Positions 1 through 64,000 of a stretch of DNA of 64,000 nt are shown here, piece by piece. The notes under the pieces were generated by a model. The model saw nothing but the letters and a program-made list of their open reading frames with translations, was not told the DNA's origin and did no database searches. Both the position numbers and the translations under genes were made by a program. Location: contig NZ_CP151726.1 of assembly GCF_038443385.1 (NCBI RefSeq), positions 2,170,001-2,234,000 on the forward strand, in the 5' to 3' direction. The DNA comes from Stieleria varia (lineage in GTDB: Bacteria > Planctomycetota > Planctomycetia > Pirellulales > Pirellulaceae). Each line of letters opens with the position of its first letter. Within the stretch, counting starts at the first letter, position 1.

Positions 1-2
1 CC

Positions 3-1640
<1,638 letters not shown>

Positions 1641-1704
1641 TCGCTCAGCGTTTATGATGAAGGGCCCTCCTCAACCATTCCTTCCTCCATCATCGAGAGA
1701 CGCC

Positions 1705-3057
1705 ATGAATTCGCGTTGCAGAATCGATCGCCGTCAACTCTTACTCGCCGGAGCCACAACGTTGGCGGGCGTCGCCATCAGCCATAACAAGCTTCACGCC
1801 GCAGCGAATGACCGTATGAAGGTCGCGTTCATCGGAGTCGGTGGTCGTGGAGGAGGCAACCTGAAGACAATCACGGCAACGGGAGCCGTCGACGTCGTAG
1901 CGGTCTGTGACATTGACACCCGATTCATGGACCACGCGGCCGAGCAATTTCCCGGTGCGCAAAAGTTTCAAGACTTTCGCAAGCTGTACGATGCTGTCGG
2001 TAACAAGATCGACGCCGCCGTGATCAGCACGACCGAGCACACGCACGCGTTCGCGACCATGCCCGCATTGAAACTGGGCAAGCACGTCTACTGCGAAAAA
2101 CCACTTGCCTACAACGTCGACGAAACGCGACGTGTGACCGATGCGGCGGCAGACGCCGGCGTCGTGACCCAGATGGGAACGCAGATTCATGCGACACCGA
2201 ACTATCATCGCGTGGTGGAGCTGATTCAATCCGGCGCGATCGGCGATGTCAGCGAGGCACACGTTTGGGTCGGCAGAGCGTGGGGACTGCAGAGCAAGAA
2301 GGACGCCGAAAAGAACGGGGACCGTTTGTTCGTTGACGCTCGACCGACCGATGCCATGTCGCCACCGCCGCACATCGACTGGGACTTGTGGCTGGGGCCG
2401 GCACCCGAGCGTCCGTATCACAGCGTCTATTTTCCGGGTCCCAATTGGTACCGCTGGTGGGATTTTGGCAACGGCACGATGTCAGACCTGGGTAGTCACT
2501 GGAACGATCTGCCGTTCTGGGCACTTCAGTTGGACGCTCCCCAAACCGTGGAGGCCTTTGGCCCCGAACCGCATCCTGAGATCGCACCCGCGTCGATGAA
2601 AGCCGTCTATCAATACGGACCACGGGGTAATCGCCCGGCTGTTGAATTGACGTGGTACCAAGGCAGCGAGAAACCTCAGCGATGGCTCGATGGTGAGATT
2701 CCTCAGTGGAATAGCGGCGTGCTGTTCGTCGGCAGCAAAGGCATGCTGTTGTCGGATTACAACAAGCACGTGTTGCTGCCCGAGAACGAGTTCACGAATT
2801 TCAAAGCACCGGAACCCTTCATTCCCGACTCGCCTGGGCATCACCAGGAGTGGGTGATGGCGTGCCAAGGACAAGGAGAAACGGCAAGCCCGTTCAGCTA
2901 CGCAGGACCGTTGACCGAAGCCAACCATTTGGGCAACGTGGCATTCCGAGTCGGCAAAAAGATCACGTGGGATCCCAAGACGATGACTTGTGTGGATTGC
3001 CCAGAAGCCGATCCATTCTTGCGCCGTCGCCCCCGCGACGGATGGTCCCTGCAGTAG
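1705..3057 (+). CDS. Gfo/Idh/MocA-family oxidoreductase with Tat signal
   Basis: NAD(P)-dependent sugar or inositol-type oxidoreductase, exported form common in planctomycetes. The ATG at 1705 is chosen because it starts a twin-arginine leader (RRQLLLAG followed by an Ala-rich hydrophobic stretch ending near LHAAA), while the longer open frame from 1627 overlaps the upstream gene and adds no recognisable sequence. The mature part begins with the Rossmann motif GVGGRGGGN and carries the family EKP motif (CEKPLAYN) in the expected place. Length is 450 residues, normal for the exported subfamily. Probable role in degrading polysaccharide-derived sugars; the actual substrate cannot be read from sequence. 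Confidence 0.93.
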   Translation: MNSRCRIDRRQLLLAGATTLAGVAISHNKLHAAANDRMKVAFIGVGGRGGGNLKTITATGAVDVVAVCDIDTRFMDHAAEQFPGAQKFQDFRKLYDAVGNKIDAAVISTTEHTHAFATMPALKLGKHVYCEKPLAYNVDETRRVTDAAADAGVVTQMGTQIHATPNYHRVVELIQSGAIGDVSEAHVWVGRAWGLQSKKDAEKNGDRLFVDARPTDAMSPPPHIDWDLWLGPAPERPYHSVYFPGPNWYRWWDFGNGTMSDLGSHWNDLPFWALQLDAPQTVEAFGPEPHPEIAPASMKAVYQYGPRGNRPAVELTWYQGSEKPQRWLDGEIPQWNSGVLFVGSKGMLLSDYNKHVLLPENEFTNFKAPEPFIPDSPGHHQEWVMACQGQGETASPFSYAGPLTEANHLGNVAFRVGKKITWDPKTMTCVDCPEADPFLRRRPRDGWSLQ

Positions 3058-3159
3058 CAGCGATGTTTGCTGTTGTGGCATTTTGGGTTTGCGCGGGCTC
3101 TGCTGTCACCTCCACCGGCGCAAGAGACTGCTGATTGAATCAAAACCAGGAACCCAAGG

Positions 3160-3225
3160 GTGAGCCGTGGGCCGTAAGGCACCGGGCAATGCGGTAGGCC
3201 CGGCCGCTTACGCGTCACGGCTCAC
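3160..3225. repeat. Dispersed palindromic repeat, family A, copy 1 (66 bp)
   Basis: Imperfect inverted repeat beginning GTGAGCCGTGGGCC and ending CGGCTCAC. A copy differing at one base lies at 35350-35415. It sits between the convergent oxidoreductase and WD40 genes, where it could act as a bidirectional transcription terminator. The remaining intergenic bases (3058-3301) show no gene. Confidence 0.85.
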
Positions 3226-3301
3226 AGCGTCTGGTAGCTTCATCCGCTTAGATGCGTCGAGCTGTGACTACGATGAAACCGCGTTCTAAGCGGGATGCTC
3301 C

Positions 3302-6300
3302 CTATCGCCCTGCGGCTGATGGATCATCCGCGCTAAAGTCTCCGAGATGTTTTCCGTCGGCGACATTCCATTGTTTGACCACGCCCGATTGGCCTCCGGA
3401 AATGATCCGGCCGCCGTCGGGACTGAGGGAAACGGAAAACAGAAAGTCACCGCCGGCGGACATCGCACGGACTTGGCCGCCATTGTCCGTGTTGTGGATT
3501 CGGACTTGACCATCCGCACACGCGGTCGCAACCTGCGATACGTTGGGCAAGAACTCGATCGCAGTGATCTCGTCGCCGAACCCGTTGATGGTTCGCTTTT
3601 GTTGCCCCGTCTGGGCATCCCAGACCTTGACCGATTTGTCGGCGCTGCACGACACGAGTGTCAAACCATTGTCGCTCCAATCGACGCCCAAAACATGATG
3701 CGTATGTCCATCGAGCGAGCGAATCAATTCGCCGCTGCGAACGTCAACCAGTCGAATCGATTTGTCCGCTGCACCGCTGGCCAAGGTCTTACCATCCGGT
3801 GAAAAACGAAGCGTCAGCACCGTGTCGCTGTGCAGTTGGTCCATTCGACGCAGGACTTGTCCCGTTCGTTGCGAAACAATCAGAACTTGACCAGCACGAC
3901 TGGGTGCCCCCGAACCCACGGCGATCAATTCTCCGGTGGGGTCAAAATCGATGGCGGTCACTCGATCAGAGATCAGATCACCATCGACCGTACCGATTGT
4001 GTCTGTCAATTTCCAGCGGCGCGTTACATTCACTGAACGATTCCAACCGTTGATCCACAAGTCGGCTGAATTCACAAAGACACAGTCGCTGGTGGACGCA
4101 GGACGCGCGGCATTGCCAGGTGGAAACTCATCGATCGGCGATCCATCAGAGGCTCGATAGGTTCGAATCCATCCGTCGGACGCAACCGAGACGACGGTAC
4201 TCGCATCAGGTGAAACCGCTACCGCATGAATCGGCGCTGCGAAGGAACTCTGTTCTCGAAAGGTTTTTTCGGTTCGTTCGGTTTCCTGCAGTTGTTCTTT
4301 GACCATGCTGATCAACGTTTGCTGGGCGGGGATCGCATCGGCGGCTCGTTGTCGAGACTGTCGAGCGGTCTCCAATGCTTGCAAGCGTTTCGCGACAGTT
4401 TCTTCCTTCTTGGTTTTCTCCTCGGCCAGTTTGGTGACCGATGCTTTCTGTTTCTCCAGTTCTGCCTTGGCTTGTTCCATCATTTTGGTCGCGTCGGTCT
4501 TGGACTTCTCCAGCATCGCCAGCTTGGCGCGTTTTTCGTCGGCCATTTTCTTGGACGCATCGAGTTGTGCTTGACTCTCAGCGGCTTGTTTGGCGGCCAG
4601 GTCGGCAGTCGCTTGCGCCTGGTCGGCTTTTTCTTTCGCTGCAGCAAGCTCGGCTTTGGCTTGTTCCAAAGCCGCCTTGGCGACGTCGGACTTCTTTACC
4701 AGTTCGGTTTGTTCTGCGGTCACCTTGGTGATGACGGCTTCGGTGTCGGTCAACTGTTGTTGAACCGTCTTGGACTCCGTTTCGGCTTGTGTCAACGTTG
4801 CCGTTGCCTCCGCGATCGATTTCTCGGTGGTGGCAACCTGCGTTTGGACGTCGGTCAACTTTTTCGTTTCCGCAGCCAACTCATCGGTCGCCGTCTTGTG
4901 TGCTTCGGTGACCTTGGCGAGTGATTCGTCTTCTTTTTTCAGTTCGGCCGTCAGCGTCTCGGTCGCTTTCTCCATGCGGACCACGGAATCGCGAAAACGT
5001 GACGCGTCTTTGGCCAAGATCGCCAACCGCTGCGTCGACGCCAAGTTGCTCTGAGAGGTCCCTCGCGGCTTTCCATCCGCAAGATTCCACATCCGAGTTT
5101 TTCCATCTCCGCCACCGACGACCAGGAACGCGCCGTCGGGGGACGACGCCAAGGACAGTGATGAGGCGTCGCCATCGAATTTGAATTTTTGGGCTCCGTC
5201 CGCTGGCTGCACAACAGTGACGCTGTTGCCATGTGCGACAGCCAGCAAAGTTCGTTGAGGGGCAGTGAAGCACAGGGATCGTGCCCCTGGGATCGCATCC
5301 AATGTACGGACCACCGACAGATCATTTGCTGAAAACACAACAGCCAGATCCGCGGCATTGATCGCAGCGATGGTTTGGCTATCTCCACTGACCATCAGAT
5401 TGCGAAGGGCCGAATCGTGGTCGATGCAGCGAGCCAGTTGCCCATCGGTGGCTTGATGAACGCAGAGTTTTCCGCCCGCATCACAACTGGCCAGTAAGTC
5501 TGTTGAAACCCAGGCCAGGGACGTGACTGGCAACGAGTGCGTTGTGATCGTGTGCTGTTTTGCGTCCGACGCCTTGTCCCAAATTTCGATTTCGCCCAAC
5601 AGATTGACCATCCCGATCCGCGTGCCGTCGGGACTGAGGGTCACATGATCGGCTGCGGATGCAAGCGATCTCATCTCAACGGTGGGGTGCTCCGCTCGCT
5701 GCCAAAGTCGCAAAGTTCGAAATCCGCCCGTAGCGATCGTCTGCCCCAGCGGCCCGAAACGAACCGACTGGATCAGGTCCAGATCAGCGACACCGGCTTG
5801 AGGCAAACTCGGATCGACCAATGAATCGACTTGCTTTCCCGTTGCGGTATCAAAAACCGCCACGCGATTGGCGGTTGCCAGGGCTGCCCAGTGGCCATCG
5901 GGCGAGTACGAGGTCGTGTAGATCGAACGAATTGATTCCGGTACCGGTTGCCAAGCAATGTTTTCTCCGCTGGTGGATTCTGGAAAGACCGCGCCGCCGA
6001 GGATCCACTGCCGCAACTTGTCCAGTTCAGCGGGGCTCAACGGCTTGGCACCGACCGTATTGTCTTCCGGCGGCATGATGGGATCTTCCTCGCCTGACGC
6101 TCGCGCCCAAATCAAGCTTCCTGTGACATCGCCCGCAACGATTCCGGGACCAGAGTCGCCGCCAGCGAGCATCTCTTTTTCTGACTCCATCGACAGACCG
6201 CCTTCGTCCTGTTTGGAGTGGTGGCAAGCCATGCAGTTACGTTTCAAGACCGGCTGAATCTCCGTCGCGAAGTCGACAACGGGCACTTTGTTTGCTGCAT

Positions 6301-6409
6301 CCGTTTTTTGATCCGAGGCAACGTCCGAGTCCCCGGCCGAGCTTGTCATTTGCTGCAAGACGAACAACAACAGCACAGTCAATATCGATGCGAAGGTGGC
6401 ACGGGGCAT
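3302..6409 (-). CDS. Planctomycete cytochrome c / WD40 / coiled-coil protein
   Basis: Exported protein of 1035 residues. An N-terminal hydrophobic leader (about residues 8-25) precedes a planctomycete-type cytochrome c domain (about 45-145) with heme motif CMACH at 59-63 and a candidate Met ligand in IMPPED. WD40-like repeats fill about 155-460. A Lys/Glu/Ala/Gln-rich coiled coil of roughly 240 residues (about 470-715) follows, then a second WD40 block (about 725-1030) with repeats such as SPDGKTLASGAADKSIRLVD. It is the last gene of the minus-strand operon that includes the DUF1501 and DUF1549/DUF1553 genes. The final residues and TAG stop lie in a stretch resembling the dispersed family-B repeat. 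Function is probably redox or scaffold in the periplasm; unproven. Confidence 0.9.
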   Translation of the reverse strand: MPRATFASILTVLLLFVLQQMTSSAGDSDVASDQKTDAANKVPVVDFATEIQPVLKRNCMACHHSKQDEGGLSMESEKEMLAGGDSGPGIVAGDVTGSLIWARASGEEDPIMPPEDNTVGAKPLSPAELDKLRQWILGGAVFPESTSGENIAWQPVPESIRSIYTTSYSPDGHWAALATANRVAVFDTATGKQVDSLVDPSLPQAGVADLDLIQSVRFGPLGQTIATGGFRTLRLWQRAEHPTVEMRSLASAADHVTLSPDGTRIGMVNLLGEIEIWDKASDAKQHTITTHSLPVTSLAWVSTDLLASCDAGGKLCVHQATDGQLARCIDHDSALRNLMVSGDSQTIAAINAADLAVVFSANDLSVVRTLDAIPGARSLCFTAPQRTLLAVAHGNSVTVVQPADGAQKFKFDGDASSLSLASSPDGAFLVVGGGDGKTRMWNLADGKPRGTSQSNLASTQRLAILAKDASRFRDSVVRMEKATETLTAELKKEDESLAKVTEAHKTATDELAAETKKLTDVQTQVATTEKSIAEATATLTQAETESKTVQQQLTDTEAVITKVTAEQTELVKKSDVAKAALEQAKAELAAAKEKADQAQATADLAAKQAAESQAQLDASKKMADEKRAKLAMLEKSKTDATKMMEQAKAELEKQKASVTKLAEEKTKKEETVAKRLQALETARQSRQRAADAIPAQQTLISMVKEQLQETERTEKTFREQSSFAAPIHAVAVSPDASTVVSVASDGWIRTYRASDGSPIDEFPPGNAARPASTSDCVFVNSADLWINGWNRSVNVTRRWKLTDTIGTVDGDLISDRVTAIDFDPTGELIAVGSGAPSRAGQVLIVSQRTGQVLRRMDQLHSDTVLTLRFSPDGKTLASGAADKSIRLVDVRSGELIRSLDGHTHHVLGVDWSDNGLTLVSCSADKSVKVWDAQTGQQKRTINGFGDEITAIEFLPNVSQVATACADGQVRIHNTDNGGQVRAMSAGGDFLFSVSLSPDGGRIISGGQSGVVKQWNVADGKHLGDFSADDPSAAGR

Positions 6410-6450
6410 GGCAGATCAATGGTGGGAGAACGGGTGGGGTATCGCGTCAG

Positions 6451-8601
6451 TCAGTTGACCTGCAACACGACCATCGGTGAGGCGGGGAAAATCGTGAAAT
6501 CGCGTGGGTTGGCCTGTGGCTTCGCGGATTCCACGCGTTTGTTCGCTGTCTGGATCGCAGCGTCCAAGTCCTTATGCTGATCGGAAAGGTTGGGATCGTC
6601 ACGCATTTTCTGCAGGCGATCTCGATACTGAGTGGCTCGCTGCAGCGATTGAGGGTTTGGCGCGAATTTGACTTTGGTTTCACCCTGCAGCCAAATCCGA
6701 TAGGTGCCTGGCTTTGCATTGGCGGTCACATCCAGCGTGTATTCGCCGGTGTCTTGATCGGCGGCAATGGTCACGTCTCGGGCGGTGACCCCGGCTGGGA
6801 CGTCGCGTCCTCGTAGAATCACGGGTGTTTTTTCCCCGCCGGCACGACGTGTCAGCTTCACGGCCAGCTTTGCCTTGTCGCCTTTGTTGACCACAATCGG
6901 CATTGGATCGTCCATGCCGATTGTGATGGGCTCGACGTCTAGGTCCGATACCGAGACCAGGAGCTGCGAGACGAGGCGGGTACGAAGCGAGTTGCGTTGG
7001 GCATCCTTTTCCCACTGCACCGTCGTGGGTGTCGCAACGATCGAGAATGCTTGGTCGCCAATACTCGCTTTTGCGTTCACCTCAATTGCCGCGACGGACG
7101 CTGCGGCGTCTTCGTCAGCCCGCAAATTCAATTGTGCAACCGAATGTTCGGCGGGCATGGTTACCGGGGCACAGTGCACGCCGGCCGGTAATCCGGATAC
7201 ATTCAACTCGATCGGTCCCGACCAGTTTTGACGTAAGGCGACCACGCGAAGCGGTTGGAGGCCGCCTCGTAATACTCTGACACCGCTGGGACGCGTGACA
7301 TTGATGTCTCGGTGATCATACGGCAGATAGGCCAGTAGTTTCAGACTCGGGCTTAGCGGGGTGACAGACAACGTGTAGGACTGTGTCTTGCCAAGCATTT
7401 CGCCGGAGTCCATGTCTTGGACTTTGATCCGGTACGTTGCCTCGACGTCAGCGGTGTAGTTGATCACTGGGTCGGTGCTCTTGAAACTCATCGGCCCATC
7501 GCTAAGGTTGAAGCTGTCGTCTCCGGCGGCAACTTGTTGCCAACTGACCACACCGTCTGCGTCGGTGGAGCGGCGATGTAGTGTCAGCCGGGCATCGGTC
7601 GGTTGTCCCAGGCGTTCCGAGAGGACTTCGATCGCAACCGACTGGCCTTTCGTCAATTGACACTGAAAGTAATCGACATCACTTGCTGAATCGAATCGTG
7701 CGGTTGCCGTACCGGGGATCGCCAACTCACGCGGCGACTCCATGTCGTCTGAACGTTCGTCCGCCGGTTGGCTCGCCTCCACTGCACCTGCGCTGATCGA
7801 ACGAACAAGTCGTTCGTCCGATCGATGCGTCGATGCTCGTTCCACTGCGTCGGACGCGTGCAGCACAAGCCCGTAGGGATATTCGTTTCCGCCTCGATAC
7901 AAGACATCGTGTACGAACAGCAGGTAGTCAGCAGCCAGTCCCACCGGCAGTGGAATCGTCAGATCGACATGATCACTGCCCGTCAAGACGGAGAGCAGTC
8001 GTCCATCGGCGTCTCGCAATTCGGCCGTTGCGATCATGCGTGAATCGACCTGTTGAGCGATCAAATCGATCGAGAGGTCTTGGTTCTCGTCGACGTGGAT
8101 GTGATAGAAATCGCGCTGAGCAATCGATGCGTTGGCTTGCAGGATTTTTTCAAGGGGCAATTCCGTTGGTGCGGCAACATCGTGGCTGGGCGAAAGCAAA
8201 TCGGTCGGCTCTGGATGCACAGAGATGGTTCGCGGATTGGAGACGCCCAACCGACCGACCGCCCACACGTCGTATCGTCCTGCGGGAACGTCATTTGCAA
8301 CTCGAACGTGAAAATGTCCGTAACGCGGCTGAACAGAATCATCAAACGGCAATGCGGCGTCGATCAACAACTCGGCGGTGATACCGGGATGCGAAAACCT
8401 GAGGGCAGTGATCTCGTCGCCGTCGGCGGAGGAGGCAATCGACATGTCGGCTTCTGAACCGACGGTCAAAAACACTCGCGAAAGTGATTTCAGTTGTGTG
8501 GTGGGCAACTGTGCGGCAAGCTCGCCTGCGCATAGCACAAGAAACACTACCGCGCATAGCACAAGAAACATCGCAACGCCGGAGAATCGCAGTTTATTCA
8601 C
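6451..8601 (-). CDS. Exported PPC-domain-like protein of the DUF1501/DUF1553 operon
   Basis: 716-residue exported protein. A hydrophobic signal peptide (about residues 8-32, MFLVLCAVVFLVLCAG) is followed by beta-rich segments resembling bacterial pre-peptidase C-terminal (PPC) domains, for example around YRIKVQDMDSGEMLGKTQSYTLSVTP and FDSASDVDYFQCQL. The C-terminal part has Ig-like beta segments and a short helical stretch near residues 655-690. No catalytic motif was recognised. It lies 28 bp downstream of the DUF1549/DUF1553 gene and 41 bp upstream of the WD40 gene, all on the minus strand, a gene set repeatedly found together in planctomycetes. Probably a surface or periplasmic binding partner of that set. 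Confidence 0.8.
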   Translation of the reverse strand: MNKLRFSGVAMFLVLCAVVFLVLCAGELAAQLPTTQLKSLSRVFLTVGSEADMSIASSADGDEITALRFSHPGITAELLIDAALPFDDSVQPRYGHFHVRVANDVPAGRYDVWAVGRLGVSNPRTISVHPEPTDLLSPSHDVAAPTELPLEKILQANASIAQRDFYHIHVDENQDLSIDLIAQQVDSRMIATAELRDADGRLLSVLTGSDHVDLTIPLPVGLAADYLLFVHDVLYRGGNEYPYGLVLHASDAVERASTHRSDERLVRSISAGAVEASQPADERSDDMESPRELAIPGTATARFDSASDVDYFQCQLTKGQSVAIEVLSERLGQPTDARLTLHRRSTDADGVVSWQQVAAGDDSFNLSDGPMSFKSTDPVINYTADVEATYRIKVQDMDSGEMLGKTQSYTLSVTPLSPSLKLLAYLPYDHRDINVTRPSGVRVLRGGLQPLRVVALRQNWSGPIELNVSGLPAGVHCAPVTMPAEHSVAQLNLRADEDAAASVAAIEVNAKASIGDQAFSIVATPTTVQWEKDAQRNSLRTRLVSQLLVSVSDLDVEPITIGMDDPMPIVVNKGDKAKLAVKLTRRAGGEKTPVILRGRDVPAGVTARDVTIAADQDTGEYTLDVTANAKPGTYRIWLQGETKVKFAPNPQSLQRATQYRDRLQKMRDDPNLSDQHKDLDAAIQTANKRVESAKPQANPRDFTIFPASPMVVLQVN

Positions 8602-8629
8602 AGTCTTGGAGCGTCGAGAGATGGTGTCA

Positions 8630-11140
8630 TCAATGGTTGAACAAGAATTCTTTGGAGTTGACGAGCGCCCAGATCAAATCTTCCCAAGCTGCCGATTCAT
8701 TCTCTCTGCCCGACAGATACTCCAGCGACGCATTCAGCTCCTCGTCGGTCGGAGCTCGACTGAGTGTCGTCCAGTACAAACCATCCAATCGAACCGCTAC
8801 CGTGGCTTCCGAGTCATTGGCCAAACGCTTAGCGCGTCCATGATCGCTGCCGAGTTTGTCTTGCATCTGCTTGGAATTCAACAAATGCAAACTCTGTGCA
8901 AGGCTCGCGTCTTGGGAACGCTCGCACTCGCACGCCGTCTTGGCTTGCGGTTGCCCGAACACATCCAAGAAATAGGAATCGAAGCCGGTATCGGGCAGCG
9001 CCACCGCTCGCGTTCCCGCCGGCATACCCGCGAACGAACTCGGTGTCCCCGTGACGTGATCGATCCCGTCCAGCAAGACCTCCGCCGTCAATCGCTTGGG
9101 ATAAAAACGCGAATGGCTTCGGCGGTCCGCCAGATTTTCGTCCAAGGGCTGACTGGACGCTTGGTAGGTATCCGAAAGACAAATCGTGCGAATCAGTTCA
9201 CACAAATCGAATCCTGATTGCGTGAACGAATCAGCCAAAGCATCCATCAACGCGGGGTTGGACGGCGGGTTGGTCACTCGCATGTCGTCTTCGGGTTCGA
9301 CCAACGCTCTGCCGAGGAAATGTTTCCAGTAGCGGTTGACCAGCGACTTGGCAAAAAAGGGATTGTCGTCTTGGGTCATCCAGTCCGCCAACGCCTCACG
9401 CGGATCCTCGTCTGGGGCGATCTCAATCGGTGGGCCGTCCAAGCCAACCGGTTTCAGCGACGCGCCCGTTTTGGGATGGTTTGTTGCCGCGGTGCCGATT
9501 CGCGAGACAAAGACCGGCTCGGCAACATCGCCGGCATCTTTTTTGTCAATCAGCGTAAAGAATGCCATCAGTTGGCTGTAATCCGCTTGGCTCCATTTCT
9601 CATACGGATGATGGTGGCAGCGAGCGCATTGGACACGTTGTCCGAGAAACAATTGACTGATGTCTTCAACACGTTCATTGCGATCGGAAACCTGATCCAA
9701 CCAGGACACCGCCGGATTGCTGGTGATCGATCCGCGAGCGGCAACAAGTTGTCGAACCCACATGTCGTAAGCAACGTTCTCGCGGAATTGCTGAGTCAGC
9801 CATTGATGAAACAGCATGTTCCGTAGCTGCAGCGGGCCGGAGTCTCGCTGGTTGCGCAAAATGGCGGACCACTTTCGCGCAAAGTACTCCGCATAGTCTT
9901 CGTCCTCCAGCAAGCGATTGACCAATCGCTCTCGCTTGTCTGCAGTGGTATCCGCGACAAACGCTTTGGCTTCATCCGGCGTTGGCAAACGGCCCGCAAT
10001 ATCGAGCGTTGCACGACGCACGTACGTCGCATCATCACAACGGGGTGAACGCGGGATACCGAGTGAATTCAATTTATTCCAGACGTGCTGATCAATGACG
10101 TTGCTCGGCGTCTCGTGCGTCTCGGCGAGCGAGAGGGGGGACATCGTCCTCGGCACGTCCGCCTGGAATACTGCCACGTGACCTTGATAACGCGCCATCA
10201 CGGCCACATCACCGACGACATCGCCGATCTCAACCCAACCGGTCGGAGTAACACTCGCCATCTGGGGATCGTTGGATTCGTAAACGACACCACGCGTGAT
10301 GTCTTCTCTCGTTCCGTCAGTGTAAGTCGCGATCACCGACAGTTGCTGCGATGATCCAGCGGCAACACGGCGGTGGGGCGGAAAAACATCAATCGATTCA
10401 ACGACACGTTGATTTTCATCACCATACGGCATGCCTTGAAGGATCCAACGCCGCAGCAAGCGATACTCGTAGGAATCGGCGTCCATCCGTTGTCCGCCGC
10501 CGTGAGGCACGGTTCCGATCGACTTTTGCAGCAACAAACTGCGATCAGGTGCTGCCACCGAAACGCGACGCCCGAGTGAGTGGGCGATCAAGTGTTTGTG
10601 ATCAACGTGTGGTTCGAATCCCAGCAAAGACAATCGGAATCCGTTTTGACCGGCGATCTTGCCGTGACATCCGCCTCCATTGCATCCCAGTTTGGTGAAA
10701 ATCGGAACGACTTGACTGGCGAAACTGATTTCGCGAGCCACGCCGGTTTGAGACACTGTCAGCGGAATCTGGACAGCACGCCCGTCCGGGTGCGTTGTGG
10801 TCACGGAAACGTTCGCGTCGGCCAATGGGGTGACCAATCCCGTTTCGTCGATCGAGACGATTCCCGGCGGTTCGCTCGTGTAGGTGACCGCACGCGTGAC
10901 ATCGACTTGGTTGCCCGCATCGTCAACCGTGGAAACGACCAGTTGCAGGCGTGCGTCAACACCGACGAGTTCGGTAAAGGCGAACACGGTTTCGTTTTCA
11001 ATGATCATCGACGGTAATTGGTCCGCAGCCAACACGCTGGTGGACCTACATGTCGACACGGTCAATAGGGCAAGCAGTGCCGCCATCAGTTTCAACGCAT
11101 TCCATTGTCGTGTGGTTCGATGTGCTGTTGGGAGCATCAA
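8630..11140 (-). CDS. Ig-like (BIg2)/DUF1549/DUF1553 domain protein
   Basis: 836-residue exported protein. After an N-terminal hydrophobic leader comes a bacterial Ig-like domain (about 45-135), then a cysteine motif CNGGGCH at 153-159 that looks like an atypical c-heme or metal site. A second Ig-like segment occupies about 250-330. DUF1549 starts near the phrase NSLGIPRSPRCDDATYVRRA and contains a second motif CARCHHHP near residue 505. DUF1553 begins near NPFFAKSLVNRYW and reaches the C-terminus. The start codon overlaps the stop of the DUF1501 gene by four bases (ATGA), implying translational coupling. DUF1549/DUF1553 proteins have no settled biochemical role; the heme-like motifs suggest electron transfer. 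Confidence 0.92.
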   Translation of the reverse strand: MMLPTAHRTTRQWNALKLMAALLALLTVSTCRSTSVLAADQLPSMIIENETVFAFTELVGVDARLQLVVSTVDDAGNQVDVTRAVTYTSEPPGIVSIDETGLVTPLADANVSVTTTHPDGRAVQIPLTVSQTGVAREISFASQVVPIFTKLGCNGGGCHGKIAGQNGFRLSLLGFEPHVDHKHLIAHSLGRRVSVAAPDRSLLLQKSIGTVPHGGGQRMDADSYEYRLLRRWILQGMPYGDENQRVVESIDVFPPHRRVAAGSSQQLSVIATYTDGTREDITRGVVYESNDPQMASVTPTGWVEIGDVVGDVAVMARYQGHVAVFQADVPRTMSPLSLAETHETPSNVIDQHVWNKLNSLGIPRSPRCDDATYVRRATLDIAGRLPTPDEAKAFVADTTADKRERLVNRLLEDEDYAEYFARKWSAILRNQRDSGPLQLRNMLFHQWLTQQFRENVAYDMWVRQLVAARGSITSNPAVSWLDQVSDRNERVEDISQLFLGQRVQCARCHHHPYEKWSQADYSQLMAFFTLIDKKDAGDVAEPVFVSRIGTAATNHPKTGASLKPVGLDGPPIEIAPDEDPREALADWMTQDDNPFFAKSLVNRYWKHFLGRALVEPEDDMRVTNPPSNPALMDALADSFTQSGFDLCELIRTICLSDTYQASSQPLDENLADRRSHSRFYPKRLTAEVLLDGIDHVTGTPSSFAGMPAGTRAVALPDTGFDSYFLDVFGQPQAKTACECERSQDASLAQSLHLLNSKQMQDKLGSDHGRAKRLANDSEATVAVRLDGLYWTTLSRAPTDEELNASLEYLSGRENESAAWEDLIWALVNSKEFLFNH

Positions 11141-12480
11141 ATCAACTCGGCGATGGGATCGTGTTCGACCAAGTACTGCGGTCGTCCGGTCGGATCGGGA
11201 ATGGTCACGGTGTGAGTGTCGATGCCCAGGCTGTGATAAAGCGTGGCCACGATGTCCTGCATGTGAACCGGACGTTCCAAGGCTTCGCCACCCATTCGAT
11301 CCGTCGACCCGATGACTTGACCGGTTCTTAATCCACCGCCCGCCAAGAAGGCACTGCTGACGTTCGTCCAGTGGTCACGTCCGGCGTTTCCGTTGATCTG
11401 CGGCGTGCGTCCGAATTCTCCCCAAACGGCGATCGTCACATCGTCCAGCATGCCACGTTGATCCAAGTCTTCGATCAACGCGCTCAAGCACTGATCAAGT
11501 TTTCCGCCGTGGTCGCGGACGAGGTCAAAGTTCTGTGAGTGACTGTCCCAGCGTCCAAAGCTGAGGCTGACCACACGTACGCCGACTTCGATCAAGCGGC
11601 GTGCGATCAACAGTTGCTCGTTGCAGGTGGGGGCACCATCGTATTGAAACTGGTACGGCTTTCCGTCGCCGTAACGTTCGACCCACTTGGGGTCTTCTTT
11701 GCTCAAATCCAACGCATCGACGAGCCTGCTGCTGGTCAAGACATCCAACGCGCGTTGGCCGAACGCATCCATCCCGTCCATCGCGCCGGTGATGTCCGTG
11801 TCACGACGCAAGGTATCGAGCTTGGTTAATAGTCGCCGTCGGTCGGCCAGTCTCTCCAACGTGATTCCGTTGAGAGTCATGTTGGCCATGCCCGGGCCAT
11901 CCGGTTTGAACGGCGTGTACGCCGCCCCGAGAAAACCCGCGTGCCCTGGATCGGACCACGGAACATGTCGGGTCTTGGCGGCCAGGCCGACGAACGGAGG
12001 CACCGAGGGATCGACCGGACCGAACAACTTGGAAACCGCGGCACCGATGGACGGCCGACCGCCGACGTTCTTCAGCGAGTTCTTGTCCCAGCCGGTAAAG
12101 CACTGGTAGGCTTCGTGGCCGCCATGGCATCCGACGACGCTGCGGATGATGGCGGCTTTGTCCATCAAACCCGCGAGTTGCGGAAAGACTTCGCAAATCT
12201 GAATGCCATCGACATTCGTATTGATGGGACGAAACTCGCCACGGATTTCACTCGGGGCATCCGTCTTGATGTCCCACATGTCTTGGTGTGGAGGACCACC
12301 GGCCAAGAAAATGTTGATGATCGATTTGTGTGATTTCGGTTTCTCGCTTGCCGCCTCGGCTCGATACAGATCGGCAAGCGAGAGCCCGCCAATACCGAAC
12401 GATAAGCCGCCAATTTTGAGAAAGCTGCGTCGAGACCGACCGTCGCAAAAACGGCTGGCGCTTCCCTGGAGGGTCAACAT
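11137..12480 (-). CDS. DUF1501 protein with Tat signal
   Basis: 447-residue member of the DUF1501 family, distantly related to the alkaline phosphatase/sulfatase fold. The N-terminus carries a twin-arginine leader (SRRSFLKIGG followed by hydrophobic residues). Conserved segments include NIFLAGGPPHQDMWD, VVGCHGGHEAY and WGEFGRTPQINGNAGRDHW, the last a hallmark of the family. It is the first gene of the minus-strand four-gene operon and overlaps the DUF1549/DUF1553 gene by four bases. The 152-bp gap upstream separates it from a divergently transcribed metalloprotease and should hold both promoters. Family is certain; enzyme activity is not established. Confidence 0.94.
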   Translation of the reverse strand: MLTLQGSASRFCDGRSRRSFLKIGGLSFGIGGLSLADLYRAEAASEKPKSHKSIINIFLAGGPPHQDMWDIKTDAPSEIRGEFRPINTNVDGIQICEVFPQLAGLMDKAAIIRSVVGCHGGHEAYQCFTGWDKNSLKNVGGRPSIGAAVSKLFGPVDPSVPPFVGLAAKTRHVPWSDPGHAGFLGAAYTPFKPDGPGMANMTLNGITLERLADRRRLLTKLDTLRRDTDITGAMDGMDAFGQRALDVLTSSRLVDALDLSKEDPKWVERYGDGKPYQFQYDGAPTCNEQLLIARRLIEVGVRVVSLSFGRWDSHSQNFDLVRDHGGKLDQCLSALIEDLDQRGMLDDVTIAVWGEFGRTPQINGNAGRDHWTNVSSAFLAGGGLRTGQVIGSTDRMGGEALERPVHMQDIVATLYHSLGIDTHTVTIPDPTGRPQYLVEHDPIAELI

Positions 12481-12632
12481 GATCGGGCCACGTTGTTGGA
12501 GGGAGGGTGGGGTGGGAACGCGGGTGGGACTATCATTCTAGCCGTACAAGGGCGAGAAACGCAACATTTGTCCTTGGCGACTGTTTCACTGGATCGATGT
12601 TCACCCCCTAAAACCCGGCTCCCCCCTGCCCA

Positions 12633-14063
12633 ATGCCCCAAATTCACCTCAAAACACTGCTGATTGCCACCACTCTGATCTCTTGGCTGACCCCATCGGT
12701 CGACACGCACGCCGATGGCCAGGCAGGGACCGATTCGGCTGTCCGTGTGGTCAATCACCTCACCGACTCCGTGGTCCGATACCCGGTCATCGTGCTCCGA
12801 GGCGAAATCCCCCCAGGCTCGACGGGACTAAAAATCACCAGAAACGGTGAGCCTTTGGAATCGGCCGGCGTGCTGGTCGATTCCGGACGTTTCAAAGCCC
12901 TGGTGCCGCTGACTAACGGCGACAACCGGCTGCAACTGTCGCCCGATGGAGTCCCATCGGATAAGTCTACGGAGTTGAACATCACCTTCCAGCCGCAGAC
13001 CAATCCGTACTATGTGCGTCTGATTTGGATGACGGACAAAACGGGTGACACCCGTTTCGCCACACCCAACGACGAGGTACCTCAAGACTACGAGGCGAGG
13101 TTACGGACCGCTGCCCAGTTGATGCAAACGTTCACCGCCGAGCGAATGCACGATGCAGGATATGGACGCAAGACATTTCGTTTGGAACGCGACGAGAATG
13201 GCGAGATCATCGTTCATACGCTCAACGGAAACAAAGCCGCAGCGGACTACTACAAGATGTCGGACAATCGCTGGTACGGCGACATCAATGGTTGGCTGAA
13301 CGAAAACCATCCCGATCCGTTTGCAAAGAACATCGTCTTGGCCGCCTACACACGAAAGGATCCACAGACGGGCAAGATGCTCGGCCACACGGCTCTAGGT
13401 GGCGGCAACCAAGGTCTGTTCGGTAGCGGTTCGGTGTTTTCCTGGCCACGGGACCTTTCATCCGCCATGCAGGTCTTTCAAGACGACACTGCCGTTGATC
13501 CGAGCAGGGTTCACGACGACAGCGCCTTTCGTGGAACCTACTGGGGGCTGGCGTCCACAACGATCGGTGCCACGCTGCATGAGATGGGCCACGCGTTCGG
13601 GTTGCCGCACTGCACCGACCCGCTCGGCATCATGACTCGTGGCTTCGACCACTTTCACCGAGCGTTCACCTTCGCCGATCCGGTCAGTCGCGTGAACAAT
13701 CAGCCCGTTGAATTCAACGACAACCAAGTCGCTTACTTTGCCCCCATCAGCGCATCGTACTTGCAGTGGACACCGTGGTTTCGATTGGATGAGTCCGAGT
13801 CGATGCCCGACAGCGAGACCAAGATCACGATCGACCATGAAAAGAAAGAAGTGCGAGTTTCCTCGCCATCAGGTGTTCGATGGGTTGGTTTCTGGGTCGG
13901 TGACTCGGTTGCCTACCATCGAGAAATCAGTGGCGATGAACCGACACAAGAAGTTCGATTCACGAGAGAAGAGATTGCCAAGTGGCTCAATGGGCGAAAG
14001 CTCAGTACCGTCACATCCATCGCGTCCGATGGCAAAGCCGCACGGATCGCTGTGCGTGATTGA
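12633..14063 (+). CDS. Exported zinc metalloprotease (HExxHxxGxxH)
   Basis: 476 residues. A leader peptide (LLIATTLISWLTPSV, residues about 9-23) is followed by a beta-rich N-terminal region and a metzincin-type zinc site HEMGHAFGLPH at residues 316-326, with MTRGF a short distance downstream as a possible Met-turn. The first half (VRYPVIVLRGEIP) and overall arrangement remind me of the uncharacterised Metallopep family (Pfam PF12044) otherwise known from eukaryotes; that family assignment is from memory and moderate. It is divergent from the DUF1501 operon. It probably cleaves extracellular or periplasmic protein. Confidence 0.85.
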   Translation: MPQIHLKTLLIATTLISWLTPSVDTHADGQAGTDSAVRVVNHLTDSVVRYPVIVLRGEIPPGSTGLKITRNGEPLESAGVLVDSGRFKALVPLTNGDNRLQLSPDGVPSDKSTELNITFQPQTNPYYVRLIWMTDKTGDTRFATPNDEVPQDYEARLRTAAQLMQTFTAERMHDAGYGRKTFRLERDENGEIIVHTLNGNKAAADYYKMSDNRWYGDINGWLNENHPDPFAKNIVLAAYTRKDPQTGKMLGHTALGGGNQGLFGSGSVFSWPRDLSSAMQVFQDDTAVDPSRVHDDSAFRGTYWGLASTTIGATLHEMGHAFGLPHCTDPLGIMTRGFDHFHRAFTFADPVSRVNNQPVEFNDNQVAYFAPISASYLQWTPWFRLDESESMPDSETKITIDHEKKEVRVSSPSGVRWVGFWVGDSVAYHREISGDEPTQEVRFTREEIAKWLNGRKLSTVTSIASDGKAARIAVRD

Positions 14064-14237
14064 CCGCCGAAAGTGATCCCATACGCACACCAGCCGTGTG
14101 GGCATTCGCCAGACCTTCGTTCGCGACAGGCGTGCCCTCCGACATTGCATCGATAGCTTTCACTTGCTGCTCGCGTTACGGCTAGAATAGGCCGTCGCGA
14201 GTCAGGCGGTTTAGAAACTTTGCTGGTGAGTAAGGCG

Positions 14238-14792
14238 ATGAAGAAGTCGTTGAAGATGCAGCCCACGTTCATCGTGGAATTGCCGTGGGATGCACGAGAA
14301 GCTGTCTCCCGAATCCGTAGAGCGATCTTGCATGCCGGATTTCAAGACCACGCGGTTTCGGCGGGCAGTTGCATCGACTTTCGCATCGACCGACAGGATC
14401 AGCGGTTCTGGTCGCCTCATTTGTCCGTGCAAGTCAGCGACGTGGAAACGGGCTCACAGGCGCTCGGTCGGTTTTCTCCTCGACCGGAAATCTGGACCAT
14501 GTTCATGGCAATCTATGCCGTGGTCGCGACGGTCGGCTTTGGCGCCGCGATCTTGGGATACGTGCAATGGTTCCTTGGTTCCACTCCCTGGGCGATCGCT
14601 TTGTTGCCGTTGGGGTTCATCGTGATCGCTGCGTTGCACATGGCAAGCTTGATCGGACAGAGCCTTAGTTCGGACCAAATGGATTTGTTGCGTGGTCGTC
14701 TCGACGAAACGATTTTGATCGCAAAAGCCGAAACACCGCGTCCAGATGAATCACAGCCAGGGCAAACAATGGACGCTGAGCCCGTTTTATGA
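14238..14792 (+). CDS. Hypothetical membrane protein
   Basis: 184 residues from the ATG at 14238; the open frame begins at a TTG at 14220 but the ATG gives a natural Lys-rich start. The N-terminal 80 residues are soluble with Trp/Arg-rich strands (FIVELPWDAREAV). Two hydrophobic segments follow: IWTMFMAIYAVVATVGFGAAILGY and a second around AIALLPLGFIVIAALHMASL. The C-terminal tail is polar and Pro/Glu-rich. No family recognised. Neighbours give no functional clue: it stands alone between the metalloprotease and a convergent LRR gene. Confidence 0.7.
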   Translation: MKKSLKMQPTFIVELPWDAREAVSRIRRAILHAGFQDHAVSAGSCIDFRIDRQDQRFWSPHLSVQVSDVETGSQALGRFSPRPEIWTMFMAIYAVVATVGFGAAILGYVQWFLGSTPWAIALLPLGFIVIAALHMASLIGQSLSSDQMDLLRGRLDETILIAKAETPRPDESQPGQTMDAEPVL

Positions 14793-14827
14793 AGGATGGC
14801 ACGACGATGCGAACGGTCTTTTTCTGT

Positions 14828-14897
14828 TGTAGTGGACAAGGTAACGAGTCCCTGCAGCCAAAATCCGTGTCGAGGATTCGTGACCTCGTCCACTACA
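14828..14897. terminator. Inverted repeat between convergent genes, possible bidirectional terminator
   Basis: Arms of about 20 bases start TGTAGTGGAC and end GTCCACTACA with roughly 30 bases of loop. The outer sequence TGTAGTGGA is shared with the long palindrome at 35567-35687, so this looks like a member of a dispersed hairpin family lying where two genes converge. Confidence 0.6.
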
Positions 14898-14939
14898 AGT
14901 AAACGTTCGTCAGCCTCTCGCCTCAACGCTCTGGCTGAA

Positions 14940-16091
14940 TCATTCGCTGGCGATGTACTGAAGTTGGATGTCGGTGTCGGGAAGCTCTTTCTTTAGTTTA
15001 TCGACTCCCGCCTGAGTCACCGCGGTTCGCGTGACTTTCAAATCCTTGAGTTTCTTCAGCCCATGCAGGTGCACGAGCCCGTCGTCTGTGATCGTTGTGG
15101 AGCCCAAGTGCAGGAAAGTCAATTCTGTCAGTCCGGCGAGTGACGGCATGCCTGCATCGGAGAGTAATGTGTTGTCCAGATTCAGTGACGTCAGTCCGGT
15201 CAGCGATGCAAGCGGCTTGATGCCCGCGTCCGTGATTTGAACACGCCACAGGTTTAGCTTTTTCAGGTTTGTGCATTGGGCCAACGGAGGCATCGCGTCG
15301 TCAAAGATCTGCGAGCACTCACTCAAGTCCAATTCGGTCAACGCTTTCATCTCGGCCAGCTTTGCGACCCCGGGACCGTCGATCGTGTTCTTCGCGAGTC
15401 TGAGTTTGCTCAGTTGCGGCAGTCCTGCGATCACGTTCATCGCGTCGTTGCTGATGTTTGTCTTGCTCAGGTAGAGTTCGGTCAGGTTCTTGCAATCGGC
15501 CAATTCGGCAATGCCATCGTCGCTGATCCACAGACCGTCCAGCCCGAGAACTTTTAGGTTGGGAAAACGGGCGATGACCGGCATTGCGTCGTCGTCGATA
15601 TCGCATTGGGCATCGATCCCGGAGAGCTTGAGTGCCTTGAGGTCTTTCAAGCCGCTGAGATTTTGAATCGAAGCATTGCCAATCTCGCATTGCCGCAAGT
15701 CCAGGTTTTGCAGGTTGGTTATCTGAGCGAGGGATTCCGACGCCCCGTCTGTGATTTTCGTCCCCGCCAGCAGAACCGATCGAAGTCGTGTCAGCTCGGT
15801 CAGCGGCACGACCGCGTCGTCTCCGGCATCGGTACCCCGATAGTCGACTTCGATGATCATGCCGTCGTCGTCGCGTCGGATCTTATCGGTCACGGCCTCA
15901 ATGGCGGACACGGCGGCCGGGGGATCTGCCATGGCGGTTGTCGTTTCCGAAGCCGTTGTCTCCGTCGATGTCGTCTTTTCCGGTTCCCTCGTGTCCGATT
16001 CCGCAACCGGGACTTCCTTTCCGCAACCCACCAAGACCAGCGTGATCCAAGCGGCCATGAGACAGTGTTTTTGGGTGCAGCGGGCGTTCAT
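14940..16091 (-). CDS. Leucine-rich-repeat lipoprotein
   Basis: 383 residues from the ATG at 16091. This start is preferred over the longer frame (16253) because it gives a clean lipoprotein signal with lipobox LVGC at about residues 20-23. A Thr/Glu/Ser-rich linker (about 25-70) leads to about eleven leucine-rich repeats of the form LTELYLSKTNISNDAMNVIAGL, typical of the planctomycete cysteine-containing-type LRR with roughly 24-residue period. Presumably anchored in a membrane, acting as a binding scaffold. It is divergent from the DUF1552 gene across a 129-bp gap. Confidence 0.9.
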   Translation of the reverse strand: MNARCTQKHCLMAAWITLVLVGCGKEVPVAESDTREPEKTTSTETTASETTTAMADPPAAVSAIEAVTDKIRRDDDGMIIEVDYRGTDAGDDAVVPLTELTRLRSVLLAGTKITDGASESLAQITNLQNLDLRQCEIGNASIQNLSGLKDLKALKLSGIDAQCDIDDDAMPVIARFPNLKVLGLDGLWISDDGIAELADCKNLTELYLSKTNISNDAMNVIAGLPQLSKLRLAKNTIDGPGVAKLAEMKALTELDLSECSQIFDDAMPPLAQCTNLKKLNLWRVQITDAGIKPLASLTGLTSLNLDNTLLSDAGMPSLAGLTELTFLHLGSTTITDDGLVHLHGLKKLKDLKVTRTAVTQAGVDKLKKELPDTDIQLQYIASE

Positions 16092-16220
16092 TTCGAAATG
16101 ACCTTTGGGGGCGAGTGCGGGGAGTCCAGATTGTAACGCCGACTTCCAGAGCTTTGCACCGGTTGTTGCGAAGGGTTGCTGATATACTGGTGCAATCGTC
16201 AACCGACAGGATGGAAAAAC

Positions 16221-17591
16221 ATGAACCGACCAGCAAACAGTTCGACTCAGCAAAGTGAATCTGCCCCGTCATGGGGCGAGGGATCCCAAGTCATCCTGCG
16301 TCAACCGATCGCTCGCCGACAATTGTTGCGAGGCCTCGGAGCGGCGGCGATCGGATTGCCGATTCTGGAAGCCATGTCGCCGATGTTGTCGGCGACCGCC
16401 GCGGTTCATGGTGCGGAACCACCGAGCGCATCGCCCAATCGGTTCATCGCGATCTGCGCGACATTGGGATTTCACGGTCCGTTCTTGTTTCCTGAACAGA
16501 CCGGGCGTGACTATGAGTTGTCACCCTATCTACAACAGCTCAAAGAACACCGAGATCAGTTCACCGTTTTCTCTGGCTTGTCGCATCCCGATCAACAGGG
16601 AAACAACGGGCACGCATCTGAGATGACATGGTTGACTGGCGCGCGTCGACCAGGGCTGGCGGGATTTCGGAACACGATTTCGTTGGACCAATTGATCGCG
16701 TCGCACGTCGGTTTGGAGACACGGTTTCCGTACCTGGCACTGGGCACCGGAGGTCAATCGCTTTCCTGGACACGATCGGGTGTCCCGATTCCCGCTGAGT
16801 CGAGGCCATCGGTGGTTTTCAAATCTTTGTTCGTCCAGGGCAGTGAAACCGAAGTCGCCGATCAGATGCGTCAGCTAAGGCGCGGTCGCAGCATCTTGGA
16901 CACTGTTTCGGGCGAAGCGGCAAAGTTGAACCGTGAGCTCGGCCAACGCGATCGCGAAAAAATGGATCAGTACCTGAGCAGTGTGCGCGAGTTAGAGTCT
17001 CGCTTGCAGCAGACCGAAGGCTGGGCGCAGCGTCCCAAACCGGTCGTCGATGCTCAGCCGCCCAAAGATGTGACCGAGAAAACGCAAGCGATCGAGCGTC
17101 AGCGGTTGATGTATGAAATGATCGCCATGGCGTTGCAAACCGACAGCACTCGTACCATCACGTACACACTCAGTGGACTGAACGCTGTGCCACAGATTGC
17201 GGGCGTCTCCAGTGACTGGCACAACCTTTCTCACCACGGCAAGGATCCCGAAAAGATCAACGAACTGAAATTGATCGAGCAAGCCGAATTTGATTGCTTC
17301 GGCGAATTCCTCACCAAACTCCACAGCGTGCGTGAAGGAGACCAAACGTTGCTTGACCGTACAGCCGTTCTCTTCGGCTCCAATCTCGGCAACGCCAGCA
17401 GTCACGACTGGCACAATCTGCCGATCATTCTGGCCGGCGGCGGATATCGACACGGCCAATACGTTGCCCACGATGAAAAGAACAATACTCCGCTAGCGAA
17501 TTTGCATGTCGCACTGGCTCAGCGGATGGGCGTGCCCACAGAATCCTTCGGCAGCAGTACCCAAGTCGGAATTCGAGGCCTGGACTCGTAG
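16221..17591 (+). CDS. DUF1552 protein with Tat signal
   Basis: 456 residues from the ATG at 16221. A twin-arginine leader (ARRQLLRGLGAAAIGLP) follows a polar N-terminus. The body matches DUF1552: the segments SGLSHPDQQGNNGHASEMTW, LGTGGQSLSWTR and LFGSNLGNASSHDWHNLP are typical. DUF1552 is structurally related to DUF1501 and the alkaline-phosphatase-like fold. In many planctomycetes it sits next to a DUF1588/DUF1592 cytochrome gene; no such partner is present here, so this copy looks solitary. Activity unknown. Confidence 0.92.
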   Translation: MNRPANSSTQQSESAPSWGEGSQVILRQPIARRQLLRGLGAAAIGLPILEAMSPMLSATAAVHGAEPPSASPNRFIAICATLGFHGPFLFPEQTGRDYELSPYLQQLKEHRDQFTVFSGLSHPDQQGNNGHASEMTWLTGARRPGLAGFRNTISLDQLIASHVGLETRFPYLALGTGGQSLSWTRSGVPIPAESRPSVVFKSLFVQGSETEVADQMRQLRRGRSILDTVSGEAAKLNRELGQRDREKMDQYLSSVRELESRLQQTEGWAQRPKPVVDAQPPKDVTEKTQAIERQRLMYEMIAMALQTDSTRTITYTLSGLNAVPQIAGVSSDWHNLSHHGKDPEKINELKLIEQAEFDCFGEFLTKLHSVREGDQTLLDRTAVLFGSNLGNASSHDWHNLPIILAGGGYRHGQYVAHDEKNNTPLANLHVALAQRMGVPTESFGSSTQVGIRGLDS

Positions 17592-17618
17592 CTCATCCGA
17601 GGCCATCGTTCTTGCAGA

Positions 17619-17915
17619 TCAGTCGTCGCCGCCAAAGATGCCTTTGATGATCCATCCACCGATGGCAAGAACTCCCGCGATCGCCAAACCGATCAATTTG
17701 CCGATGCCGCGACCGCGAATGCGAGTCGAACCCGACGAGTTTTCTTGCTGCTGTGAGGCTGAGCTGTATTGAACCATCATAGGCGTTGGAGCAAAGCTCT
17801 CTACGGAAACCACCGCTGCAGGCGGTTGCAGCGTGGTCGGCGCGGCCGATGACGAAACGGCAGCGGAGAATGAAAGGACCACCGCCACACAACAGATCAA
17901 AAGCATTCTTTTCAT
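17619..17915 (-). CDS. Small exported/membrane hypothetical protein
   Basis: 98 residues. The ATG at 17915 is chosen because it begins an obvious signal peptide (KRMLLICCVAVVLSFSAAVSSSAA) and has GAGG about ten bases upstream. The middle is Pro/Ser/Gln-rich; the C-terminus has a glycine-rich hydrophobic segment (GKLIGLAIAGVLAIGGWIIKGIFG) ending in Gly-Gly-Asp-Asp. No family recognised. It converges on the DUF1552 gene, with 27 bp between the stops. Confidence 0.7.
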   Translation of the reverse strand: MKRMLLICCVAVVLSFSAAVSSSAAPTTLQPPAAVVSVESFAPTPMMVQYSSASQQQENSSGSTRIRGRGIGKLIGLAIAGVLAIGGWIIKGIFGGDD

Positions 17916-18038
17916 TTGTAGGATTCCTCGTGAAAAGAGAACACAGAAAAAACGAGAGTACAAAACCGGGGAGTGATTAGACCCCACCCGTGTGGTCGGG
18001 GCAAGAAAAATCTGTTGTAGAAAACAACGCGATCGATT

Positions 18039-20150
18039 TCACTTCGCGACCTGCCATTGCTCGTCAAAAAATCCGGTTGAGAGGACTTTTCCGGGATCTC
18101 GCATCGTTGCTCCACCCGTGATATCGATGATGGCCCAGTCGGGCAGTTTTGGGGTCTGTCGCGCGTTGTTCAAATAGTCGTATTCTCGGAAAGTGAATCC
18201 GCTGTTGATCACAACGTAACGATTCGGGTTGAGTGGGTTGGGGTAAATCATCACCAACGCGTTTCCACGGCGACCGTACGTTTTACGGGTGCCACGAATG
18301 GTGTCTTGCGTCCAACCGATCGGTAACTGCTCGGAAATCTTTCCAATCACGGAGTTGGACATCGGATCGCCAAACAAGATCAAGTGATTCGAATCGATTT
18401 GTTCCTGTGTCAACTCGGTGTCCTTGACTTGGCGAACGTCACCGCGGAAGTGATGACGCCAATGTGACATTGCATGCTTGGATTCGGCGTCAACCCAAGC
18501 TTGAAGGTCGCTGTCTTCACACTGACCGCTAGGCAGGACAAACAAGAACGAATCCATGAACGCGTCGTCGATCGGGCCTTGCAATCCAGGACGTTTTCTC
18601 AAGTCGGAATCGTCCGGATTGGCAGCGGCCCATGCCTTGTCCCCACGAATCAACTCCCAAGTCCAGGAACGATCCGATCGAACAGGAGGTCCGATAAGTT
18701 CATTGCCATCGATGGTGACAACCGGACGCGTTGGAAAGTCGCCGTCCCATTGACCGGGAGCAAAGTCGAACTTGATGCGAGTGACATTGCTGGTGGTAAC
18801 ATCGATCGATGCATCGTCACGGTCGGCGACCACGTTAGCGCTCTGCCAATGTTTGCCCAAACCCTGAATGTCGATCCAGCCCATCTGATGGTAGCGAAGC
18901 GTCAGGGTCGTGAAGTCGATGTGCTCGGGGGTTTCATGGCTGACGGCGCGAGCCAATGCATCCATCCTGGATTCGATTTCGACTTGCGAATCTGGATGGA
19001 TCTTGTGCGCCGTATCGGGACCGATCACGTGAACCAAGTCGATGTCCTGTTTCGCCAGGGCCGCTTGCATCACATCGGCTGCTTGTTTCTGGCGGTCAAT
19101 TTCACCGCTGTAAGCAACCGTCGGACAATGCACTAGGTTGCGTGACCAAGGTGGACAGTCATACCAACCCCACAAAGTACGTTGGTGCTCGGGAGTACCG
19201 CTGAGGTCTTCGCCCTGAAACGACTTTAGAAATTCGGGCGTTTCGCTGAAACCGGCGCCCGGATTGGCGGCAAAGAATCGTCCAGGGTAATGAGTCGCGA
19301 ATTGCCAACAAGCCGCGCCGCCCATGGAGAAACCGCGAACGCTGATGCGAGACGCATCCACCGGCAGTCGGCTTTCTAGATAAGCCAATGACTCCAGCAC
19401 ATCGATTTCGCCGGCAAACTTGAATGCATTGCTGTAGCGACCATAGGGATGCAGCACAAAGGTATCGGCTGGGGTGTATTGTCCCGCCGAACTGCGACCT
19501 TTGCCCAAGAAGCTCATTTCTGTCAACGTCTCGCCCCGCCCGTGAAACCATAGGTCGAGTCGACGTGGACGGGCGTCGGTTTGGTCAAAACCAGGTGGGA
19601 TCACGACGGCATAGGGCTGGAACGAACCATCGATCTTGGATTGGTAGCCGCCGATGATCAACGTTTGTGACTTGCCATCGCCGATGCCTACGATCTGACT
19701 CCACGTCGGGTCGGTCGCAGCGGTCTCGATTCGCCGCGACGCTTCGTCTAACAAACTGACCGCGAGATCAAATTCCGCCGGCTTGTAGAACTGATTGAAC
19801 TCCAATGCCATCTCGACGGCACGAGGAAACACAAGGATTTCGGATTCCAGTGACTTCAGTGCTGCGAGGGATGCTCGCTTCGCGGCCTTCTGATTGTTAT
19901 TGCCTTTCTGTGAATCCTGATCAGTTGATTGAACCAGTTTCGCCCAAGCCTGTCGGACTTCGGTGCAGCGTGTTTTCAGGTCCTGTGACTGCTCTGCGCT
20001 CAGAGGTGTTCCCGGGGGAGGAATGGGGCGGACCGTGGCTGCGTCGTTGTCTGCGGGTCCATCGGCCATAACGTGGCAGGCGGCACAAAAGAAGGCAGCG
20101 AGAACGAATGCGCCGGCGATGATCGTTGGTCGAATGCTTGGTTGAGTCAT
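18039..20150 (-). CDS. Exported prolyl-oligopeptidase-like alpha/beta hydrolase
   Basis: 703 residues. An N-terminal leader (AGAFVLAAFFCAACHVMA) is followed by a helical region, then an alpha/beta hydrolase core with nucleophile motif GFSMGGA, preceded by a region PRRLDLWFHGRGETLTE that matches the oxyanion-hole strand. A candidate acid and histidine appear in IGPDTAHKIH. The C-terminal 250 residues are beta-rich and end with repeats resembling a second domain (NRYVVINSGFTFREYDY). Probably a secreted esterase or peptidase. Divergent from the STN-like gene at 20314. Confidence 0.85.
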   Translation of the reverse strand: MTQPSIRPTIIAGAFVLAAFFCAACHVMADGPADNDAATVRPIPPPGTPLSAEQSQDLKTRCTEVRQAWAKLVQSTDQDSQKGNNNQKAAKRASLAALKSLESEILVFPRAVEMALEFNQFYKPAEFDLAVSLLDEASRRIETAATDPTWSQIVGIGDGKSQTLIIGGYQSKIDGSFQPYAVVIPPGFDQTDARPRRLDLWFHGRGETLTEMSFLGKGRSSAGQYTPADTFVLHPYGRYSNAFKFAGEIDVLESLAYLESRLPVDASRISVRGFSMGGAACWQFATHYPGRFFAANPGAGFSETPEFLKSFQGEDLSGTPEHQRTLWGWYDCPPWSRNLVHCPTVAYSGEIDRQKQAADVMQAALAKQDIDLVHVIGPDTAHKIHPDSQVEIESRMDALARAVSHETPEHIDFTTLTLRYHQMGWIDIQGLGKHWQSANVVADRDDASIDVTTSNVTRIKFDFAPGQWDGDFPTRPVVTIDGNELIGPPVRSDRSWTWELIRGDKAWAAANPDDSDLRKRPGLQGPIDDAFMDSFLFVLPSGQCEDSDLQAWVDAESKHAMSHWRHHFRGDVRQVKDTELTQEQIDSNHLILFGDPMSNSVIGKISEQLPIGWTQDTIRGTRKTYGRRGNALVMIYPNPLNPNRYVVINSGFTFREYDYLNNARQTPKLPDWAIIDITGGATMRDPGKVLSTGFFDEQWQVAK

Positions 20151-20313
20151 GAGCGTGATTGATGGGGAAACGACGGTTTATGATCCCGATTTTGTCGGCG
20201 GACCCGCAAAAAGCTTGCGTCTCGCTACGAAACCGGAGACGCTATAGATTAGTCAATCAGGTGATTCGCAAGGGGGCGATCCCCACTTTTCCTTCTTCTC
20301 TGGAGTAACAGAC

Positions 20314-21066
20314 ATGCGTTGGTTTCCTTGGGTGTTGATGTTAGCCATCACCGGTTTTTTCGCAGGCGTTGCAAGCGCCCAGCTTGCGGATCCTTTTGGC
20401 GGTGGAGGTTCTGATCCGTTTGGCGGTGGCGAAACTGCCGCAGCGGACCCAGGTACTACTTCACCGAACCAATCAGCCACCCAAAAACCTGCTGGCGCGC
20501 AGGCCGGTAAAAGAAAGCCTGCAGAGGCGAAGAACAAATCGTCCGCTGCCATCCGAGCCGCCCTCAACGAGGATACGAGCAACACGTTCATCGAAACTCC
20601 GCTGATTGAAGCGTTGCAAGTGCTAGGCGACCTGCATGACATCCCTATCGTTCTCGACAGGCGATCTCTTGAAGAAATTGGATTATCTGCTGATGCCCCT
20701 GTCACCATCGATCTCAAAAGTGTTTCCCTGAGAAGCTTTTTGAGACTGATGCTGCGAGATTTGCAGCTCACCTATCTCGTCAAGGATGACGTCCTGCAGA
20801 TCATGACGACAGAGTCTGCTGCACATAGCTTGACGACCGAGGTTTATCCCTTCTCCAAAGAGCTGTCGGACAAGGGTGACAAAATCATGAAGGCTTTGAC
20901 AACGACCGTGAATCCATCGACATGGGAAGCATTGGGTGGCCCCAGCAGTGTCGCCGTGATCGACAACGTCCTCGTTGTGTCAGCGACCGAACGCACGCAT
21001 GAGGAAGTGATCGAATTTTTAAAGAAGCTGCAAGAGGCGTTTGAGAATCACAAGGCGAGTCGGTAA
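20314..21066 (+). CDS. Exported STN/secretin-N-like domain protein
   Basis: 250 residues. Signal peptide at 1-22 (VLMLAITGFFAGVASA), then a Gly/Ala/Pro-rich low-complexity linker (about 25-75). The folded part (about 85-245) reads PLIEALQVLGDLHDIPIVLD and VTIDLKSVSLRSFLRLMLRDLQLTYLVKDDVLQI, the pattern of secretin/TonB short N-terminal (STN) modules found in many planctomycete periplasmic proteins. A Shine-Dalgarno GGAG lies about 11 bases before the ATG. No secretin channel domain is present, so it is not a pore. Role unknown. Confidence 0.8.
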   Translation: MRWFPWVLMLAITGFFAGVASAQLADPFGGGGSDPFGGGETAAADPGTTSPNQSATQKPAGAQAGKRKPAEAKNKSSAAIRAALNEDTSNTFIETPLIEALQVLGDLHDIPIVLDRRSLEEIGLSADAPVTIDLKSVSLRSFLRLMLRDLQLTYLVKDDVLQIMTTESAAHSLTTEVYPFSKELSDKGDKIMKALTTTVNPSTWEALGGPSSVAVIDNVLVVSATERTHEEVIEFLKKLQEAFENHKASR

Positions 21067-21096
21067 GCACGCCGACAGAAATGATGTTGCCCATTA

Positions 21097-21267
21097 CTAG
21101 ATGGGCTGATCGTCGCCTTTTTCTTTCCTTGTTCGTACGCGGCGACAGCGTTCGCTGCAATAACGGACTTCGTGCCACACGTCCTTCCATTTCTTTCGCC
21201 AAGTGAAGGGGCGGCCACAGACGACGCATGTCTTGGATGGCTTTGGTTTCGCTGGACGCCTTGGCAT
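21097..21267 (-). CDS. DUF2256 zinc-ribbon protein
   Basis: 56 residues. Conserved pattern [14 protein letters not shown] followed by [12 protein letters not shown], giving two CxxC-type cysteine pairs that should bind zinc; this is the DUF2256 signature. ATG at 21267 is preferred over a GTG at 21285 because AGGAG lies eight bases upstream of it. In many bacteria DUF2256 genes accompany photolyase/cryptochrome genes; none is present here. It follows the other small cysteine-rich gene by 39 bases on the same strand. Confidence 0.85.
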
Positions 21268-21306
21268 CACTCTCTCCTCTGACACGGGCGAGGTCCTTCG
21301 AAGCGT

Positions 21307-21585
21307 TTAAATGGGAAAACGATTCGGTTCATCGTCTTCGTCCCCGGGCGAATCATGGATGCGTTCTCCCAAATTCCTTTGCTGCAAAAGTTGGAATCCC
21401 TCTCGGAGAAGTTCGCGAAAGCACTCGGCGCACTGCGTGTCGTCTGGCGGCACGCGAGTTGCTTGATCGATCGTCAGCAAAACCATGGCACCGCATTCAC
21501 AGCAAGTACGTTCGATGCAAGCTGGGGGTAAATCGAGTTGCCTAGCCGAAGACGATTTGGCAGGTCGTTGGGGTGACTGTGACAT
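21307..21585 (-). CDS. Small zinc-ribbon-like hypothetical protein
   Basis: 92 residues from the ATG at 21585, which has GGGAG six bases upstream; the longer frame to 21705 lacks such a site. Two cysteine pairs (CCEC and CAEC) about 27 residues apart suggest a zinc ribbon. The tail is acidic (GDEDDEPNRFPI). No family recognised. It likely shares a transcript with the DUF2256 gene downstream. Confidence 0.65.
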   Translation of the reverse strand: MSQSPQRPAKSSSARQLDLPPACIERTCCECGAMVLLTIDQATRVPPDDTQCAECFRELLREGFQLLQQRNLGERIHDSPGDEDDEPNRFPI

Positions 21586-21729
21586 GATTGCTCCCATTTG
21601 CGTGCTGAACCCACTATCAGAACGCGTCAAGCTGATTTTTGTTCCCGAGAATACGTGTGAGAACCGGACGTCCATGCGTTTTCTGCGAGGCGCAAGCGTT
21701 CTCACTCAGACTTGATTGCTTTGCCGGTT

Positions 21730-24700
21730 TCAGGGATTCTTGGATGCGTCTGCCCAATTTTGCAAGACACTCGTAGCCGCTTCGGCTTCGCCGTTGACGC
21801 CATTCTCCTTGAGTCGATTCAACAGTGGCTGGAATGGATCTCGCAATTCGGACGGGACTGGTTTCAACGCGGACAAGCACTTGGCGCGGAATGACGGAGT
21901 GACGGTCGGGGCGATGTGTGGTGGAAACACGCTCAGTCTGTCCATCAACGGACTTTCAAGCAACTCCAGGATCAAGGAACCGATCTCTGGTTTTCGGTTC
22001 AATTGAAGAACGAGATGGTACATGAGTACGTCTGGCCTTTCGCCCGTCCCCAAGTTGCGTTCGAACTGCGGCTTGAGTCGTTGCAGATTTTCAGTGTCCG
22101 TCAGATCCAGGAAAACCAAAGCACATACCGCGAAGAATCCGTTGTGAGGTGACGCCGATTTTAGATCCGACAGCAAACGCTGTTCGTGTTCAGATGCGGC
22201 AAGCCAAGTGCGAATCGGCGTGAAATCAATGGGATGGTCGTTGTCTGCGTACTCGAAAAGGTTCGCAAGCAACTGAATGATGCTTGCCCGTTTCTCATCG
22301 GGAGCGAGTGAATCCCAAAGTTGAAGCGCTGTTCTCTGATACTCGGCAATATCCGCTGTTGCCTCGGTCCGTCCGATTCTCGCCAGCAATGCATTCAACA
22401 CCGCGGAAGCGTTGCCGTGTTTTGCCAGTAGCTCGATCAGCTCCGTCTTGAAATCCATGGACCTAGTGTCGGGCGATTTGGGAACATGTGAAATCCGTTG
22501 GATCGCGGATGCCTTCCCATAATCGGTGTCGTACATCATCAGACGCTGGACGATGTCGAGCAGGTCTTTGTCAGGGATTCTTGACCCGCCCATCATCGCT
22601 TCTCGGTACGCCTCCTCCAACGTCACGCCTCTGATGGACCAAGCGATTTCGAAGCCATTAGGCGAATTGCGATCACGCATTTTGTTTGGTTTTGCGTCTG
22701 TGATCTTTTCGATCGCGTAGGCGATCCATTTCGGCTCCGATAAATCGGAGGTGCGATACGTCTCGGGTCGACTCCTTGGGACAAACGAACGGATCTCAAA
22801 TTCGCGTTCCCGCCATGCTTCGATCAGGATCGGTATCACCGACGTATCGCCGATTTCACCAAGCGACCGAATAGCAGCGTCTTTGACGCTGGTTTGTTCA
22901 TAGTTTCCATCGATTGGATTGCGGACCCCGTACACGCCCGCATGCGTGACGAGTTCGTCTGTGTCTTGCACGATCTCAACCAAATCGGGCACGACCGATT
23001 TCGCCGGGGAGCCGACGTCCCCCAATAGCCAAGCCGCTTCGGCGCGATGGGCGAGTTCTGCTGCAGTGAGTAGCTGTTTCAATACGGTCACGACTTCCGG
23101 CAAACTCGCCTCCAGTTGGATCAATTGACTGGCGGCATAAAGCTGGAATGCCGGATCGGTGTCCGACAAACGCGGCATCAAAAGCTTGATGCGATCTTCC
23201 CGATCACTGACTCGACAATACGTACGCAAAGTACCAAATCGGAGCTCTTCGGCAGCCATCTCGTCACGCACGATCTGCTCAAGTTGGCTTCGCAATGTCT
23301 CGTTTTTCAGAGGATAAATGATTCGGGCGTAGGTCAAGTAGTTGACGATGAAACTGCGATTCGCAGTCGTCGGATTGTCCAGTTCCTCGGACAAAGCATT
23401 GATGACCACCTCTCGATTGCAAGCGTCAAAGAACTCCTGAGCGGTTCTCAACAACGAAACCGTCTCACCGCTGGCGGTTTTATATTCCGCGTCTCCTTCG
23501 TGGTACCTTGATGCCACAAGTACCGCGGCAACCGCTTCGTCCGAGTGTTCGTGCACGGCAAGTTTATGGAAAGCACGCACCGCCTCGTAAAACTGACCTG
23601 GGCTTCGTTCCTGCAGCATCAGTCGTAACCATTGATCGAACGTCTTGCCTTCGTAAGTCGGCTGGTCGATCGACGCAATCGCGGGCGATGTTGAATCGCT
23701 GGTGGGGGTAGCGGCCATCGTAGCAGAGTCACGCTGCACGATTTTGGCTAGCCAAGTCTCACCGCGTTTGAGCGTAAACTGCCCGTTCTCTACTTCCAGC
23801 CCATCGGCATCGCTCACGATCTCGATATCGTACTCGCCGGCTCCCAATCGCAAAGACTCGGCAGTTTGCGAGAGTTTCAATTGACGATGGGTCTCGCCCG
23901 ATTTCAGAATTCGAACTTCGACATCCGGCGAAGCGGTTTCGATCACCAACTGGCCGGAGTTCATTTGCAAGGTGATCACGATCCCGGCCGCGACAAGCAG
24001 CGTCGCCATGGCAAGCCAGATCCAGCCACTGGCAACGAATCTGCCCCAGCGATTGCGAGACTGAGGTGGCGACGCGGGTTGCAGTTCCGCCGTTTCCCCA
24101 GGCCACGCACCGTTTTTACTTTCGGCGGAGAAAGGGAGTCGTACGTGTTGTTCGCGTAGCTTGGTGGCTTCCTTGACCCGAGACCGAAGGTCGCAGTTGA
24201 CGGTCCAGCGGCTCAACGATTGGGCGATCTCTTGCATCGACGCTGGCCGTTCGCTCGCGTCTTTGGATAGCATGCCATCGATGCACTGGCATAGTTCTTC
24301 GGGCAGGTCATTGCGGTAGCTTGCGATCGGCAGGGCAGCTTCGGTGGCGATGCGTCGAAGCTTTGACAGCAGTGGCTCTTTCCCAACGATGGTGTGAGGC
24401 GAATGACCGGTGAGCCATTTGTACAGAGTTGCTCCGAGCGCGTAGACATCTGCTCGTTCGTCAACATCGTGTGAGTTTTCTATTTGCTCCGGCGCCATGT
24501 AGTCGAGTGTGCCCATCAACTGTCCGACGGTCGTCAGCTCGTCATCGATCAAGCGTTCGCCGACAACACGAGCCAAGCCTAGGTCCAGGATCTTGACTTC
24601 GCCACCATTGGTGATCATCACGTTGGATGGCTTCAAATCGCGGTGCACGATGCCCTTTTCATGGACGTAAGCCATGCCCGCGGCGGCTTGGCGAGCGATC

Positions 24701-25317
24701 TCGCAGGCATCGGCGACCGGTATCGGGCCGAGCGTCCGCACCAGTTCGGAGCCATCGATTCCATCGATCAATTCCATAACCAGAAAGTGAACGCCATCGG
24801 CTTCGCCGCCGTCGGTGGCTTGTACGATCGCCGGGTGTCGCAGGCTGCCCACGGCTTGCATCTCACGCTCGAACCGGGCCACCACTGCGGGGTTTTGAAG
24901 CCAGCGATCGGGCAAGACCTTCACCGCGACTTGTCGATTCAAACGTGTGTGCCGGGCACGGTAAACCATGCCCATGCCGCCGTGAGCGAGCGGCTCAAGC
25001 AATTCGTAGTCACGTAACTTGGGCAGCGTCAACGATGGTGCGATGTCCGATGCGTCGTACCAGGAGGCGGCGGCCCGTTTTGCGGCCAAGCGATACACTG
25101 AGACCGGTTCAGGCTGGACTGCGGGTGTTCGCAAGCCCTCCACCAGCGTATCGGAATCGCGGTCCAGAGCCGACACGGTCGCTTCACAATCGCTGCACGA
25201 CTGGAGATGGCTCTCGATTTGAGCGGATTCAAACTCGGTGAGGTCACCCAGTAGGTAGTCGCGGAGTCGGTCTCGAGCGATGCATGGGATGTCTGTCATG
25301 GTCATCATGTGATTCAT
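21730..25317 (-). CDS. Ser/Thr protein kinase with anti-sigma zinc finger, TM segment and HEAT-like repeats
   Basis: 1195 residues from the ATG at 25317. The N-terminus has an anti-sigma-type zinc motif HLQSCSDC (His37, Cys41, Cys44). A PknB-type kinase domain spans about 105-370: glycine loop AHGGMGMVY, Lys133 in AVKVLP, HRDLKPSN with catalytic Asp227, DLG at 245 and MAPEQ. A transmembrane segment follows (WIWLAMATLLVAAGIVITL). The C-terminal 600 residues are helical repeats resembling HEAT/PBS repeats (for example VVPDLVEIVQDTDELV). It lies 194 bp downstream of an ECF sigma-factor gene on the same strand. Inference: membrane kinase that also sequesters or controls that sigma factor. Confidence 0.92.
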   Translation of the reverse strand: MNHMMTMTDIPCIARDRLRDYLLGDLTEFESAQIESHLQSCSDCEATVSALDRDSDTLVEGLRTPAVQPEPVSVYRLAAKRAAASWYDASDIAPSLTLPKLRDYELLEPLAHGGMGMVYRARHTRLNRQVAVKVLPDRWLQNPAVVARFEREMQAVGSLRHPAIVQATDGGEADGVHFLVMELIDGIDGSELVRTLGPIPVADACEIARQAAAGMAYVHEKGIVHRDLKPSNVMITNGGEVKILDLGLARVVGERLIDDELTTVGQLMGTLDYMAPEQIENSHDVDERADVYALGATLYKWLTGHSPHTIVGKEPLLSKLRRIATEAALPIASYRNDLPEELCQCIDGMLSKDASERPASMQEIAQSLSRWTVNCDLRSRVKEATKLREQHVRLPFSAESKNGAWPGETAELQPASPPQSRNRWGRFVASGWIWLAMATLLVAAGIVITLQMNSGQLVIETASPDVEVRILKSGETHRQLKLSQTAESLRLGAGEYDIEIVSDADGLEVENGQFTLKRGETWLAKIVQRDSATMAATPTSDSTSPAIASIDQPTYEGKTFDQWLRLMLQERSPGQFYEAVRAFHKLAVHEHSDEAVAAVLVASRYHEGDAEYKTASGETVSLLRTAQEFFDACNREVVINALSEELDNPTTANRSFIVNYLTYARIIYPLKNETLRSQLEQIVRDEMAAEELRFGTLRTYCRVSDREDRIKLLMPRLSDTDPAFQLYAASQLIQLEASLPEVVTVLKQLLTAAELAHRAEAAWLLGDVGSPAKSVVPDLVEIVQDTDELVTHAGVYGVRNPIDGNYEQTSVKDAAIRSLGEIGDTSVIPILIEAWREREFEIRSFVPRSRPETYRTSDLSEPKWIAYAIEKITDAKPNKMRDRNSPNGFEIAWSIRGVTLEEAYREAMMGGSRIPDKDLLDIVQRLMMYDTDYGKASAIQRISHVPKSPDTRSMDFKTELIELLAKHGNASAVLNALLARIGRTEATADIAEYQRTALQLWDSLAPDEKRASIIQLLANLFEYADNDHPIDFTPIRTWLAASEHEQRLLSDLKSASPHNGFFAVCALVFLDLTDTENLQRLKPQFERNLGTGERPDVLMYHLVLQLNRKPEIGSLILELLESPLMDRLSVFPPHIAPTVTPSFRAKCLSALKPVPSELRDPFQPLLNRLKENGVNGEAEAATSVLQNWADASKNP

Positions 25318-25375
25318 TTTGAGCTTACAAGTCAGGTGAGCAATCGTAAACGGTGTGACCACTAGGCGCGGATGA

Positions 25376-25440
25376 TTCATACCCCGACGCGTAAGCGAGG
25401 GATACTCGGTAAATCCCTCGCATACGCGTCGGGTTATGAA
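25376..25440. repeat. Palindrome between sigma-factor and kinase genes
   Basis: Arms of 27 bases with few mismatches flank a short spacer: the left arm starts TTCATACCCCGACGCG, the right arm ends CGCGTCGGGTTATGAA. RNA from this region would form a strong hairpin between two co-directional genes, so it may reduce kinase expression relative to the sigma factor, or be a mobile palindrome. Confidence 0.75.
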
Positions 25441-25511
25441 AGACACTTTGCCGATTCCTGGTCTGGCTGCTTTGAATCACGCAGACGCGCGACAGGAAAA
25501 TCAAAAAAGAA

Positions 25512-26129
25512 TCACCTGGCGTCGGACAGTTCTTGCTTCAAACGTCGCAAAACACGCGATTTTGCTTGCCTTACGCTATTGGTCGACATTCCCAGTGAAC
25601 GAGCGATCTCGTCCGTCGTCCGTTCCTCGACGACGGCCATCCAAAAGGCCTGCCAAGTCTGGGACTCAAAATCATTTCGGATCAACTGCATCGCACGGTG
25701 GTACAGCGCCAGCACGTCATTGCGAGTCGCCGCGGAGCTGTCGTCGTCCCAGTGCTCGGGAAGTTGATTCAGCATTCGCAGCGCGGTGTCTCCCCCGGTG
25801 GCATTGAGCCCTTGGGCACCCTGTGGTGAAGCACGGCGGAAATGATCGTGAATCTTGTTGCGGGTGATCGTCCACAGCCAGCCTCGAAATCGGCCTTCTG
25901 CTGCCGGATCGAATCTCTTGATCGCCCTAGCCACTGACGCAAAAACTTCTTGCATGACGTCGGCGGCATCCTCGGGTGACAGCCCGCCTCGACAGGCCCA
26001 CGTGAAAATCAGCGGACCATAAAGATCAACCAAACGTTGCCAAGCGTTGGCGTCGTTGGATCGCACACGCTGAACCAAAGAAGCCGAAGTGCCTGCCGAT
26101 GAGTCGTCCGTGGGATGAGAAGTGTTCAT
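25512..26129 (-). CDS. ECF-type RNA polymerase sigma factor
   Basis: 205 residues from the ATG at 26129; the frame is open ten codons further. Region 2 is seen as LVDLYGPLIFTWACRGGLSPEDAADVMQEVF and WLWTITRNKIHDHFRR; region 4 as RTTDEIARSLGMSTNSVRQAKSRVLRRLKQEL. It is upstream of the kinase with an anti-sigma-like zinc finger, so the pair resembles planctomycete ECF families that are linked to kinases. Target promoters unknown. Confidence 0.93.
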   Translation of the reverse strand: MNTSHPTDDSSAGTSASLVQRVRSNDANAWQRLVDLYGPLIFTWACRGGLSPEDAADVMQEVFASVARAIKRFDPAAEGRFRGWLWTITRNKIHDHFRRASPQGAQGLNATGGDTALRMLNQLPEHWDDDSSAATRNDVLALYHRAMQLIRNDFESQTWQAFWMAVVEERTTDEIARSLGMSTNSVRQAKSRVLRRLKQELSDAR

Positions 26130-26238
26130 CCCGTTATGGTAACAAAATCGACACTTCAAGAGTGGCTGAATAGGGACTGTTGGACGGCGCCCGTTTGTCG
26201 TGAGTCAATGAGTGGGAACGGCAAAACGCTTGGCGAGG

Positions 26239-26292
26239 CACGCTATCGACTTGGAAAGTCGAGCGACAATTGTCGTTCGACTTTCCAAGTCG
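26239..26292. repeat. Family-D palindrome, copy 1
   Basis: Begins GCACGCTATCGACTTGG; bases 26247-26292 form a 46-bp palindrome with one mismatched pair. A diverged copy in the same orientation lies at 28246-28296, and a weak remnant at about 57255-57285. The two clear copies bracket three small genes. Confidence 0.85.
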
Positions 26293-26421
26293 AAAACGAA
26301 CACCACCATCCGCTCAAACACAAGCCATCCACCGTGTGCCGTGCTTACGCTGGGCTGTTCAAAATGTGGTGTTGATATTCTTGTTTCAGTCCATGTTTTT
26401 GTCCCATGCATCGCAATCCGA

Positions 26422-26494
26422 GTGAGCCTCAGGCGCTAGCCGTGGGCCGGTACCACAATCCGCCTCAGGCCCACGGCTAGCGCCTTAGGCTCAC
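26422..26494. repeat. Family-A-like palindrome
   Basis: 27-base arms with one mismatch, starting GTGAGCCTCAGGCGCTAG and ending CGCCTTAGGCTCAC around a 19-base loop. Its outer bases match the family-A repeats (GTGAGCC...GGCTCAC). Confidence 0.85.
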
Positions 26495-26707
26495 TGGGAC
26501 CACCAGTTGCGCTGGGAGAGGTGACAGAAACTGGCGGATCGCCATAGTGCCACAATCCCAAATTTTGAGCTGTCCAGTGATTGTGAGTCGATTGCTATGA
26601 TCGGCCTGCCGATTCGATCTTTCGTGCTGCTCCGAGACTCGCTAGAAAAAAGCCGGCTGAGTTTCTAGCAGCAAAGTGGTTTCGGCGACGTAAATGAGGA
26701 TCGCTAG

Positions 26708-27115
26708 ATGTACGAGGATGAAATCAAGTTTGATCAGTTTCTTTTTGAAATGGACGATGTTTTGGATGTTTTCATCGCGGATGCGGAGAGTGAGGGGGTT
26801 CACCTTGACTATTCGTTGGAAAGCCTTGCTGGTGTCGAGCAGATATTGTTATCGGATGCTTCGGATGACCTCACGTTGGAAAACCGGGCCGCACGGTATG
26901 TTGGGGAGGTGTTTCGCCGATTTGCTGGCGGCACGTGGTGCTTGTGCCAGAAGGGACCAAAGTATCTCTTCGACAACCTTCCGGTCATCGAAGGCCACTC
27001 GTCCAGCCCCGTTGAATTTTGCCCTATCTCGTTGGTAAGACTGTTTAAGATTCGAAAGCGGTGCGGAATGATACAGAAGGCTATTGAATCGAATGCGAAT
27101 AGCTCGTCTTCTTGA
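26708..27115 (+). CDS. Small hypothetical protein 1 of a three-gene cluster
   Basis: 135 residues, acidic N-terminus (MYEDEIKFDQFLFEMDDVLDVF), no signal peptide or membrane segment. GAGG lies about eight bases upstream of the ATG. A mid-region RAARYVGEVFRRFAGGTWCL recalls single-domain proteins often seen near polymorphic-toxin immunity genes, but I cannot name a family. Base composition looks more AT-rich than the neighbouring genes. It is followed after 24 bp by the pentapeptide-like gene. Confidence 0.65.
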   Translation: MYEDEIKFDQFLFEMDDVLDVFIADAESEGVHLDYSLESLAGVEQILLSDASDDLTLENRAARYVGEVFRRFAGGTWCLCQKGPKYLFDNLPVIEGHSSSPVEFCPISLVRLFKIRKRCGMIQKAIESNANSSSS

Positions 27116-27139
27116 CTCTACAGCACCTGGATGTATTGA

Positions 27140-27736
27140 ATGTTGAAAATCTTTGATCAAGAGGTCGTCGATCAGAACATCTGCATTGACGACGAGAAAT
27201 CGTTTTCGGTCATTGGAAAGCACGCCGTTTTGCGAGGTTGCACGATTGACTGTAGGGTTCCAGCACGCGCAGTCTCATTCGACGGAGCACGGCTGGAGGA
27301 CTGTCGCGTCATTGCCAAGAAAACCCTCAAGGGTTTTTCCTGGCTGCGGACCAGACTCATCGATACGACGTTTGAAGGAAACTTTACCGAGAACGAGTTT
27401 GGACATCTGGAGTCAGAAGGTCCTAACGGGCATATAGAAGCATGCTCGTTTGCATCAGCCAATGTTGACGGCTGCCAGTTCTTTGGTTGCGATGTCGACT
27501 CGCTAGTGCTGCCAGGTTGGCCGTATCTGACGATCAAAAACCCGTTTCACGAAGCGGATGCCATGGCAAGTCTCGCAACAATGAGTGATCTTCGTGTGAT
27601 CTGTAAATCTTTCCGATACTGCGATTCGAATGCTGTGGCGATGGTCAATTCTGCGTCGACGCTGGAGAGTGAGTTTGGGATCCCCATTGAAGATCTGAAA
27701 ACGTTTTTTCGTCAGTTTGATCACGTTCTGTTGTAG
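27140..27736 (+). CDS. Small pentapeptide-like/beta-helix hypothetical protein
   Basis: 198 residues, cytoplasmic. The N-terminal two thirds have the alternating pattern of pentapeptide-type right-handed beta helices (ARLEDCRVI, TRLIDTTFEGNF, SANVDGCQFFGCDVDSLVL). The last 60 residues look helical (STLESEFGIPIEDLKTFFRQFDHVLL). No enzyme motif. Pentapeptide proteins include immunity and gyrase-protection factors, so a protective role is possible but unproven. Confidence 0.65.
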   Translation: MLKIFDQEVVDQNICIDDEKSFSVIGKHAVLRGCTIDCRVPARAVSFDGARLEDCRVIAKKTLKGFSWLRTRLIDTTFEGNFTENEFGHLESEGPNGHIEACSFASANVDGCQFFGCDVDSLVLPGWPYLTIKNPFHEADAMASLATMSDLRVICKSFRYCDSNAVAMVNSASTLESEFGIPIEDLKTFFRQFDHVLL

Positions 27737-27842
27737 ATGCATCCATGTGGTACGATTCCGTTGAACGCCACGTGATGCTTGAAGCTTTGTTGAAAAAAAC
27801 AGCGGCGTGAGAAATCGGTCACGAGAGAGGTTTGGAATCAGA

Positions 27843-28094
27843 ATGAACGAGTTGCTAGTCAAAGTTATTCTTGATAATGTCGACTTCTACGCGAACTGTG
27901 ATGATAACGTGCTCGCTCCAGACATTGCCGTCAAGCAATTGGAGAGAATTTCCGCGTCTCTTCGGAAACTGAAGCCCCGGGAACTTAGAGAGTTCGTTTC
28001 GGTAACAGCTTCAATTGCACAGTTGTGTGAGCGGGATGATTCTGATCGTGCAGATTTCTATCGATCAATACCAGAGAACCTGGGGTTGCTGTGA
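27843..28094 (+). CDS. Small helical hypothetical protein 3 of the cluster
   Basis: 83 residues from the ATG at 27843, with GAGG about 11 bases upstream; an upstream in-frame start at 27807 adds only a basic stretch. Sequence is mostly helical and acidic (PDIAVKQLERISASLRKLKPRELREF). I recognise no family by name. Its size and acidity suit an immunity or adaptor protein. It ends about 150 bp before the second family-D repeat. Confidence 0.6.
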   Translation: MNELLVKVILDNVDFYANCDDNVLAPDIAVKQLERISASLRKLKPRELREFVSVTASIAQLCERDDSDRADFYRSIPENLGLL

Positions 28095-28245
28095 CTGGTT
28101 GGAGCTGTCGCATTCGCGATCTACACAAGATTTACTCTTTGTTTCCGCCGGGCTTGCCCCGGTTCGGAGCAACGAAGGTAGCCGTCAGTTGTTTCCTCTG
28201 CCGAGACACGCTCGACGGAAGGAAATGATTAAGCGTACGGTTGCG

Positions 28246-28296
28246 GCACGCTATCGACTTGGAAAGTCAAGCGAATATTGTTCACTCGACTGTTGG
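28246..28296. repeat. Family-D repeat, copy 2
   Basis: Same orientation as 26239-26292 and matching it well through GCACGCTATCGACTTGGAAA; the second arm is more diverged. The stop codon and last codons of the giant minus-strand gene lie inside it. Confidence 0.8.
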
Positions 28297-31200
28297 CCGC
28301 GTGGTGACGTAGGCGATCGCTGCAGCGAGGACGGTTAGCAGCAACAAGGCGATTGCGGATTGCCAGAGGAGCGTTCTGTATTGCGAAGCAAAATCAAGAT
28401 CCAATTCCAAAGGCTCTTTCTCGGCGACTTGAACGCTGCGGTTGAACGTGTACACGTCGCCTTCCTCGGGCAAGCTGATGATGATCGCCTGCGGTGCGGG
28501 CTCGGTGGTGTGCTGATGCTGAACCAATCGTGCCGCGATCTGTTGCAAAACGGCGTTGTCTTCGGTCGTGTTGCCTTGCAGCAGTTGGCTCAATTGCTGA
28601 GGACGAAAGTTCAATTGGTTTTGTTGCAGAACCGGATTGTTGGTCGCGGCGCGTCGCATTTGCTCGTTGTCTACGATCGCAGTGTCTTGGAGACTGTTGT
28701 CGAGAAACAATCGTTGACGGCGAGTGTTGAGTCCGACGATGGCCTGTTGGGTTTGCAAATTCTCCAGTTGCACCCTGGCATCCTCGTTCGAAGCGGCGTC
28801 CAACGCGTATTGGTTGGCAACGCTGTTGAGTGCCCAGCTTGCTTTGGATTGTTCGCCCGCTTGAAGTAGTTCGTTGGCTTGTTCCAGCAGTTCGGCTGCT
28901 TGCCGTGCTTGAACTTCACGCCGACCGCTCACTTTGGACAGGTACGATGCTCGGTCATACTGCCGTTGGATGGATTGCTGAACAAGTTCCAGGTTTCCGT
29001 CGTGATCTACCAACTCGAAACCTTCCGGCGCGATCACGTTCCATTGGATGTTTTCCAGCGGAACGTTCATTTCGGGACTGGTTAGATTCAAGCTGCTGAG
29101 CCGGTCTCCTTTGACCGAATAAACGAATCGAACCTCCGCAGTGCGGTCATCGATCCCGGGCAGAATGTAGAACTGCCATGCGTTGGAGGTTCCGCCCAGC
29201 CGAATCGAATTGACGCTTTCGCCGTTGACGAAAATACTGAGCAGATCACCATCCTGCGGCAGGCCGACACTGAGGCTGCTGCGCTGAATGACTTCCATTG
29301 TGACGTTGACTGCGGTGAGCTGGTCACCTGTGGGCGACAGCACGGTTGTCAGCGTTCCCTTGGCCACTCGCAGTTTCAGTGCGTCGGCGATGGAGTGACG
29401 TTTTGCGTGGACCGTCAGGTTATTCGCAGGGGTCACGGCGCGGAACACCAGCGAAGGTGTGCTGCGGTTCTCGGCTTCGCGTAGCGTTTGTGGAACGGAG
29501 TTCCAATCGGCTCGTTGCCAACCTTGCGTCAGGGTGTCGTGTTCCAGTTCCAGTCGGCCACCGGCGCGGACCGCAAAATAGTAAGCGATCTGGCGAACGC
29601 TGGGGAAACTGGCCGGACGGAGCGTTTCGTCATTGTTCTGACGATCACCCCTGCGTTCGTACTCGATGCGAAATTGAACGTTGCCGACCACGCGGCGCTT
29701 CAATTGGATCTCCCAAATGTCGGAATCGGTAGCGGTTCGGACCAAGTCACTGACCGTACCGCCACTTGCTCGCAGCGTCTTGATCTCGTCTGCATCGGTG
29801 ATCGGCAATGCGACGCGTAGTGATCGAATGGAAGCATTCTGGACTTCAAGGTTCGCGATCAATGCCGTTCGAGTTTGTCCTTCCCGCAAGGTGACCTCAT
29901 GCAGCACTTGGCCGGTTACCCAGGGATCGAGTTTCTCGATGCCCAGAACGAGATTCCAGTCACGTTGCAGCAAACGAAATGCGAGAGCACCCTGAACCAC
30001 GCCGCCCATCGTGCGTGGATCGGTCTCAGAAACGTTTTGTCGAGTAACGGTTCGCAGTCGAATGCCGGTCGTGGGGCGGACGACCATTTCTCCGCTCTGG
30101 CGGGTTGCTTCGTTCAGTTCAAAGTGTGGGACCTGCCATTGGTTGACGTCGGTCGGCGCGATGCCGGACAGAGCAAGCGCAAAGTTCTGTGTGCCGATCG
30201 TCTTGCCGTTAAGGTGTAAAACAATCTGTCGGTTTCCGGAGTCGTTGAGTTCGGCCCAGTGATGCAGCGAGTCACCGGTAAGCGATTCGACCTCCAGTCC
30301 CTCGGGCAGCGGGAAACTGAGTTGAAACAGGCCTGCTCTGGTGATCTCTGCGGCGAAGTTGACGCTCAAGACGACGCGTTCGTCGCCCAATGAGAGTGCT
30401 TGTTTGCTAACGACTCGGACTTCGGGCTCCACGGGGGTGACACGCACGGCCAGTTCGCCACCGTCGGTTCCATACCGGTAGACGCGATGCAAGACGGCTT
30501 GCGACTCCGGTATCAGGCTGGCGTCGAAGTCGCCGAGGTTGACCGCCGACATGTCGGTTGCAGAAAGCGTTTCCGGTTGTGCGTCAGGACCGAACGCGAT
30601 GGCGACCGAGCCGACTTCACCGCTCGCGTCGGCCACTTTTACGGGCGAGAGGTTGACATCGGTCGGCAGGGGATCGAGTCCACGTTGTGTTTCGATCGTG
30701 ACGTCAAACGCCGCCGATTGCGCCGGTTCGATTTCCAGTTTCAAGGCACCGCTGTCCGCGTCGAATTGCCATGAACCGATGGGGCCATTGACTGTGCTGA
30801 CGGTCAAGCCCGTGGGGATCATCACGGTCAACCCACTGACTTGTCCTTGCGAAGTGCGGACGTGAAGGTGATGTCGTCCATCCACCACGCCGGGACCCGG
30901 CAGGTAGAGATTAGAGGCTTCGACAAAGAACTGGGTTTCTTCGGAGGTCACGTCTCGGGCTTGCGGTTTCAGTTGCAAGCTCGCGTTACCTGGCCCCAGC
31001 AGCACCCTGGCTTGGGTGATGTCGTCATCTGATTCGACTTGTTCGATCTGGACGGCCGTTGTGCCAAAGACATCCCAGCCGGCTTCATCGTAACGCAAGT
31101 TGAGTTCTTGGTGCGCTGCCACTCCCGTCAGAACATTCACGCCATCGGCCGGTTTGACCGCTTCGAGCTGATACTCGAAGGTGGCGGTGAACTCGCGAGC

Positions 31201-34200
31201 AGGACGGCTTGCCTTGGGTTGGTCGGTTTCCGATGTTTCGGTTTCCGGTTCGTCTGGTTCTTCGGAAAGTGGAATGCTGGCCACGTACGCCAAGCCTTCC
31301 CCAGGCACTTCCTGCTTGGTCAGACGAAGGCCTGTTGCATCGAAACGAGTCAGGACGGCGGGGGATTTCAGCACGATAAAACGGTCGCCAGGTCGGCCGG
31401 ATAGCGTGATCGTTCCGGTTGCCTTCAGGCGAGCGTCTTGGTGGCTGATCTGCCATTGCTGTGTGATCGAATCGGCTGATTCGAATCCATCGGGTGTCGC
31501 AGCCAAGCAGGAGCCTGCCGTGCTAATAACGATGGCCAGCAAAGCGATTGTGGTCGTCACCGCTCCGGGGCCTGGTTCGGTACCCGGATCGTTCGGTTTT
31601 GCATCCTCTGCGGCCTTGCGTTGCTCGGCCGAGTTTTTCCACCAGAGGCGTAGCTCGCGCAGGCCGTCCAACGCAGGCTGCAGGAAGAGCAAAACACCGA
31701 TGGCCAGTGCCAACAGAGCAAAGAACCACGAGGCTCCGTCACCTTGCCACAACACACCCAACGCGATCAGCAGCATGCCGAGACATCGAAGGGATGTCTT
31801 GGGTAGGGTCTCAAGTTTTCGGAATGAAAAGCCCACGGCTAAGGCCCCCGCCAGCGCGCAGGTCAGCCCCATCCAGGAAAGATTGACTCGCCAGAGTGGC
31901 GTATTGCTGACAGCGATCTCTACCGTTTCACCGGCGGCCAGGATAGGAATGCTGACTTCCAACGGCGCTGGCGGACCGGCATCGGACAGGGCCAGCAATG
32001 CGGTCGCGAATGAGACGACGATCGCGAACGCCAAGCTGAGCAGTCCCCAAGCACGTAGAGAACTCGACTTGCCACGTGTCCAAATTCCGAATATGGCAAA
32101 CAGACCGATCATCAGCAGCGACAGCAAACCATGCTTGGTCAGCCAGTGGAACCCTGTCGGTCGCGAGACAGGCGTGGGAGGTGTCACGGTTCCGCCGCTG
32201 GGCAACAACGCGTGTTCTTCGTCCCCGCTGATGTTCCATTGTGTTTTCAGCAAGGGCGCATCGACGACCGGCAGCGTGAGGACCGGCCTGGATTCTCTGA
32301 CGGTCGGTTTCCCCAATCGCAAGCTGACTTCCACCGGAACGTTGGGATCCGTTCCCCCGGGCAACGGAATCAAGGTTGCATCGTCGGATTGTCGTGCGGT
32401 CACCGGTTGGCCGTTGACGGAGACGGCCCAAAGTCGAACCGGATCGGCGGGGATCTGGATTCGAAAAGTGCGTCGGCCGCGAGTCTTGACGTAGTAAAGC
32501 ACGTCGGTCACCAACTCACCATCGGCCGATACCCGGCTATTGGCTTCCGAAAACTCGACCACTTGCGTCACCGTGGTGCCTGGCTGGAACCAGTTAACTT
32601 TCAGATTCAGATCAAACGGACGATCGGTGTACTGCCAAGTGCCCAGTGGCGGCGCTGTACTCAGCAAACGAAACTCGGCGGGCAATTCGAGTGGATCGAG
32701 TTTCAGCATGTCCTCTGAGATCGAAACGGTTTCGATTTCGACTTGCATCGGACTGACGACTTGGATGTAGCCACGCTCACCTTGCACATCGGTGGGTGAG
32801 ATTTGACCGGCTTGGAACGTCCCTTTGCTCTTGTCTGGCTTTTCCTCAAAAGTCACCAGCAGCGTATGCGCTCCCATCACGGGTTGATGCAGCGAAACGA
32901 TCAGCATGTCGCCTTCACGCCGCCAAGTCCGAACGTCTTGGCCATCGACCATCACATTGCCCAGCGACTGCGGAACAGCGATCGTCCACTCCGACACAGG
33001 TGATCCGGTGACGAAGTAATTGATCAGGGCACTGCCGTAAACCGTTTCTTGGCTCAACGAGTACAGGTGAAACACGTCGGACTGCACGCTGCGGTCCAGC
33101 AATTCCACTTGCATTGTGGCGGACCAGAGCGGCTGACGAATACGGAAAGCCTGTTGTAAATGAGGTGTCGGTTTGGGGAAATACGACAACGGTTTTTCCA
33201 CCAGCAGATCTGCTTGCCCCACTGAAACTCGAAATCCTGGTGCGCCAACGACGCCGATATCACCGCGGACGTTTTTTGCACCGGGAAAATCGATGCGTGG
33301 CAGCAGCCAGTCGCCAGCGGTAGCTACCTCGCTTTTCTCTAGATGCAACGAAACGAGTTGTCGCCCCGTGATGTCTTGGCCGAAGATGATTTTCAAATTG
33401 CGTCTGCCGTCCTGGACCGCAGTGGCCGCGATGTAGTCGGCGACGCTCGCGCCGGTAACCGCGACCACGCTGTAGTCGGACGGGATATCGAAATCCCACT
33501 CGCGAATAGGTGCTTCACGGACATCCAACTCGATGTCCGCCGTGATCACGCGATCGGTTTCGGCGAGTTGATAGACAACCAGCTCGGAGATGTTGACTTC
33601 CGGTTCGATACGATCCGCGGCCACGGTAAACGAATGCTCGGCGGCAGGGAAACGATAGACGAACACCTGACGTGCTGCTATCGGCTCCGCCGGAAATTGC
33701 TCGGGTGCCAACTGGGTCAATCCACTCAGAGCGGTCGGTTCCAAGCGGACCGATCCGTCATTGGCCAGCCTCAGGTATCCTGAATGACGAATCGCACCAA
33801 TGGGATTGAGTCTCAGGCCTTCCACTCGAACCGGCAGGGCGGTCAAAGGAGTCTGGCTGCGGACATGGATTTGACCGGTCAGTGTGATCGGCTGACTGAG
33901 CGTGACATCCAGTTGGCGAGATTGTCCCTGATCGACGACGTTCCAAGCGACGATGTTGGTGCCTTGAACGTCCAGGATTTCGCCGGGACCTTGCAGCAAG
34001 ATGCTCAGCGATTTCAGCTCTCCCTGCAGGACTTGATAGTCGATTCGGTGGTCCTGACGCATCAGCCCCGCGCCGACTCGTGTTTCGATTTGGCCGGTGG
34101 TGGTGAAGAAAAGTTTGCCCTCGCCAGCCTTGCGAGCCATCTTCCAATTCAACTTCGCCCGCCCAGTCGCGGGCAAGAACCCCAACCAGTTGTCTTGGTC

Positions 34201-35256
34201 ACGTATTGGAACCAAGGAATTTTGGTCGGACTGGAATTCCAGATCGGCTGGCAGGCCCTCGATCGTCATCGGGACGACGGCGCTGGCACCGATCGTAAAA
34301 TCCATGCTGCGACCGCTCGCGTTCGATCCTGTTAAGGCAGCGACGAAGTCCAGCGACACGGGGAAAGTGCCGGGCTCAGCGAACACCAATCGGTAGACGG
34401 GTCGATCGTCTTGGGTGGTCAGCCGCAAGCGATAATGAGGATCATCGGGAACGACATTGATCGCTGCGTTGCCCGAGAGAATGCTGATCTCCGCGTCGGG
34501 CTCCGTCACCACCGCGGTACCGCGAAACTGAAGGTTGATGGACTCGCCGTTGGGATGAACGGTGCCCTTGAGCGTCGTCTCGATCAACTCAACCGGTCCG
34601 GGGGCTGCCCCGTTGCGGTTGAGTGAAAGTTTGATTTGCCCGCCGGTCGTTGTTTGGAAACGATTGGACTGATCGGTGTCGTCCAAGGGAGCAAACCCGG
34701 CGGCTTCTGTGACGGTTCCCTGAACCCCCGTCGCGTAATGAATGCTGACGATGGAATTGAAACCGACTGATTCGCCTGGGGTCAAGTGAGTCAGTTCGAT
34801 CGAGGCCGGTAGCTGAAGTGTCTTCTCTGGCGAACGCAGTTTGACCTGTGCTGTGATGTCCCTGGCGTTCTCCGTGAGTTTCAAATCCAGATAACGCTTT
34901 TCGCCTTCTTGACGCACCGACCACGACTGGATGATCTCTCCTTGCACGTCGGTCACCCGATCGGAACCATGCAGTCCGAAACTGACCGAGTCTGCATTTC
35001 CTTGGATGACTTTGATCGACAAGTCAACCGTTTGCTCAATGGATTGCGGTCCGACCTGGACGTTCGCCGTGGCGTTGGCTGTGTAGAACACCGGTGGCTT
35101 TGGCAATTGCCCTCGTGCTTCGACCACGATGCTTCCTGTGCCGTCGCCGCCGATGGAACTGCTGAAGGTGGCTTGATCGGCGTCTTCCTGTGCAATCGCT
35201 GGTACGTTGATCAACCCGATGAATGCCAGCAGGCAGAGATGTTGCAATGGACGCAT
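28282..35256 (-). CDS. Giant exported/membrane protein (2324 residues)
   Basis: Unrecognised function. Signal peptide at about 1-22 (HLCLLAFIGLINVPAIAQ). Residues about 25-1030 are beta-rich, with repeated modules of similar style (FRIRQPLWSATMQVELLDRSVQSDVFHLY). A membrane cluster of several hydrophobic helices spans about 1035-1260, its last helix (TTTIALLAIVISTAGSCLAATPDG) looking like a second signal peptide. Residues about 1265-2285 are again beta-rich, with a Gln-rich helical stretch near 2120-2260, and a C-terminal helix (LLWQSAIALLLLTVLAAAIAYV). The layout suggests two exported halves joined by a membrane block. It is monocistronic as far as seen. Confidence 0.85.
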   Translation of the reverse strand: MRPLQHLCLLAFIGLINVPAIAQEDADQATFSSSIGGDGTGSIVVEARGQLPKPPVFYTANATANVQVGPQSIEQTVDLSIKVIQGNADSVSFGLHGSDRVTDVQGEIIQSWSVRQEGEKRYLDLKLTENARDITAQVKLRSPEKTLQLPASIELTHLTPGESVGFNSIVSIHYATGVQGTVTEAAGFAPLDDTDQSNRFQTTTGGQIKLSLNRNGAAPGPVELIETTLKGTVHPNGESINLQFRGTAVVTEPDAEISILSGNAAINVVPDDPHYRLRLTTQDDRPVYRLVFAEPGTFPVSLDFVAALTGSNASGRSMDFTIGASAVVPMTIEGLPADLEFQSDQNSLVPIRDQDNWLGFLPATGRAKLNWKMARKAGEGKLFFTTTGQIETRVGAGLMRQDHRIDYQVLQGELKSLSILLQGPGEILDVQGTNIVAWNVVDQGQSRQLDVTLSQPITLTGQIHVRSQTPLTALPVRVEGLRLNPIGAIRHSGYLRLANDGSVRLEPTALSGLTQLAPEQFPAEPIAARQVFVYRFPAAEHSFTVAADRIEPEVNISELVVYQLAETDRVITADIELDVREAPIREWDFDIPSDYSVVAVTGASVADYIAATAVQDGRRNLKIIFGQDITGRQLVSLHLEKSEVATAGDWLLPRIDFPGAKNVRGDIGVVGAPGFRVSVGQADLLVEKPLSYFPKPTPHLQQAFRIRQPLWSATMQVELLDRSVQSDVFHLYSLSQETVYGSALINYFVTGSPVSEWTIAVPQSLGNVMVDGQDVRTWRREGDMLIVSLHQPVMGAHTLLVTFEEKPDKSKGTFQAGQISPTDVQGERGYIQVVSPMQVEIETVSISEDMLKLDPLELPAEFRLLSTAPPLGTWQYTDRPFDLNLKVNWFQPGTTVTQVVEFSEANSRVSADGELVTDVLYYVKTRGRRTFRIQIPADPVRLWAVSVNGQPVTARQSDDATLIPLPGGTDPNVPVEVSLRLGKPTVRESRPVLTLPVVDAPLLKTQWNISGDEEHALLPSGGTVTPPTPVSRPTGFHWLTKHGLLSLLMIGLFAIFGIWTRGKSSSLRAWGLLSLAFAIVVSFATALLALSDAGPPAPLEVSIPILAAGETVEIAVSNTPLWRVNLSWMGLTCALAGALAVGFSFRKLETLPKTSLRCLGMLLIALGVLWQGDGASWFFALLALAIGVLLFLQPALDGLRELRLWWKNSAEQRKAAEDAKPNDPGTEPGPGAVTTTIALLAIVISTAGSCLAATPDGFESADSITQQWQISHQDARLKATGTITLSGRPGDRFIVLKSPAVLTRFDATGLRLTKQEVPGEGLAYVASIPLSEEPDEPETETSETDQPKASRPAREFTATFEYQLEAVKPADGVNVLTGVAAHQELNLRYDEAGWDVFGTTAVQIEQVESDDDITQARVLLGPGNASLQLKPQARDVTSEETQFFVEASNLYLPGPGVVDGRHHLHVRTSQGQVSGLTVMIPTGLTVSTVNGPIGSWQFDADSGALKLEIEPAQSAAFDVTIETQRGLDPLPTDVNLSPVKVADASGEVGSVAIAFGPDAQPETLSATDMSAVNLGDFDASLIPESQAVLHRVYRYGTDGGELAVRVTPVEPEVRVVSKQALSLGDERVVLSVNFAAEITRAGLFQLSFPLPEGLEVESLTGDSLHHWAELNDSGNRQIVLHLNGKTIGTQNFALALSGIAPTDVNQWQVPHFELNEATRQSGEMVVRPTTGIRLRTVTRQNVSETDPRTMGGVVQGALAFRLLQRDWNLVLGIEKLDPWVTGQVLHEVTLREGQTRTALIANLEVQNASIRSLRVALPITDADEIKTLRASGGTVSDLVRTATDSDIWEIQLKRRVVGNVQFRIEYERRGDRQNNDETLRPASFPSVRQIAYYFAVRAGGRLELEHDTLTQGWQRADWNSVPQTLREAENRSTPSLVFRAVTPANNLTVHAKRHSIADALKLRVAKGTLTTVLSPTGDQLTAVNVTMEVIQRSSLSVGLPQDGDLLSIFVNGESVNSIRLGGTSNAWQFYILPGIDDRTAEVRFVYSVKGDRLSSLNLTSPEMNVPLENIQWNVIAPEGFELVDHDGNLELVQQSIQRQYDRASYLSKVSGRREVQARQAAELLEQANELLQAGEQSKASWALNSVANQYALDAASNEDARVQLENLQTQQAIVGLNTRRQRLFLDNSLQDTAIVDNEQMRRAATNNPVLQQNQLNFRPQQLSQLLQGNTTEDNAVLQQIAARLVQHQHTTEPAPQAIIISLPEEGDVYTFNRSVQVAEKEPLELDLDFASQYRTLLWQSAIALLLLTVLAAAIAYVTTRPTVE

Positions 35257-35300
35257 GGTGGATCGTTGGTTGGGGGGAGCTAATCGTAGATTCAGTTTCT

Positions 35301-35322
35301 AAAAGGTGTCGGACACCTTTTT
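35301..35322. terminator. Hairpin with T tract, possible terminator
   Basis: Self-complementary AAAAGGTGTC/GGACACCTTTTT; part of the motif (GGACACCTTTTTAAGCCG) is repeated at once downstream. Position is downstream of the VWA/sigma genes read on the minus strand, so it could end that transcript. Confidence 0.55.
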
Positions 35323-35349
35323 AAGCCGCGGACACCTTTTTAAGCCGTC

Positions 35350-35415
35350 GTGAGCCGTGGGCCGTAAGGCACCGGGCAATGCGGTAGGCCCGGCCGCTTA
35401 CGCGTCGCGGCTCAC
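35350..35415. repeat. Family-A repeat, copy 2 (66 bp)
   Basis: Differs from 3160-3225 at one base out of 66, more than 32 kb away. It abuts the family-B element directly. Confidence 0.9.
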
Positions 35416-35566
35416 TACAGTCTTCGCAACACGTTTAGCGAAACGTCTTGCGTGGATTGGTGCGAAAACAGTCTGCGCATATCAGCCGCCACGCGGTAGC
35501 GTCCGGTTCTCAAGCTAGTATTCGAGAACCGGACGCTATCGCGTTGCCGCTCATGAATGATCCGGG
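35416..35566. repeat. Family-B palindromic element, copy 1
   Basis: About 150 bp. A left flank (ACAGTCTTCGCAACACGTTT) leads to a palindromic core at 35493-35542 with arms GCGGTAGCGTCCGGTTC and GAACCGGACGCTATCGC. Related copies: 39901-40059 (full), 46236-46311 (core), and an end fragment at 3302-3336. Confidence 0.85.
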
Positions 35567-35687
35567 CTAGTGGTCTGGGACAACTTATCTTTAGGGTAGT
35601 GGATCTTGTTAAAGATCCTGTAGCGGTGGGATCTTTAACAAGATCCACTACGGCAAACCCTAACTTCTAGCTGTCCCAGACCACTAG
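35567..35687. repeat. 121-bp long palindrome
   Basis: Outer arms CTAGTGGTCTGGGACA and TGTCCCAGACCACTAG enclose inner arms GTAGTGGATCTTGTTAAAGA and its complement. It resembles a MITE-like element. The inner GTAGTGGA motif recurs at 14828-14897. Confidence 0.85.
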
Positions 35688-35812
35688 CGCGTTCGGCTCA
35701 GTTGTTTTTGTTAGGTTCACGCCAATTGTGTCTGACGCTTTTTCATCGATCGTTGCGAAGGGAATTCTGGCGAATCCCATTACGACGTGTGCCAACCACT
35801 GACGCGATGCTG

Positions 35813-38800
35813 CTAACGTCCGCTGAGCTGTCTTGCTTGATCGATCATTTGTTTCAGTTGTTTGACGCGGTTGTCTTGACGCTCTGGATCTGGCAAGCCC
35901 GAGATCAAGTTCGACAGGGTTTGTAAATCGACCGTTTCTCCGAGTGGTTCGCCTCGCAGTTTTGCGGCCAGCAATGCAGCGGACGCGGCGATGCGAATCG
36001 ACGGCGCGGCTTGATCGATCCGTGGAGCATCGGATTGGTAAGGAATCGGCCAACGGTTTTCGATCATCTGACCGGATGAAAGATCACGGAAACGCACGGA
36101 GACCGAACCGATGTCACCTTCGCCGTCCGCCAAAGGCTCAAACTGGTACATCGCCACGCCGGCTTCGGCGGCAGCCATTTCGGCCGCGTCGACTTTGTCG
36201 TTGCGGAAATCTTCTTTGTTCAAGATGTGTTTTTCAAAACCCAGCAGCTTGTAGCTGCCGACACGTTTGGGGTTGAACTCGACTTGCACCTTGACGTTCT
36301 TTGCGGATGGCCGGAGGGCTCCGGCGATTTGGCGAGCAAAACCGTCGTCCACGGATTCGATGGAATCGAGCAAGTAGTACCGGCCGTCGCCTTTACGAGT
36401 GAGCGCTTCGAGGACTTCGTCATTCAACCCTTCGGCGCTGATACCGGCGGCATCGAACGCGATCCCTTGTCCTCGCATGTCGATGATCATTTTCGACAAG
36501 CTTTCGGGATCGGCATCGCCAAGATTGACGGCGCCGTCGGTGAGCAAGATGATTCGGTTCTGAGCACCCTCGGCCTGTTGCTCGCGTGCTTTTTCGATCG
36601 CCAACTGCAAAGCGGCTTCGACATTCGTGCCTCCTTCGCTGGGCAGTTCATCGATCAGTTGAACGAGTCGCTGTGCCTGATCTCCGCTGACTTTGTCGGC
36701 CAGCAAACGTGGTTGGCGGGCGAAGCTGATCAAGGTGACTTGATCGCTCGGTTGCAGTTGCCTAGCGAGCACGGCAAAGGCTCGACGGACGGTTTGTTGG
36801 CGATCGACACGCTCCATCGAACCAGAGTTGTCCAACAAGAACGTCAGTCTCAGCGGCGTATCGCTGGAGCGGCCGGTTGCTGCGGTCCGCATGGAGATGC
36901 GGAGCAGGTTGCGCTGCTGGATGAAGGGATGGATCGACTGCTCAATGCGGCAGGCGACCTTCTCGTCTTGGCTCGGCATCGGATCGCCGTAGTTGAAAGC
37001 GTTGACGAATTCTTCGATACGAATCTTTGCTGGATCCGGCCATTCACCACGCAACAGTGCTGCGAACGCCAGCTTGAAGGAGACATCGCTGACGTGCAGT
37101 GAGAAGGTTGAAAAGGATTCTTGTGCGGCAGATTTTTCGTTCAGACCAGCGGGGGCAGCGCGGCGTGTCGTTGGCGCAAGTCTAGTGTCATCTTCAAGAA
37201 GTTTTTTGAAATAAGGACGCGTTTCATAGCGGTAGTTTCGGGCGGCTCGCTCCGCCTCGAGTGCCACTTGGGCTTCTCCGGCTGATCGGCTTAAGGTTTT
37301 GCTCTCTTCCCTGAGCGTTTGAACTTCGCCTGAGTAGTGACCGCGAATGGCGGGCCTACGATTGCTTTCAAGATCACTTAGTGCATCCAGACCTTGCTCC
37401 TCGACCGCATTCGGTTTTGCAGGCGGCGACAGTTTGCTACTTGCGGATTCAGCGAAATCATCGCTGCGTTCTTCTTGCTCGAGTGCCATCTCTGAATAAT
37501 CTACGTCCGCCGACATCAAACCCTTGATGACACTCTGTGGTGGTTCACCCATTGACTCACTGCTCTGATTTGTCGCTGAAGCTTTAGCTGGAGCGGGCGT
37601 CGCTTGGCGATAGAACTTCTCCGCCGTCGGCTCTGATCCTCGCTGATACGTGATCGAAGAATCACCGGCCATGGGAACGCTAAAGCTGAGTTCGGCACTT
37701 TCGGGAAGACTAACGTCGGGGATACCCAATGAACTTGGTTGATCAGTAGACGAAGATCGCCCGTATCGAGATTCTGATTTCGAATCCAGGCTTTCGCCAT
37801 CCAGACCGCTACCACTCAAGCCACTGTCACCCATGCGAGACAGATCGGAAAAATCCTTCTGTGCAACGACCTTTGGGGCGACCTTTGGGGCGACCTTGCG
37901 ATCAGCTATCTGTTCGGGCAGCGAATCCCCGTCAGAGTCGTTGCTGCCTTGAGAACCATCGCCATTCTCGGCGAACTCGCGGCCTGCCATGTTTTCAACA
38001 AGCGGAGTCGGCGGGGATTGTGCACCGTTCACACTGCTGGATTTGTCCTCACTTGGGGTGTCCGACAGGGAGACTCGTCGTTGCGGCGTGATACTCTGCC
38101 AAGCCGAGACGTCTTTGCCTGCACTAGCAACTTCTTCCGCTTCTTGCGGGTTTGAGAGAGTCGATTCCTCGCGAACGACTTGCGGTCCGTTCGCTCCGTT
38201 TTCAAACCATCGATTCTGGGGCTCAGCAGCGGCGGCTCCCCACTGCTTCTTTCCGCTCTCAAATCTCGCTGGCCCGTCCGTGAAGGATGGAACTGGCCCA
38301 GATGGTTTTGCTTCCGTGGAGGGAGACACCCCATCGCGGGCTTCACCGCGTGTTGACGTTGGTTCTTGCGCGATTTGAAACGCCGGGTTGGCAGGGTAAT
38401 ACTGCACATCGTCTTGCAAATAGTACGGTGACGGCGGTGATGTCGATCCGCTCAGCGGCATGTTCGCTTCGAAGGATTCGCGGATCTCCGAGAGAGCGGT
38501 TTTCGAACTGGGCTCGGCGTCTGTGTCCGAGGCGGCAACGCTCAGTTTTGGCCTAAACCCTGCATTGCGATCCGAATATTCATCAACAAATAGGTTTTCC
38601 GTCGTGGCCTCATCCCACTGGAGTTCAGATCCGACGTCTTGGAGTAACGGGGGGTCGATTGTTGCCGACATTCTAGTACCGCCTGTAAGATCATTCGCAG
38701 TCCTTCTGTAAACCAAGATCGAACCGAGAAGTCCGATCATGCAAATCACGGCCGCGATCTTGGACAAGTTCATCAGCCATTGCTTGCCGGTCCACGCTTT

Positions 38801-39118
38801 CCGATCATGGGAGGCAAGAGTAATCTTGACTGGCAATTCGACGGGCGTTTCACCACGAATCGTTGCGAGTACCCTTTCGCGTTTCTCTGACGACAGTTTC
38901 CAGTCTTCATCGGTGCCAACGAATTCGCCTTCGCCGACTTGATTCAATAATCCATGCACGCTCTGCATTTGCCATTTGAATCTGGCCAACTCGGGGCGTT
39001 CTTGAATCAGGCGATTCAGTTCGTCGCTTTCGAAGTCCGATGCTTCGCCCAGAACGAGCGCGACGATGCGTGCTTCGATTTCCGGATCGATCGATGTTGG
39101 TTGTCGTTCTTCGTTCAT
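35813..39118 (-). CDS. Membrane von Willebrand factor A protein (YfbK-like) with anti-sigma-like N-terminus
   Basis: 1101 residues. The N-terminal 110 residues are acidic and helical (DPEIEARIVALVLGEASDFESDELNRLIQE), like the cytoplasmic part of planctomycete anti-sigma regulators. A transmembrane segment lies at about 118-138. A Ser/Pro/Glu-rich disordered stretch of some 450 residues follows. The C-terminal half has the YfbK vWF N-terminal region (FSLHVSDVSFKLAFAALLRGEWPD), a VWA domain with MIDAS motif DNSGSM near residue 763, and the DUF3520 tail. Its ATG overlaps the sigma-factor stop by four bases, so the two are co-translated. Inference: transmembrane regulator of that sigma factor with an extracytoplasmic metal-dependent adhesion domain. 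Confidence 0.93.
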   Translation of the reverse strand: MNEERQPTSIDPEIEARIVALVLGEASDFESDELNRLIQERPELARFKWQMQSVHGLLNQVGEGEFVGTDEDWKLSSEKRERVLATIRGETPVELPVKITLASHDRKAWTGKQWLMNLSKIAAVICMIGLLGSILVYRRTANDLTGGTRMSATIDPPLLQDVGSELQWDEATTENLFVDEYSDRNAGFRPKLSVAASDTDAEPSSKTALSEIRESFEANMPLSGSTSPPSPYYLQDDVQYYPANPAFQIAQEPTSTRGEARDGVSPSTEAKPSGPVPSFTDGPARFESGKKQWGAAAAEPQNRWFENGANGPQVVREESTLSNPQEAEEVASAGKDVSAWQSITPQRRVSLSDTPSEDKSSSVNGAQSPPTPLVENMAGREFAENGDGSQGSNDSDGDSLPEQIADRKVAPKVAPKVVAQKDFSDLSRMGDSGLSGSGLDGESLDSKSESRYGRSSSTDQPSSLGIPDVSLPESAELSFSVPMAGDSSITYQRGSEPTAEKFYRQATPAPAKASATNQSSESMGEPPQSVIKGLMSADVDYSEMALEQEERSDDFAESASSKLSPPAKPNAVEEQGLDALSDLESNRRPAIRGHYSGEVQTLREESKTLSRSAGEAQVALEAERAARNYRYETRPYFKKLLEDDTRLAPTTRRAAPAGLNEKSAAQESFSTFSLHVSDVSFKLAFAALLRGEWPDPAKIRIEEFVNAFNYGDPMPSQDEKVACRIEQSIHPFIQQRNLLRISMRTAATGRSSDTPLRLTFLLDNSGSMERVDRQQTVRRAFAVLARQLQPSDQVTLISFARQPRLLADKVSGDQAQRLVQLIDELPSEGGTNVEAALQLAIEKAREQQAEGAQNRIILLTDGAVNLGDADPESLSKMIIDMRGQGIAFDAAGISAEGLNDEVLEALTRKGDGRYYLLDSIESVDDGFARQIAGALRPSAKNVKVQVEFNPKRVGSYKLLGFEKHILNKEDFRNDKVDAAEMAAAEAGVAMYQFEPLADGEGDIGSVSVRFRDLSSGQMIENRWPIPYQSDAPRIDQAAPSIRIAASAALLAAKLRGEPLGETVDLQTLSNLISGLPDPERQDNRVKQLKQMIDQARQLSGR

Positions 39119-39711
39119 GACTTTTCGTCAAACCCGAGTGTCTTCAGTTTCCCGGCCAGCTCTTTCAAAATGTGGTGCAGTCGGTAACCGACGTTACCGA
39201 TGCTGAGTCCCGTTTCCTGGCTGATGTCGCGGTACTTCTGACCTTGGAAATATTTCAACCGAACCAATTGCCGATCACCCTCATCGAGTTCCTCAAGTAT
39301 TTGCCTCAATGCGCCCGTGGCTTCCATCCGCTGCATCGCTGCATCGGGAGTCTCTCCGTCGTCCGCCTTGGGTTCGATTTCGCGGTCTTTGCCGAGCAGG
39401 ACCTCTCGTTTGTTGCTGCGAAAGTGGTTGTAGGATGCGTTGCGGACGCTGCGAAACAGCCAAGCGCGTGGCGAGTCGACGTCGTCCCAGTTGCGATGCA
39501 ATTGCAGGAACACTTCCTGCACGATCTCTTCCGCCACCGCACGGCGCCCCGTCAGCGAAAACGCATATCGCAGCAACGGGGCTTCCTCGGAATCAAACAG
39601 CTCCTCCAGCGTGCGCTTGCGCACACCCTCGGTATTGGGCTGGCTGACTCGGGGAGTCGGGTTCAACATGAATTCGTTTCGCGACGCCGGGCACTGCTGA
39701 ATCACATCCAT
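39115..39711 (-). CDS. ECF-type RNA polymerase sigma factor
   Basis: 198 residues. Region 2: LLRYAFSLTGRRAVAEEIVQEVFLQLHRN and WLFRSVRNASYNHFR. Region 4: LKYFQGQKYRDISQETGLSIGNVGYRLHHILKEL. Its TGA overlaps the VWA gene's ATG (ATGA). The N-terminal 35 residues are polar and without a known motif; an internal ATG at residue 15 could be the true start. A sigma factor followed directly by a membrane protein with a soluble N-terminal helix is the standard anti-sigma arrangement. Confidence 0.93.
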   Translation of the reverse strand: MDVIQQCPASRNEFMLNPTPRVSQPNTEGVRKRTLEELFDSEEAPLLRYAFSLTGRRAVAEEIVQEVFLQLHRNWDDVDSPRAWLFRSVRNASYNHFRSNKREVLLGKDREIEPKADDGETPDAAMQRMEATGALRQILEELDEGDRQLVRLKYFQGQKYRDISQETGLSIGNVGYRLHHILKELAGKLKTLGFDEKS

Positions 39712-40147
39712 TCATCCTCTCACAAGGAGAAGGACCGCAGAGGGATGCTTTGTTAGAAGAATTGGGGAGATTTTTCTTTGCTTGCTCCATTGTCGCAGAA
39801 AACACCCAACAATTGCGGTGTTTTCCAGTTTGATTCGCAGCCGAAGGAGACTGCTGACTTTGTGAGCCGCAAGGCGCGGGCCCGGGTTATTCACGCGACT
39901 GCCTACAGTCTTAGCAATACGTTTGCACGAAACGGCTTACGCGGATTAGTAGGAAAACAGTCTGCGCAGATCAGCCGCCATGCGATAGCGTCCGGTTCTT
40001 TCGCCTGTACACGGGAACCGGACGCTATCGCGTGCCGGCTGATGAATAATCCGGACTAGCCGCGGGCCCAGGGGTGTTGACGAAACCCTGTGAGGCCCGT
40101 GTCTAGCGCCATCGGCTCACAGAAATATATAACGCAGGACGATTAGG
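39712..40147. other. 436-bp gene-free region
   Basis: Upstream of the sigma factor on the minus strand. It should hold the promoter of the sigma-VWA operon near 39712-39850, and contains the composite A/B repeat at 39862-40120. No coding frame with a ribosome-binding site was seen. Confidence 0.6.
39862..40120. repeat. Composite repeat: family B nested in a family-A-like palindrome
   Basis: Outer ends are GTGAGCCGCAAGGCGCGGGC and GTCTAGCGCCATCGGCTCAC, which pair with each other. Between them lies a family-B element (39901-40059) whose core 39982-40031 has arms GCGATAGCGTCCGGTTC and GAACCGGACGCTATCGC. Confidence 0.8.
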
Positions 40148-40711
40148 TCAGCGGTCTCCCAAGGCGTAGGCATAGGCGGCGTTTGATTTTGCGGGGCAGA
40201 CCGGTTGGTGGTGGCTCCTGCGCCTTCGGCTACGGGTCAAACGATGTTTAAGGGACACCGTGTTTGACCCGCAGCCGAAGGCGTAGGCGGAAGCGGCGAT
40301 TGACTCGGCGGGGCAGGCCGGTTGGTGGTGGCGATTACGCCTGCGGCTACGGGTCAAACGATGTTTAAGAGACCCCGTGTTTGACCCGCAGCCGAAGGCG
40401 TAGGCGGAAGCGGCGCTTGACTTTGCGGGGCAGACCGGTTGGTGGTGGCTCCTGCGCCTGCGGCTACGGGTCAAACGATGTTTAAGAGACGCCGTGTTTG
40501 ACCCGCAGCCGAAGGCGTAGGCGGAAGCGGCGATTGACTCGGCGGGGCAGACCGGTTGGTGGTGGCTCCTGCGCCTGCGGCTACGGGTCAAACGATGTTT
40601 AAGAGACGCCGTGTTTGACCCGCAGCCGAAGGCGTAGGCGGAAGCGGCGATTGACTCGGCGGGGCAGGCCGGTTGGTGGTGGCGATTACGCCTGCGGCTT
40701 GTCGTTAAACG
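40148..40711. repeat. 117-bp tandem repeat array (about 5 units)
   Basis: Repeat starts (GCGGCG followed by TTGA) are at 40176, 40293, 40410, 40527 and 40644: an exact 117-bp period with few substitutions. Each unit holds an inverted pair (GGCTACGGGTCAAAC and GTTTGACCCGCAGCC), so each can fold into a hairpin. Since 117 is 39 codons, a minus-strand frame stays open throughout (40148-40714, an Arg/His/Ser-rich 39-residue repeat). I judge it non-coding. The last unit is interrupted by the IS element and resumes at 42187. Confidence 0.9.
40702..40711. repeat. Left target-site duplication of the IS
   Basis: TCGTTAAACG, identical to 42187-42196 on the other side of the element. Confidence 0.9.
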
Positions 40712-42186
40712 CAATACCGTTCAATGTTTTCATAAATCGCGGCTCCCGCTAGAGTTAGGTTGTCTTACCAACTAGCCTCGCAAGGAGCCGCGACATGAAT
40801 GGGCAAGGATGCTCTGACTTCTCTTCGGAAGTCAATGGAAGAATTTTAGATCGTATTGCTGGACTCGAAAAGATCATTTCGCCTGAGCTTGTTGAGCAAG
40901 CACTTGTCGATACAGGCAAGCAGACCACGCGGGTTTGCAGACTGACTAACGAAGTCATGATTTGGGTTGTTTTGGCAATGGGCCTTTTTACCGAACTACC
41001 GATCAGGCAAGTCTTCAAGGCGTGTCGCCGGCTGCGGCATGGAGAGAAATCGCCAGCCAGGTCGAGTCTGTGTATGGCACGTCAAAGACTCGGCAGCGAA
41101 CCGCTCGTTGCCTTGCACAGTTTGGTGGTCCGCCCATTGGCCACACCGCAAACGCTCGGTGCGTTCTATCGCGGGATGCGCAAAGTCGGCATCGACGGCA
41201 CGGTTCTTGATGCTCCGGACTGCGATGCGCATCAGCACTTCGGACGCTCATCGGGAAGTCGTGGTGAAGGCCCCTTTCCTCAAGTTCGCAAAGTCAGTCT
41301 CGTCGAACTGGGAACTCACATCGAATTCGCTTTCGTTTATGGAGGCTGGAAAGACTCTGAAAAGAAGCTCGTTGAGCAGCTTTGGGAACACATTCCCGAC
41401 GATGCGTTGTTGATCGAAGACCGAGGCTTCTTTAGCTACAAACACTGGAAATTACTGCATGAAAAGCACAAGTTGCTCATTCGCATCCAGAAATCGATGG
41501 TGTTTAAACCGATCAAATATTTCGCCGATGGCTCGTTCCTGGCGAAGGTCTATCCAAGCAACTGGTATCGCGAAAATGACAAGCAAGGCATCCTCGTTCG
41601 CGTGATCGAATACAAGCTCGACGATCCTCAACGAGTCGGCCATGATGAGGTCCATCGCTTGATGACCAACCTGCTTGACCCCGAGGAGTTTCCGGCCATG
41701 GAGCTAATCATGGAGTACCACGAACGTTGGGAAGAAGAACTCGTCTTTGATGAGCAGAAGACTCACCAAGATCCTTGTCGCGCCGAGAAGACAACGAATC
41801 TTCGCAGCGAAACGACCGACGGTTTGAAGCAGGAGTTGTATGCGATGTCGCTGGGACATTTCGTGGTTCGTGCGTTGATGCTCGAAGCGGCGGCCGAAGC
41901 AAACATCGACGTGGATCGGTTGTCGTTCAAGGGTTCCTTCCAGATACTCAAGACCCGCTTACCCGAATGCGATCCTAGCAATGAAGTGAAATTTTCGCAG
42001 TGGTTCGCGGCCGTCGTATGGGAGATCAGTTGCGAGCGAATCCCTGCACGTCGCAACCGTATCAACCCGCGTGTGATCAAACGCAAGATGTCCCGCTGGA
42101 ACAAATGCCGCCCCAAACACCGAAAGCAAAAACCGTTGACCAAAACCTTTGCCCAGACAGTAGTTATGATTCATTGAACGGTATTG
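40712..42186 (+). mobile_element. IS4-family insertion sequence, 1475 bp, intact
   Basis: Terminal inverted repeats of 15 bases (CAATACCGTTCAATG at 40712-40726; complement at 42172-42186). It is flanked by a 10-bp direct repeat TCGTTAAACG at 40702-40711 and 42187-42196, the target-site duplication. One transposase gene fills it. Removing the element and one duplication restores a continuous repeat unit joined to the nagA 3' end. Size and duplication length fit the IS4 family. Confidence 0.95.
40795..42177 (+). CDS. IS4-family DDE transposase
   Basis: 460 residues, complete. Catalytic triad readable as Asp134 (VGIDGTVLDAPD), Asp209 (LLIEDRGFFS) and Glu315 in the IS4 signature Y-x2-R-x3-E-x6-K (Tyr308, Arg311, Glu315, Lys322; YHERWEEELVFDEQK). 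The N-terminal 120 residues are a helical DNA-binding region, the C-terminus is very basic. The stop codon lies in the right inverted repeat and overlaps the converging nagA stop by 7 bp. No frameshift, so it may be active. Confidence 0.95.
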   Translation: MNGQGCSDFSSEVNGRILDRIAGLEKIISPELVEQALVDTGKQTTRVCRLTNEVMIWVVLAMGLFTELPIRQVFKACRRLRHGEKSPARSSLCMARQRLGSEPLVALHSLVVRPLATPQTLGAFYRGMRKVGIDGTVLDAPDCDAHQHFGRSSGSRGEGPFPQVRKVSLVELGTHIEFAFVYGGWKDSEKKLVEQLWEHIPDDALLIEDRGFFSYKHWKLLHEKHKLLIRIQKSMVFKPIKYFADGSFLAKVYPSNWYRENDKQGILVRVIEYKLDDPQRVGHDEVHRLMTNLLDPEEFPAMELIMEYHERWEEELVFDEQKTHQDPCRAEKTTNLRSETTDGLKQELYAMSLGHFVVRALMLEAAAEANIDVDRLSFKGSFQILKTRLPECDPSNEVKFSQWFAAVVWEISCERIPARRNRINPRVIKRKMSRWNKCRPKHRKQKPLTKTFAQTVVMIH

Positions 42187-43109
42187 TCGTTAAACGATGT
42201 GGTGTTCAAGAGACGCCTTGGGTTGTCGCTCATCCAACGCTTGGCCTGTTCCACACTGACACCCACTTTGTCCGTCAGCACGGCCATCATTTCCGGCATG
42301 GTGGCTGCGGAGCCGGCGAAGTGGGTTCGGTCGGCGGACCAAGCCGCACCGTCTTCGTCCACCGTCACCGTTTGGCCTGCCAACTGAAATTTGCCAGGAC
42401 CGAGGCCCGCCGCGCTGATCGCATCGGTCACGATGATGATGTTTGCATCCGGCATGACGTCCAAATAGTTTCGCAGCGCAAACGGCGGAACATGGTGACC
42501 GTCGGCGATGAACGAGACCGCGATCTGATCGGCCACACTCAAGACTCGTTGGATGATGTTGTCGTGTCGAGGCAGTTCGCCCGGACATCCGTTGCCCAGA
42601 TGGGTAAAAAGTTTCAGGCCGTTGTCGATGGACTCTTTCAGCTGATCCAAGGTAGCGTTGCTGTGTCCGGCGGCGACACAGATTCCCCGGTCGGTCAAGA
42701 ACCGGGTCACTTCGGCACCCGAATCCGACTCCGGAGCCAGCGTGACCAAACGAACGTGGCCGTTGCCGCTGTCCAGTAAACGTTCCGCCATCGACTGATC
42801 GGCTTTGCGTACGGCGTCGACGGGATGTGCTCCCACGTATCCGGTCTCAGGATTCAAGAATGGACCTTCGACATGTATACCCGCTACACGCTCACGGACC
42901 TCGGGCAATCGTTCGATCACGTCGGCGATGTGTCGCACGCGTAGGATCATTTCCGGAAACGGCGCGGTGATCACTGTTGCGAGGATCTGGTCCACGCCGT
43001 CGTCACTCAAACGTTTGCAGACGTCGATCCATTGTTGATCGGTGATCGTCTTGGCATTGAAATCGATGCCCGCGTATCCGTTGACTTGCAAATCGATGTA
43101 ACCGCTCAT
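42171..43109 (-). CDS. nagA: N-acetylglucosamine-6-phosphate deacetylase, barrel-only form
   Basis: 312 residues from the ATG at 43109, overlapping the nagB stop by four bases. Removes acetyl from GlcNAc-6-phosphate to feed nagB. Motifs: YIDLQVNGYAGIDFN at the start, metal/catalytic segments VEGPFLNPETGYVGAH, GHSNATLDQ, HLGNGCPG and VTDAISAAGLGPG. E. coli NagA has about 50 residues before the IDLQ-type motif and about 35 after the last helix; both are missing, and these two ends normally build one beta-sandwich. The last four residues and stop come from the inserted IS end. Upstream sequence in this frame is a shadow of nagB, so a longer start is unlikely. Confidence 0.9.
   Translation of the reverse strand: MSGYIDLQVNGYAGIDFNAKTITDQQWIDVCKRLSDDGVDQILATVITAPFPEMILRVRHIADVIERLPEVRERVAGIHVEGPFLNPETGYVGAHPVDAVRKADQSMAERLLDSGNGHVRLVTLAPESDSGAEVTRFLTDRGICVAAGHSNATLDQLKESIDNGLKLFTHLGNGCPGELPRHDNIIQRVLSVADQIAVSFIADGHHVPPFALRNYLDVMPDANIIIVTDAISAAGLGPGKFQLAGQTVTVDEDGAAWSADRTHFAGSAATMPEMMAVLTDKVGVSVEQAKRWMSDNPRRLLNTTSFNDNTVQ
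42187..42196. repeat. Right target-site duplication of the IS
   Basis: TCGTTAAACG, identical to the left copy; lies within the coding end of nagA. Confidence 0.9.
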
Positions 43110-43870
43110 GCAACGCGTTCCACTTTGACGAGCGAGTCCGCCGACAACTTGCTGGCAGCGGCTTGGTCGATCACCAAGCTCACCGAATGGTGTCGACGCA
43201 AGATGCTGGCGGGGATCGTCGGGCTGATTTCGGCTTCGACCGTTGCCCGCACCGCATCGGATTTGCGTTCGTCTGGAACGCTGCAATAAATCTTGTTGGC
43301 CTTGAGGATCTGATTCACCGACATGCTGATCGCTTGGGTGGGAACATCCTGCAATGTCGCAAACCAGCCTTCACCGACCTGTTGCTCGCGACATGGCATG
43401 TCGAGGTCGACGATCAAGTAAGGCTGGTTGGTTTCAAAATCGGCCGGCGGGTCATTGAAAGCGAGGTGCCCGTTCTCCCCGATTCCGACCAAGGCCAAGT
43501 CGATTCGCGTATCGGAAATCAACTTGCCCGCCCTTGCGATCGTTTCTGCAGGGTCGGCATCGCCACGCAAGTACTCGAAGCTTGCCAGAGGCACTTGATC
43601 GACAAATCGTTCTCTCAGGTAGCGGCAAAATGAGGCCGGGTGCTGATCCGACAACCCGATGTACTCGTCCAAGTGGAAGCCGTGAACGAGGCTCCAGTCG
43701 ATATCCGATTGTTCGACCAACCGACTGAGTACCTCGAACTGCGATGCCCCCGTCGCCACGACCAAGTTTGCTTGGCCATACTCTTTGATCGCGGCCCGCA
43801 AATCGGCCGCCGCATGTTGCGCCACGTACTTTCCCATCTGGGCGGCGTCGGGCGTTAAGATGATGTCCAT
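43106..43870 (-). CDS. nagB: Glucosamine-6-phosphate deaminase
   Basis: 254 residues, near the usual length for NagB. Converts glucosamine-6-phosphate to fructose-6-phosphate and ammonia. Seen motifs: LVVATGASQFEVL (phosphate loop), FHLDEYIGL (catalytic Asp/Glu region) and GIGENGHLAFNDP, the family signature. First gene of a two-gene operon with nagA (overlap ATGA). Divergent from the hydrolase at 43972 across about 100 bp. Supports use of amino sugars such as chitin or peptidoglycan fragments. Confidence 0.95.
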   Translation of the reverse strand: MDIILTPDAAQMGKYVAQHAAADLRAAIKEYGQANLVVATGASQFEVLSRLVEQSDIDWSLVHGFHLDEYIGLSDQHPASFCRYLRERFVDQVPLASFEYLRGDADPAETIARAGKLISDTRIDLALVGIGENGHLAFNDPPADFETNQPYLIVDLDMPCREQQVGEGWFATLQDVPTQAISMSVNQILKANKIYCSVPDERKSDAVRATVEAEISPTIPASILRRHHSVSLVIDQAAASKLSADSLVKVERVA

Positions 43871-43971
43871 GAGTCCAACTCATTGTCTAGTAAAGTAAGT
43901 GATAAACCTCGCCGACGAGCGTTCAGTGACGATTCCCCATGCGGTCCAAAGACAACCGGAGTAAAAAATCG

Positions 43972-46179
43972 ATGAATAGATTCTTGATTGCCTGCCTACT
44001 GATCGTGCATTCGGCATCGTCGTGGGGACAGGATACACCAGCGACCGACCTGAGGGCAGCGTTGGCAGTACCACAAACAGAAGACTCACGGACGCGGGAA
44101 CATGTGACCTTGAACGGCCATTTTCCGATGAAGGCTCCCGAGAATCCCGCCCAGTGGTATGCCCGGGCAGAAAACCTGCGGCAGCGTGTCCTGGTCGCCA
44201 CCGGGCTGTGGCCGATGCCGGAAAGGACTCCGCTGAACCCCTGGATCGGGCCGATCGCCAAGCGTGACGGATTCACTGTGCAACGGGTTTCGTTTGAGAG
44301 CCTGCCCGGCCATCACGTCAGCGGGTTGCTGTTCCGCCCCAGCGAAGACATCGAGGCACCCGAGGCGGGACGTCCGGGTGTGCTTTGCCCGCACGGTCAC
44401 GGTGGTCGGATGCAAGTTTACAGCGACGCGGAGATCGCCAAAAAGATTGCTGCCGGTGAAGAACACTTCGCCGCATCGGGAAGCACGCCCAAGTTGGCTC
44501 GTTGCGCGACGCTTGCTCGCATGGGATGCGTTTGCTTTATGTTCGACATGTTGGGCTACGCCGACTCGATTCAGATTCCCTACGAGATCGCCCATCGACA
44601 CGCCAACGCTCGCCCGAGCGAAAAGGCACCCGACGAAAACGGCTGGGTCTTTTTCAGCCCCGAAGCCGATTTGCGATTGCAGTCGATCATGAGCCTGCAG
44701 ACATGGAATGCCGAACGTGCCTTGGACTTCGTCGCATCGCTGCCCGATGTGGACCCGGAGCGTCTGGCGGTGACCGGCAACAGCGGCGGCGGCACACAGA
44801 CCATTTTGCTCGGTGCAATCGATCCTCGGATCAAGGTCGGATTTCCCAACGGCATGGTTTCGACATCGATGCAAGGCGGCTGCTACTGCGAGAACTGCAA
44901 CTACCTGCGGATCGATACGGGCAACGTCGAGCTGGCTGCCTTGTTCGCACCGCGTCCACAAGCCATGTCAGCGGCGGACGATTGGACTCGCGACATGATG
45001 ACCGACGGGTATCCGCAGTTGCGTTGGTTGTACGCGATGATCGGTAACGAAAGCGATGTGTATTGCCGACCGATGTTGGATCATCCCCACAATTTCAACT
45101 ACGTCACCCGCGCGACGATGTATCAATGGATGAACAAACATTTGAAACTCGGTCTCGACGATCCGGTCGTTGAGTCTGATTGGGTTCCATTGACGGAAGC
45201 CGAATCCACCGTCTGGGGCGAGGATCATCCGGCGCCGACCAACACGGGCGAACCGCACGAGCGCGAGGTGCTTCGTTGGTTCGAGAAGCAAGCGGTCGCG
45301 AACTTGGCATTGCCCAAGGGTGAACCAGCAAAGAAGGCGTTTGACGAAACCATCGGAGTTGCCTGGCGCGTGATGCTGGATCCGACGGTTTCCCAAGACG
45401 ACTCCGTCAAGCTGGAATCGATGACACACAACGCATTGGGCAAGTACTCCGTACTCACAGCGGTACTGAATGACACCGCGCGAGATGCAAAGATTCCGTT
45501 TGCCGTATTCCATGCTGGAACGCCTGATCCGCAGTCAATGCACGCGGGCACGAAAGTGATTTGGACGGATCCGGCTGGCATCGAAGTCGCTGTTGATGCG
45601 GCGGGGAACTTGAACCCCAAGATCGCCGAGCTGATCGAGTCCGGAGCAGCCGTGATGACTTGTGATCTGGCATTGCAATCCAAGAACCGTGGCAAGACCC
45701 CCGAGAACGGTGCGAGATTGATCGACGACAAACGCAATTACAGTGCGTTCACGTTCGGGTACAACCGTACGTTGACCTCTGAGCGTGTACGCGACCTGAT
45801 GACCGTGATCGCTTGGACGGCAAAAAGGTCGGGTGATAAAGTGCGTGTGATCGGAACCGGATACGCCAGCACTTGGGCTGCCGCCGCCGTCGCGTTCTCG
45901 CACGATGCAGTGGCCAAGGTGATGTTGGATACATCAGAGTTCCGTTTTGCCGATGCGGGGGCGTACAGCGACGAGCGTTTTGTCCCCGGAGCGGTCAAAT
46001 ACGGCGACTTGCCCGCTTTGTTGGCCGGTTGTGCTCCGACACCTCTTCGTGTCTTTGGCGAATCAGGCGTCGTGCCTGAAATGACCAGTGTGCTTTACTC
46101 TGCCAACAACGCGTCTGACCAGATCGAAAGCCGCGACGGTGAAATTGCTGAAAGCGATTTGAATTGGTTGGCGAAGTAG
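43972..46179 (+). CDS. Exported alpha/beta hydrolase (acetyl-xylan-esterase-like)
   Basis: 735 residues from the ATG at 43972, which has GGAG about ten bases upstream and begins a signal peptide (RFLIACLLIVHSASSWG); the longer frame at 43939 is basic without a leader. The first two thirds carry the hydrolase domain, with CPHGHGG (oxyanion loop), MFDMLGYADS and nucleophile TGNSGGGTQT. A cysteine-rich loop CYCENCNY is unusual in an exported protein and may be disulfide-bonded. The C-terminal 250 residues form a second alpha/beta-like domain without an obvious serine motif. Likely a carbohydrate deacetylase or related esterase. Confidence 0.88.
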   Translation: MNRFLIACLLIVHSASSWGQDTPATDLRAALAVPQTEDSRTREHVTLNGHFPMKAPENPAQWYARAENLRQRVLVATGLWPMPERTPLNPWIGPIAKRDGFTVQRVSFESLPGHHVSGLLFRPSEDIEAPEAGRPGVLCPHGHGGRMQVYSDAEIAKKIAAGEEHFAASGSTPKLARCATLARMGCVCFMFDMLGYADSIQIPYEIAHRHANARPSEKAPDENGWVFFSPEADLRLQSIMSLQTWNAERALDFVASLPDVDPERLAVTGNSGGGTQTILLGAIDPRIKVGFPNGMVSTSMQGGCYCENCNYLRIDTGNVELAALFAPRPQAMSAADDWTRDMMTDGYPQLRWLYAMIGNESDVYCRPMLDHPHNFNYVTRATMYQWMNKHLKLGLDDPVVESDWVPLTEAESTVWGEDHPAPTNTGEPHEREVLRWFEKQAVANLALPKGEPAKKAFDETIGVAWRVMLDPTVSQDDSVKLESMTHNALGKYSVLTAVLNDTARDAKIPFAVFHAGTPDPQSMHAGTKVIWTDPAGIEVAVDAAGNLNPKIAELIESGAAVMTCDLALQSKNRGKTPENGARLIDDKRNYSAFTFGYNRTLTSERVRDLMTVIAWTAKRSGDKVRVIGTGYASTWAAAAVAFSHDAVAKVMLDTSEFRFADAGAYSDERFVPGAVKYGDLPALLAGCAPTPLRVFGESGVVPEMTSVLYSANNASDQIESRDGEIAESDLNWLAK

Positions 46180-46235
46180 CCTGGTAGGTGCAAGCGACCT
46201 TTTGGATTGAGTTAAAGATGCTTGCCCGGATATTG

Positions 46236-46311
46236 CATCAGCCGGAGTGCACTAGCACCCGGTTCCCGAGTATAGGCGTGAGAACCGGACGCTATCGCGT
46301 TCCGGCTGATG
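46236..46311. repeat. Family-B palindromic element, copy 3 (core only)
   Basis: Arms begin CATCAGCCGGAGTGC and end CGTTCCGGCTGATG, with CCGGTTC/GAACCGG inside. The left arm is more diverged than in the other copies. It lies just upstream of the first sulfatase gene. Confidence 0.8.
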
Positions 46312-46351
46312 GATCAAACGGCAACGTACTACTTTCAACAACAACTCTTCG

Positions 46352-48355
46352 ATGAATCTCTACCCCATGACCGCTGCACTTCCCCGTTTGTTGGCAATCT
46401 TGACTTGCTTGGCGATCTCCACTCAGGCCATTGCCCAGACGGGGGCATCGCGCCAACGCCCCAACGTGGTCCTTTTCTTGGTCGACGACATGGGGTGGAT
46501 GGACAGCACGCCGTACGGGTCTCAGTACTACGAGACACCGAACATGAAGCGACTGCAGGAGCAAGCGATGCGGTTCACGGATGCCTATGCCGTCCCGCTT
46601 TGCTCGCCCACTCGTGCGTCCATCTTGTCTGGTCAGTACTCCTCGCGTCACGGTGTCACGTCAGCCACCGGACACTTGCCCGCTGCACGCGCAGACGTAT
46701 CACGATATCCCGCCACGGCATCACCCAATCAGCGTTTGATCTACGCGGAGAGCAAACGCTATTTGGAACCGGAGTTGATCACGTTGGCCGAAGTGTTGCA
46801 GGCAGGCGGTTACCGCACCGGACATTTTGGCAAATGGCACTTGGGCTTGAGTCAAGAACACTGGCCGGAGCGACACGGTTTTGAGGTCGCCTTTCACGCT
46901 GAACCGAGTCCAGGACCGGCCAGCTATTTTTCTCCCTATGGCGTCCATCTGAGCGGCGTGCCAAGCAGCAAACATCACGTGGGAACGATCACCGACGGAC
47001 CCGACGGAGAGTACATCACGGATCGGCTGACCGATGAAGCGATCGAGTTTGTCCGAGCCAATCAAGACGAACCCTTTTTCTTGAACTTCTGGCATTTCGC
47101 GGTCCACGGTCCTTGGGGCCATAAAGAAGACTACACCAAAGGGTTTTCGGAAAAGAAAGACCCTCGCGGCAAGCAAGACAATCCCATCATGGCGTCGATG
47201 CTGAAGAGTGTTGATGAGAGTTTGGGGCGAATGCTCGACGAACTGGACCGGTTGAAACTGGCCGACAAGACTCTGTTCATTTTTTATTCCGACAACGGTG
47301 GAAACACACACAGCAATGTCCCCGGCAGTCGCCAGATCGAAAACATTCGTCCTGGGCATCCGAAATGGAATTTTGTTCAAGACTGGCAGAAATGGGCGGG
47401 CGATCAACCGCCCACCAATAACGCACCGCTCCGTGAAGGAAAGGGGCGGATTTACGAAGGCGGCCAACGCGTTCCCCTGATGGTCCGCTGGCCCGGTCAA
47501 GTCCAACCGGGATCGGTCAGCGATAGCGTCGTCGGCCCCATCGATTTGTATCCGACGATCCTTGATGCGGTCGGACTTGCGAAACCCGCTGGCCACATCA
47601 TTGATGGTGAATCGATCCTGCCCGTGCTGCGTCAGACGGGACGACTCAAACGCCAAGCTTACTTTACCTGGTTTCCGCATTTGGTTCCCGCCGTATCGAT
47701 CCGTCACGGCGACTGGAAACTGATTCGCCGTTTCGAACCGCATCCGGTCTACCCCGACGTCCGCGAACTGTACAACCTTGCCGACGACATTGGTGAAACC
47801 AAAGATCTGGCCAACGAGATGCCCGATAAGGTTAAAGAGTTGGATGAGCTGATTGACCAGTTTGTTCAAGATACCGGGGCGTTGTATCCCAAGCCCAATC
47901 CGGCATACAAGCCACGTGATGCCGCCCCAGCGGCAGTCGGCAAAGATCCCACCACGGGATTGGTCGCAAGAAACTGTGAAATGACTCTGGCCTCAGACGC
48001 TCTGCGAATCACAGGGACTGGTCGCCAGCCGTTTTTGGGTACCGCACAAGTCAAGCTTGCTGGGCCGCTGACGCTGCAATTGCGGGTTCGCAGCCGGACA
48101 GGTGGACAAGCGAAGGTCCAATGGAAAACGATTGGACAGGATGCGTTTCCGGAGTCCTCACAGATCATCGCGTACAACTTACCCGCTGACCCTCAGTGGC
48201 AAGACGTCTCCGTTGACGTGCCCATCGATGGAAAAGCAGGCACGATCCGGATGTATTTCCCAGCGGAGGACTCGGCGATCGAAGTTCAATCGATTCGTTT
48301 CGAGGATTCGAGTGGCCGTTCAAAACACTGGAGCTTTACAGGAGCCAAACCGTGA
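46352..48355 (+). CDS. Sulfatase (formylglycine type)
   Basis: 667 residues, exported (leader LPRLLAILTCLAISTQAIAQ). The S1-type sulfatase signature CSPTR occupies residues 84-88, with Cys84 expected to become formylglycine; metal-binding DD at 45-46 and GKWHLG follow in order. The C-terminal 150 residues after about 520 are a separate beta-rich module, possibly carbohydrate binding. It overlaps the next sulfatase gene by four bases (ATGA). Likely removes sulfate from marine polysaccharides; sugar specificity unknown. An alternative in-frame start is at 46367. Confidence 0.95.
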   Translation: MNLYPMTAALPRLLAILTCLAISTQAIAQTGASRQRPNVVLFLVDDMGWMDSTPYGSQYYETPNMKRLQEQAMRFTDAYAVPLCSPTRASILSGQYSSRHGVTSATGHLPAARADVSRYPATASPNQRLIYAESKRYLEPELITLAEVLQAGGYRTGHFGKWHLGLSQEHWPERHGFEVAFHAEPSPGPASYFSPYGVHLSGVPSSKHHVGTITDGPDGEYITDRLTDEAIEFVRANQDEPFFLNFWHFAVHGPWGHKEDYTKGFSEKKDPRGKQDNPIMASMLKSVDESLGRMLDELDRLKLADKTLFIFYSDNGGNTHSNVPGSRQIENIRPGHPKWNFVQDWQKWAGDQPPTNNAPLREGKGRIYEGGQRVPLMVRWPGQVQPGSVSDSVVGPIDLYPTILDAVGLAKPAGHIIDGESILPVLRQTGRLKRQAYFTWFPHLVPAVSIRHGDWKLIRRFEPHPVYPDVRELYNLADDIGETKDLANEMPDKVKELDELIDQFVQDTGALYPKPNPAYKPRDAAPAAVGKDPTTGLVARNCEMTLASDALRITGTGRQPFLGTAQVKLAGPLTLQLRVRSRTGGQAKVQWKTIGQDAFPESSQIIAYNLPADPQWQDVSVDVPIDGKAGTIRMYFPAEDSAIEVQSIRFEDSSGRSKHWSFTGAKP

Positions 48356-50607
48356 CACGCTTTAAAAACCTGCGTCTGGCTGCTTTCGCCCTGTTGTGTC
48401 TTTGCTGCCACCCTGTTGTCGCGGTCGCCGACCAGCCGCCGAACATCATTTTTATCTTCGTCGATGACCAAGGATACTATGACTTGGGATGTTACGGGGC
48501 GACCGAAGTTCAAACGCCGCAGATCGATGCGATGGCGGCACAGGGAACTCGGCTGACGGACTACTACGCTGCGGCACCGATCTGCAGTCCTTCGCGGGCA
48601 GGCCTTTTGACCGGATGTTATCCGCGACGCGTCGGTAACGAGACTTGGGTGCACCGCGCTGATTCAAACACGGGAATTCATCCCGACGAATTGACCATCG
48701 CTGAGCTGCTGCATGACAACGGCTATGCGACGGCGTGCATCGGCAAGTGGCATCTCGGTTTTCACGAACCTTTCTTGCCACGCAATCAGGGATTCGATCA
48801 CTACTTTGGGCTGCTGCACAATTTGGATCCGGTCGAAGTTGTCTATTTCGACGATGTGGGTGGCGTTCCATTGATGCGAAACGACGAAGTTGTCCAGCGT
48901 CCCGCCGACCCAGCCGAACTGACTCGGCGTTATACCGACGAAGCCATCGAGTTCATCCAGCAGCATCGTGAAGGGCCGTTTTTTCTGTACCTGCCTCACA
49001 CGATGTTGCACAATCCACTCGGAGTGAGCGCGGAGTTCCAAGGCAGTTCCCAGTGGGGTGAGTACGGTGATGCGATTCAGGAACTCGATCACAACATTGG
49101 TCGTCTTTTTGAGACAATGAAACGTCTCGGAATCGATGACGAAACCATCGTTGTCTATGCGTCGGACAATGGACGTGGGCCGGGGCGAACACCCGAGCAA
49201 CCGATTCGCGGACGAAAACTGTCTACCTACGAAGGCGGCATTCGCGTGCCTGCGATCGCTTGGGGGCCAGGCGTCGGCTTGCAATCGGGTGTCGAATCCT
49301 CGGCCGTTGTCCGGGCAATGGACTGGTATCCGACATTGGCCAGTTTCGCTGGCATCACGGTCCCGGAGGGCCGCGTGATCGACGGCCGAGACATCAGCCC
49401 GCTGCTCAAGGGTGAGACCAAGATCGTGCCGCCGCCGGGGATGAAAAAGTCCATCAATGCGTTGGTGCCTCTACGCCGCCGCTGGGATCCACCCGGCGAA
49501 TGGGCTGAGATCATCAATCGCAATGAGTATCACGACGCGTTCTTCTATCACGGCAGCCAAGGTGCGCTGGCGGCGGTCCGGTGGAAGAACTGGAAACTCT
49601 ATCTGAACCCATCCCTTGAGCTGTATGATTTGGAATCTGATCCAGGTGAAAACACTCTGGTTCGCAACCCCGACATCACCCGCAAACTGCGTGGCATGGC
49701 GATCCTGTTCCAAGAAGAGATGCGCATGGATGCTCGTCCGGCAGGGGAAGTCTTCTTGCCGAGAGCGGACGGGCGAACGGAGGTGCCCCAGTCGACGTTG
49801 CAGTCATTGAACGTCAAACGAGATGTTTCGTATGCGCATTATGGTGACCGCTCGCTGGAAATGGATGTGTATCGCCCCAAAGGAGTTTGGGGGCAGTTGC
49901 CCGCCGTGGTCTGTATTCATGGCGGCGGTTGGGCAAACGGAAACCGAACCAGTCACGAAAAGATAGCCCAGGCTTTGGCCGCGCGCGGATATGTCGCAGC
50001 AACGATCTCGTATCGGCTCAGCGGCGAAGCACCGTTTCCGGCAGCGATCCATGATTGCAAAGCCGCAGTAAGGTTTCTGCGTGCCAATGCCAGAGAATAC
50101 GGAATCGACGACGCAAAGATCGGCGCGATCGGGCTTTCCGCTGGAGGGCATTTGACCGCGTTGCTCGCGACGTCTGGCGGCGTTCCGGAGCTTGAAGGCG
50201 ATGGCGGCAGCACGGAGTACAGCAGCGAGATCCAAGCCGCGATTCCGATGGGAGCGCAAACGGATCTGATGTCACAACGCACGCGAGAGATTTCAGCCGT
50301 GCCGGATCGCGGCCAAATCTGGCGACAGTTCTTGGGTGGGACACAGGAGGCTCAACCGGCGACCTATCGCATGGCATCACCATTGTTTCATCTTGATCAA
50401 GCCGACCCACCCTGTTGGTTCATCACCGGAGAGAATGATGACCCGAGCACGCATGCAGATGCGTTCCGTCAGCGGATGACTGAACTTGGAAAGAGAACGG
50501 GCCTGACGGTGATCGCCGATGCGCCGCATCCGTTTCTCGGCAAACAAGTTTGGTTTGACGAGATGATCGAGAAAGCGGACGCGTTTTTCTCACAGACGCT
50601 CAAATGA
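48352..50607 (+). CDS. Sulfatase fused to an alpha/beta-hydrolase esterase
   Basis: 751 residues, exported (leader LAAFALLCLCCHPVVAVA). The N-terminal part is a formylglycine sulfatase: DD at 38-39, CSPSR at 78-82 and GKWHLG. From about residue 490 a second enzyme follows, starting LNVKRDVSYAHYG, with the oxyanion motif HGGGWANG and nucleophile motif GLSAGGH, as in BD-FAE/lipase-like carbohydrate esterases; candidate acid GENDDPSTH and histidine APHPF are in the right order. Translational coupling to the preceding sulfatase suggests joint action on a substrate carrying both sulfate and acyl groups. Confidence 0.93.
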   Translation: MTRFKNLRLAAFALLCLCCHPVVAVADQPPNIIFIFVDDQGYYDLGCYGATEVQTPQIDAMAAQGTRLTDYYAAAPICSPSRAGLLTGCYPRRVGNETWVHRADSNTGIHPDELTIAELLHDNGYATACIGKWHLGFHEPFLPRNQGFDHYFGLLHNLDPVEVVYFDDVGGVPLMRNDEVVQRPADPAELTRRYTDEAIEFIQQHREGPFFLYLPHTMLHNPLGVSAEFQGSSQWGEYGDAIQELDHNIGRLFETMKRLGIDDETIVVYASDNGRGPGRTPEQPIRGRKLSTYEGGIRVPAIAWGPGVGLQSGVESSAVVRAMDWYPTLASFAGITVPEGRVIDGRDISPLLKGETKIVPPPGMKKSINALVPLRRRWDPPGEWAEIINRNEYHDAFFYHGSQGALAAVRWKNWKLYLNPSLELYDLESDPGENTLVRNPDITRKLRGMAILFQEEMRMDARPAGEVFLPRADGRTEVPQSTLQSLNVKRDVSYAHYGDRSLEMDVYRPKGVWGQLPAVVCIHGGGWANGNRTSHEKIAQALAARGYVAATISYRLSGEAPFPAAIHDCKAAVRFLRANAREYGIDDAKIGAIGLSAGGHLTALLATSGGVPELEGDGGSTEYSSEIQAAIPMGAQTDLMSQRTREISAVPDRGQIWRQFLGGTQEAQPATYRMASPLFHLDQADPPCWFITGENDDPSTHADAFRQRMTELGKRTGLTVIADAPHPFLGKQVWFDEMIEKADAFFSQTLK

Positions 50608-50744
50608 ATCGTAGGTCATGCTGTGCATGACCTCCCCGTCATCATTCCCGTTGTGTCCAGTCGTTACAGACGCTTACCCTCATCAAAGAGGCCTGACCCC
50701 TTTGATGCAAATCGGATTTTGTCATGCAGAGCATGACCTACGAT
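50608..50744. terminator. Long-armed inverted repeat directly after the sulfatase operon
   Basis: 24-base arms (ATCGTAGGTCATGCTGTGCA and its near-complement ending CATGACCTACGAT) start right after the TGA. A smaller hairpin CATCAAAG/CTTTGATG sits in the loop. It lies between convergent genes, so it may terminate both; it also resembles a mobile palindrome. Confidence 0.65.
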
Positions 50745-50793
50745 CGCTGCCGTCGTGGGGCAGGTTTTTAACCTGCCCGATTTCATACAGACG

Positions 50794-51888
50794 TTATCGA
50801 ACGGTTGCTGATCCGTTGGTGTTGCTGGCGGCGCTCGCTGTGGCAGCTTGCGAATTCGCGTTCAGCCTCGCACTGTTATCGCTTTGGATGTTTGCATTGG
50901 CGCGGATGTTTCCACGTGCTGAAACGTTGTCTGCGGCGGTTGAAACAGTACCATTGCTACGTGCTTGAGCATGCGTGGCTGCCTGCTGTTGCGCGGCCGC
51001 GAACGCATCCAGTTGGTTTTCCATCGCGTCGGCCTGAGCCAACAATTCCGCGCTCGCCGATGCGATGGCTTGGTCACGCATCTGAGCGATTTCCGCACGT
51101 CGTTGGCGTGCCGCGACGGAGATCATCGCGCCAAAGTCAGCGTTTGCAGAGAGGATTCCGACGACGCTGGTGTTCGTATTCTCTCTACGTTGTTGTGCGG
51201 TGTCTTGAGAATTCGTGTTCTCGACGGCTTCGCCATTGTTGCGTTTGCTGCGATTCGGACGCACGAATGGATTCGCTTCCTCACTTTCCTGTGCAGTCGC
51301 CGACGAACCATGGGAGCTGGATTCTGCCGATGCCAAGACCACGCTGCCACTACGCAGTGGATTGAACTGACCAAAGATCGAGTCGAACACTTCGATATCG
51401 GTTTGAGTGACCGTGACGGGACGACGTGATGAACGCGTCGAAGCGTTCAGTCCGGCAGACGCATTGGTACGTGATTGAACTCCTGGTGTCGCATTCACGG
51501 AGATGTTGGTGTTCACGTTGGCATCGACATTGGCTTGAGACGCAGATGCGGCGGTTGCTCTGGCCCGTGCTGCCAAACGAACCGCTTGATTCGCTCTGGC
51601 TTGGATTTGACCATTCAGTCTCGCTTGCACGCCGCCGGCGACTTGGGACTGAATACGTTGCTGCACTTGTCCTTGTACTTGTGCTCTAACTTGGTTCTGA
51701 ACCTGTGCTTGAACACGCTGTTGGACTTGCGTCTGAACCTGTTGCTGAACGCGTTGCTGAGTCTGATTTTGCGCGGCCCCTTGGCCGGGCAACAATCCAC
51801 CCAGGCCTTGAGCCTGCGTCAACGTTGCCGATGCCAGGAGCACAGAGACAAGTCCGGTGGAACGATAAAGCGATCTGCGAATATTCAT
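50794..51888 (-). CDS. Exported Gln/Val-repeat low-complexity protein
   Basis: 364 residues from the ATG at 51888; the frame is open six codons further. Signal peptide ending near ATLTQAQG. A region of about 45 residues is built from a four-residue period (QVQTQVQQRVQAQVQNQV), then Asn/Ala/Ser-rich stretches. A more ordered middle (TQTDIEVFDSIFGQF) and an Ala/Gln-rich helical part (DAMENQLDAFAAAQQQAATH) follow. No family recognised. Composition suits a secreted structural, fibre or matrix protein. Divergent from the TPR gene. Confidence 0.8.
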   Translation of the reverse strand: MNIRRSLYRSTGLVSVLLASATLTQAQGLGGLLPGQGAAQNQTQQRVQQQVQTQVQQRVQAQVQNQVRAQVQGQVQQRIQSQVAGGVQARLNGQIQARANQAVRLAARARATAASASQANVDANVNTNISVNATPGVQSRTNASAGLNASTRSSRRPVTVTQTDIEVFDSIFGQFNPLRSGSVVLASAESSSHGSSATAQESEEANPFVRPNRSKRNNGEAVENTNSQDTAQQRRENTNTSVVGILSANADFGAMISVAARQRRAEIAQMRDQAIASASAELLAQADAMENQLDAFAAAQQQAATHAQARSNGTVSTAADNVSARGNIRANANIQSDNSARLNANSQAATASAASNTNGSATVR

Positions 51889-52103
51889 CCGTGAACGATT
51901 CCTCAAGAGACGGGATGGGGCTTGCGGAGAAGTTGTCGAATTGACGACGAGCTTCGTCGCATTGTGTTTGGACGTTGAAGATTGGGGTAGCGAACATTGT
52001 CAATCGTTCGATACCTCACACTTCGAAGCCAACGGTAATAGAACGAGTCCCTCTGCAACCAGACGGGTTTCTCCGATTTGCCGACTTCGAACCAAATGAT
52101 TCG

Positions 52104-53579
52104 ATGAGTCATATGCTTGTGCGAAAGATAAACCTCTTGTCTCGTATTTTATTGATCGCATTTCTGTTGATCAGCATTTGTGCTGATGCGATGGGAACCG
52201 AAACGGCGCCGTCCGCAGGGCAGCAGGCGATGCTGGCATTGATGCAGCAGAAAGTTGCCGAGCGTCCAAAACACTCGGATTCCTGGCGAGTATTGGGGCG
52301 AGTACAAAAGGCCTTGGGACAAACCGATGACGCCATCCAGTCGGTTCGACGTGCAGTGGCACTGGACGATGAGAATGCCGCTGCTCACTTTGACTTGGGC
52401 CAACTGTTGCTCCAAGGTCCCGAGACGAGCGAGGCGCAATCACATTTCAACAAGGTGTTTCAGATCGCTCCGGCCAGTAGCTACGCGGCGGAGTTGACGA
52501 CTCAGGGAATTCCCATGACGAACGATCCATCCGATCATCCCATGGGCATGCCGGTGATGCGTCCGTCGTCGGGACCGTCCATGGGCATAGAAAACTCCGC
52601 CACAAAAAGCGAATCACCATTCACGACGGTGGGATACGAAATGCAGTCGTTTGACGGAGCTGACGATCTGGAGACTCGACTAGATTCCTTGGAATCCGAG
52701 GTTTCGACACCCACGCATCGATTGCGCGTTTTTTTAGAAACAGGAGTTCTCTACAACAGCAACGTGACACTCACGCCGGTCAGTCGCGAGCTGGTGCAGA
52801 GCGACAGTGCTAGCTATCAAGCATTTGCAAGTCCTGACATCGATTGGAAAGTGTTACGCACCGACACGATGAGGATGGGACCACTTTTTCGTGGCTATTT
52901 CACAGCGAACGAGAGCGCATTTGAGTCATTCAATTTGGCCAGTTTTCAGCCGGGAGCGTTTTGGGAAAGAGACTTCACACTGTTGGACAGTGAGGTGATC
53001 GGCCGCTTGGATTATGTCTATTCGACGGATTACTTTGACTGGGTTTCTGTCGGCAACCGGCATGCTTGGACAGCATCCATGACGGTGATTCGACCGGACC
53101 TAAAAGCGATCTACGGCTATTTGACGCTTGCTGACTCCGATTTTTCCGACGATGGCCAGACGCCCGGTCAAACGTCACTGGACGGCATCACGTATTCCGT
53201 CGGGATCAGCGAGTTTTTTCAAACGGGCTGGGATGGCATGCCGACTTTCTCGCTCGGGCTGGATGGACAGTGGGCCGACACAGTCGGGGCTGACTATCGC
53301 TATCAGTCGATTAACTTGCACGGTTCCTCTCAGTGCAAAGTTTCATCTCGCTGGTCCTTCGTTCCGACCTGGGGCGTTGGCTATCGAGCGTACGATGATT
53401 TCACCGGAACCGTATCACGTGACGAGCTGTTCTGGCGACTTCACGGACGTCTGAGCTACCAGTGGACCGAGTTGCTGGCGTGGTCGATAGTAGCCGGTCA
53501 TGACCGGTTCGCGACAGACAATGAGGACTTTGATACTCAACGGACGGAAGGCGGTTTGGTGTTGACGGTGACGCGTTGA
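52104..53579 (+). CDS. TPR protein with predicted outer-membrane beta-barrel
   Basis: 491 residues from the ATG at 52104, chosen because it starts a signal peptide (INLLSRILLIAFLLISICADA); the upstream frame has none. Residues about 30-130 are TPR helices (WRVLGRVQKALGQTDDAIQSVRRAVALDD). From about 200 the sequence alternates polar and aromatic residues (RLRVFLETGVLYNSNVTLTP, GRLDYVYSTDYFDW, RWSFVPTWGVGYRAYDDF) like barrel strands, ending LVLTVTR. The layout recalls TPR-plus-barrel export proteins (PgaA- or DUF560-like), though I cannot assign a family. Possibly a surface polymer or protein exporter. Confidence 0.78.
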   Translation: MSHMLVRKINLLSRILLIAFLLISICADAMGTETAPSAGQQAMLALMQQKVAERPKHSDSWRVLGRVQKALGQTDDAIQSVRRAVALDDENAAAHFDLGQLLLQGPETSEAQSHFNKVFQIAPASSYAAELTTQGIPMTNDPSDHPMGMPVMRPSSGPSMGIENSATKSESPFTTVGYEMQSFDGADDLETRLDSLESEVSTPTHRLRVFLETGVLYNSNVTLTPVSRELVQSDSASYQAFASPDIDWKVLRTDTMRMGPLFRGYFTANESAFESFNLASFQPGAFWERDFTLLDSEVIGRLDYVYSTDYFDWVSVGNRHAWTASMTVIRPDLKAIYGYLTLADSDFSDDGQTPGQTSLDGITYSVGISEFFQTGWDGMPTFSLGLDGQWADTVGADYRYQSINLHGSSQCKVSSRWSFVPTWGVGYRAYDDFTGTVSRDELFWRLHGRLSYQWTELLAWSIVAGHDRFATDNEDFDTQRTEGGLVLTVTR

Positions 53580-53619
53580 AGGTGGAGTGGGTTTGGATAG
53601 CTCAGCCAGGAAAGGCGAA

Positions 53620-54018
53620 CTAGATACGATCTCGAAGGAGATGCCTTGGTTTGCGAGCTGTGACAATTTGCTTATCTCCCACGACGGCAATGAAGTTGTC
53701 AGGATCAGAAAATTCTGCAAAGTGCACTGTGATAACACACTTTCCATTCCCATCGACCTCAACGACCAAACCGTCGTCGTCGTAACATTCATTGGTGTTC
53801 ACAATTGAAATGCCGCTTTCATGTCTGCTTACAACCACAAACGAATCTGGCGGCAAGTTTCCAAACTTGTATTCAATACCTTCCTCCATGTATCCAATTG
53901 ATTGCAGGGAAGTGTAGAAATCGGCGTTAAAACGTCTTTCACGACATCCAATCGCTAACATGACTGCACACAACAATAGTAGGCGAAATAGAAATGGAGT
54001 AAGTGAGAGATTGGTCAT
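53620..54018 (-). CDS. Small lipoprotein, unknown function
   Basis: 132 residues from the ATG at 54018; the much longer frame to 54366 is antisense shadow of the arrestin gene. Lipoprotein leader LLLLCAVMLAIGCRERR with Cys at the lipobox. The rest is a small beta-rich domain. It lies 82 bp downstream of the arrestin gene on the same strand, so could be the third gene of that cluster. Confidence 0.75.
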   Translation of the reverse strand: MTNLSLTPFLFRLLLLCAVMLAIGCRERRFNADFYTSLQSIGYMEEGIEYKFGNLPPDSFVVVSRHESGISIVNTNECYDDDGLVVEVDGNGKCVITVHFAEFSDPDNFIAVVGDKQIVTARKPRHLLRDRI

Positions 54019-54098
54019 GGCAGTTTCGGTTGAGTGAGTGCGAAGTGCTCTGTCTGCAGCAGTATTGTCCCTGCGATGTCTATGGAATGGGTCGTGAA

Positions 54099-54123
54099 TG
54101 TCAGCCTGGAAAGGCTGACGTAC
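54099..54123. repeat. Short palindromic repeat, family C (copy 1)
   Basis: TGTCAGCCTGGAAAGGCTGACGTAC. Related hairpins lie at 60221-60284. It supplies the stop codon of the arrestin gene. Confidence 0.75.
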
Positions 54124-55528
54124 TGCTGAGCAGTTTGACTTGTAGGCGTCGGTGACGGCTGTCCCAGCCGACGACGGTGCCGCGACCGCTCCACACGTCC
54201 CGTCCGGCTTGCTCGAACTCGTCGGCCAAGTCATGCGGGACGTACAACACCATCGGTAGCGGTGGGTCGGTGTAGCGAGCCCAAACCGCATAGCCATCTT
54301 TGTAGACGTGGGGATCGTCCTCGCCGCTGTACAGCAGTCGCCGTTCGACGAACGCTTCGATGTCAAAGTTCAGGCCGTTGACTGCGTCCACCAACATCTC
54401 GACTTGCTCCTTGTCATCTTTGGAACTCCAGATGTGCGAGGCGGTTTCCGCGAACGTCAGGCCGGATTCATCGTCAGCGGGCGGCGACACCGTTGTTTCC
54501 GTACGAGTTGGGGTCGTCGCCACGGCTTGTTTGCCGCTGGGCACGACAGTGATGTCGAATGACTTGCTCCAGTCGGGCCAACGTGGAATGTCCACACGGA
54601 CTTCGACACTCCATTTGATGTCGTTGTCGTTCAGATCAATGGAGTACGGAACATCGCCCGGCAGTGGGACGGAGAGAGGAAAGTGTTTGGCGACACCGGG
54701 CTTCAACACGCCGGCGGGTTCGAGGACGGTTTCGGTTTCGTAGAACGTATTGGAGTGCGTCGTTCGATTGCTGCCGCTGCCGCTGATGCAGACTTCTTTG
54801 CCGACAAACTTCATCGTGACGCCGTTGATCGGCACGTTTTTTCGTGGCTGGAGTTTCAACTCGCCATTGACTTGTTCGCCGGGTGAAACGCGGATGGATT
54901 TCAATTCACAATGAACCTCACCGAGCAAGAATTTTGGCAAGTAGTACTTCATCGCAATGAAGCCGCCGATGAAGGTGACGATACCGCCCACGATGAAGAA
55001 AATGAAAGGGTTCTGAGCACCAGCGACAAAGAAGCCGGCACAACCTGCCAAGATCGCGCCAAAGACCATGAACACAATCATACTGGTGAAGATCCATCCG
55101 ATCATTCCCATCTTTGCTGAGACGGAGGCTTGCGCGTCGGCTATCTCAGGGCCGCACGTGGGCTGCATCAAGAACTCGACGGAGGCCTTGGGGTCGAACG
55201 CCCAAGGGATCTTTGCACGTGCCTCGATGTAGTGATCGATGTTGAGATAGTTGCCGTGATAGCTCGGGGGCCACTCGGCAATCGGCAACTCGAATCGATA
55301 TTCTTCGGATTGGCCGGCGGTCCATTGGCCGGTGAACAACGTGACGGTTTCGACGGTGCCCGAGGCGACGTTTCCGCGTCCGTGAGTCTTCCAGACGGAC
55401 TGAACGTCGAGGCCTTTGCATTTCACATCGGCATCGGCATGAACCTTGACGGTTCCCGTGATCTTGCCGCCGCCTGGGTAAACACCGGAGGGTTCATCCA
55501 AGGTGATCGATAAATCGCATTTTGCCAT
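54101..55528 (-). CDS. Double arrestin-like membrane protein
   Basis: 475 residues, no signal peptide. Residues 1-125 have an arrestin-N-like beta pattern (LSITLDEPSGVYPGGGKITGTVKV, then FELPIAEWPPSYHGNYLNIDHYIEA). Two transmembrane helices follow (about 143-168 and 174-195). A second arrestin-like module (about 205-355) repeats the theme (GEVHCELKSIRVSPGEQVNGELKLQP, FPLSVPLPGDVPYSIDLNDNDIKWSVEVRVDI). The tail (370-475) contains a small soluble domain. The gene overlaps the ATPase gene by 35 bp. A scaffold or adaptor role is likely; no partner is known. Confidence 0.8.
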   Translation of the reverse strand: MAKCDLSITLDEPSGVYPGGGKITGTVKVHADADVKCKGLDVQSVWKTHGRGNVASGTVETVTLFTGQWTAGQSEEYRFELPIAEWPPSYHGNYLNIDHYIEARAKIPWAFDPKASVEFLMQPTCGPEIADAQASVSAKMGMIGWIFTSMIVFMVFGAILAGCAGFFVAGAQNPFIFFIVGGIVTFIGGFIAMKYYLPKFLLGEVHCELKSIRVSPGEQVNGELKLQPRKNVPINGVTMKFVGKEVCISGSGSNRTTHSNTFYETETVLEPAGVLKPGVAKHFPLSVPLPGDVPYSIDLNDNDIKWSVEVRVDIPRWPDWSKSFDITVVPSGKQAVATTPTRTETTVSPPADDESGLTFAETASHIWSSKDDKEQVEMLVDAVNGLNFDIEAFVERRLLYSGEDDPHVYKDGYAVWARYTDPPLPMVLYVPHDLADEFEQAGRDVWSGRGTVVGWDSRHRRLQVKLLSSTSAFPG

Positions 55529-56195
55529 GAGAGTTCACTTGTTGTTGGACGATATCGTACAAGTAGCTTTCCATTGCGCGCACGTCCGTTCCAAAACGAC
55601 GGATCAGTGCCCGACAATCAGCTAAGCTGATTTCTGGAACCGATGCCTCGGTATCACGACGCGAGGCGTGGATTCGCTGATTCAAGATTTGTTGCAACAA
55701 AGAATCGCTCAGTTGCAATCCGATGCGTTCGGTTTGCACGGTGTAGCCCGCGCGACGAAGCGGTCCGCTGAGATTGCGATGTGTGGCGAGAACAAGCGGC
55801 AGTCCGCTGGCAAAGACGGCCTGTCGAATCCGACGCGGCATACGCTGAGCCTCGTCGATCATCACGACACTGCCCGCTGCAATCGGAGGACATGGTTCGT
55901 CTTCGGGCAAGTACGCGTAGGTCGCGTCGGGGATGTGGCGTGTGATCGCCAGCATTCGCGTCGTCTTGCCACGACCACACTCGCCGATGAACTGGTAGGC
56001 TCGACGCGGTTGGGAAATGAACTGGGCGACCGCCTGAACGTCAACCACTGCCAGTTCGATTCTTTCTTGGCGGGTCAACTCGCCGAAGGGGTTTCGAGAC
56101 AGATTGTGCGACGCCCAGCGTTGAGCCGGCGCGCCGATCCAGCGGTTGCTGGTGAGCGGCGGAGATTCGATGGTTGTCGATGTCCCGCGAGTCAT
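55494..56195 (-). CDS. AAA-type ATPase (ExeA/AAA_22-like)
   Basis: 233 residues from the ATG at 56195. Walker A GECGRGKTT at 71-79, Walker B VVMIDEAQ at 110-117, then a sensor-like THR near LVLATHRNLSGPL. The C-terminal part (RALIRRFGTDVRAMESYLYDIVQQ) looks helical as in AAA lid regions. It overlaps the arrestin gene and is divergent from the TVP38 gene. The short length and the DEAQ motif resemble ExeA/AAA_22 ATPases. Function with the arrestin protein is unknown. Confidence 0.85.
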   Translation of the reverse strand: MTRGTSTTIESPPLTSNRWIGAPAQRWASHNLSRNPFGELTRQERIELAVVDVQAVAQFISQPRRAYQFIGECGRGKTTRMLAITRHIPDATYAYLPEDEPCPPIAAGSVVMIDEAQRMPRRIRQAVFASGLPLVLATHRNLSGPLRRAGYTVQTERIGLQLSDSLLQQILNQRIHASRRDTEASVPEISLADCRALIRRFGTDVRAMESYLYDIVQQQVNSHGKMRFIDHLG

Positions 56196-56255
56196 ATGTG
56201 TCGTCGAATCGCTATCATGGTGTGAAGGGTGTGCGTATATGATGCCACCACCACG

Positions 56256-56274
56256 CATGGCTTCGCAAGCCATG
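56256..56274. promoter_or_regulatory. Palindrome in the divergent ATPase/TVP38 intergenic region
   Basis: CATGGCTTCGCAAGCCATG: perfect 8-base arms with a 3-base centre, in the 96 bp between two divergent genes. Possible regulator site; could be chance. Confidence 0.35.
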
Positions 56275-56291
56275 ACCGAAATCTCTAACAG

Positions 56292-57041
56292 GTGTTCTGT
56301 CCAATCACTGTCGCAAACGATCCCGCCACCCGCCGCCTACCCTTCATTCGCATCATCGCCGCTTTGGCATTGATCGCGTTGGCAGTGACTCTTTGGTGGC
56401 GCGGAGTGGAGTTTCGCGATGTTTCGCGTTGGGTCGCGGAGCAAGGGAGCTGGGCACCAGCCTTATTTGTAGTTGTGTCGATCGGGTTGATGTCGACCGT
56501 GGTGCCCAAAACGGTGATTGCGCTCTCCGCGGGTGCTTTGTTTGGGACATGGCTCGGGGGCGCATTGTTGTTGTTGATCGCCGTGATTGCAGCGTTCGTG
56601 AATTACATCCTGGGGCGATGGTGGTTTTCCGAAGTCACGCTTGGATCACCGAAGGATTCAGTAGCTGGGGACGAAGAGGCTGAGGAAGAAGATGAGTCGG
56701 GGCAACAGCGCCCGTGGCTGGAGGCAATTGCTCAACTGGCGGGTGAAGCGGGGTTCGGGTTTCACCTGTTGGTGAGACTTTCTCCCCTGCCCACGATGGT
56801 GATCAGCTATGCGATGGGAGCTTATCGCGCGAGATTGGTGCCGTATTTATCGGCGGCGGCGGTTGCCGCGGTCCCGCAGTTGTTGTGGATTCACGCGGCA
56901 GCGACTGCGGTGGATTCCGAGGCGACTGGGAGCCGCCTCGTACCGACGATCGCGACGTTCACGTTGGCGATCATTGTTTTTGCACTTCTGCCGCGGCTGA
57001 CTTATTTACGTTTGAAAGAAATCCGCGCGGGTGCGGGATAG
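56292..57041 (+). CDS. TVP38/TMEM64-family (VTT domain) membrane protein
   Basis: 249 residues, GTG start. Hydrophobic segments at about 19-37, 57-75, 80-105 and near the C-terminus, with the VTT features PKTVIALSAGALFG and RLSPLPTMVISYAMGA. An acidic insert (DEEAEEEDESGQQ) lies between membrane parts. This DedA-related family handles lipid or small-molecule flipping in the inner membrane; exact substrate unknown. Confidence 0.9.
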   Translation: MFCPITVANDPATRRLPFIRIIAALALIALAVTLWWRGVEFRDVSRWVAEQGSWAPALFVVVSIGLMSTVVPKTVIALSAGALFGTWLGGALLLLIAVIAAFVNYILGRWWFSEVTLGSPKDSVAGDEEAEEEDESGQQRPWLEAIAQLAGEAGFGFHLLVRLSPLPTMVISYAMGAYRARLVPYLSAAAVAAVPQLLWIHAAATAVDSEATGSRLVPTIATFTLAIIVFALLPRLTYLRLKEIRAGAG

Positions 57042-57153
57042 TCGCTCGACGTTCCGCGTCGATGGCGTGCCCTTTCTAGTGAATTCCCAATTTAAGACGC
57101 TTACTTGCGCAGACAGTCCCCCTCCCTCGCATTCGCCTAAACGGCTCTGCTCG

Positions 57154-57180
57154 ACCTCCCCCAGGTTCCTTGGGGGAGGT
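57154..57180. terminator. Hairpin between convergent genes, likely terminator
   Basis: ACCTCCCCCA and TGGGGGAGGT pair across a 7-base loop, in the gap between the converging TVP38 and DUF11 genes. There is no strong T run, so it may be imperfect. A weak family-D remnant (GCTATCGATCTAGAAGATCA) follows at 57258. Confidence 0.55.
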
Positions 57181-57295
57181 GACAGTGGACAAGGAATGGC
57201 TCAAAAAACAACGCTGAAACGTCGAGTCAACACTGAATTTTGAATGGCCGAGGTCCACGCTATCGATCTAGAAGATCAAGCGACGATGAAGGCGA

Positions 57296-60082
57296 TCACT
57301 GATCGGCGTACACCATCGTGGCTTCTTCCTTGGTCACCGCGACCTTGGACTGGTCGCTTGTCACCACGGCTTTGATGATGTGGCTGCCAGGAGCAGTGCC
57401 GCGAGCTTTCACGCGGTACACGAATTCACCGTTGGCCTGCAAAATGGCTTTCGGGGTGAAAGCCACCGTGCCGCGACCGTCGGTTTGGAAATCGCCGTTG
57501 CCGACGAGTTCCAATCCGGGTGGTAACAACATCTGAACCCGGACGTTGCTGTCGTCCTTGGAGCCTGAGTTGTTGACTTTGATCTCGTACGTGGTCTCGC
57601 CTCCGACCTCGATCGGGTCAGCTGAGTCGCTAATCGCAAACGACAATTCAGCCAATGAGTCCACCGCGACGCGACTCTCGTTGGTCGCTTTTTGGCCCAT
57701 GTCGGCTGTTGCTTCGACCTGCAAGACACGTTCGCCTTCCTCGACAGGCAACAAAGTCAATTTGACTTGACCCGATTCGCCTTTGCCGAGATTTGGCAAC
57801 GACCAGAAGACCGCATGTCGGGACGGGTCGTATTGGCCTTCGTATTCCGTTTCCACGAAAGTGAACCCGCGATCGAGCTGGACCGCGATTTCCACATTGC
57901 GTGCGTCGTCTGTTCCCGCGTTGGCAACGTTCATCAAGAACGTTGCTTGGCGTTCCAGGTAGCGACGCGACGGTCCGGTCAAGCTGACTTGCAACTGCGG
58001 CGAGATGACTTCGATGGCGATCGTGTGCGTACTTTCCAAGCCATCGTCACCTTTGACCGTAATCGTGTTCTCGACAATCCCGGGCTCGACCGCACGCATC
58101 CGCAGCACTTGACGACGCTGCTCACCGGGACGAAGTGTTCCCAGCAAGTTGTCCAGTTCACGACCCGCGGGGTGCGAAAGACCGTCGGGGACGTTTTCTT
58201 GCAGCAACACGTTGGTCGCATCGCCGCTGCCCGGGTTGCTGATTTCCAGTTCGATCTCGACTTGCTGTCCAATGGGCACTTGTTTGACAGCGTGTTGAAC
58301 GATTTTGAGTTCGGGACGGGTGCTGACCGTACGCACCGACGCGGCGGCTTCAAAGGTCACGCGTGCGACGCTGCCCAGCTCGCCTTCTTGTTCGGGAACC
58401 AACTGCAACGTGATCGTGCGTTCTTCGCCTGCCTGCAGATCGCCAAGGACCCAGAAAAGTTCCGGCTGATACTTGGGGTCCGGACGGGGAGTGGCGTCTT
58501 GTAAACGCATTCCTGCAGGAACACGGTCTTGCACGCGAACGTCGAGCGCCGTCGCGTTGCCGACGTTTTGCACATGGATAACAAACGAGGCCGGCTTGCC
58601 GACTTTGACTTCCTCCGGTGCCCGCTTGTGAATCACGACACTGGGTTGCTGGACTCCATCGAGAGTCCGTTCTCCCGGCGACGCCATGGTCGGACCCTTG
58701 GGCGCGAGATCAGAGGACGATGGCGGTAGTTGCTGGTTGCCGTTGAGTGATCCAGGGACGCCGCTGCTCTGTGTCGATGCGACACGTGCAGGTACCGGGG
58801 TAAACGAGTTGCCCCTAGGCAACTGAGGTGCTTCGGTTGCTGGATAGCTGGGTGGCGGCAGTTGAGGCGGTTGGGCTTGTCCGTACGGCGACGCAGCCAT
58901 GTTTTGTGTCGGAGCGGCTTGCGGTGGGTTGTATTGTGCTGGATCGTATTGAGCCGCGTTGTACTGAGCTGGGGCGTATTGTGGTTGGGTACCGTTGTGT
59001 TGGCCCGGCTGTGGGTATGGCGGAGTTTGCGATTGCGCGACGGCTGATTGTGAATCAAATCCGGGGTATCCCGGCATGGATGCTGGCGCGGGTGCGCCTG
59101 CTGCCGAGTAATCGGGTTGTGTTTGTGTTGGATCGTAGCCGTTGTCGTAGTTGTTGCCGACGAACCCGTTCGCGGTGGTCGAGGGAGCGGTATCGGCAGC
59201 GGGCAAGTTTGTTTCGGCGGCAAATTGCATCGCAGGCACGTTGAAGTCTTGACCTGCGTCAGCATCCCAAGCTGCGTCTGCGGCTGGCGTGTTCATTGCG
59301 GCGGCAGTTGGATCGGTCGCGTTGTCAACGAATCCACCATTGGGCGTCAAGCGAATGGATGGCTCCGCATTGCTCCGCAAGGTCATTTGGGCAGAAGACT
59401 GAGGCGTAGTTTGCTGCGTTGGTTGATCGTCACCCGGCAAAGTCACAGCGCCGAGCATTGCGACGGGCGACATGAAGGGAGCCTCCGCGGTTTCGGATGG
59501 CACGTTGGCCATCTCGGGCATGTTTGGCATCTCCGGCGTGTTGGGCATCGACGGTGATTCCGTCGCGACTGGCATTTCGTGCTCGAATCCCGCTGGCGTC
59601 GAAAGAGCGCCGTTGCCACGAAGGTCGTTCGAGGGTGCGTCGGTGACTGCGGGGGTCATGCCCGTCATTGATTCAGCAGCGTCCTGTGGTGGGGCTGCTG
59701 TCGGTGGAGCGGAATCATTGACATCGGCAAAGGTGGGCATTCCCATCGTCATCTGCGGTCCGCCTCCTATTGCCGGGGCAGATGACGTGTCGACGGTTTC
59801 GTTTGCGCCGTCACTGGCGCCCGATGGCAGCGTGAAGCCGGCTCCGTCTCCCACCGGTTCGACGTGTTGAACCAATTGAACGGCAGACGGTTCCCAGGTT
59901 TCAGCGGAATCCAAATCGGTTGGGCCGCCAATGGGCGAAACGGGCTGATCCGTGGCCTTCGAATCGACGTTCCACGCCGTTTCGGTTCCATTGCCGAGGT
60001 CTTTACTGCCCTGAGCGGCCATAATGGCGCCCAACAAAATGGTTACAGCCCCGGCGGCGAGCCGGATACCAAAAGCTTTCAT
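57296..60082 (-). CDS. DUF11/CARDB-like repeat surface protein
   Basis: 928 residues. N-terminal leader (RLAAGAVTILLGAIMAAQG), then a long Pro/Ala/Gln/Asn-rich disordered region (about 30-480) including an AQYxPAQYN-type tandem repeat. Four DUF11-type Ig-like domains occupy about 485-925, recognisable by VGKPASFVIHVQNVGNATALDVRVQDRVPAGM, VEIELEISNPGSGDATNVLLQENVPDGL, ATFLMNVANAGTDDARNVEIAVQL and TTYEIKVNNSGSKDDSNVRVQMLLPPGL. No sortase motif. Presumably a cell-surface structural or adhesion protein. Confidence 0.9.
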   Translation of the reverse strand: MKAFGIRLAAGAVTILLGAIMAAQGSKDLGNGTETAWNVDSKATDQPVSPIGGPTDLDSAETWEPSAVQLVQHVEPVGDGAGFTLPSGASDGANETVDTSSAPAIGGGPQMTMGMPTFADVNDSAPPTAAPPQDAAESMTGMTPAVTDAPSNDLRGNGALSTPAGFEHEMPVATESPSMPNTPEMPNMPEMANVPSETAEAPFMSPVAMLGAVTLPGDDQPTQQTTPQSSAQMTLRSNAEPSIRLTPNGGFVDNATDPTAAAMNTPAADAAWDADAGQDFNVPAMQFAAETNLPAADTAPSTTANGFVGNNYDNGYDPTQTQPDYSAAGAPAPASMPGYPGFDSQSAVAQSQTPPYPQPGQHNGTQPQYAPAQYNAAQYDPAQYNPPQAAPTQNMAASPYGQAQPPQLPPPSYPATEAPQLPRGNSFTPVPARVASTQSSGVPGSLNGNQQLPPSSSDLAPKGPTMASPGERTLDGVQQPSVVIHKRAPEEVKVGKPASFVIHVQNVGNATALDVRVQDRVPAGMRLQDATPRPDPKYQPELFWVLGDLQAGEERTITLQLVPEQEGELGSVARVTFEAAASVRTVSTRPELKIVQHAVKQVPIGQQVEIELEISNPGSGDATNVLLQENVPDGLSHPAGRELDNLLGTLRPGEQRRQVLRMRAVEPGIVENTITVKGDDGLESTHTIAIEVISPQLQVSLTGPSRRYLERQATFLMNVANAGTDDARNVEIAVQLDRGFTFVETEYEGQYDPSRHAVFWSLPNLGKGESGQVKLTLLPVEEGERVLQVEATADMGQKATNESRVAVDSLAELSFAISDSADPIEVGGETTYEIKVNNSGSKDDSNVRVQMLLPPGLELVGNGDFQTDGRGTVAFTPKAILQANGEFVYRVKARGTAPGSHIIKAVVTSDQSKVAVTKEEATMVYADQ

Positions 60083-60220
60083 CGGTCACAATCCATGTGT
60101 TGAGAACAACGACTGGTCCTACAGTCACACGGACGAATAGCAGATTCCTGTGGCCCGACAAAAGAGCGATCGGGCGGCGGTAGCGAGAGAATTTTGGATT
60201 TAGGGTGGGTTGTGCGTCAA

Positions 60221-60284
60221 TGTACGTCAGCCTTTCTAGGCTGACATGGGGTGCGGAGTGTCAGGCTGGAAAGCCTGACGTACT
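60221..60284. terminator. Family-C double hairpin after cysK
   Basis: TGTACGTCAGCCTTTCTAGG with its complement, and TCAGGCTGGAAAGCCTGACG, two adjacent hairpins 22 bp downstream of the cysteine synthase stop. Related to the palindrome at 54099-54123. Confidence 0.6.
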
Positions 60285-60305
60285 GGTACCTGACGTACGG
60301 GCCCG

Positions 60306-61247
60306 CTAGAGGCCGAGGTCGCCGAAGAGCGGGGTGCTGAGGTAGCGTTCCCCCAGGCTGCACATGATCGTGACGATCCGCTTGCCTTTCATCTCGGGGC
60401 GGGCGGCGATTTGAGCGGCGGCCCACATGTTGGATCCGCTGCTAATGCCAGCAACGATGCCCTCTTGCTTGGCCAGCTGCCGTCCCCACTCAAACGCGTC
60501 TTCGTCATCGACTTGGACGACATCATCGATGATCGAAGTGTCCAGGTTGCCGGGGATGAAGCCGGCACCGATGCCTTGGATGCGGTGCTTGCCTGGAGCT
60601 CCACCGCTGATCACGGGCGAGTGTTTGGGCTCGACCGCGAAGGCTTTGAAATCGGGATTCATCTTCTTCAGGAATCGTGACACGCCGGTGATCGTTCCGC
60701 CCGTCCCGACGCCGGCGACGATGGCATCGATATTGTGCCCGCTGTCTTCCCAAATTTCGGGGCCCGTGGTTGCTTCGTGAATCGCGGGGTTGGCCGGATT
60801 CTCGAATTGCTGCGGCATGTAAGCATTTTCGCCGCTTTGGGTGATCTCGATCGCTTGATTGATCGCGCCCTTCATGCCGTCGCCCGCCGGTGTCAGCACG
60901 AGGTTTGCGCCCATGGCTCTCAGCAAGGCGCGTCGTTCGACGGACATCGATTCGGGCATCGTCAACGTCAACTTGTATCCTTTGGCGGCACACACGAATG
61001 CCAACGCGATCCCGGTATTGCCGCTGGTCGGCTCGACGATGTGGGTCTCTGCGTTGATCTTGCCAGCCTTCTCCCCGGCTTCGATCATTGCGACCCCGAT
61101 GCGGTCTTTGACGCTGTTGAGCGGTTGAAAGAACTCGCATTTGGCGAACACGGTCGCGCCACCGGCAGGGACCAATCGATTGATCTGAACCATTGGTGTA
61201 TCGCCGATGGTTTTGGTGACGTCAGAGTACGTTTTTCCACGTGACAT
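60306..61247 (-). CDS. cysK: Cysteine synthase A
   Basis: 313 residues from the ATG at 61247; the longer frame to 61325 adds a basic tail and the ATG has a GGAGG-type site. O-acetylserine sulfhydrylase, PLP-dependent: Lys47 in NSVKDR, the substrate loop PTSGNTG and the phosphate loop GTGGTITG. Normal length. Last step of cysteine synthesis. Same strand as the oxidoreductase genes, 55 bp downstream of korB; co-transcription possible but functional linkage unclear. Confidence 0.96.
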   Translation of the reverse strand: MSRGKTYSDVTKTIGDTPMVQINRLVPAGGATVFAKCEFFQPLNSVKDRIGVAMIEAGEKAGKINAETHIVEPTSGNTGIALAFVCAAKGYKLTLTMPESMSVERRALLRAMGANLVLTPAGDGMKGAINQAIEITQSGENAYMPQQFENPANPAIHEATTGPEIWEDSGHNIDAIVAGVGTGGTITGVSRFLKKMNPDFKAFAVEPKHSPVISGGAPGKHRIQGIGAGFIPGNLDTSIIDDVVQVDDEDAFEWGRQLAKQEGIVAGISSGSNMWAAAQIAARPEMKGKRIVTIMCSLGERYLSTPLFGDLGL

Positions 61248-61302
61248 GGGATCCTCCCGGTTTGTGATGAACGTGATGTGATGGCGGCGTCGACCGAAAA
61301 CT

Positions 61303-62313
61303 TTATTCCACTTCCCAGGTATCACCGGCGCGGAACAAGGCTTCGAGGTCTCCCTCGCCTTTCTTGGTTTTTGCTAACGCAACTTGATCGTTGATTTGGT
61401 CGTTGTAGGTGGCGACTCCGGTGACGGCACGCAACACGCCCATGGGTTCTGGCATTTCGGGATACCGCATGCGGGCGAGCATCATTTGGATGGACGGATT
61501 GGGGTCCTGTTCGTCATGAATCAGCAAATCGTCATCGGGCACTTCGCTACGTTGGACGATTTCCAAGTGGTTGCCGACCAGGCGGATGCCTTTTTCGTTG
61601 TCGTGGCCGAACACCAGCGGTTTGCCGTGTTCCAACTCGACCACATTGTCCGCACGTTGTTTCTTTTCTTGTGCGTATGCCATGGCCCCGTCATTGAACA
61701 CATTGCAGTTCTGGTAGACCTCGACGAGCGAGGTTCCTTTGTGCTGTGCGGCTCGCTTGAGCACATCGCCGAGGTGTTTGACGTTGGCGTCCATGCTGCG
61801 TGCGACGAAAGTTGCTTCGGCGGCCAAGGCGACCGACAGTGGGCTGAGCGGGTGATCGATTGAGCCCATCGGGGTGCTCTTTGTGATTTGACCTTCCGTG
61901 CTGGTCGGGCTGTATTGTCCCTTGGTCAAACCATAGATGCGGTTGTTGAAAAGCACGATATTGACATCGAGATTTCGGCGCAAGACGTGAATGAAGTGGT
62001 TGCCGCCGATCGACAAGGCGTCGCCGTCACCGGTGATGACCCAAACCATCAAGTCCGGGCGGGTGGATTTCAAGCCGGTTGCGAAGGTCGGTGCGCGACC
62101 GTGGATGCTGTGCATCCCGTAGGTGTTCATGTAGTACGGAAAGCGACTGCTGCATCCGATGCCGCTGATGAACACGATCTTTTCGCGTGGCACGCCCAAC
62201 TCGGGCAGCACCTTTTTCATCTGAGCCAGGATGGAGTAATCGCCGCAACCGGGGCACCAACGGATGTCTTGGTCGGACGCAAAATCGGCAGCTTTCAGAA
62301 CGGGCAGAGACAT
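61303..62313 (-). CDS. korB: 2-oxoacid:ferredoxin oxidoreductase, beta subunit
   Basis: 336 residues. Thiamine-diphosphate subunit of a 2-oxoacid:ferredoxin oxidoreductase (2-oxoglutarate type by resemblance): WCPGCGDY, GIGCSSRFPYYMNTYGMHSIHGRAPTFATG and the TPP/Mg motif GDGDALSIGGNH then FNNRIYGLTKGQYSPTS. The C-terminal 100 residues are typical for the bacterial KorB group. It pairs with the alpha subunit upstream (83-bp gap). Couples oxidation of a 2-oxoacid to ferredoxin reduction, in the TCA cycle. Confidence 0.93.
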   Translation of the reverse strand: MSLPVLKAADFASDQDIRWCPGCGDYSILAQMKKVLPELGVPREKIVFISGIGCSSRFPYYMNTYGMHSIHGRAPTFATGLKSTRPDLMVWVITGDGDALSIGGNHFIHVLRRNLDVNIVLFNNRIYGLTKGQYSPTSTEGQITKSTPMGSIDHPLSPLSVALAAEATFVARSMDANVKHLGDVLKRAAQHKGTSLVEVYQNCNVFNDGAMAYAQEKKQRADNVVELEHGKPLVFGHDNEKGIRLVGNHLEIVQRSEVPDDDLLIHDEQDPNPSIQMMLARMRYPEMPEPMGVLRAVTGVATYNDQINDQVALAKTKKGEGDLEALFRAGDTWEVE

Positions 62314-62396
62314 GATTGAACGTGGATGGATGGGATGGTGGTAGCTGTTGAAAATGAAACGGCAAAGCGGTCAGTTGTGACGCGGTAGCATTCGGT

Positions 62397-64000
62397 CTAC
62401 CCGGCTTTGCTGACAGCAGCAGCGTTCTTGCTCGCGGCGGCGGGCATGTTGCTCTCGATGGCTTCGACCAGCTCACTGATGGTGAACGGCTTACCTTGGA
62501 CTTTGTTGAACCCGATGCAATCGACCAAGTACTCCGCACGCAGGAGCATGCGTAGTTGGCCCATGTTCAACTCAGGCACGATGACCTTTTTGAAAGAACG
62601 CAATAGGGTGCCGATGTTTCGTGGCATCGGGTTGATGTAACGCAAGTGGATGTGGCTGACGCTGTGTCCGGCCTCTTGGCAGCGTTTCGTTGCGGTGTGA
62701 CAGGCACCGTAGGTACCACCCCACGAGACCACCAACAAATCGCCGCTCGTTTCGCCGAAGATGTCTTGTTCGGGGATTCGCTCGGCGATCTTGGCGACCT
62801 TTTCGGCGCGTCGACGAACCATGTCCTGGTGATTTTTGGGATCGTAGCTGACGTTACCCGTCTCGTGTTCTTTTTCGAGTCCGCCGACGCGGTGCGTCAG
62901 TCCTTCGGTCCCCGGGATGGCCCAGGGGCGCGACAGGTTTTCGTCACGCAAGTAAGGCAAGAACGGTTCGCCGTCGTTGGCTTCCGGATGCGTGATCTCG
63001 ATCTTTGGCAGGTCGGAAAGCTCGGGAATTCGCCATGGCTCGCTGCCGTTGGCGATGTAGCCGTCAGACAAGAGCATCACGGGGACCATGCACTCCGTCG
63101 CGATCCGCCAGGCTTCCACCGCGATGTCAAAGCAGTCTCCGGGCGAGCGAGGTGCCAGGATCGGAATCGGTGACTCACCGTTTCGACCAAACATCGCCTG
63201 CAACAAATCGCTCTGCTCGGTCTTGGTCGGCAAGCCCGTGCTGGGGCCGCCGCGTTGAACGTTGATCACGATCATGGGCAACTCAAGCATCATGCCCAAG
63301 CCCATCGCTTCGGCTTTCAGGGCGATGCCTGGTCCGCTGCTGGCGGTCACGGCCATGGTGCCTCCGAACGCCGCGCCGATGGTCGCGCAGACCGCAGCGA
63401 TCTCGTCTTCGGCTTGGAACGTCCTGACGCCAAAGTTCTTGAACCTGGTCAACTCGTGCAGAATGTCGCTGGCCGGTGTGATGGGATAGGTTCCATAGAA
63501 CATGTCCTTGCCACTGACCTTGCTGGCGGCAACCAATCCCAATGCGAGGGCTTGGTTGCCCATGATGTTGCGATAGGTACCCGGAGTCAGCTCGGCGGCT
63601 TCGACTTGATAACTCTCCCCGAACGCTTCGGTGGTCTCGCCGAACGCCCAACCGGCTCTCAATGCGGCTTCATTGGCGGCCGCGACATCGGGCTTCTTGC
63701 CGAACTTGTCCGAAATGAAACGCAGGGTGGGTTCGAGTGAGCGGCCAAAGAGCCAGTAGACGAGTCCCATCGCAAAGAAGTTCTTGCAGCGATCGGCGAT
63801 CTTGGGGCTCAAGCCGTGTTGGGAAACGGCGTCACGCGTCAAAGCCGTCATCGGGACTTTGAACACACGATAGGTTTCCTCGATCACACTGGCGTCCAGC
63901 GGATTGGACTCCACGTTGGCGAGCTTGAATTCTTTGTCGTTGAATCCGTCTTCGTTGGCGATCAGGATGCCGCCTTTGCGCAAGTCGCCCAGGTTGGTGA
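62397..64000 (-). CDS. korA: 2-oxoacid:ferredoxin oxidoreductase, alpha subunit (gamma-fused), 5' truncated
   Basis: Open to the window edge; the first in-frame codons visible (TNLGDLRKGGILIAN) belong to the gamma domain, so the true start is outside. The gamma part is followed by the alpha domain with YPITPASDILHEL, FQAEDEIAAVCATIGAAFGG and VTASSGPGIALKAEAMG, hallmarks of the pyrimidine-binding half. C-terminal Ala-rich tail. Together with korB forms a two-subunit enzyme of the fused gamma-alpha type. Confidence 0.93.
   Translation of the reverse strand, partial: TNLGDLRKGGILIANEDGFNDKEFKLANVESNPLDASVIEETYRVFKVPMTALTRDAVSQHGLSPKIADRCKNFFAMGLVYWLFGRSLEPTLRFISDKFGKKPDVAAANEAALRAGWAFGETTEAFGESYQVEAAELTPGTYRNIMGNQALALGLVAASKVSGKDMFYGTYPITPASDILHELTRFKNFGVRTFQAEDEIAAVCATIGAAFGGTMAVTASSGPGIALKAEAMGLGMMLELPMIVINVQRGGPSTGLPTKTEQSDLLQAMFGRNGESPIPILAPRSPGDCFDIAVEAWRIATECMVPVMLLSDGYIANGSEPWRIPELSDLPKIEITHPEANDGEPFLPYLRDENLSRPWAIPGTEGLTHRVGGLEKEHETGNVSYDPKNHQDMVRRRAEKVAKIAERIPEQDIFGETSGDLLVVSWGGTYGACHTATKRCQEAGHSVSHIHLRYINPMPRNIGTLLRSFKKVIVPELNMGQLRMLLRAEYLVDCIGFNKVQGKPFTISELVEAIESNMPAAASKNAAAVSKAG

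Follow-up and report, generated by a model that had tools for sequence, protein, structure and literature searches.

Three short genes lie side by side in the genome of Stieleria varia (9.72 Mb, one contig), bracketed by a palindromic repeat that is present in two copies, and the locus raises the question of what such a group of small acidic proteins is for. The first-pass annotation had proposed a transferable cassette, perhaps carrying orphan immunity or anti-phage factors. We examined the genes, their surroundings and their relatives, starting from the whole stretch of 64 kb that was analysed (hereafter the window).

Gene calls, base composition and family searches

The locus holds three complete open reading frames, all on the + strand as had been described: gene 1 (P0001, 135 aa; positions 26708-27115) and gene 2 (P0002, 198 aa; 27140-27736; weakly pentapeptide-like), both encoding putative immunity proteins, and gene 3 (P0003, 83 aa; 27843-28094), encoding a predicted acidic four-helix bundle, with gaps of 24 bp between genes 1 and 2 and of 106 bp between genes 2 and 3. 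All three are very likely to be real genes because each has relatives in other genomes. The low GC content ascribed to them was borne out, as was the acidity, which had been noted for two of them: the GC content is 0.490, 0.494 and 0.464 for genes 1, 2 and 3, respectively (0.46-0.49 against 0.56 for the window), and the pI is 4.55, 4.90 and 4.68. Among 34 ORFs of at least 150 aa, picked mechanically from the window with gene 2 among them (mean GC, 0.566), none is lower in GC than genes 1-3, and 0.3% of sliding windows of cassette length are equally low, counting those that overlap the cassette itself. For the ribosome-binding sites, which had been claimed for each gene, the claim holds in part: gene 1 carries a clear GAGG 8 nt upstream, the sole clear Shine-Dalgarno sequence of the three, and gene 3 carries GAGG 12 nt upstream of its start codon, but no clear site was found upstream of gene 2. 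Promoter and terminator scans at the locus gave scores not above those of shuffles, and an Rfam search of 25-29.5 kb of the window gave no match.

None of the three proteins reaches the cut-off of a Pfam model, and neither NCBIfam nor PADLOC gave a match at E up to 1; Pfam searches of their relatives yielded no common family above cut-off, and sequence searches against solved structures gave nothing useful. The three proteins differ in length and have no common family match (the pairwise blastp table comprises pairs from different loci, same-locus pairs being left out), and a reliable structure model was obtained for gene 3 only. Structure prediction, which the first-pass annotation had put forward as a check, was thus informative for one protein: the AlphaFold model of gene 3 (two alignment rows) is a confident four-helix bundle (pLDDT 87), but that of gene 2, run alone, is unusable (pLDDT 30). 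Foldseek with the gene 3 model gave no significant match (best E, 2.4 in PDB and 0.64 in BFVD), and the best Z score in VIA, 6.6, falls among the values usual for common helical bundles; despite the absence of significant structural matches we do not read gene 3 as a new fold.

Flanking genes and palindromic repeats

On the left, the locus is flanked by a sigma-70 family (ECF-type) gene (25512-26159, - strand), of which a close orthologue (67%) was found in one of 13 genus-mates (G001), and on the right by a gene for a 2324-aa protein (28282-35256, - strand), which is present in 11 of the 13 and has no Pfam match at E 0.001. In the single genus-mate with the left-flank orthologue, this gene sits elsewhere and not beside the right-flank gene, and in all nine regions fetched from the 11 genus-mates that carry the right flank, the left-flank gene is absent beyond it. 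The right-flank gene is followed in six of these nine by an ORF of about 549 aa resembling a membrane protein, for which a search of 1.97-2.31 Mb of the S. varia genome found no counterpart. No empty site was found in the relatives examined because the flanks are arranged differently there, and therefore neither an insertion nor a loss can be dated.

The repeat at the two ends, designated family D, was reported as two direct copies flanking the genes. The left copy is indeed a full dispersed element of about 140 bp (26199-26335, outer limits approximate), the core palindrome of which (26241-26298) consists of 2 x 29 nt with arms 90% complementary; the right copy, however, is only a 37-nt half (28245-28281, + strand, 92% identical) with no good second arm, ending where the stop codon of the 2324-aa gene starts. 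Matches to the family-D core number three in the window, against 0.05 expected by chance, two of them being the arms of the left copy. A second dispersed REP-like element of about 235 bp (26343-26578), with 32-nt inverted arms at 26417-26448 and 26468-26499, lies between the left copy and gene 1; it has many genomic copies, some of them in tandem arrays of units of about 160 bp.

The bracketing by family D is notable because no further site was found in the 64-kb window, and it could point, together with the low GC content and the patchy presence of the genes, to a discrete mobile cassette moved by the flanking repeats. We regard this as quite unlikely. The full family-D element has at least 40 copies in the S. 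varia genome, some of them clustered (40 of 331 candidates were scored). The flanks of 30 inspected copies, the present locus included, have a mean GC of 0.566, and the side at the present locus (0.502) is the lowest of the 60 sides. Because of these genomic copies, and because the inspected ones lie in surroundings of normal GC, family D does not define a cassette; as a general rule, its role as cassette ends was rejected from the 30 inspected copies, and we take the repeats, by their appearance, as REP-like intergenic elements. Furthermore, the right copy is a half, no empty site was seen, and a search for recombinases among ten proteins between 14940 and 42174 found none apart from an IS4-type transposase. 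The gene for this transposase lies at 40795-42177, 12.5 kb from the three genes. The transferable cassette bounded by repeats, as originally proposed, is accordingly not upheld.

Toxin-linked relatives of the three genes

The distribution of the genes was followed in three sets of genomes (59 relatives, 13 genus-mates and 391 genomes of the phylum), with the S. varia genome itself excluded from all counts. Within the 59 relatives, gene 3 has a match in two genomes (G008 and G002), gene 2 in one only (G032, at two places) and gene 1 no trusted match; a gene 1 match in G004 (E=1.3e-4, with a stop) was judged to be due to chance, since another ORF overlaps there. The phylum set gave matches to gene 1 in 11 genomes at E up to 0.01, to gene 2 in two, and to gene 3 in three, of which the match in G115 is weak (E=5.8e-4). 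Five of the gene 1 matches were aligned (L108-L112; E 1.8e-17 to 0.0014) and two partial ones were inspected outside the alignment (L113, E=1.6e-6; L114, E=0.002), those in the remaining genomes being partial with E 0.002 to 0.008. Neither gene 2 nor a trusted gene 1 is present in any of the 13 genus-mates, and gene 3 occurs in two of them, elsewhere in the genome; with the low GC content, this supports the accessory nature that the first-pass annotation had assigned to the locus. Searches of broader genome contigs with relatives of gene 2 gave nothing, and those with relatives of gene 3 gave one locus, on a contig of 48,750 bases resembling that of G008.

No relatives of genes 1-3 were found in viral contigs and no match in phage records, and plasmid records gave distant matches only (four for gene 1, one for gene 2 and six for gene 3); phage or plasmid cargo was rejected on these grounds. 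The same searches bear on the suggestion of anti-phage factors, for which only the small size, the acidity and the accessory nature of the genes speak. With no match in PADLOC, phage records or viral contigs, and with relatives found in toxin/immunity settings wherever a setting is recognisable, we consider this function highly improbable.

In two genus-mates (G008 and G002), the relatives of gene 3 (46% and 42% identity) each share the bases of an ATGA with a giant open frame, their start overlapping its stop; these frames are of 13,490 and 12,782 aa, respectively. The giant protein of G008 contains PT-HINT (E=2.7e-17), that of G002 is similar to HINT segments, and their toxin tips are 67% identical to each other. 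Immunity genes usually come directly after their toxin genes in this way. No family was matched in a Pfam search of these tips, in which a D...DRK pattern was read by eye as restriction-endonuclease-like. A profile of the tip (A1) gave no match in the S. varia genome (19 candidates scored), and a match in G005 covers only the linker and the first part of the tip (1-67). A further relative of gene 3, on a Pantoea plasmid, sits among pre-toxin, nuclease and immunity genes that form an array. Altogether, ten neighbourhoods of gene 3 relatives were inspected (five planctomycete and five plasmid), of which three (G008, G002 and Pantoea) contain a toxin or a toxin/immunity array and seven show no toxin nearby, the plasmid loci being judged from incomplete gene tables.

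For gene 1, a relative in G340 begins 22 bp downstream of a PT-HINT-containing ORF of 1023 aa (E=3.6e-22), the tip of which shows, by eye, an E-x-K-like pattern; gene 1 is 29% identical (blastp) to this toxin-adjoining relative. In Rhizobium beringeri, a relative has a PT-HINT toxin on one side and Imm63 on the other, further small genes intervening. These are the two cases with a toxin among nine neighbourhoods inspected (L108-L114, L120 and L121); in the other seven no toxin is nearby, three of them (L110-L112) sharing one common neighbourhood. The Pfam family DUF6278 was matched by gene 1 with 19.1 bits, below the cut-off of 26.4, and by one of eight members of the gene 1 family at E up to 0.1; no mention of DUF6278 was found in the literature searched.

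Gene 2 had been called pentapeptide-like, and a match to the pentapeptide family PF13576 does exist, but at 16.7 bits it falls short of the cut-off of 27, as do weak matches in other members. Pentapeptide proteins of the Qnr/MfpA type shield DNA gyrase. Together with a marginal match to QnrB1 (E=4.7), the weak pentapeptide matches could be taken to mean that gene 2 alone is such a gyrase-shielding protein, unrelated to its neighbours; we hold this to be very unlikely, since the matches stay below the cut-off and relatives of gene 2 are found repeatedly near toxin or immunity genes. Of seven neighbourhoods inspected, five have clear toxin or immunity genes and two are weak cases. In G441 (L106 and L107), broken relatives of gene 2 lie inside arrays with PT-HINT, SUKH and ankyrin genes, in which nine leader-bearing toxin genes were counted. 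The short HINT toxins of these arrays share one common N-terminal leader and differ in their tips, several being followed by immunity-type genes. In L062, a relative lies 3.7 kb from a Tox-SHH toxin and 7.7 kb from Imm11 (PT-HINT being below the cut-off). In L104, a single ORF separates the gene 2 relative from a relative (73-81%) of an immunity-type gene of L107, which there follows a GH-E-like ORF (the GH-E match being below the cut-off). In Variovorax, a weak match to gene 2 (25% identity) lies next to a SUKH gene; a single ORF beside this gene (L122:4699-7056) fuses an EarP-like segment with the gene-2-like segment. In the two weak cases, a gene related to a toxin-linked one lies at a distance of about 9 kb (L061), or an ORF with ankyrin matches below the cut-off is nearby (L105). 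No intact relative directly behind a toxin tail was found in the seven neighbourhoods, and for this reason gene 2 is the least certain of the three.

As a control, HINT segments were counted by tblastn with two query segments (one-sided Fisher test). HINT was found in 6 of 18 loci around the relatives and in 1 of 25 control loci (p=0.015), the query segments having come from L063 and L107, both among the six positive loci. The count falls to 4 of 16 (p=0.067) when these two are left out, and to 3 of 15 (p=0.14) when L106, from the same genome as L107, is left out too. In the sole control locus with HINT (L163), the match is to a true toxin gene that S. varia itself carries. The counts are only suggestive, and the case rests on the direct toxin adjacencies.

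The S. varia genome itself carries six PT-HINT matches in five frames, five of the matches being above the cut-off, and the HINT gene of L163 is just under it (26.7 against 27.7 bits). Orphan status was checked for gene 3 by a search of the whole genome and for gene 1 against six of the own toxins. When the tips of these six were compared with those paired with gene 1 or gene 3, no real similarity emerged (best E, 0.08). One of the own toxin loci (about 1,804,000-1,806,000; L154 and L156) is an open frame of 13,995 aa with two PT-HINT matches, followed by an ORF of 221 aa that has no Pfam match of note; this 221-aa protein was tried as a relative of gene 2 and rejected (hhalign probability, 0.1). 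At another (L163:13535-16853, about 2.10 Mb, 90 kb from the three genes), an immunity-type gene and then a second, related gene come after a HINT-type toxin ORF. A segment of about 770 bp that spans the gene ends occurs twice here, the copies being 98-100% identical and offset by 1312 bp; this has the look of a tandem duplication making a spare immunity gene.

Probable orphan immunity and known systems

We conclude, with a probability of roughly 0.7, that genes 1-3 form a small heterogeneous polyimmunity locus of orphan immunity genes. The assignment of each gene to an immunity family draws support from what lies beside its relatives (HINT toxins and toxin/immunity arrays), no curated immunity model having been matched; of the functions first suggested for the locus, orphan immunity is the one in agreement with these data. 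According to this model, the three genes would encode immunity proteins from three different families, each retained although its toxin is absent, and they would be co-transcribed. If a competitor met today delivered the matching polymorphic toxin, which for genes 1 and 3 is probably a HINT-domain protein with a nuclease-type tip, we infer that the tip would be bound and thereby blocked by the immunity protein.

The locus might instead be the leftover of a former toxin locus, with the toxins lost and the immunity genes remaining as passengers of no present use. It is true that no toxin remains at the locus, that its flanks are rearranged relative to the genus-mates and that the gene 2 relatives in G441 are already broken; the three frames are nevertheless complete, inspection of the translated intergenic gaps by eye revealed no toxin remnant, and the loss of a single toxin would account less well than an assembled array for three apparently unrelated families side by side, so that we judge such a decay product unlikely. 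Under the polyimmunity reading, genes 1 and 3 each provide a toxin/immunity pair that can be tested, and gene 2 adds a candidate immunity family of pentapeptide-like type. Giant HINT-domain toxins occur in planctomycetes, and a cluster of orphan antidotes, if true, would mean that these bacteria also store protection against rivals.

Among known systems, the rAID islands of Bacteroidales (PMC12247911, a preprint) are similar in having co-oriented short genes with GC below that of the genome and in their low identity to toxin-linked copies (here 42-46% for gene 3 and 29% for gene 1). Their genes are of about 100-300 codons, compared with 135, 198 and 83 here, gene 3 being slightly short. They differ from the present locus in an adjacent tyrosine recombinase, none being found here in the ten proteins scanned between 14940 and 42174, in a GC below 41%, compared with 0.464-0.494 here, and possibly in conserved intergenic motifs, of which none was noticed on inspection of the gaps here. 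We do not call the locus a rAID island because the recombinase and the GC level are missing. A bolder proposal, that recombination between dispersed palindromic repeats brought together three unnamed immunity families, one of them beta-helical and pentapeptide-like, in a recombinase-free planctomycete counterpart of rAID, appears doubtful. The toxin-tip/immunity array of the Pantoea plasmid, which also holds a gene 3 relative, differs in that it still carries toxin pieces, none of which were recognised at the present locus.

The closest description is that of polyimmunity loci (Zhang et al. 2012, PMC3482391), i.e., uninterrupted, co-oriented and closely spaced immunity genes, the heterogeneous ones of which hold unrelated families. 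In the part of that paper available, extended loci of at least four genes are assigned to some proteobacteria, bacteroidetes, firmicutes and actinobacteria, planctomycetes not being named there, and the word 'pentapeptide' was not found in the same text. The present locus differs from those described in having only three genes, none matching a named immunity family. It resembles the heterogeneous polyimmunity loci of that description in its short co-oriented genes, small gaps, patchy presence and lack of an intervening toxin, as well as in its apparently unrelated putative immunity families. The locus would thus be of a polyimmunity kind already known, built from three protein families that match no named family in the libraries searched.
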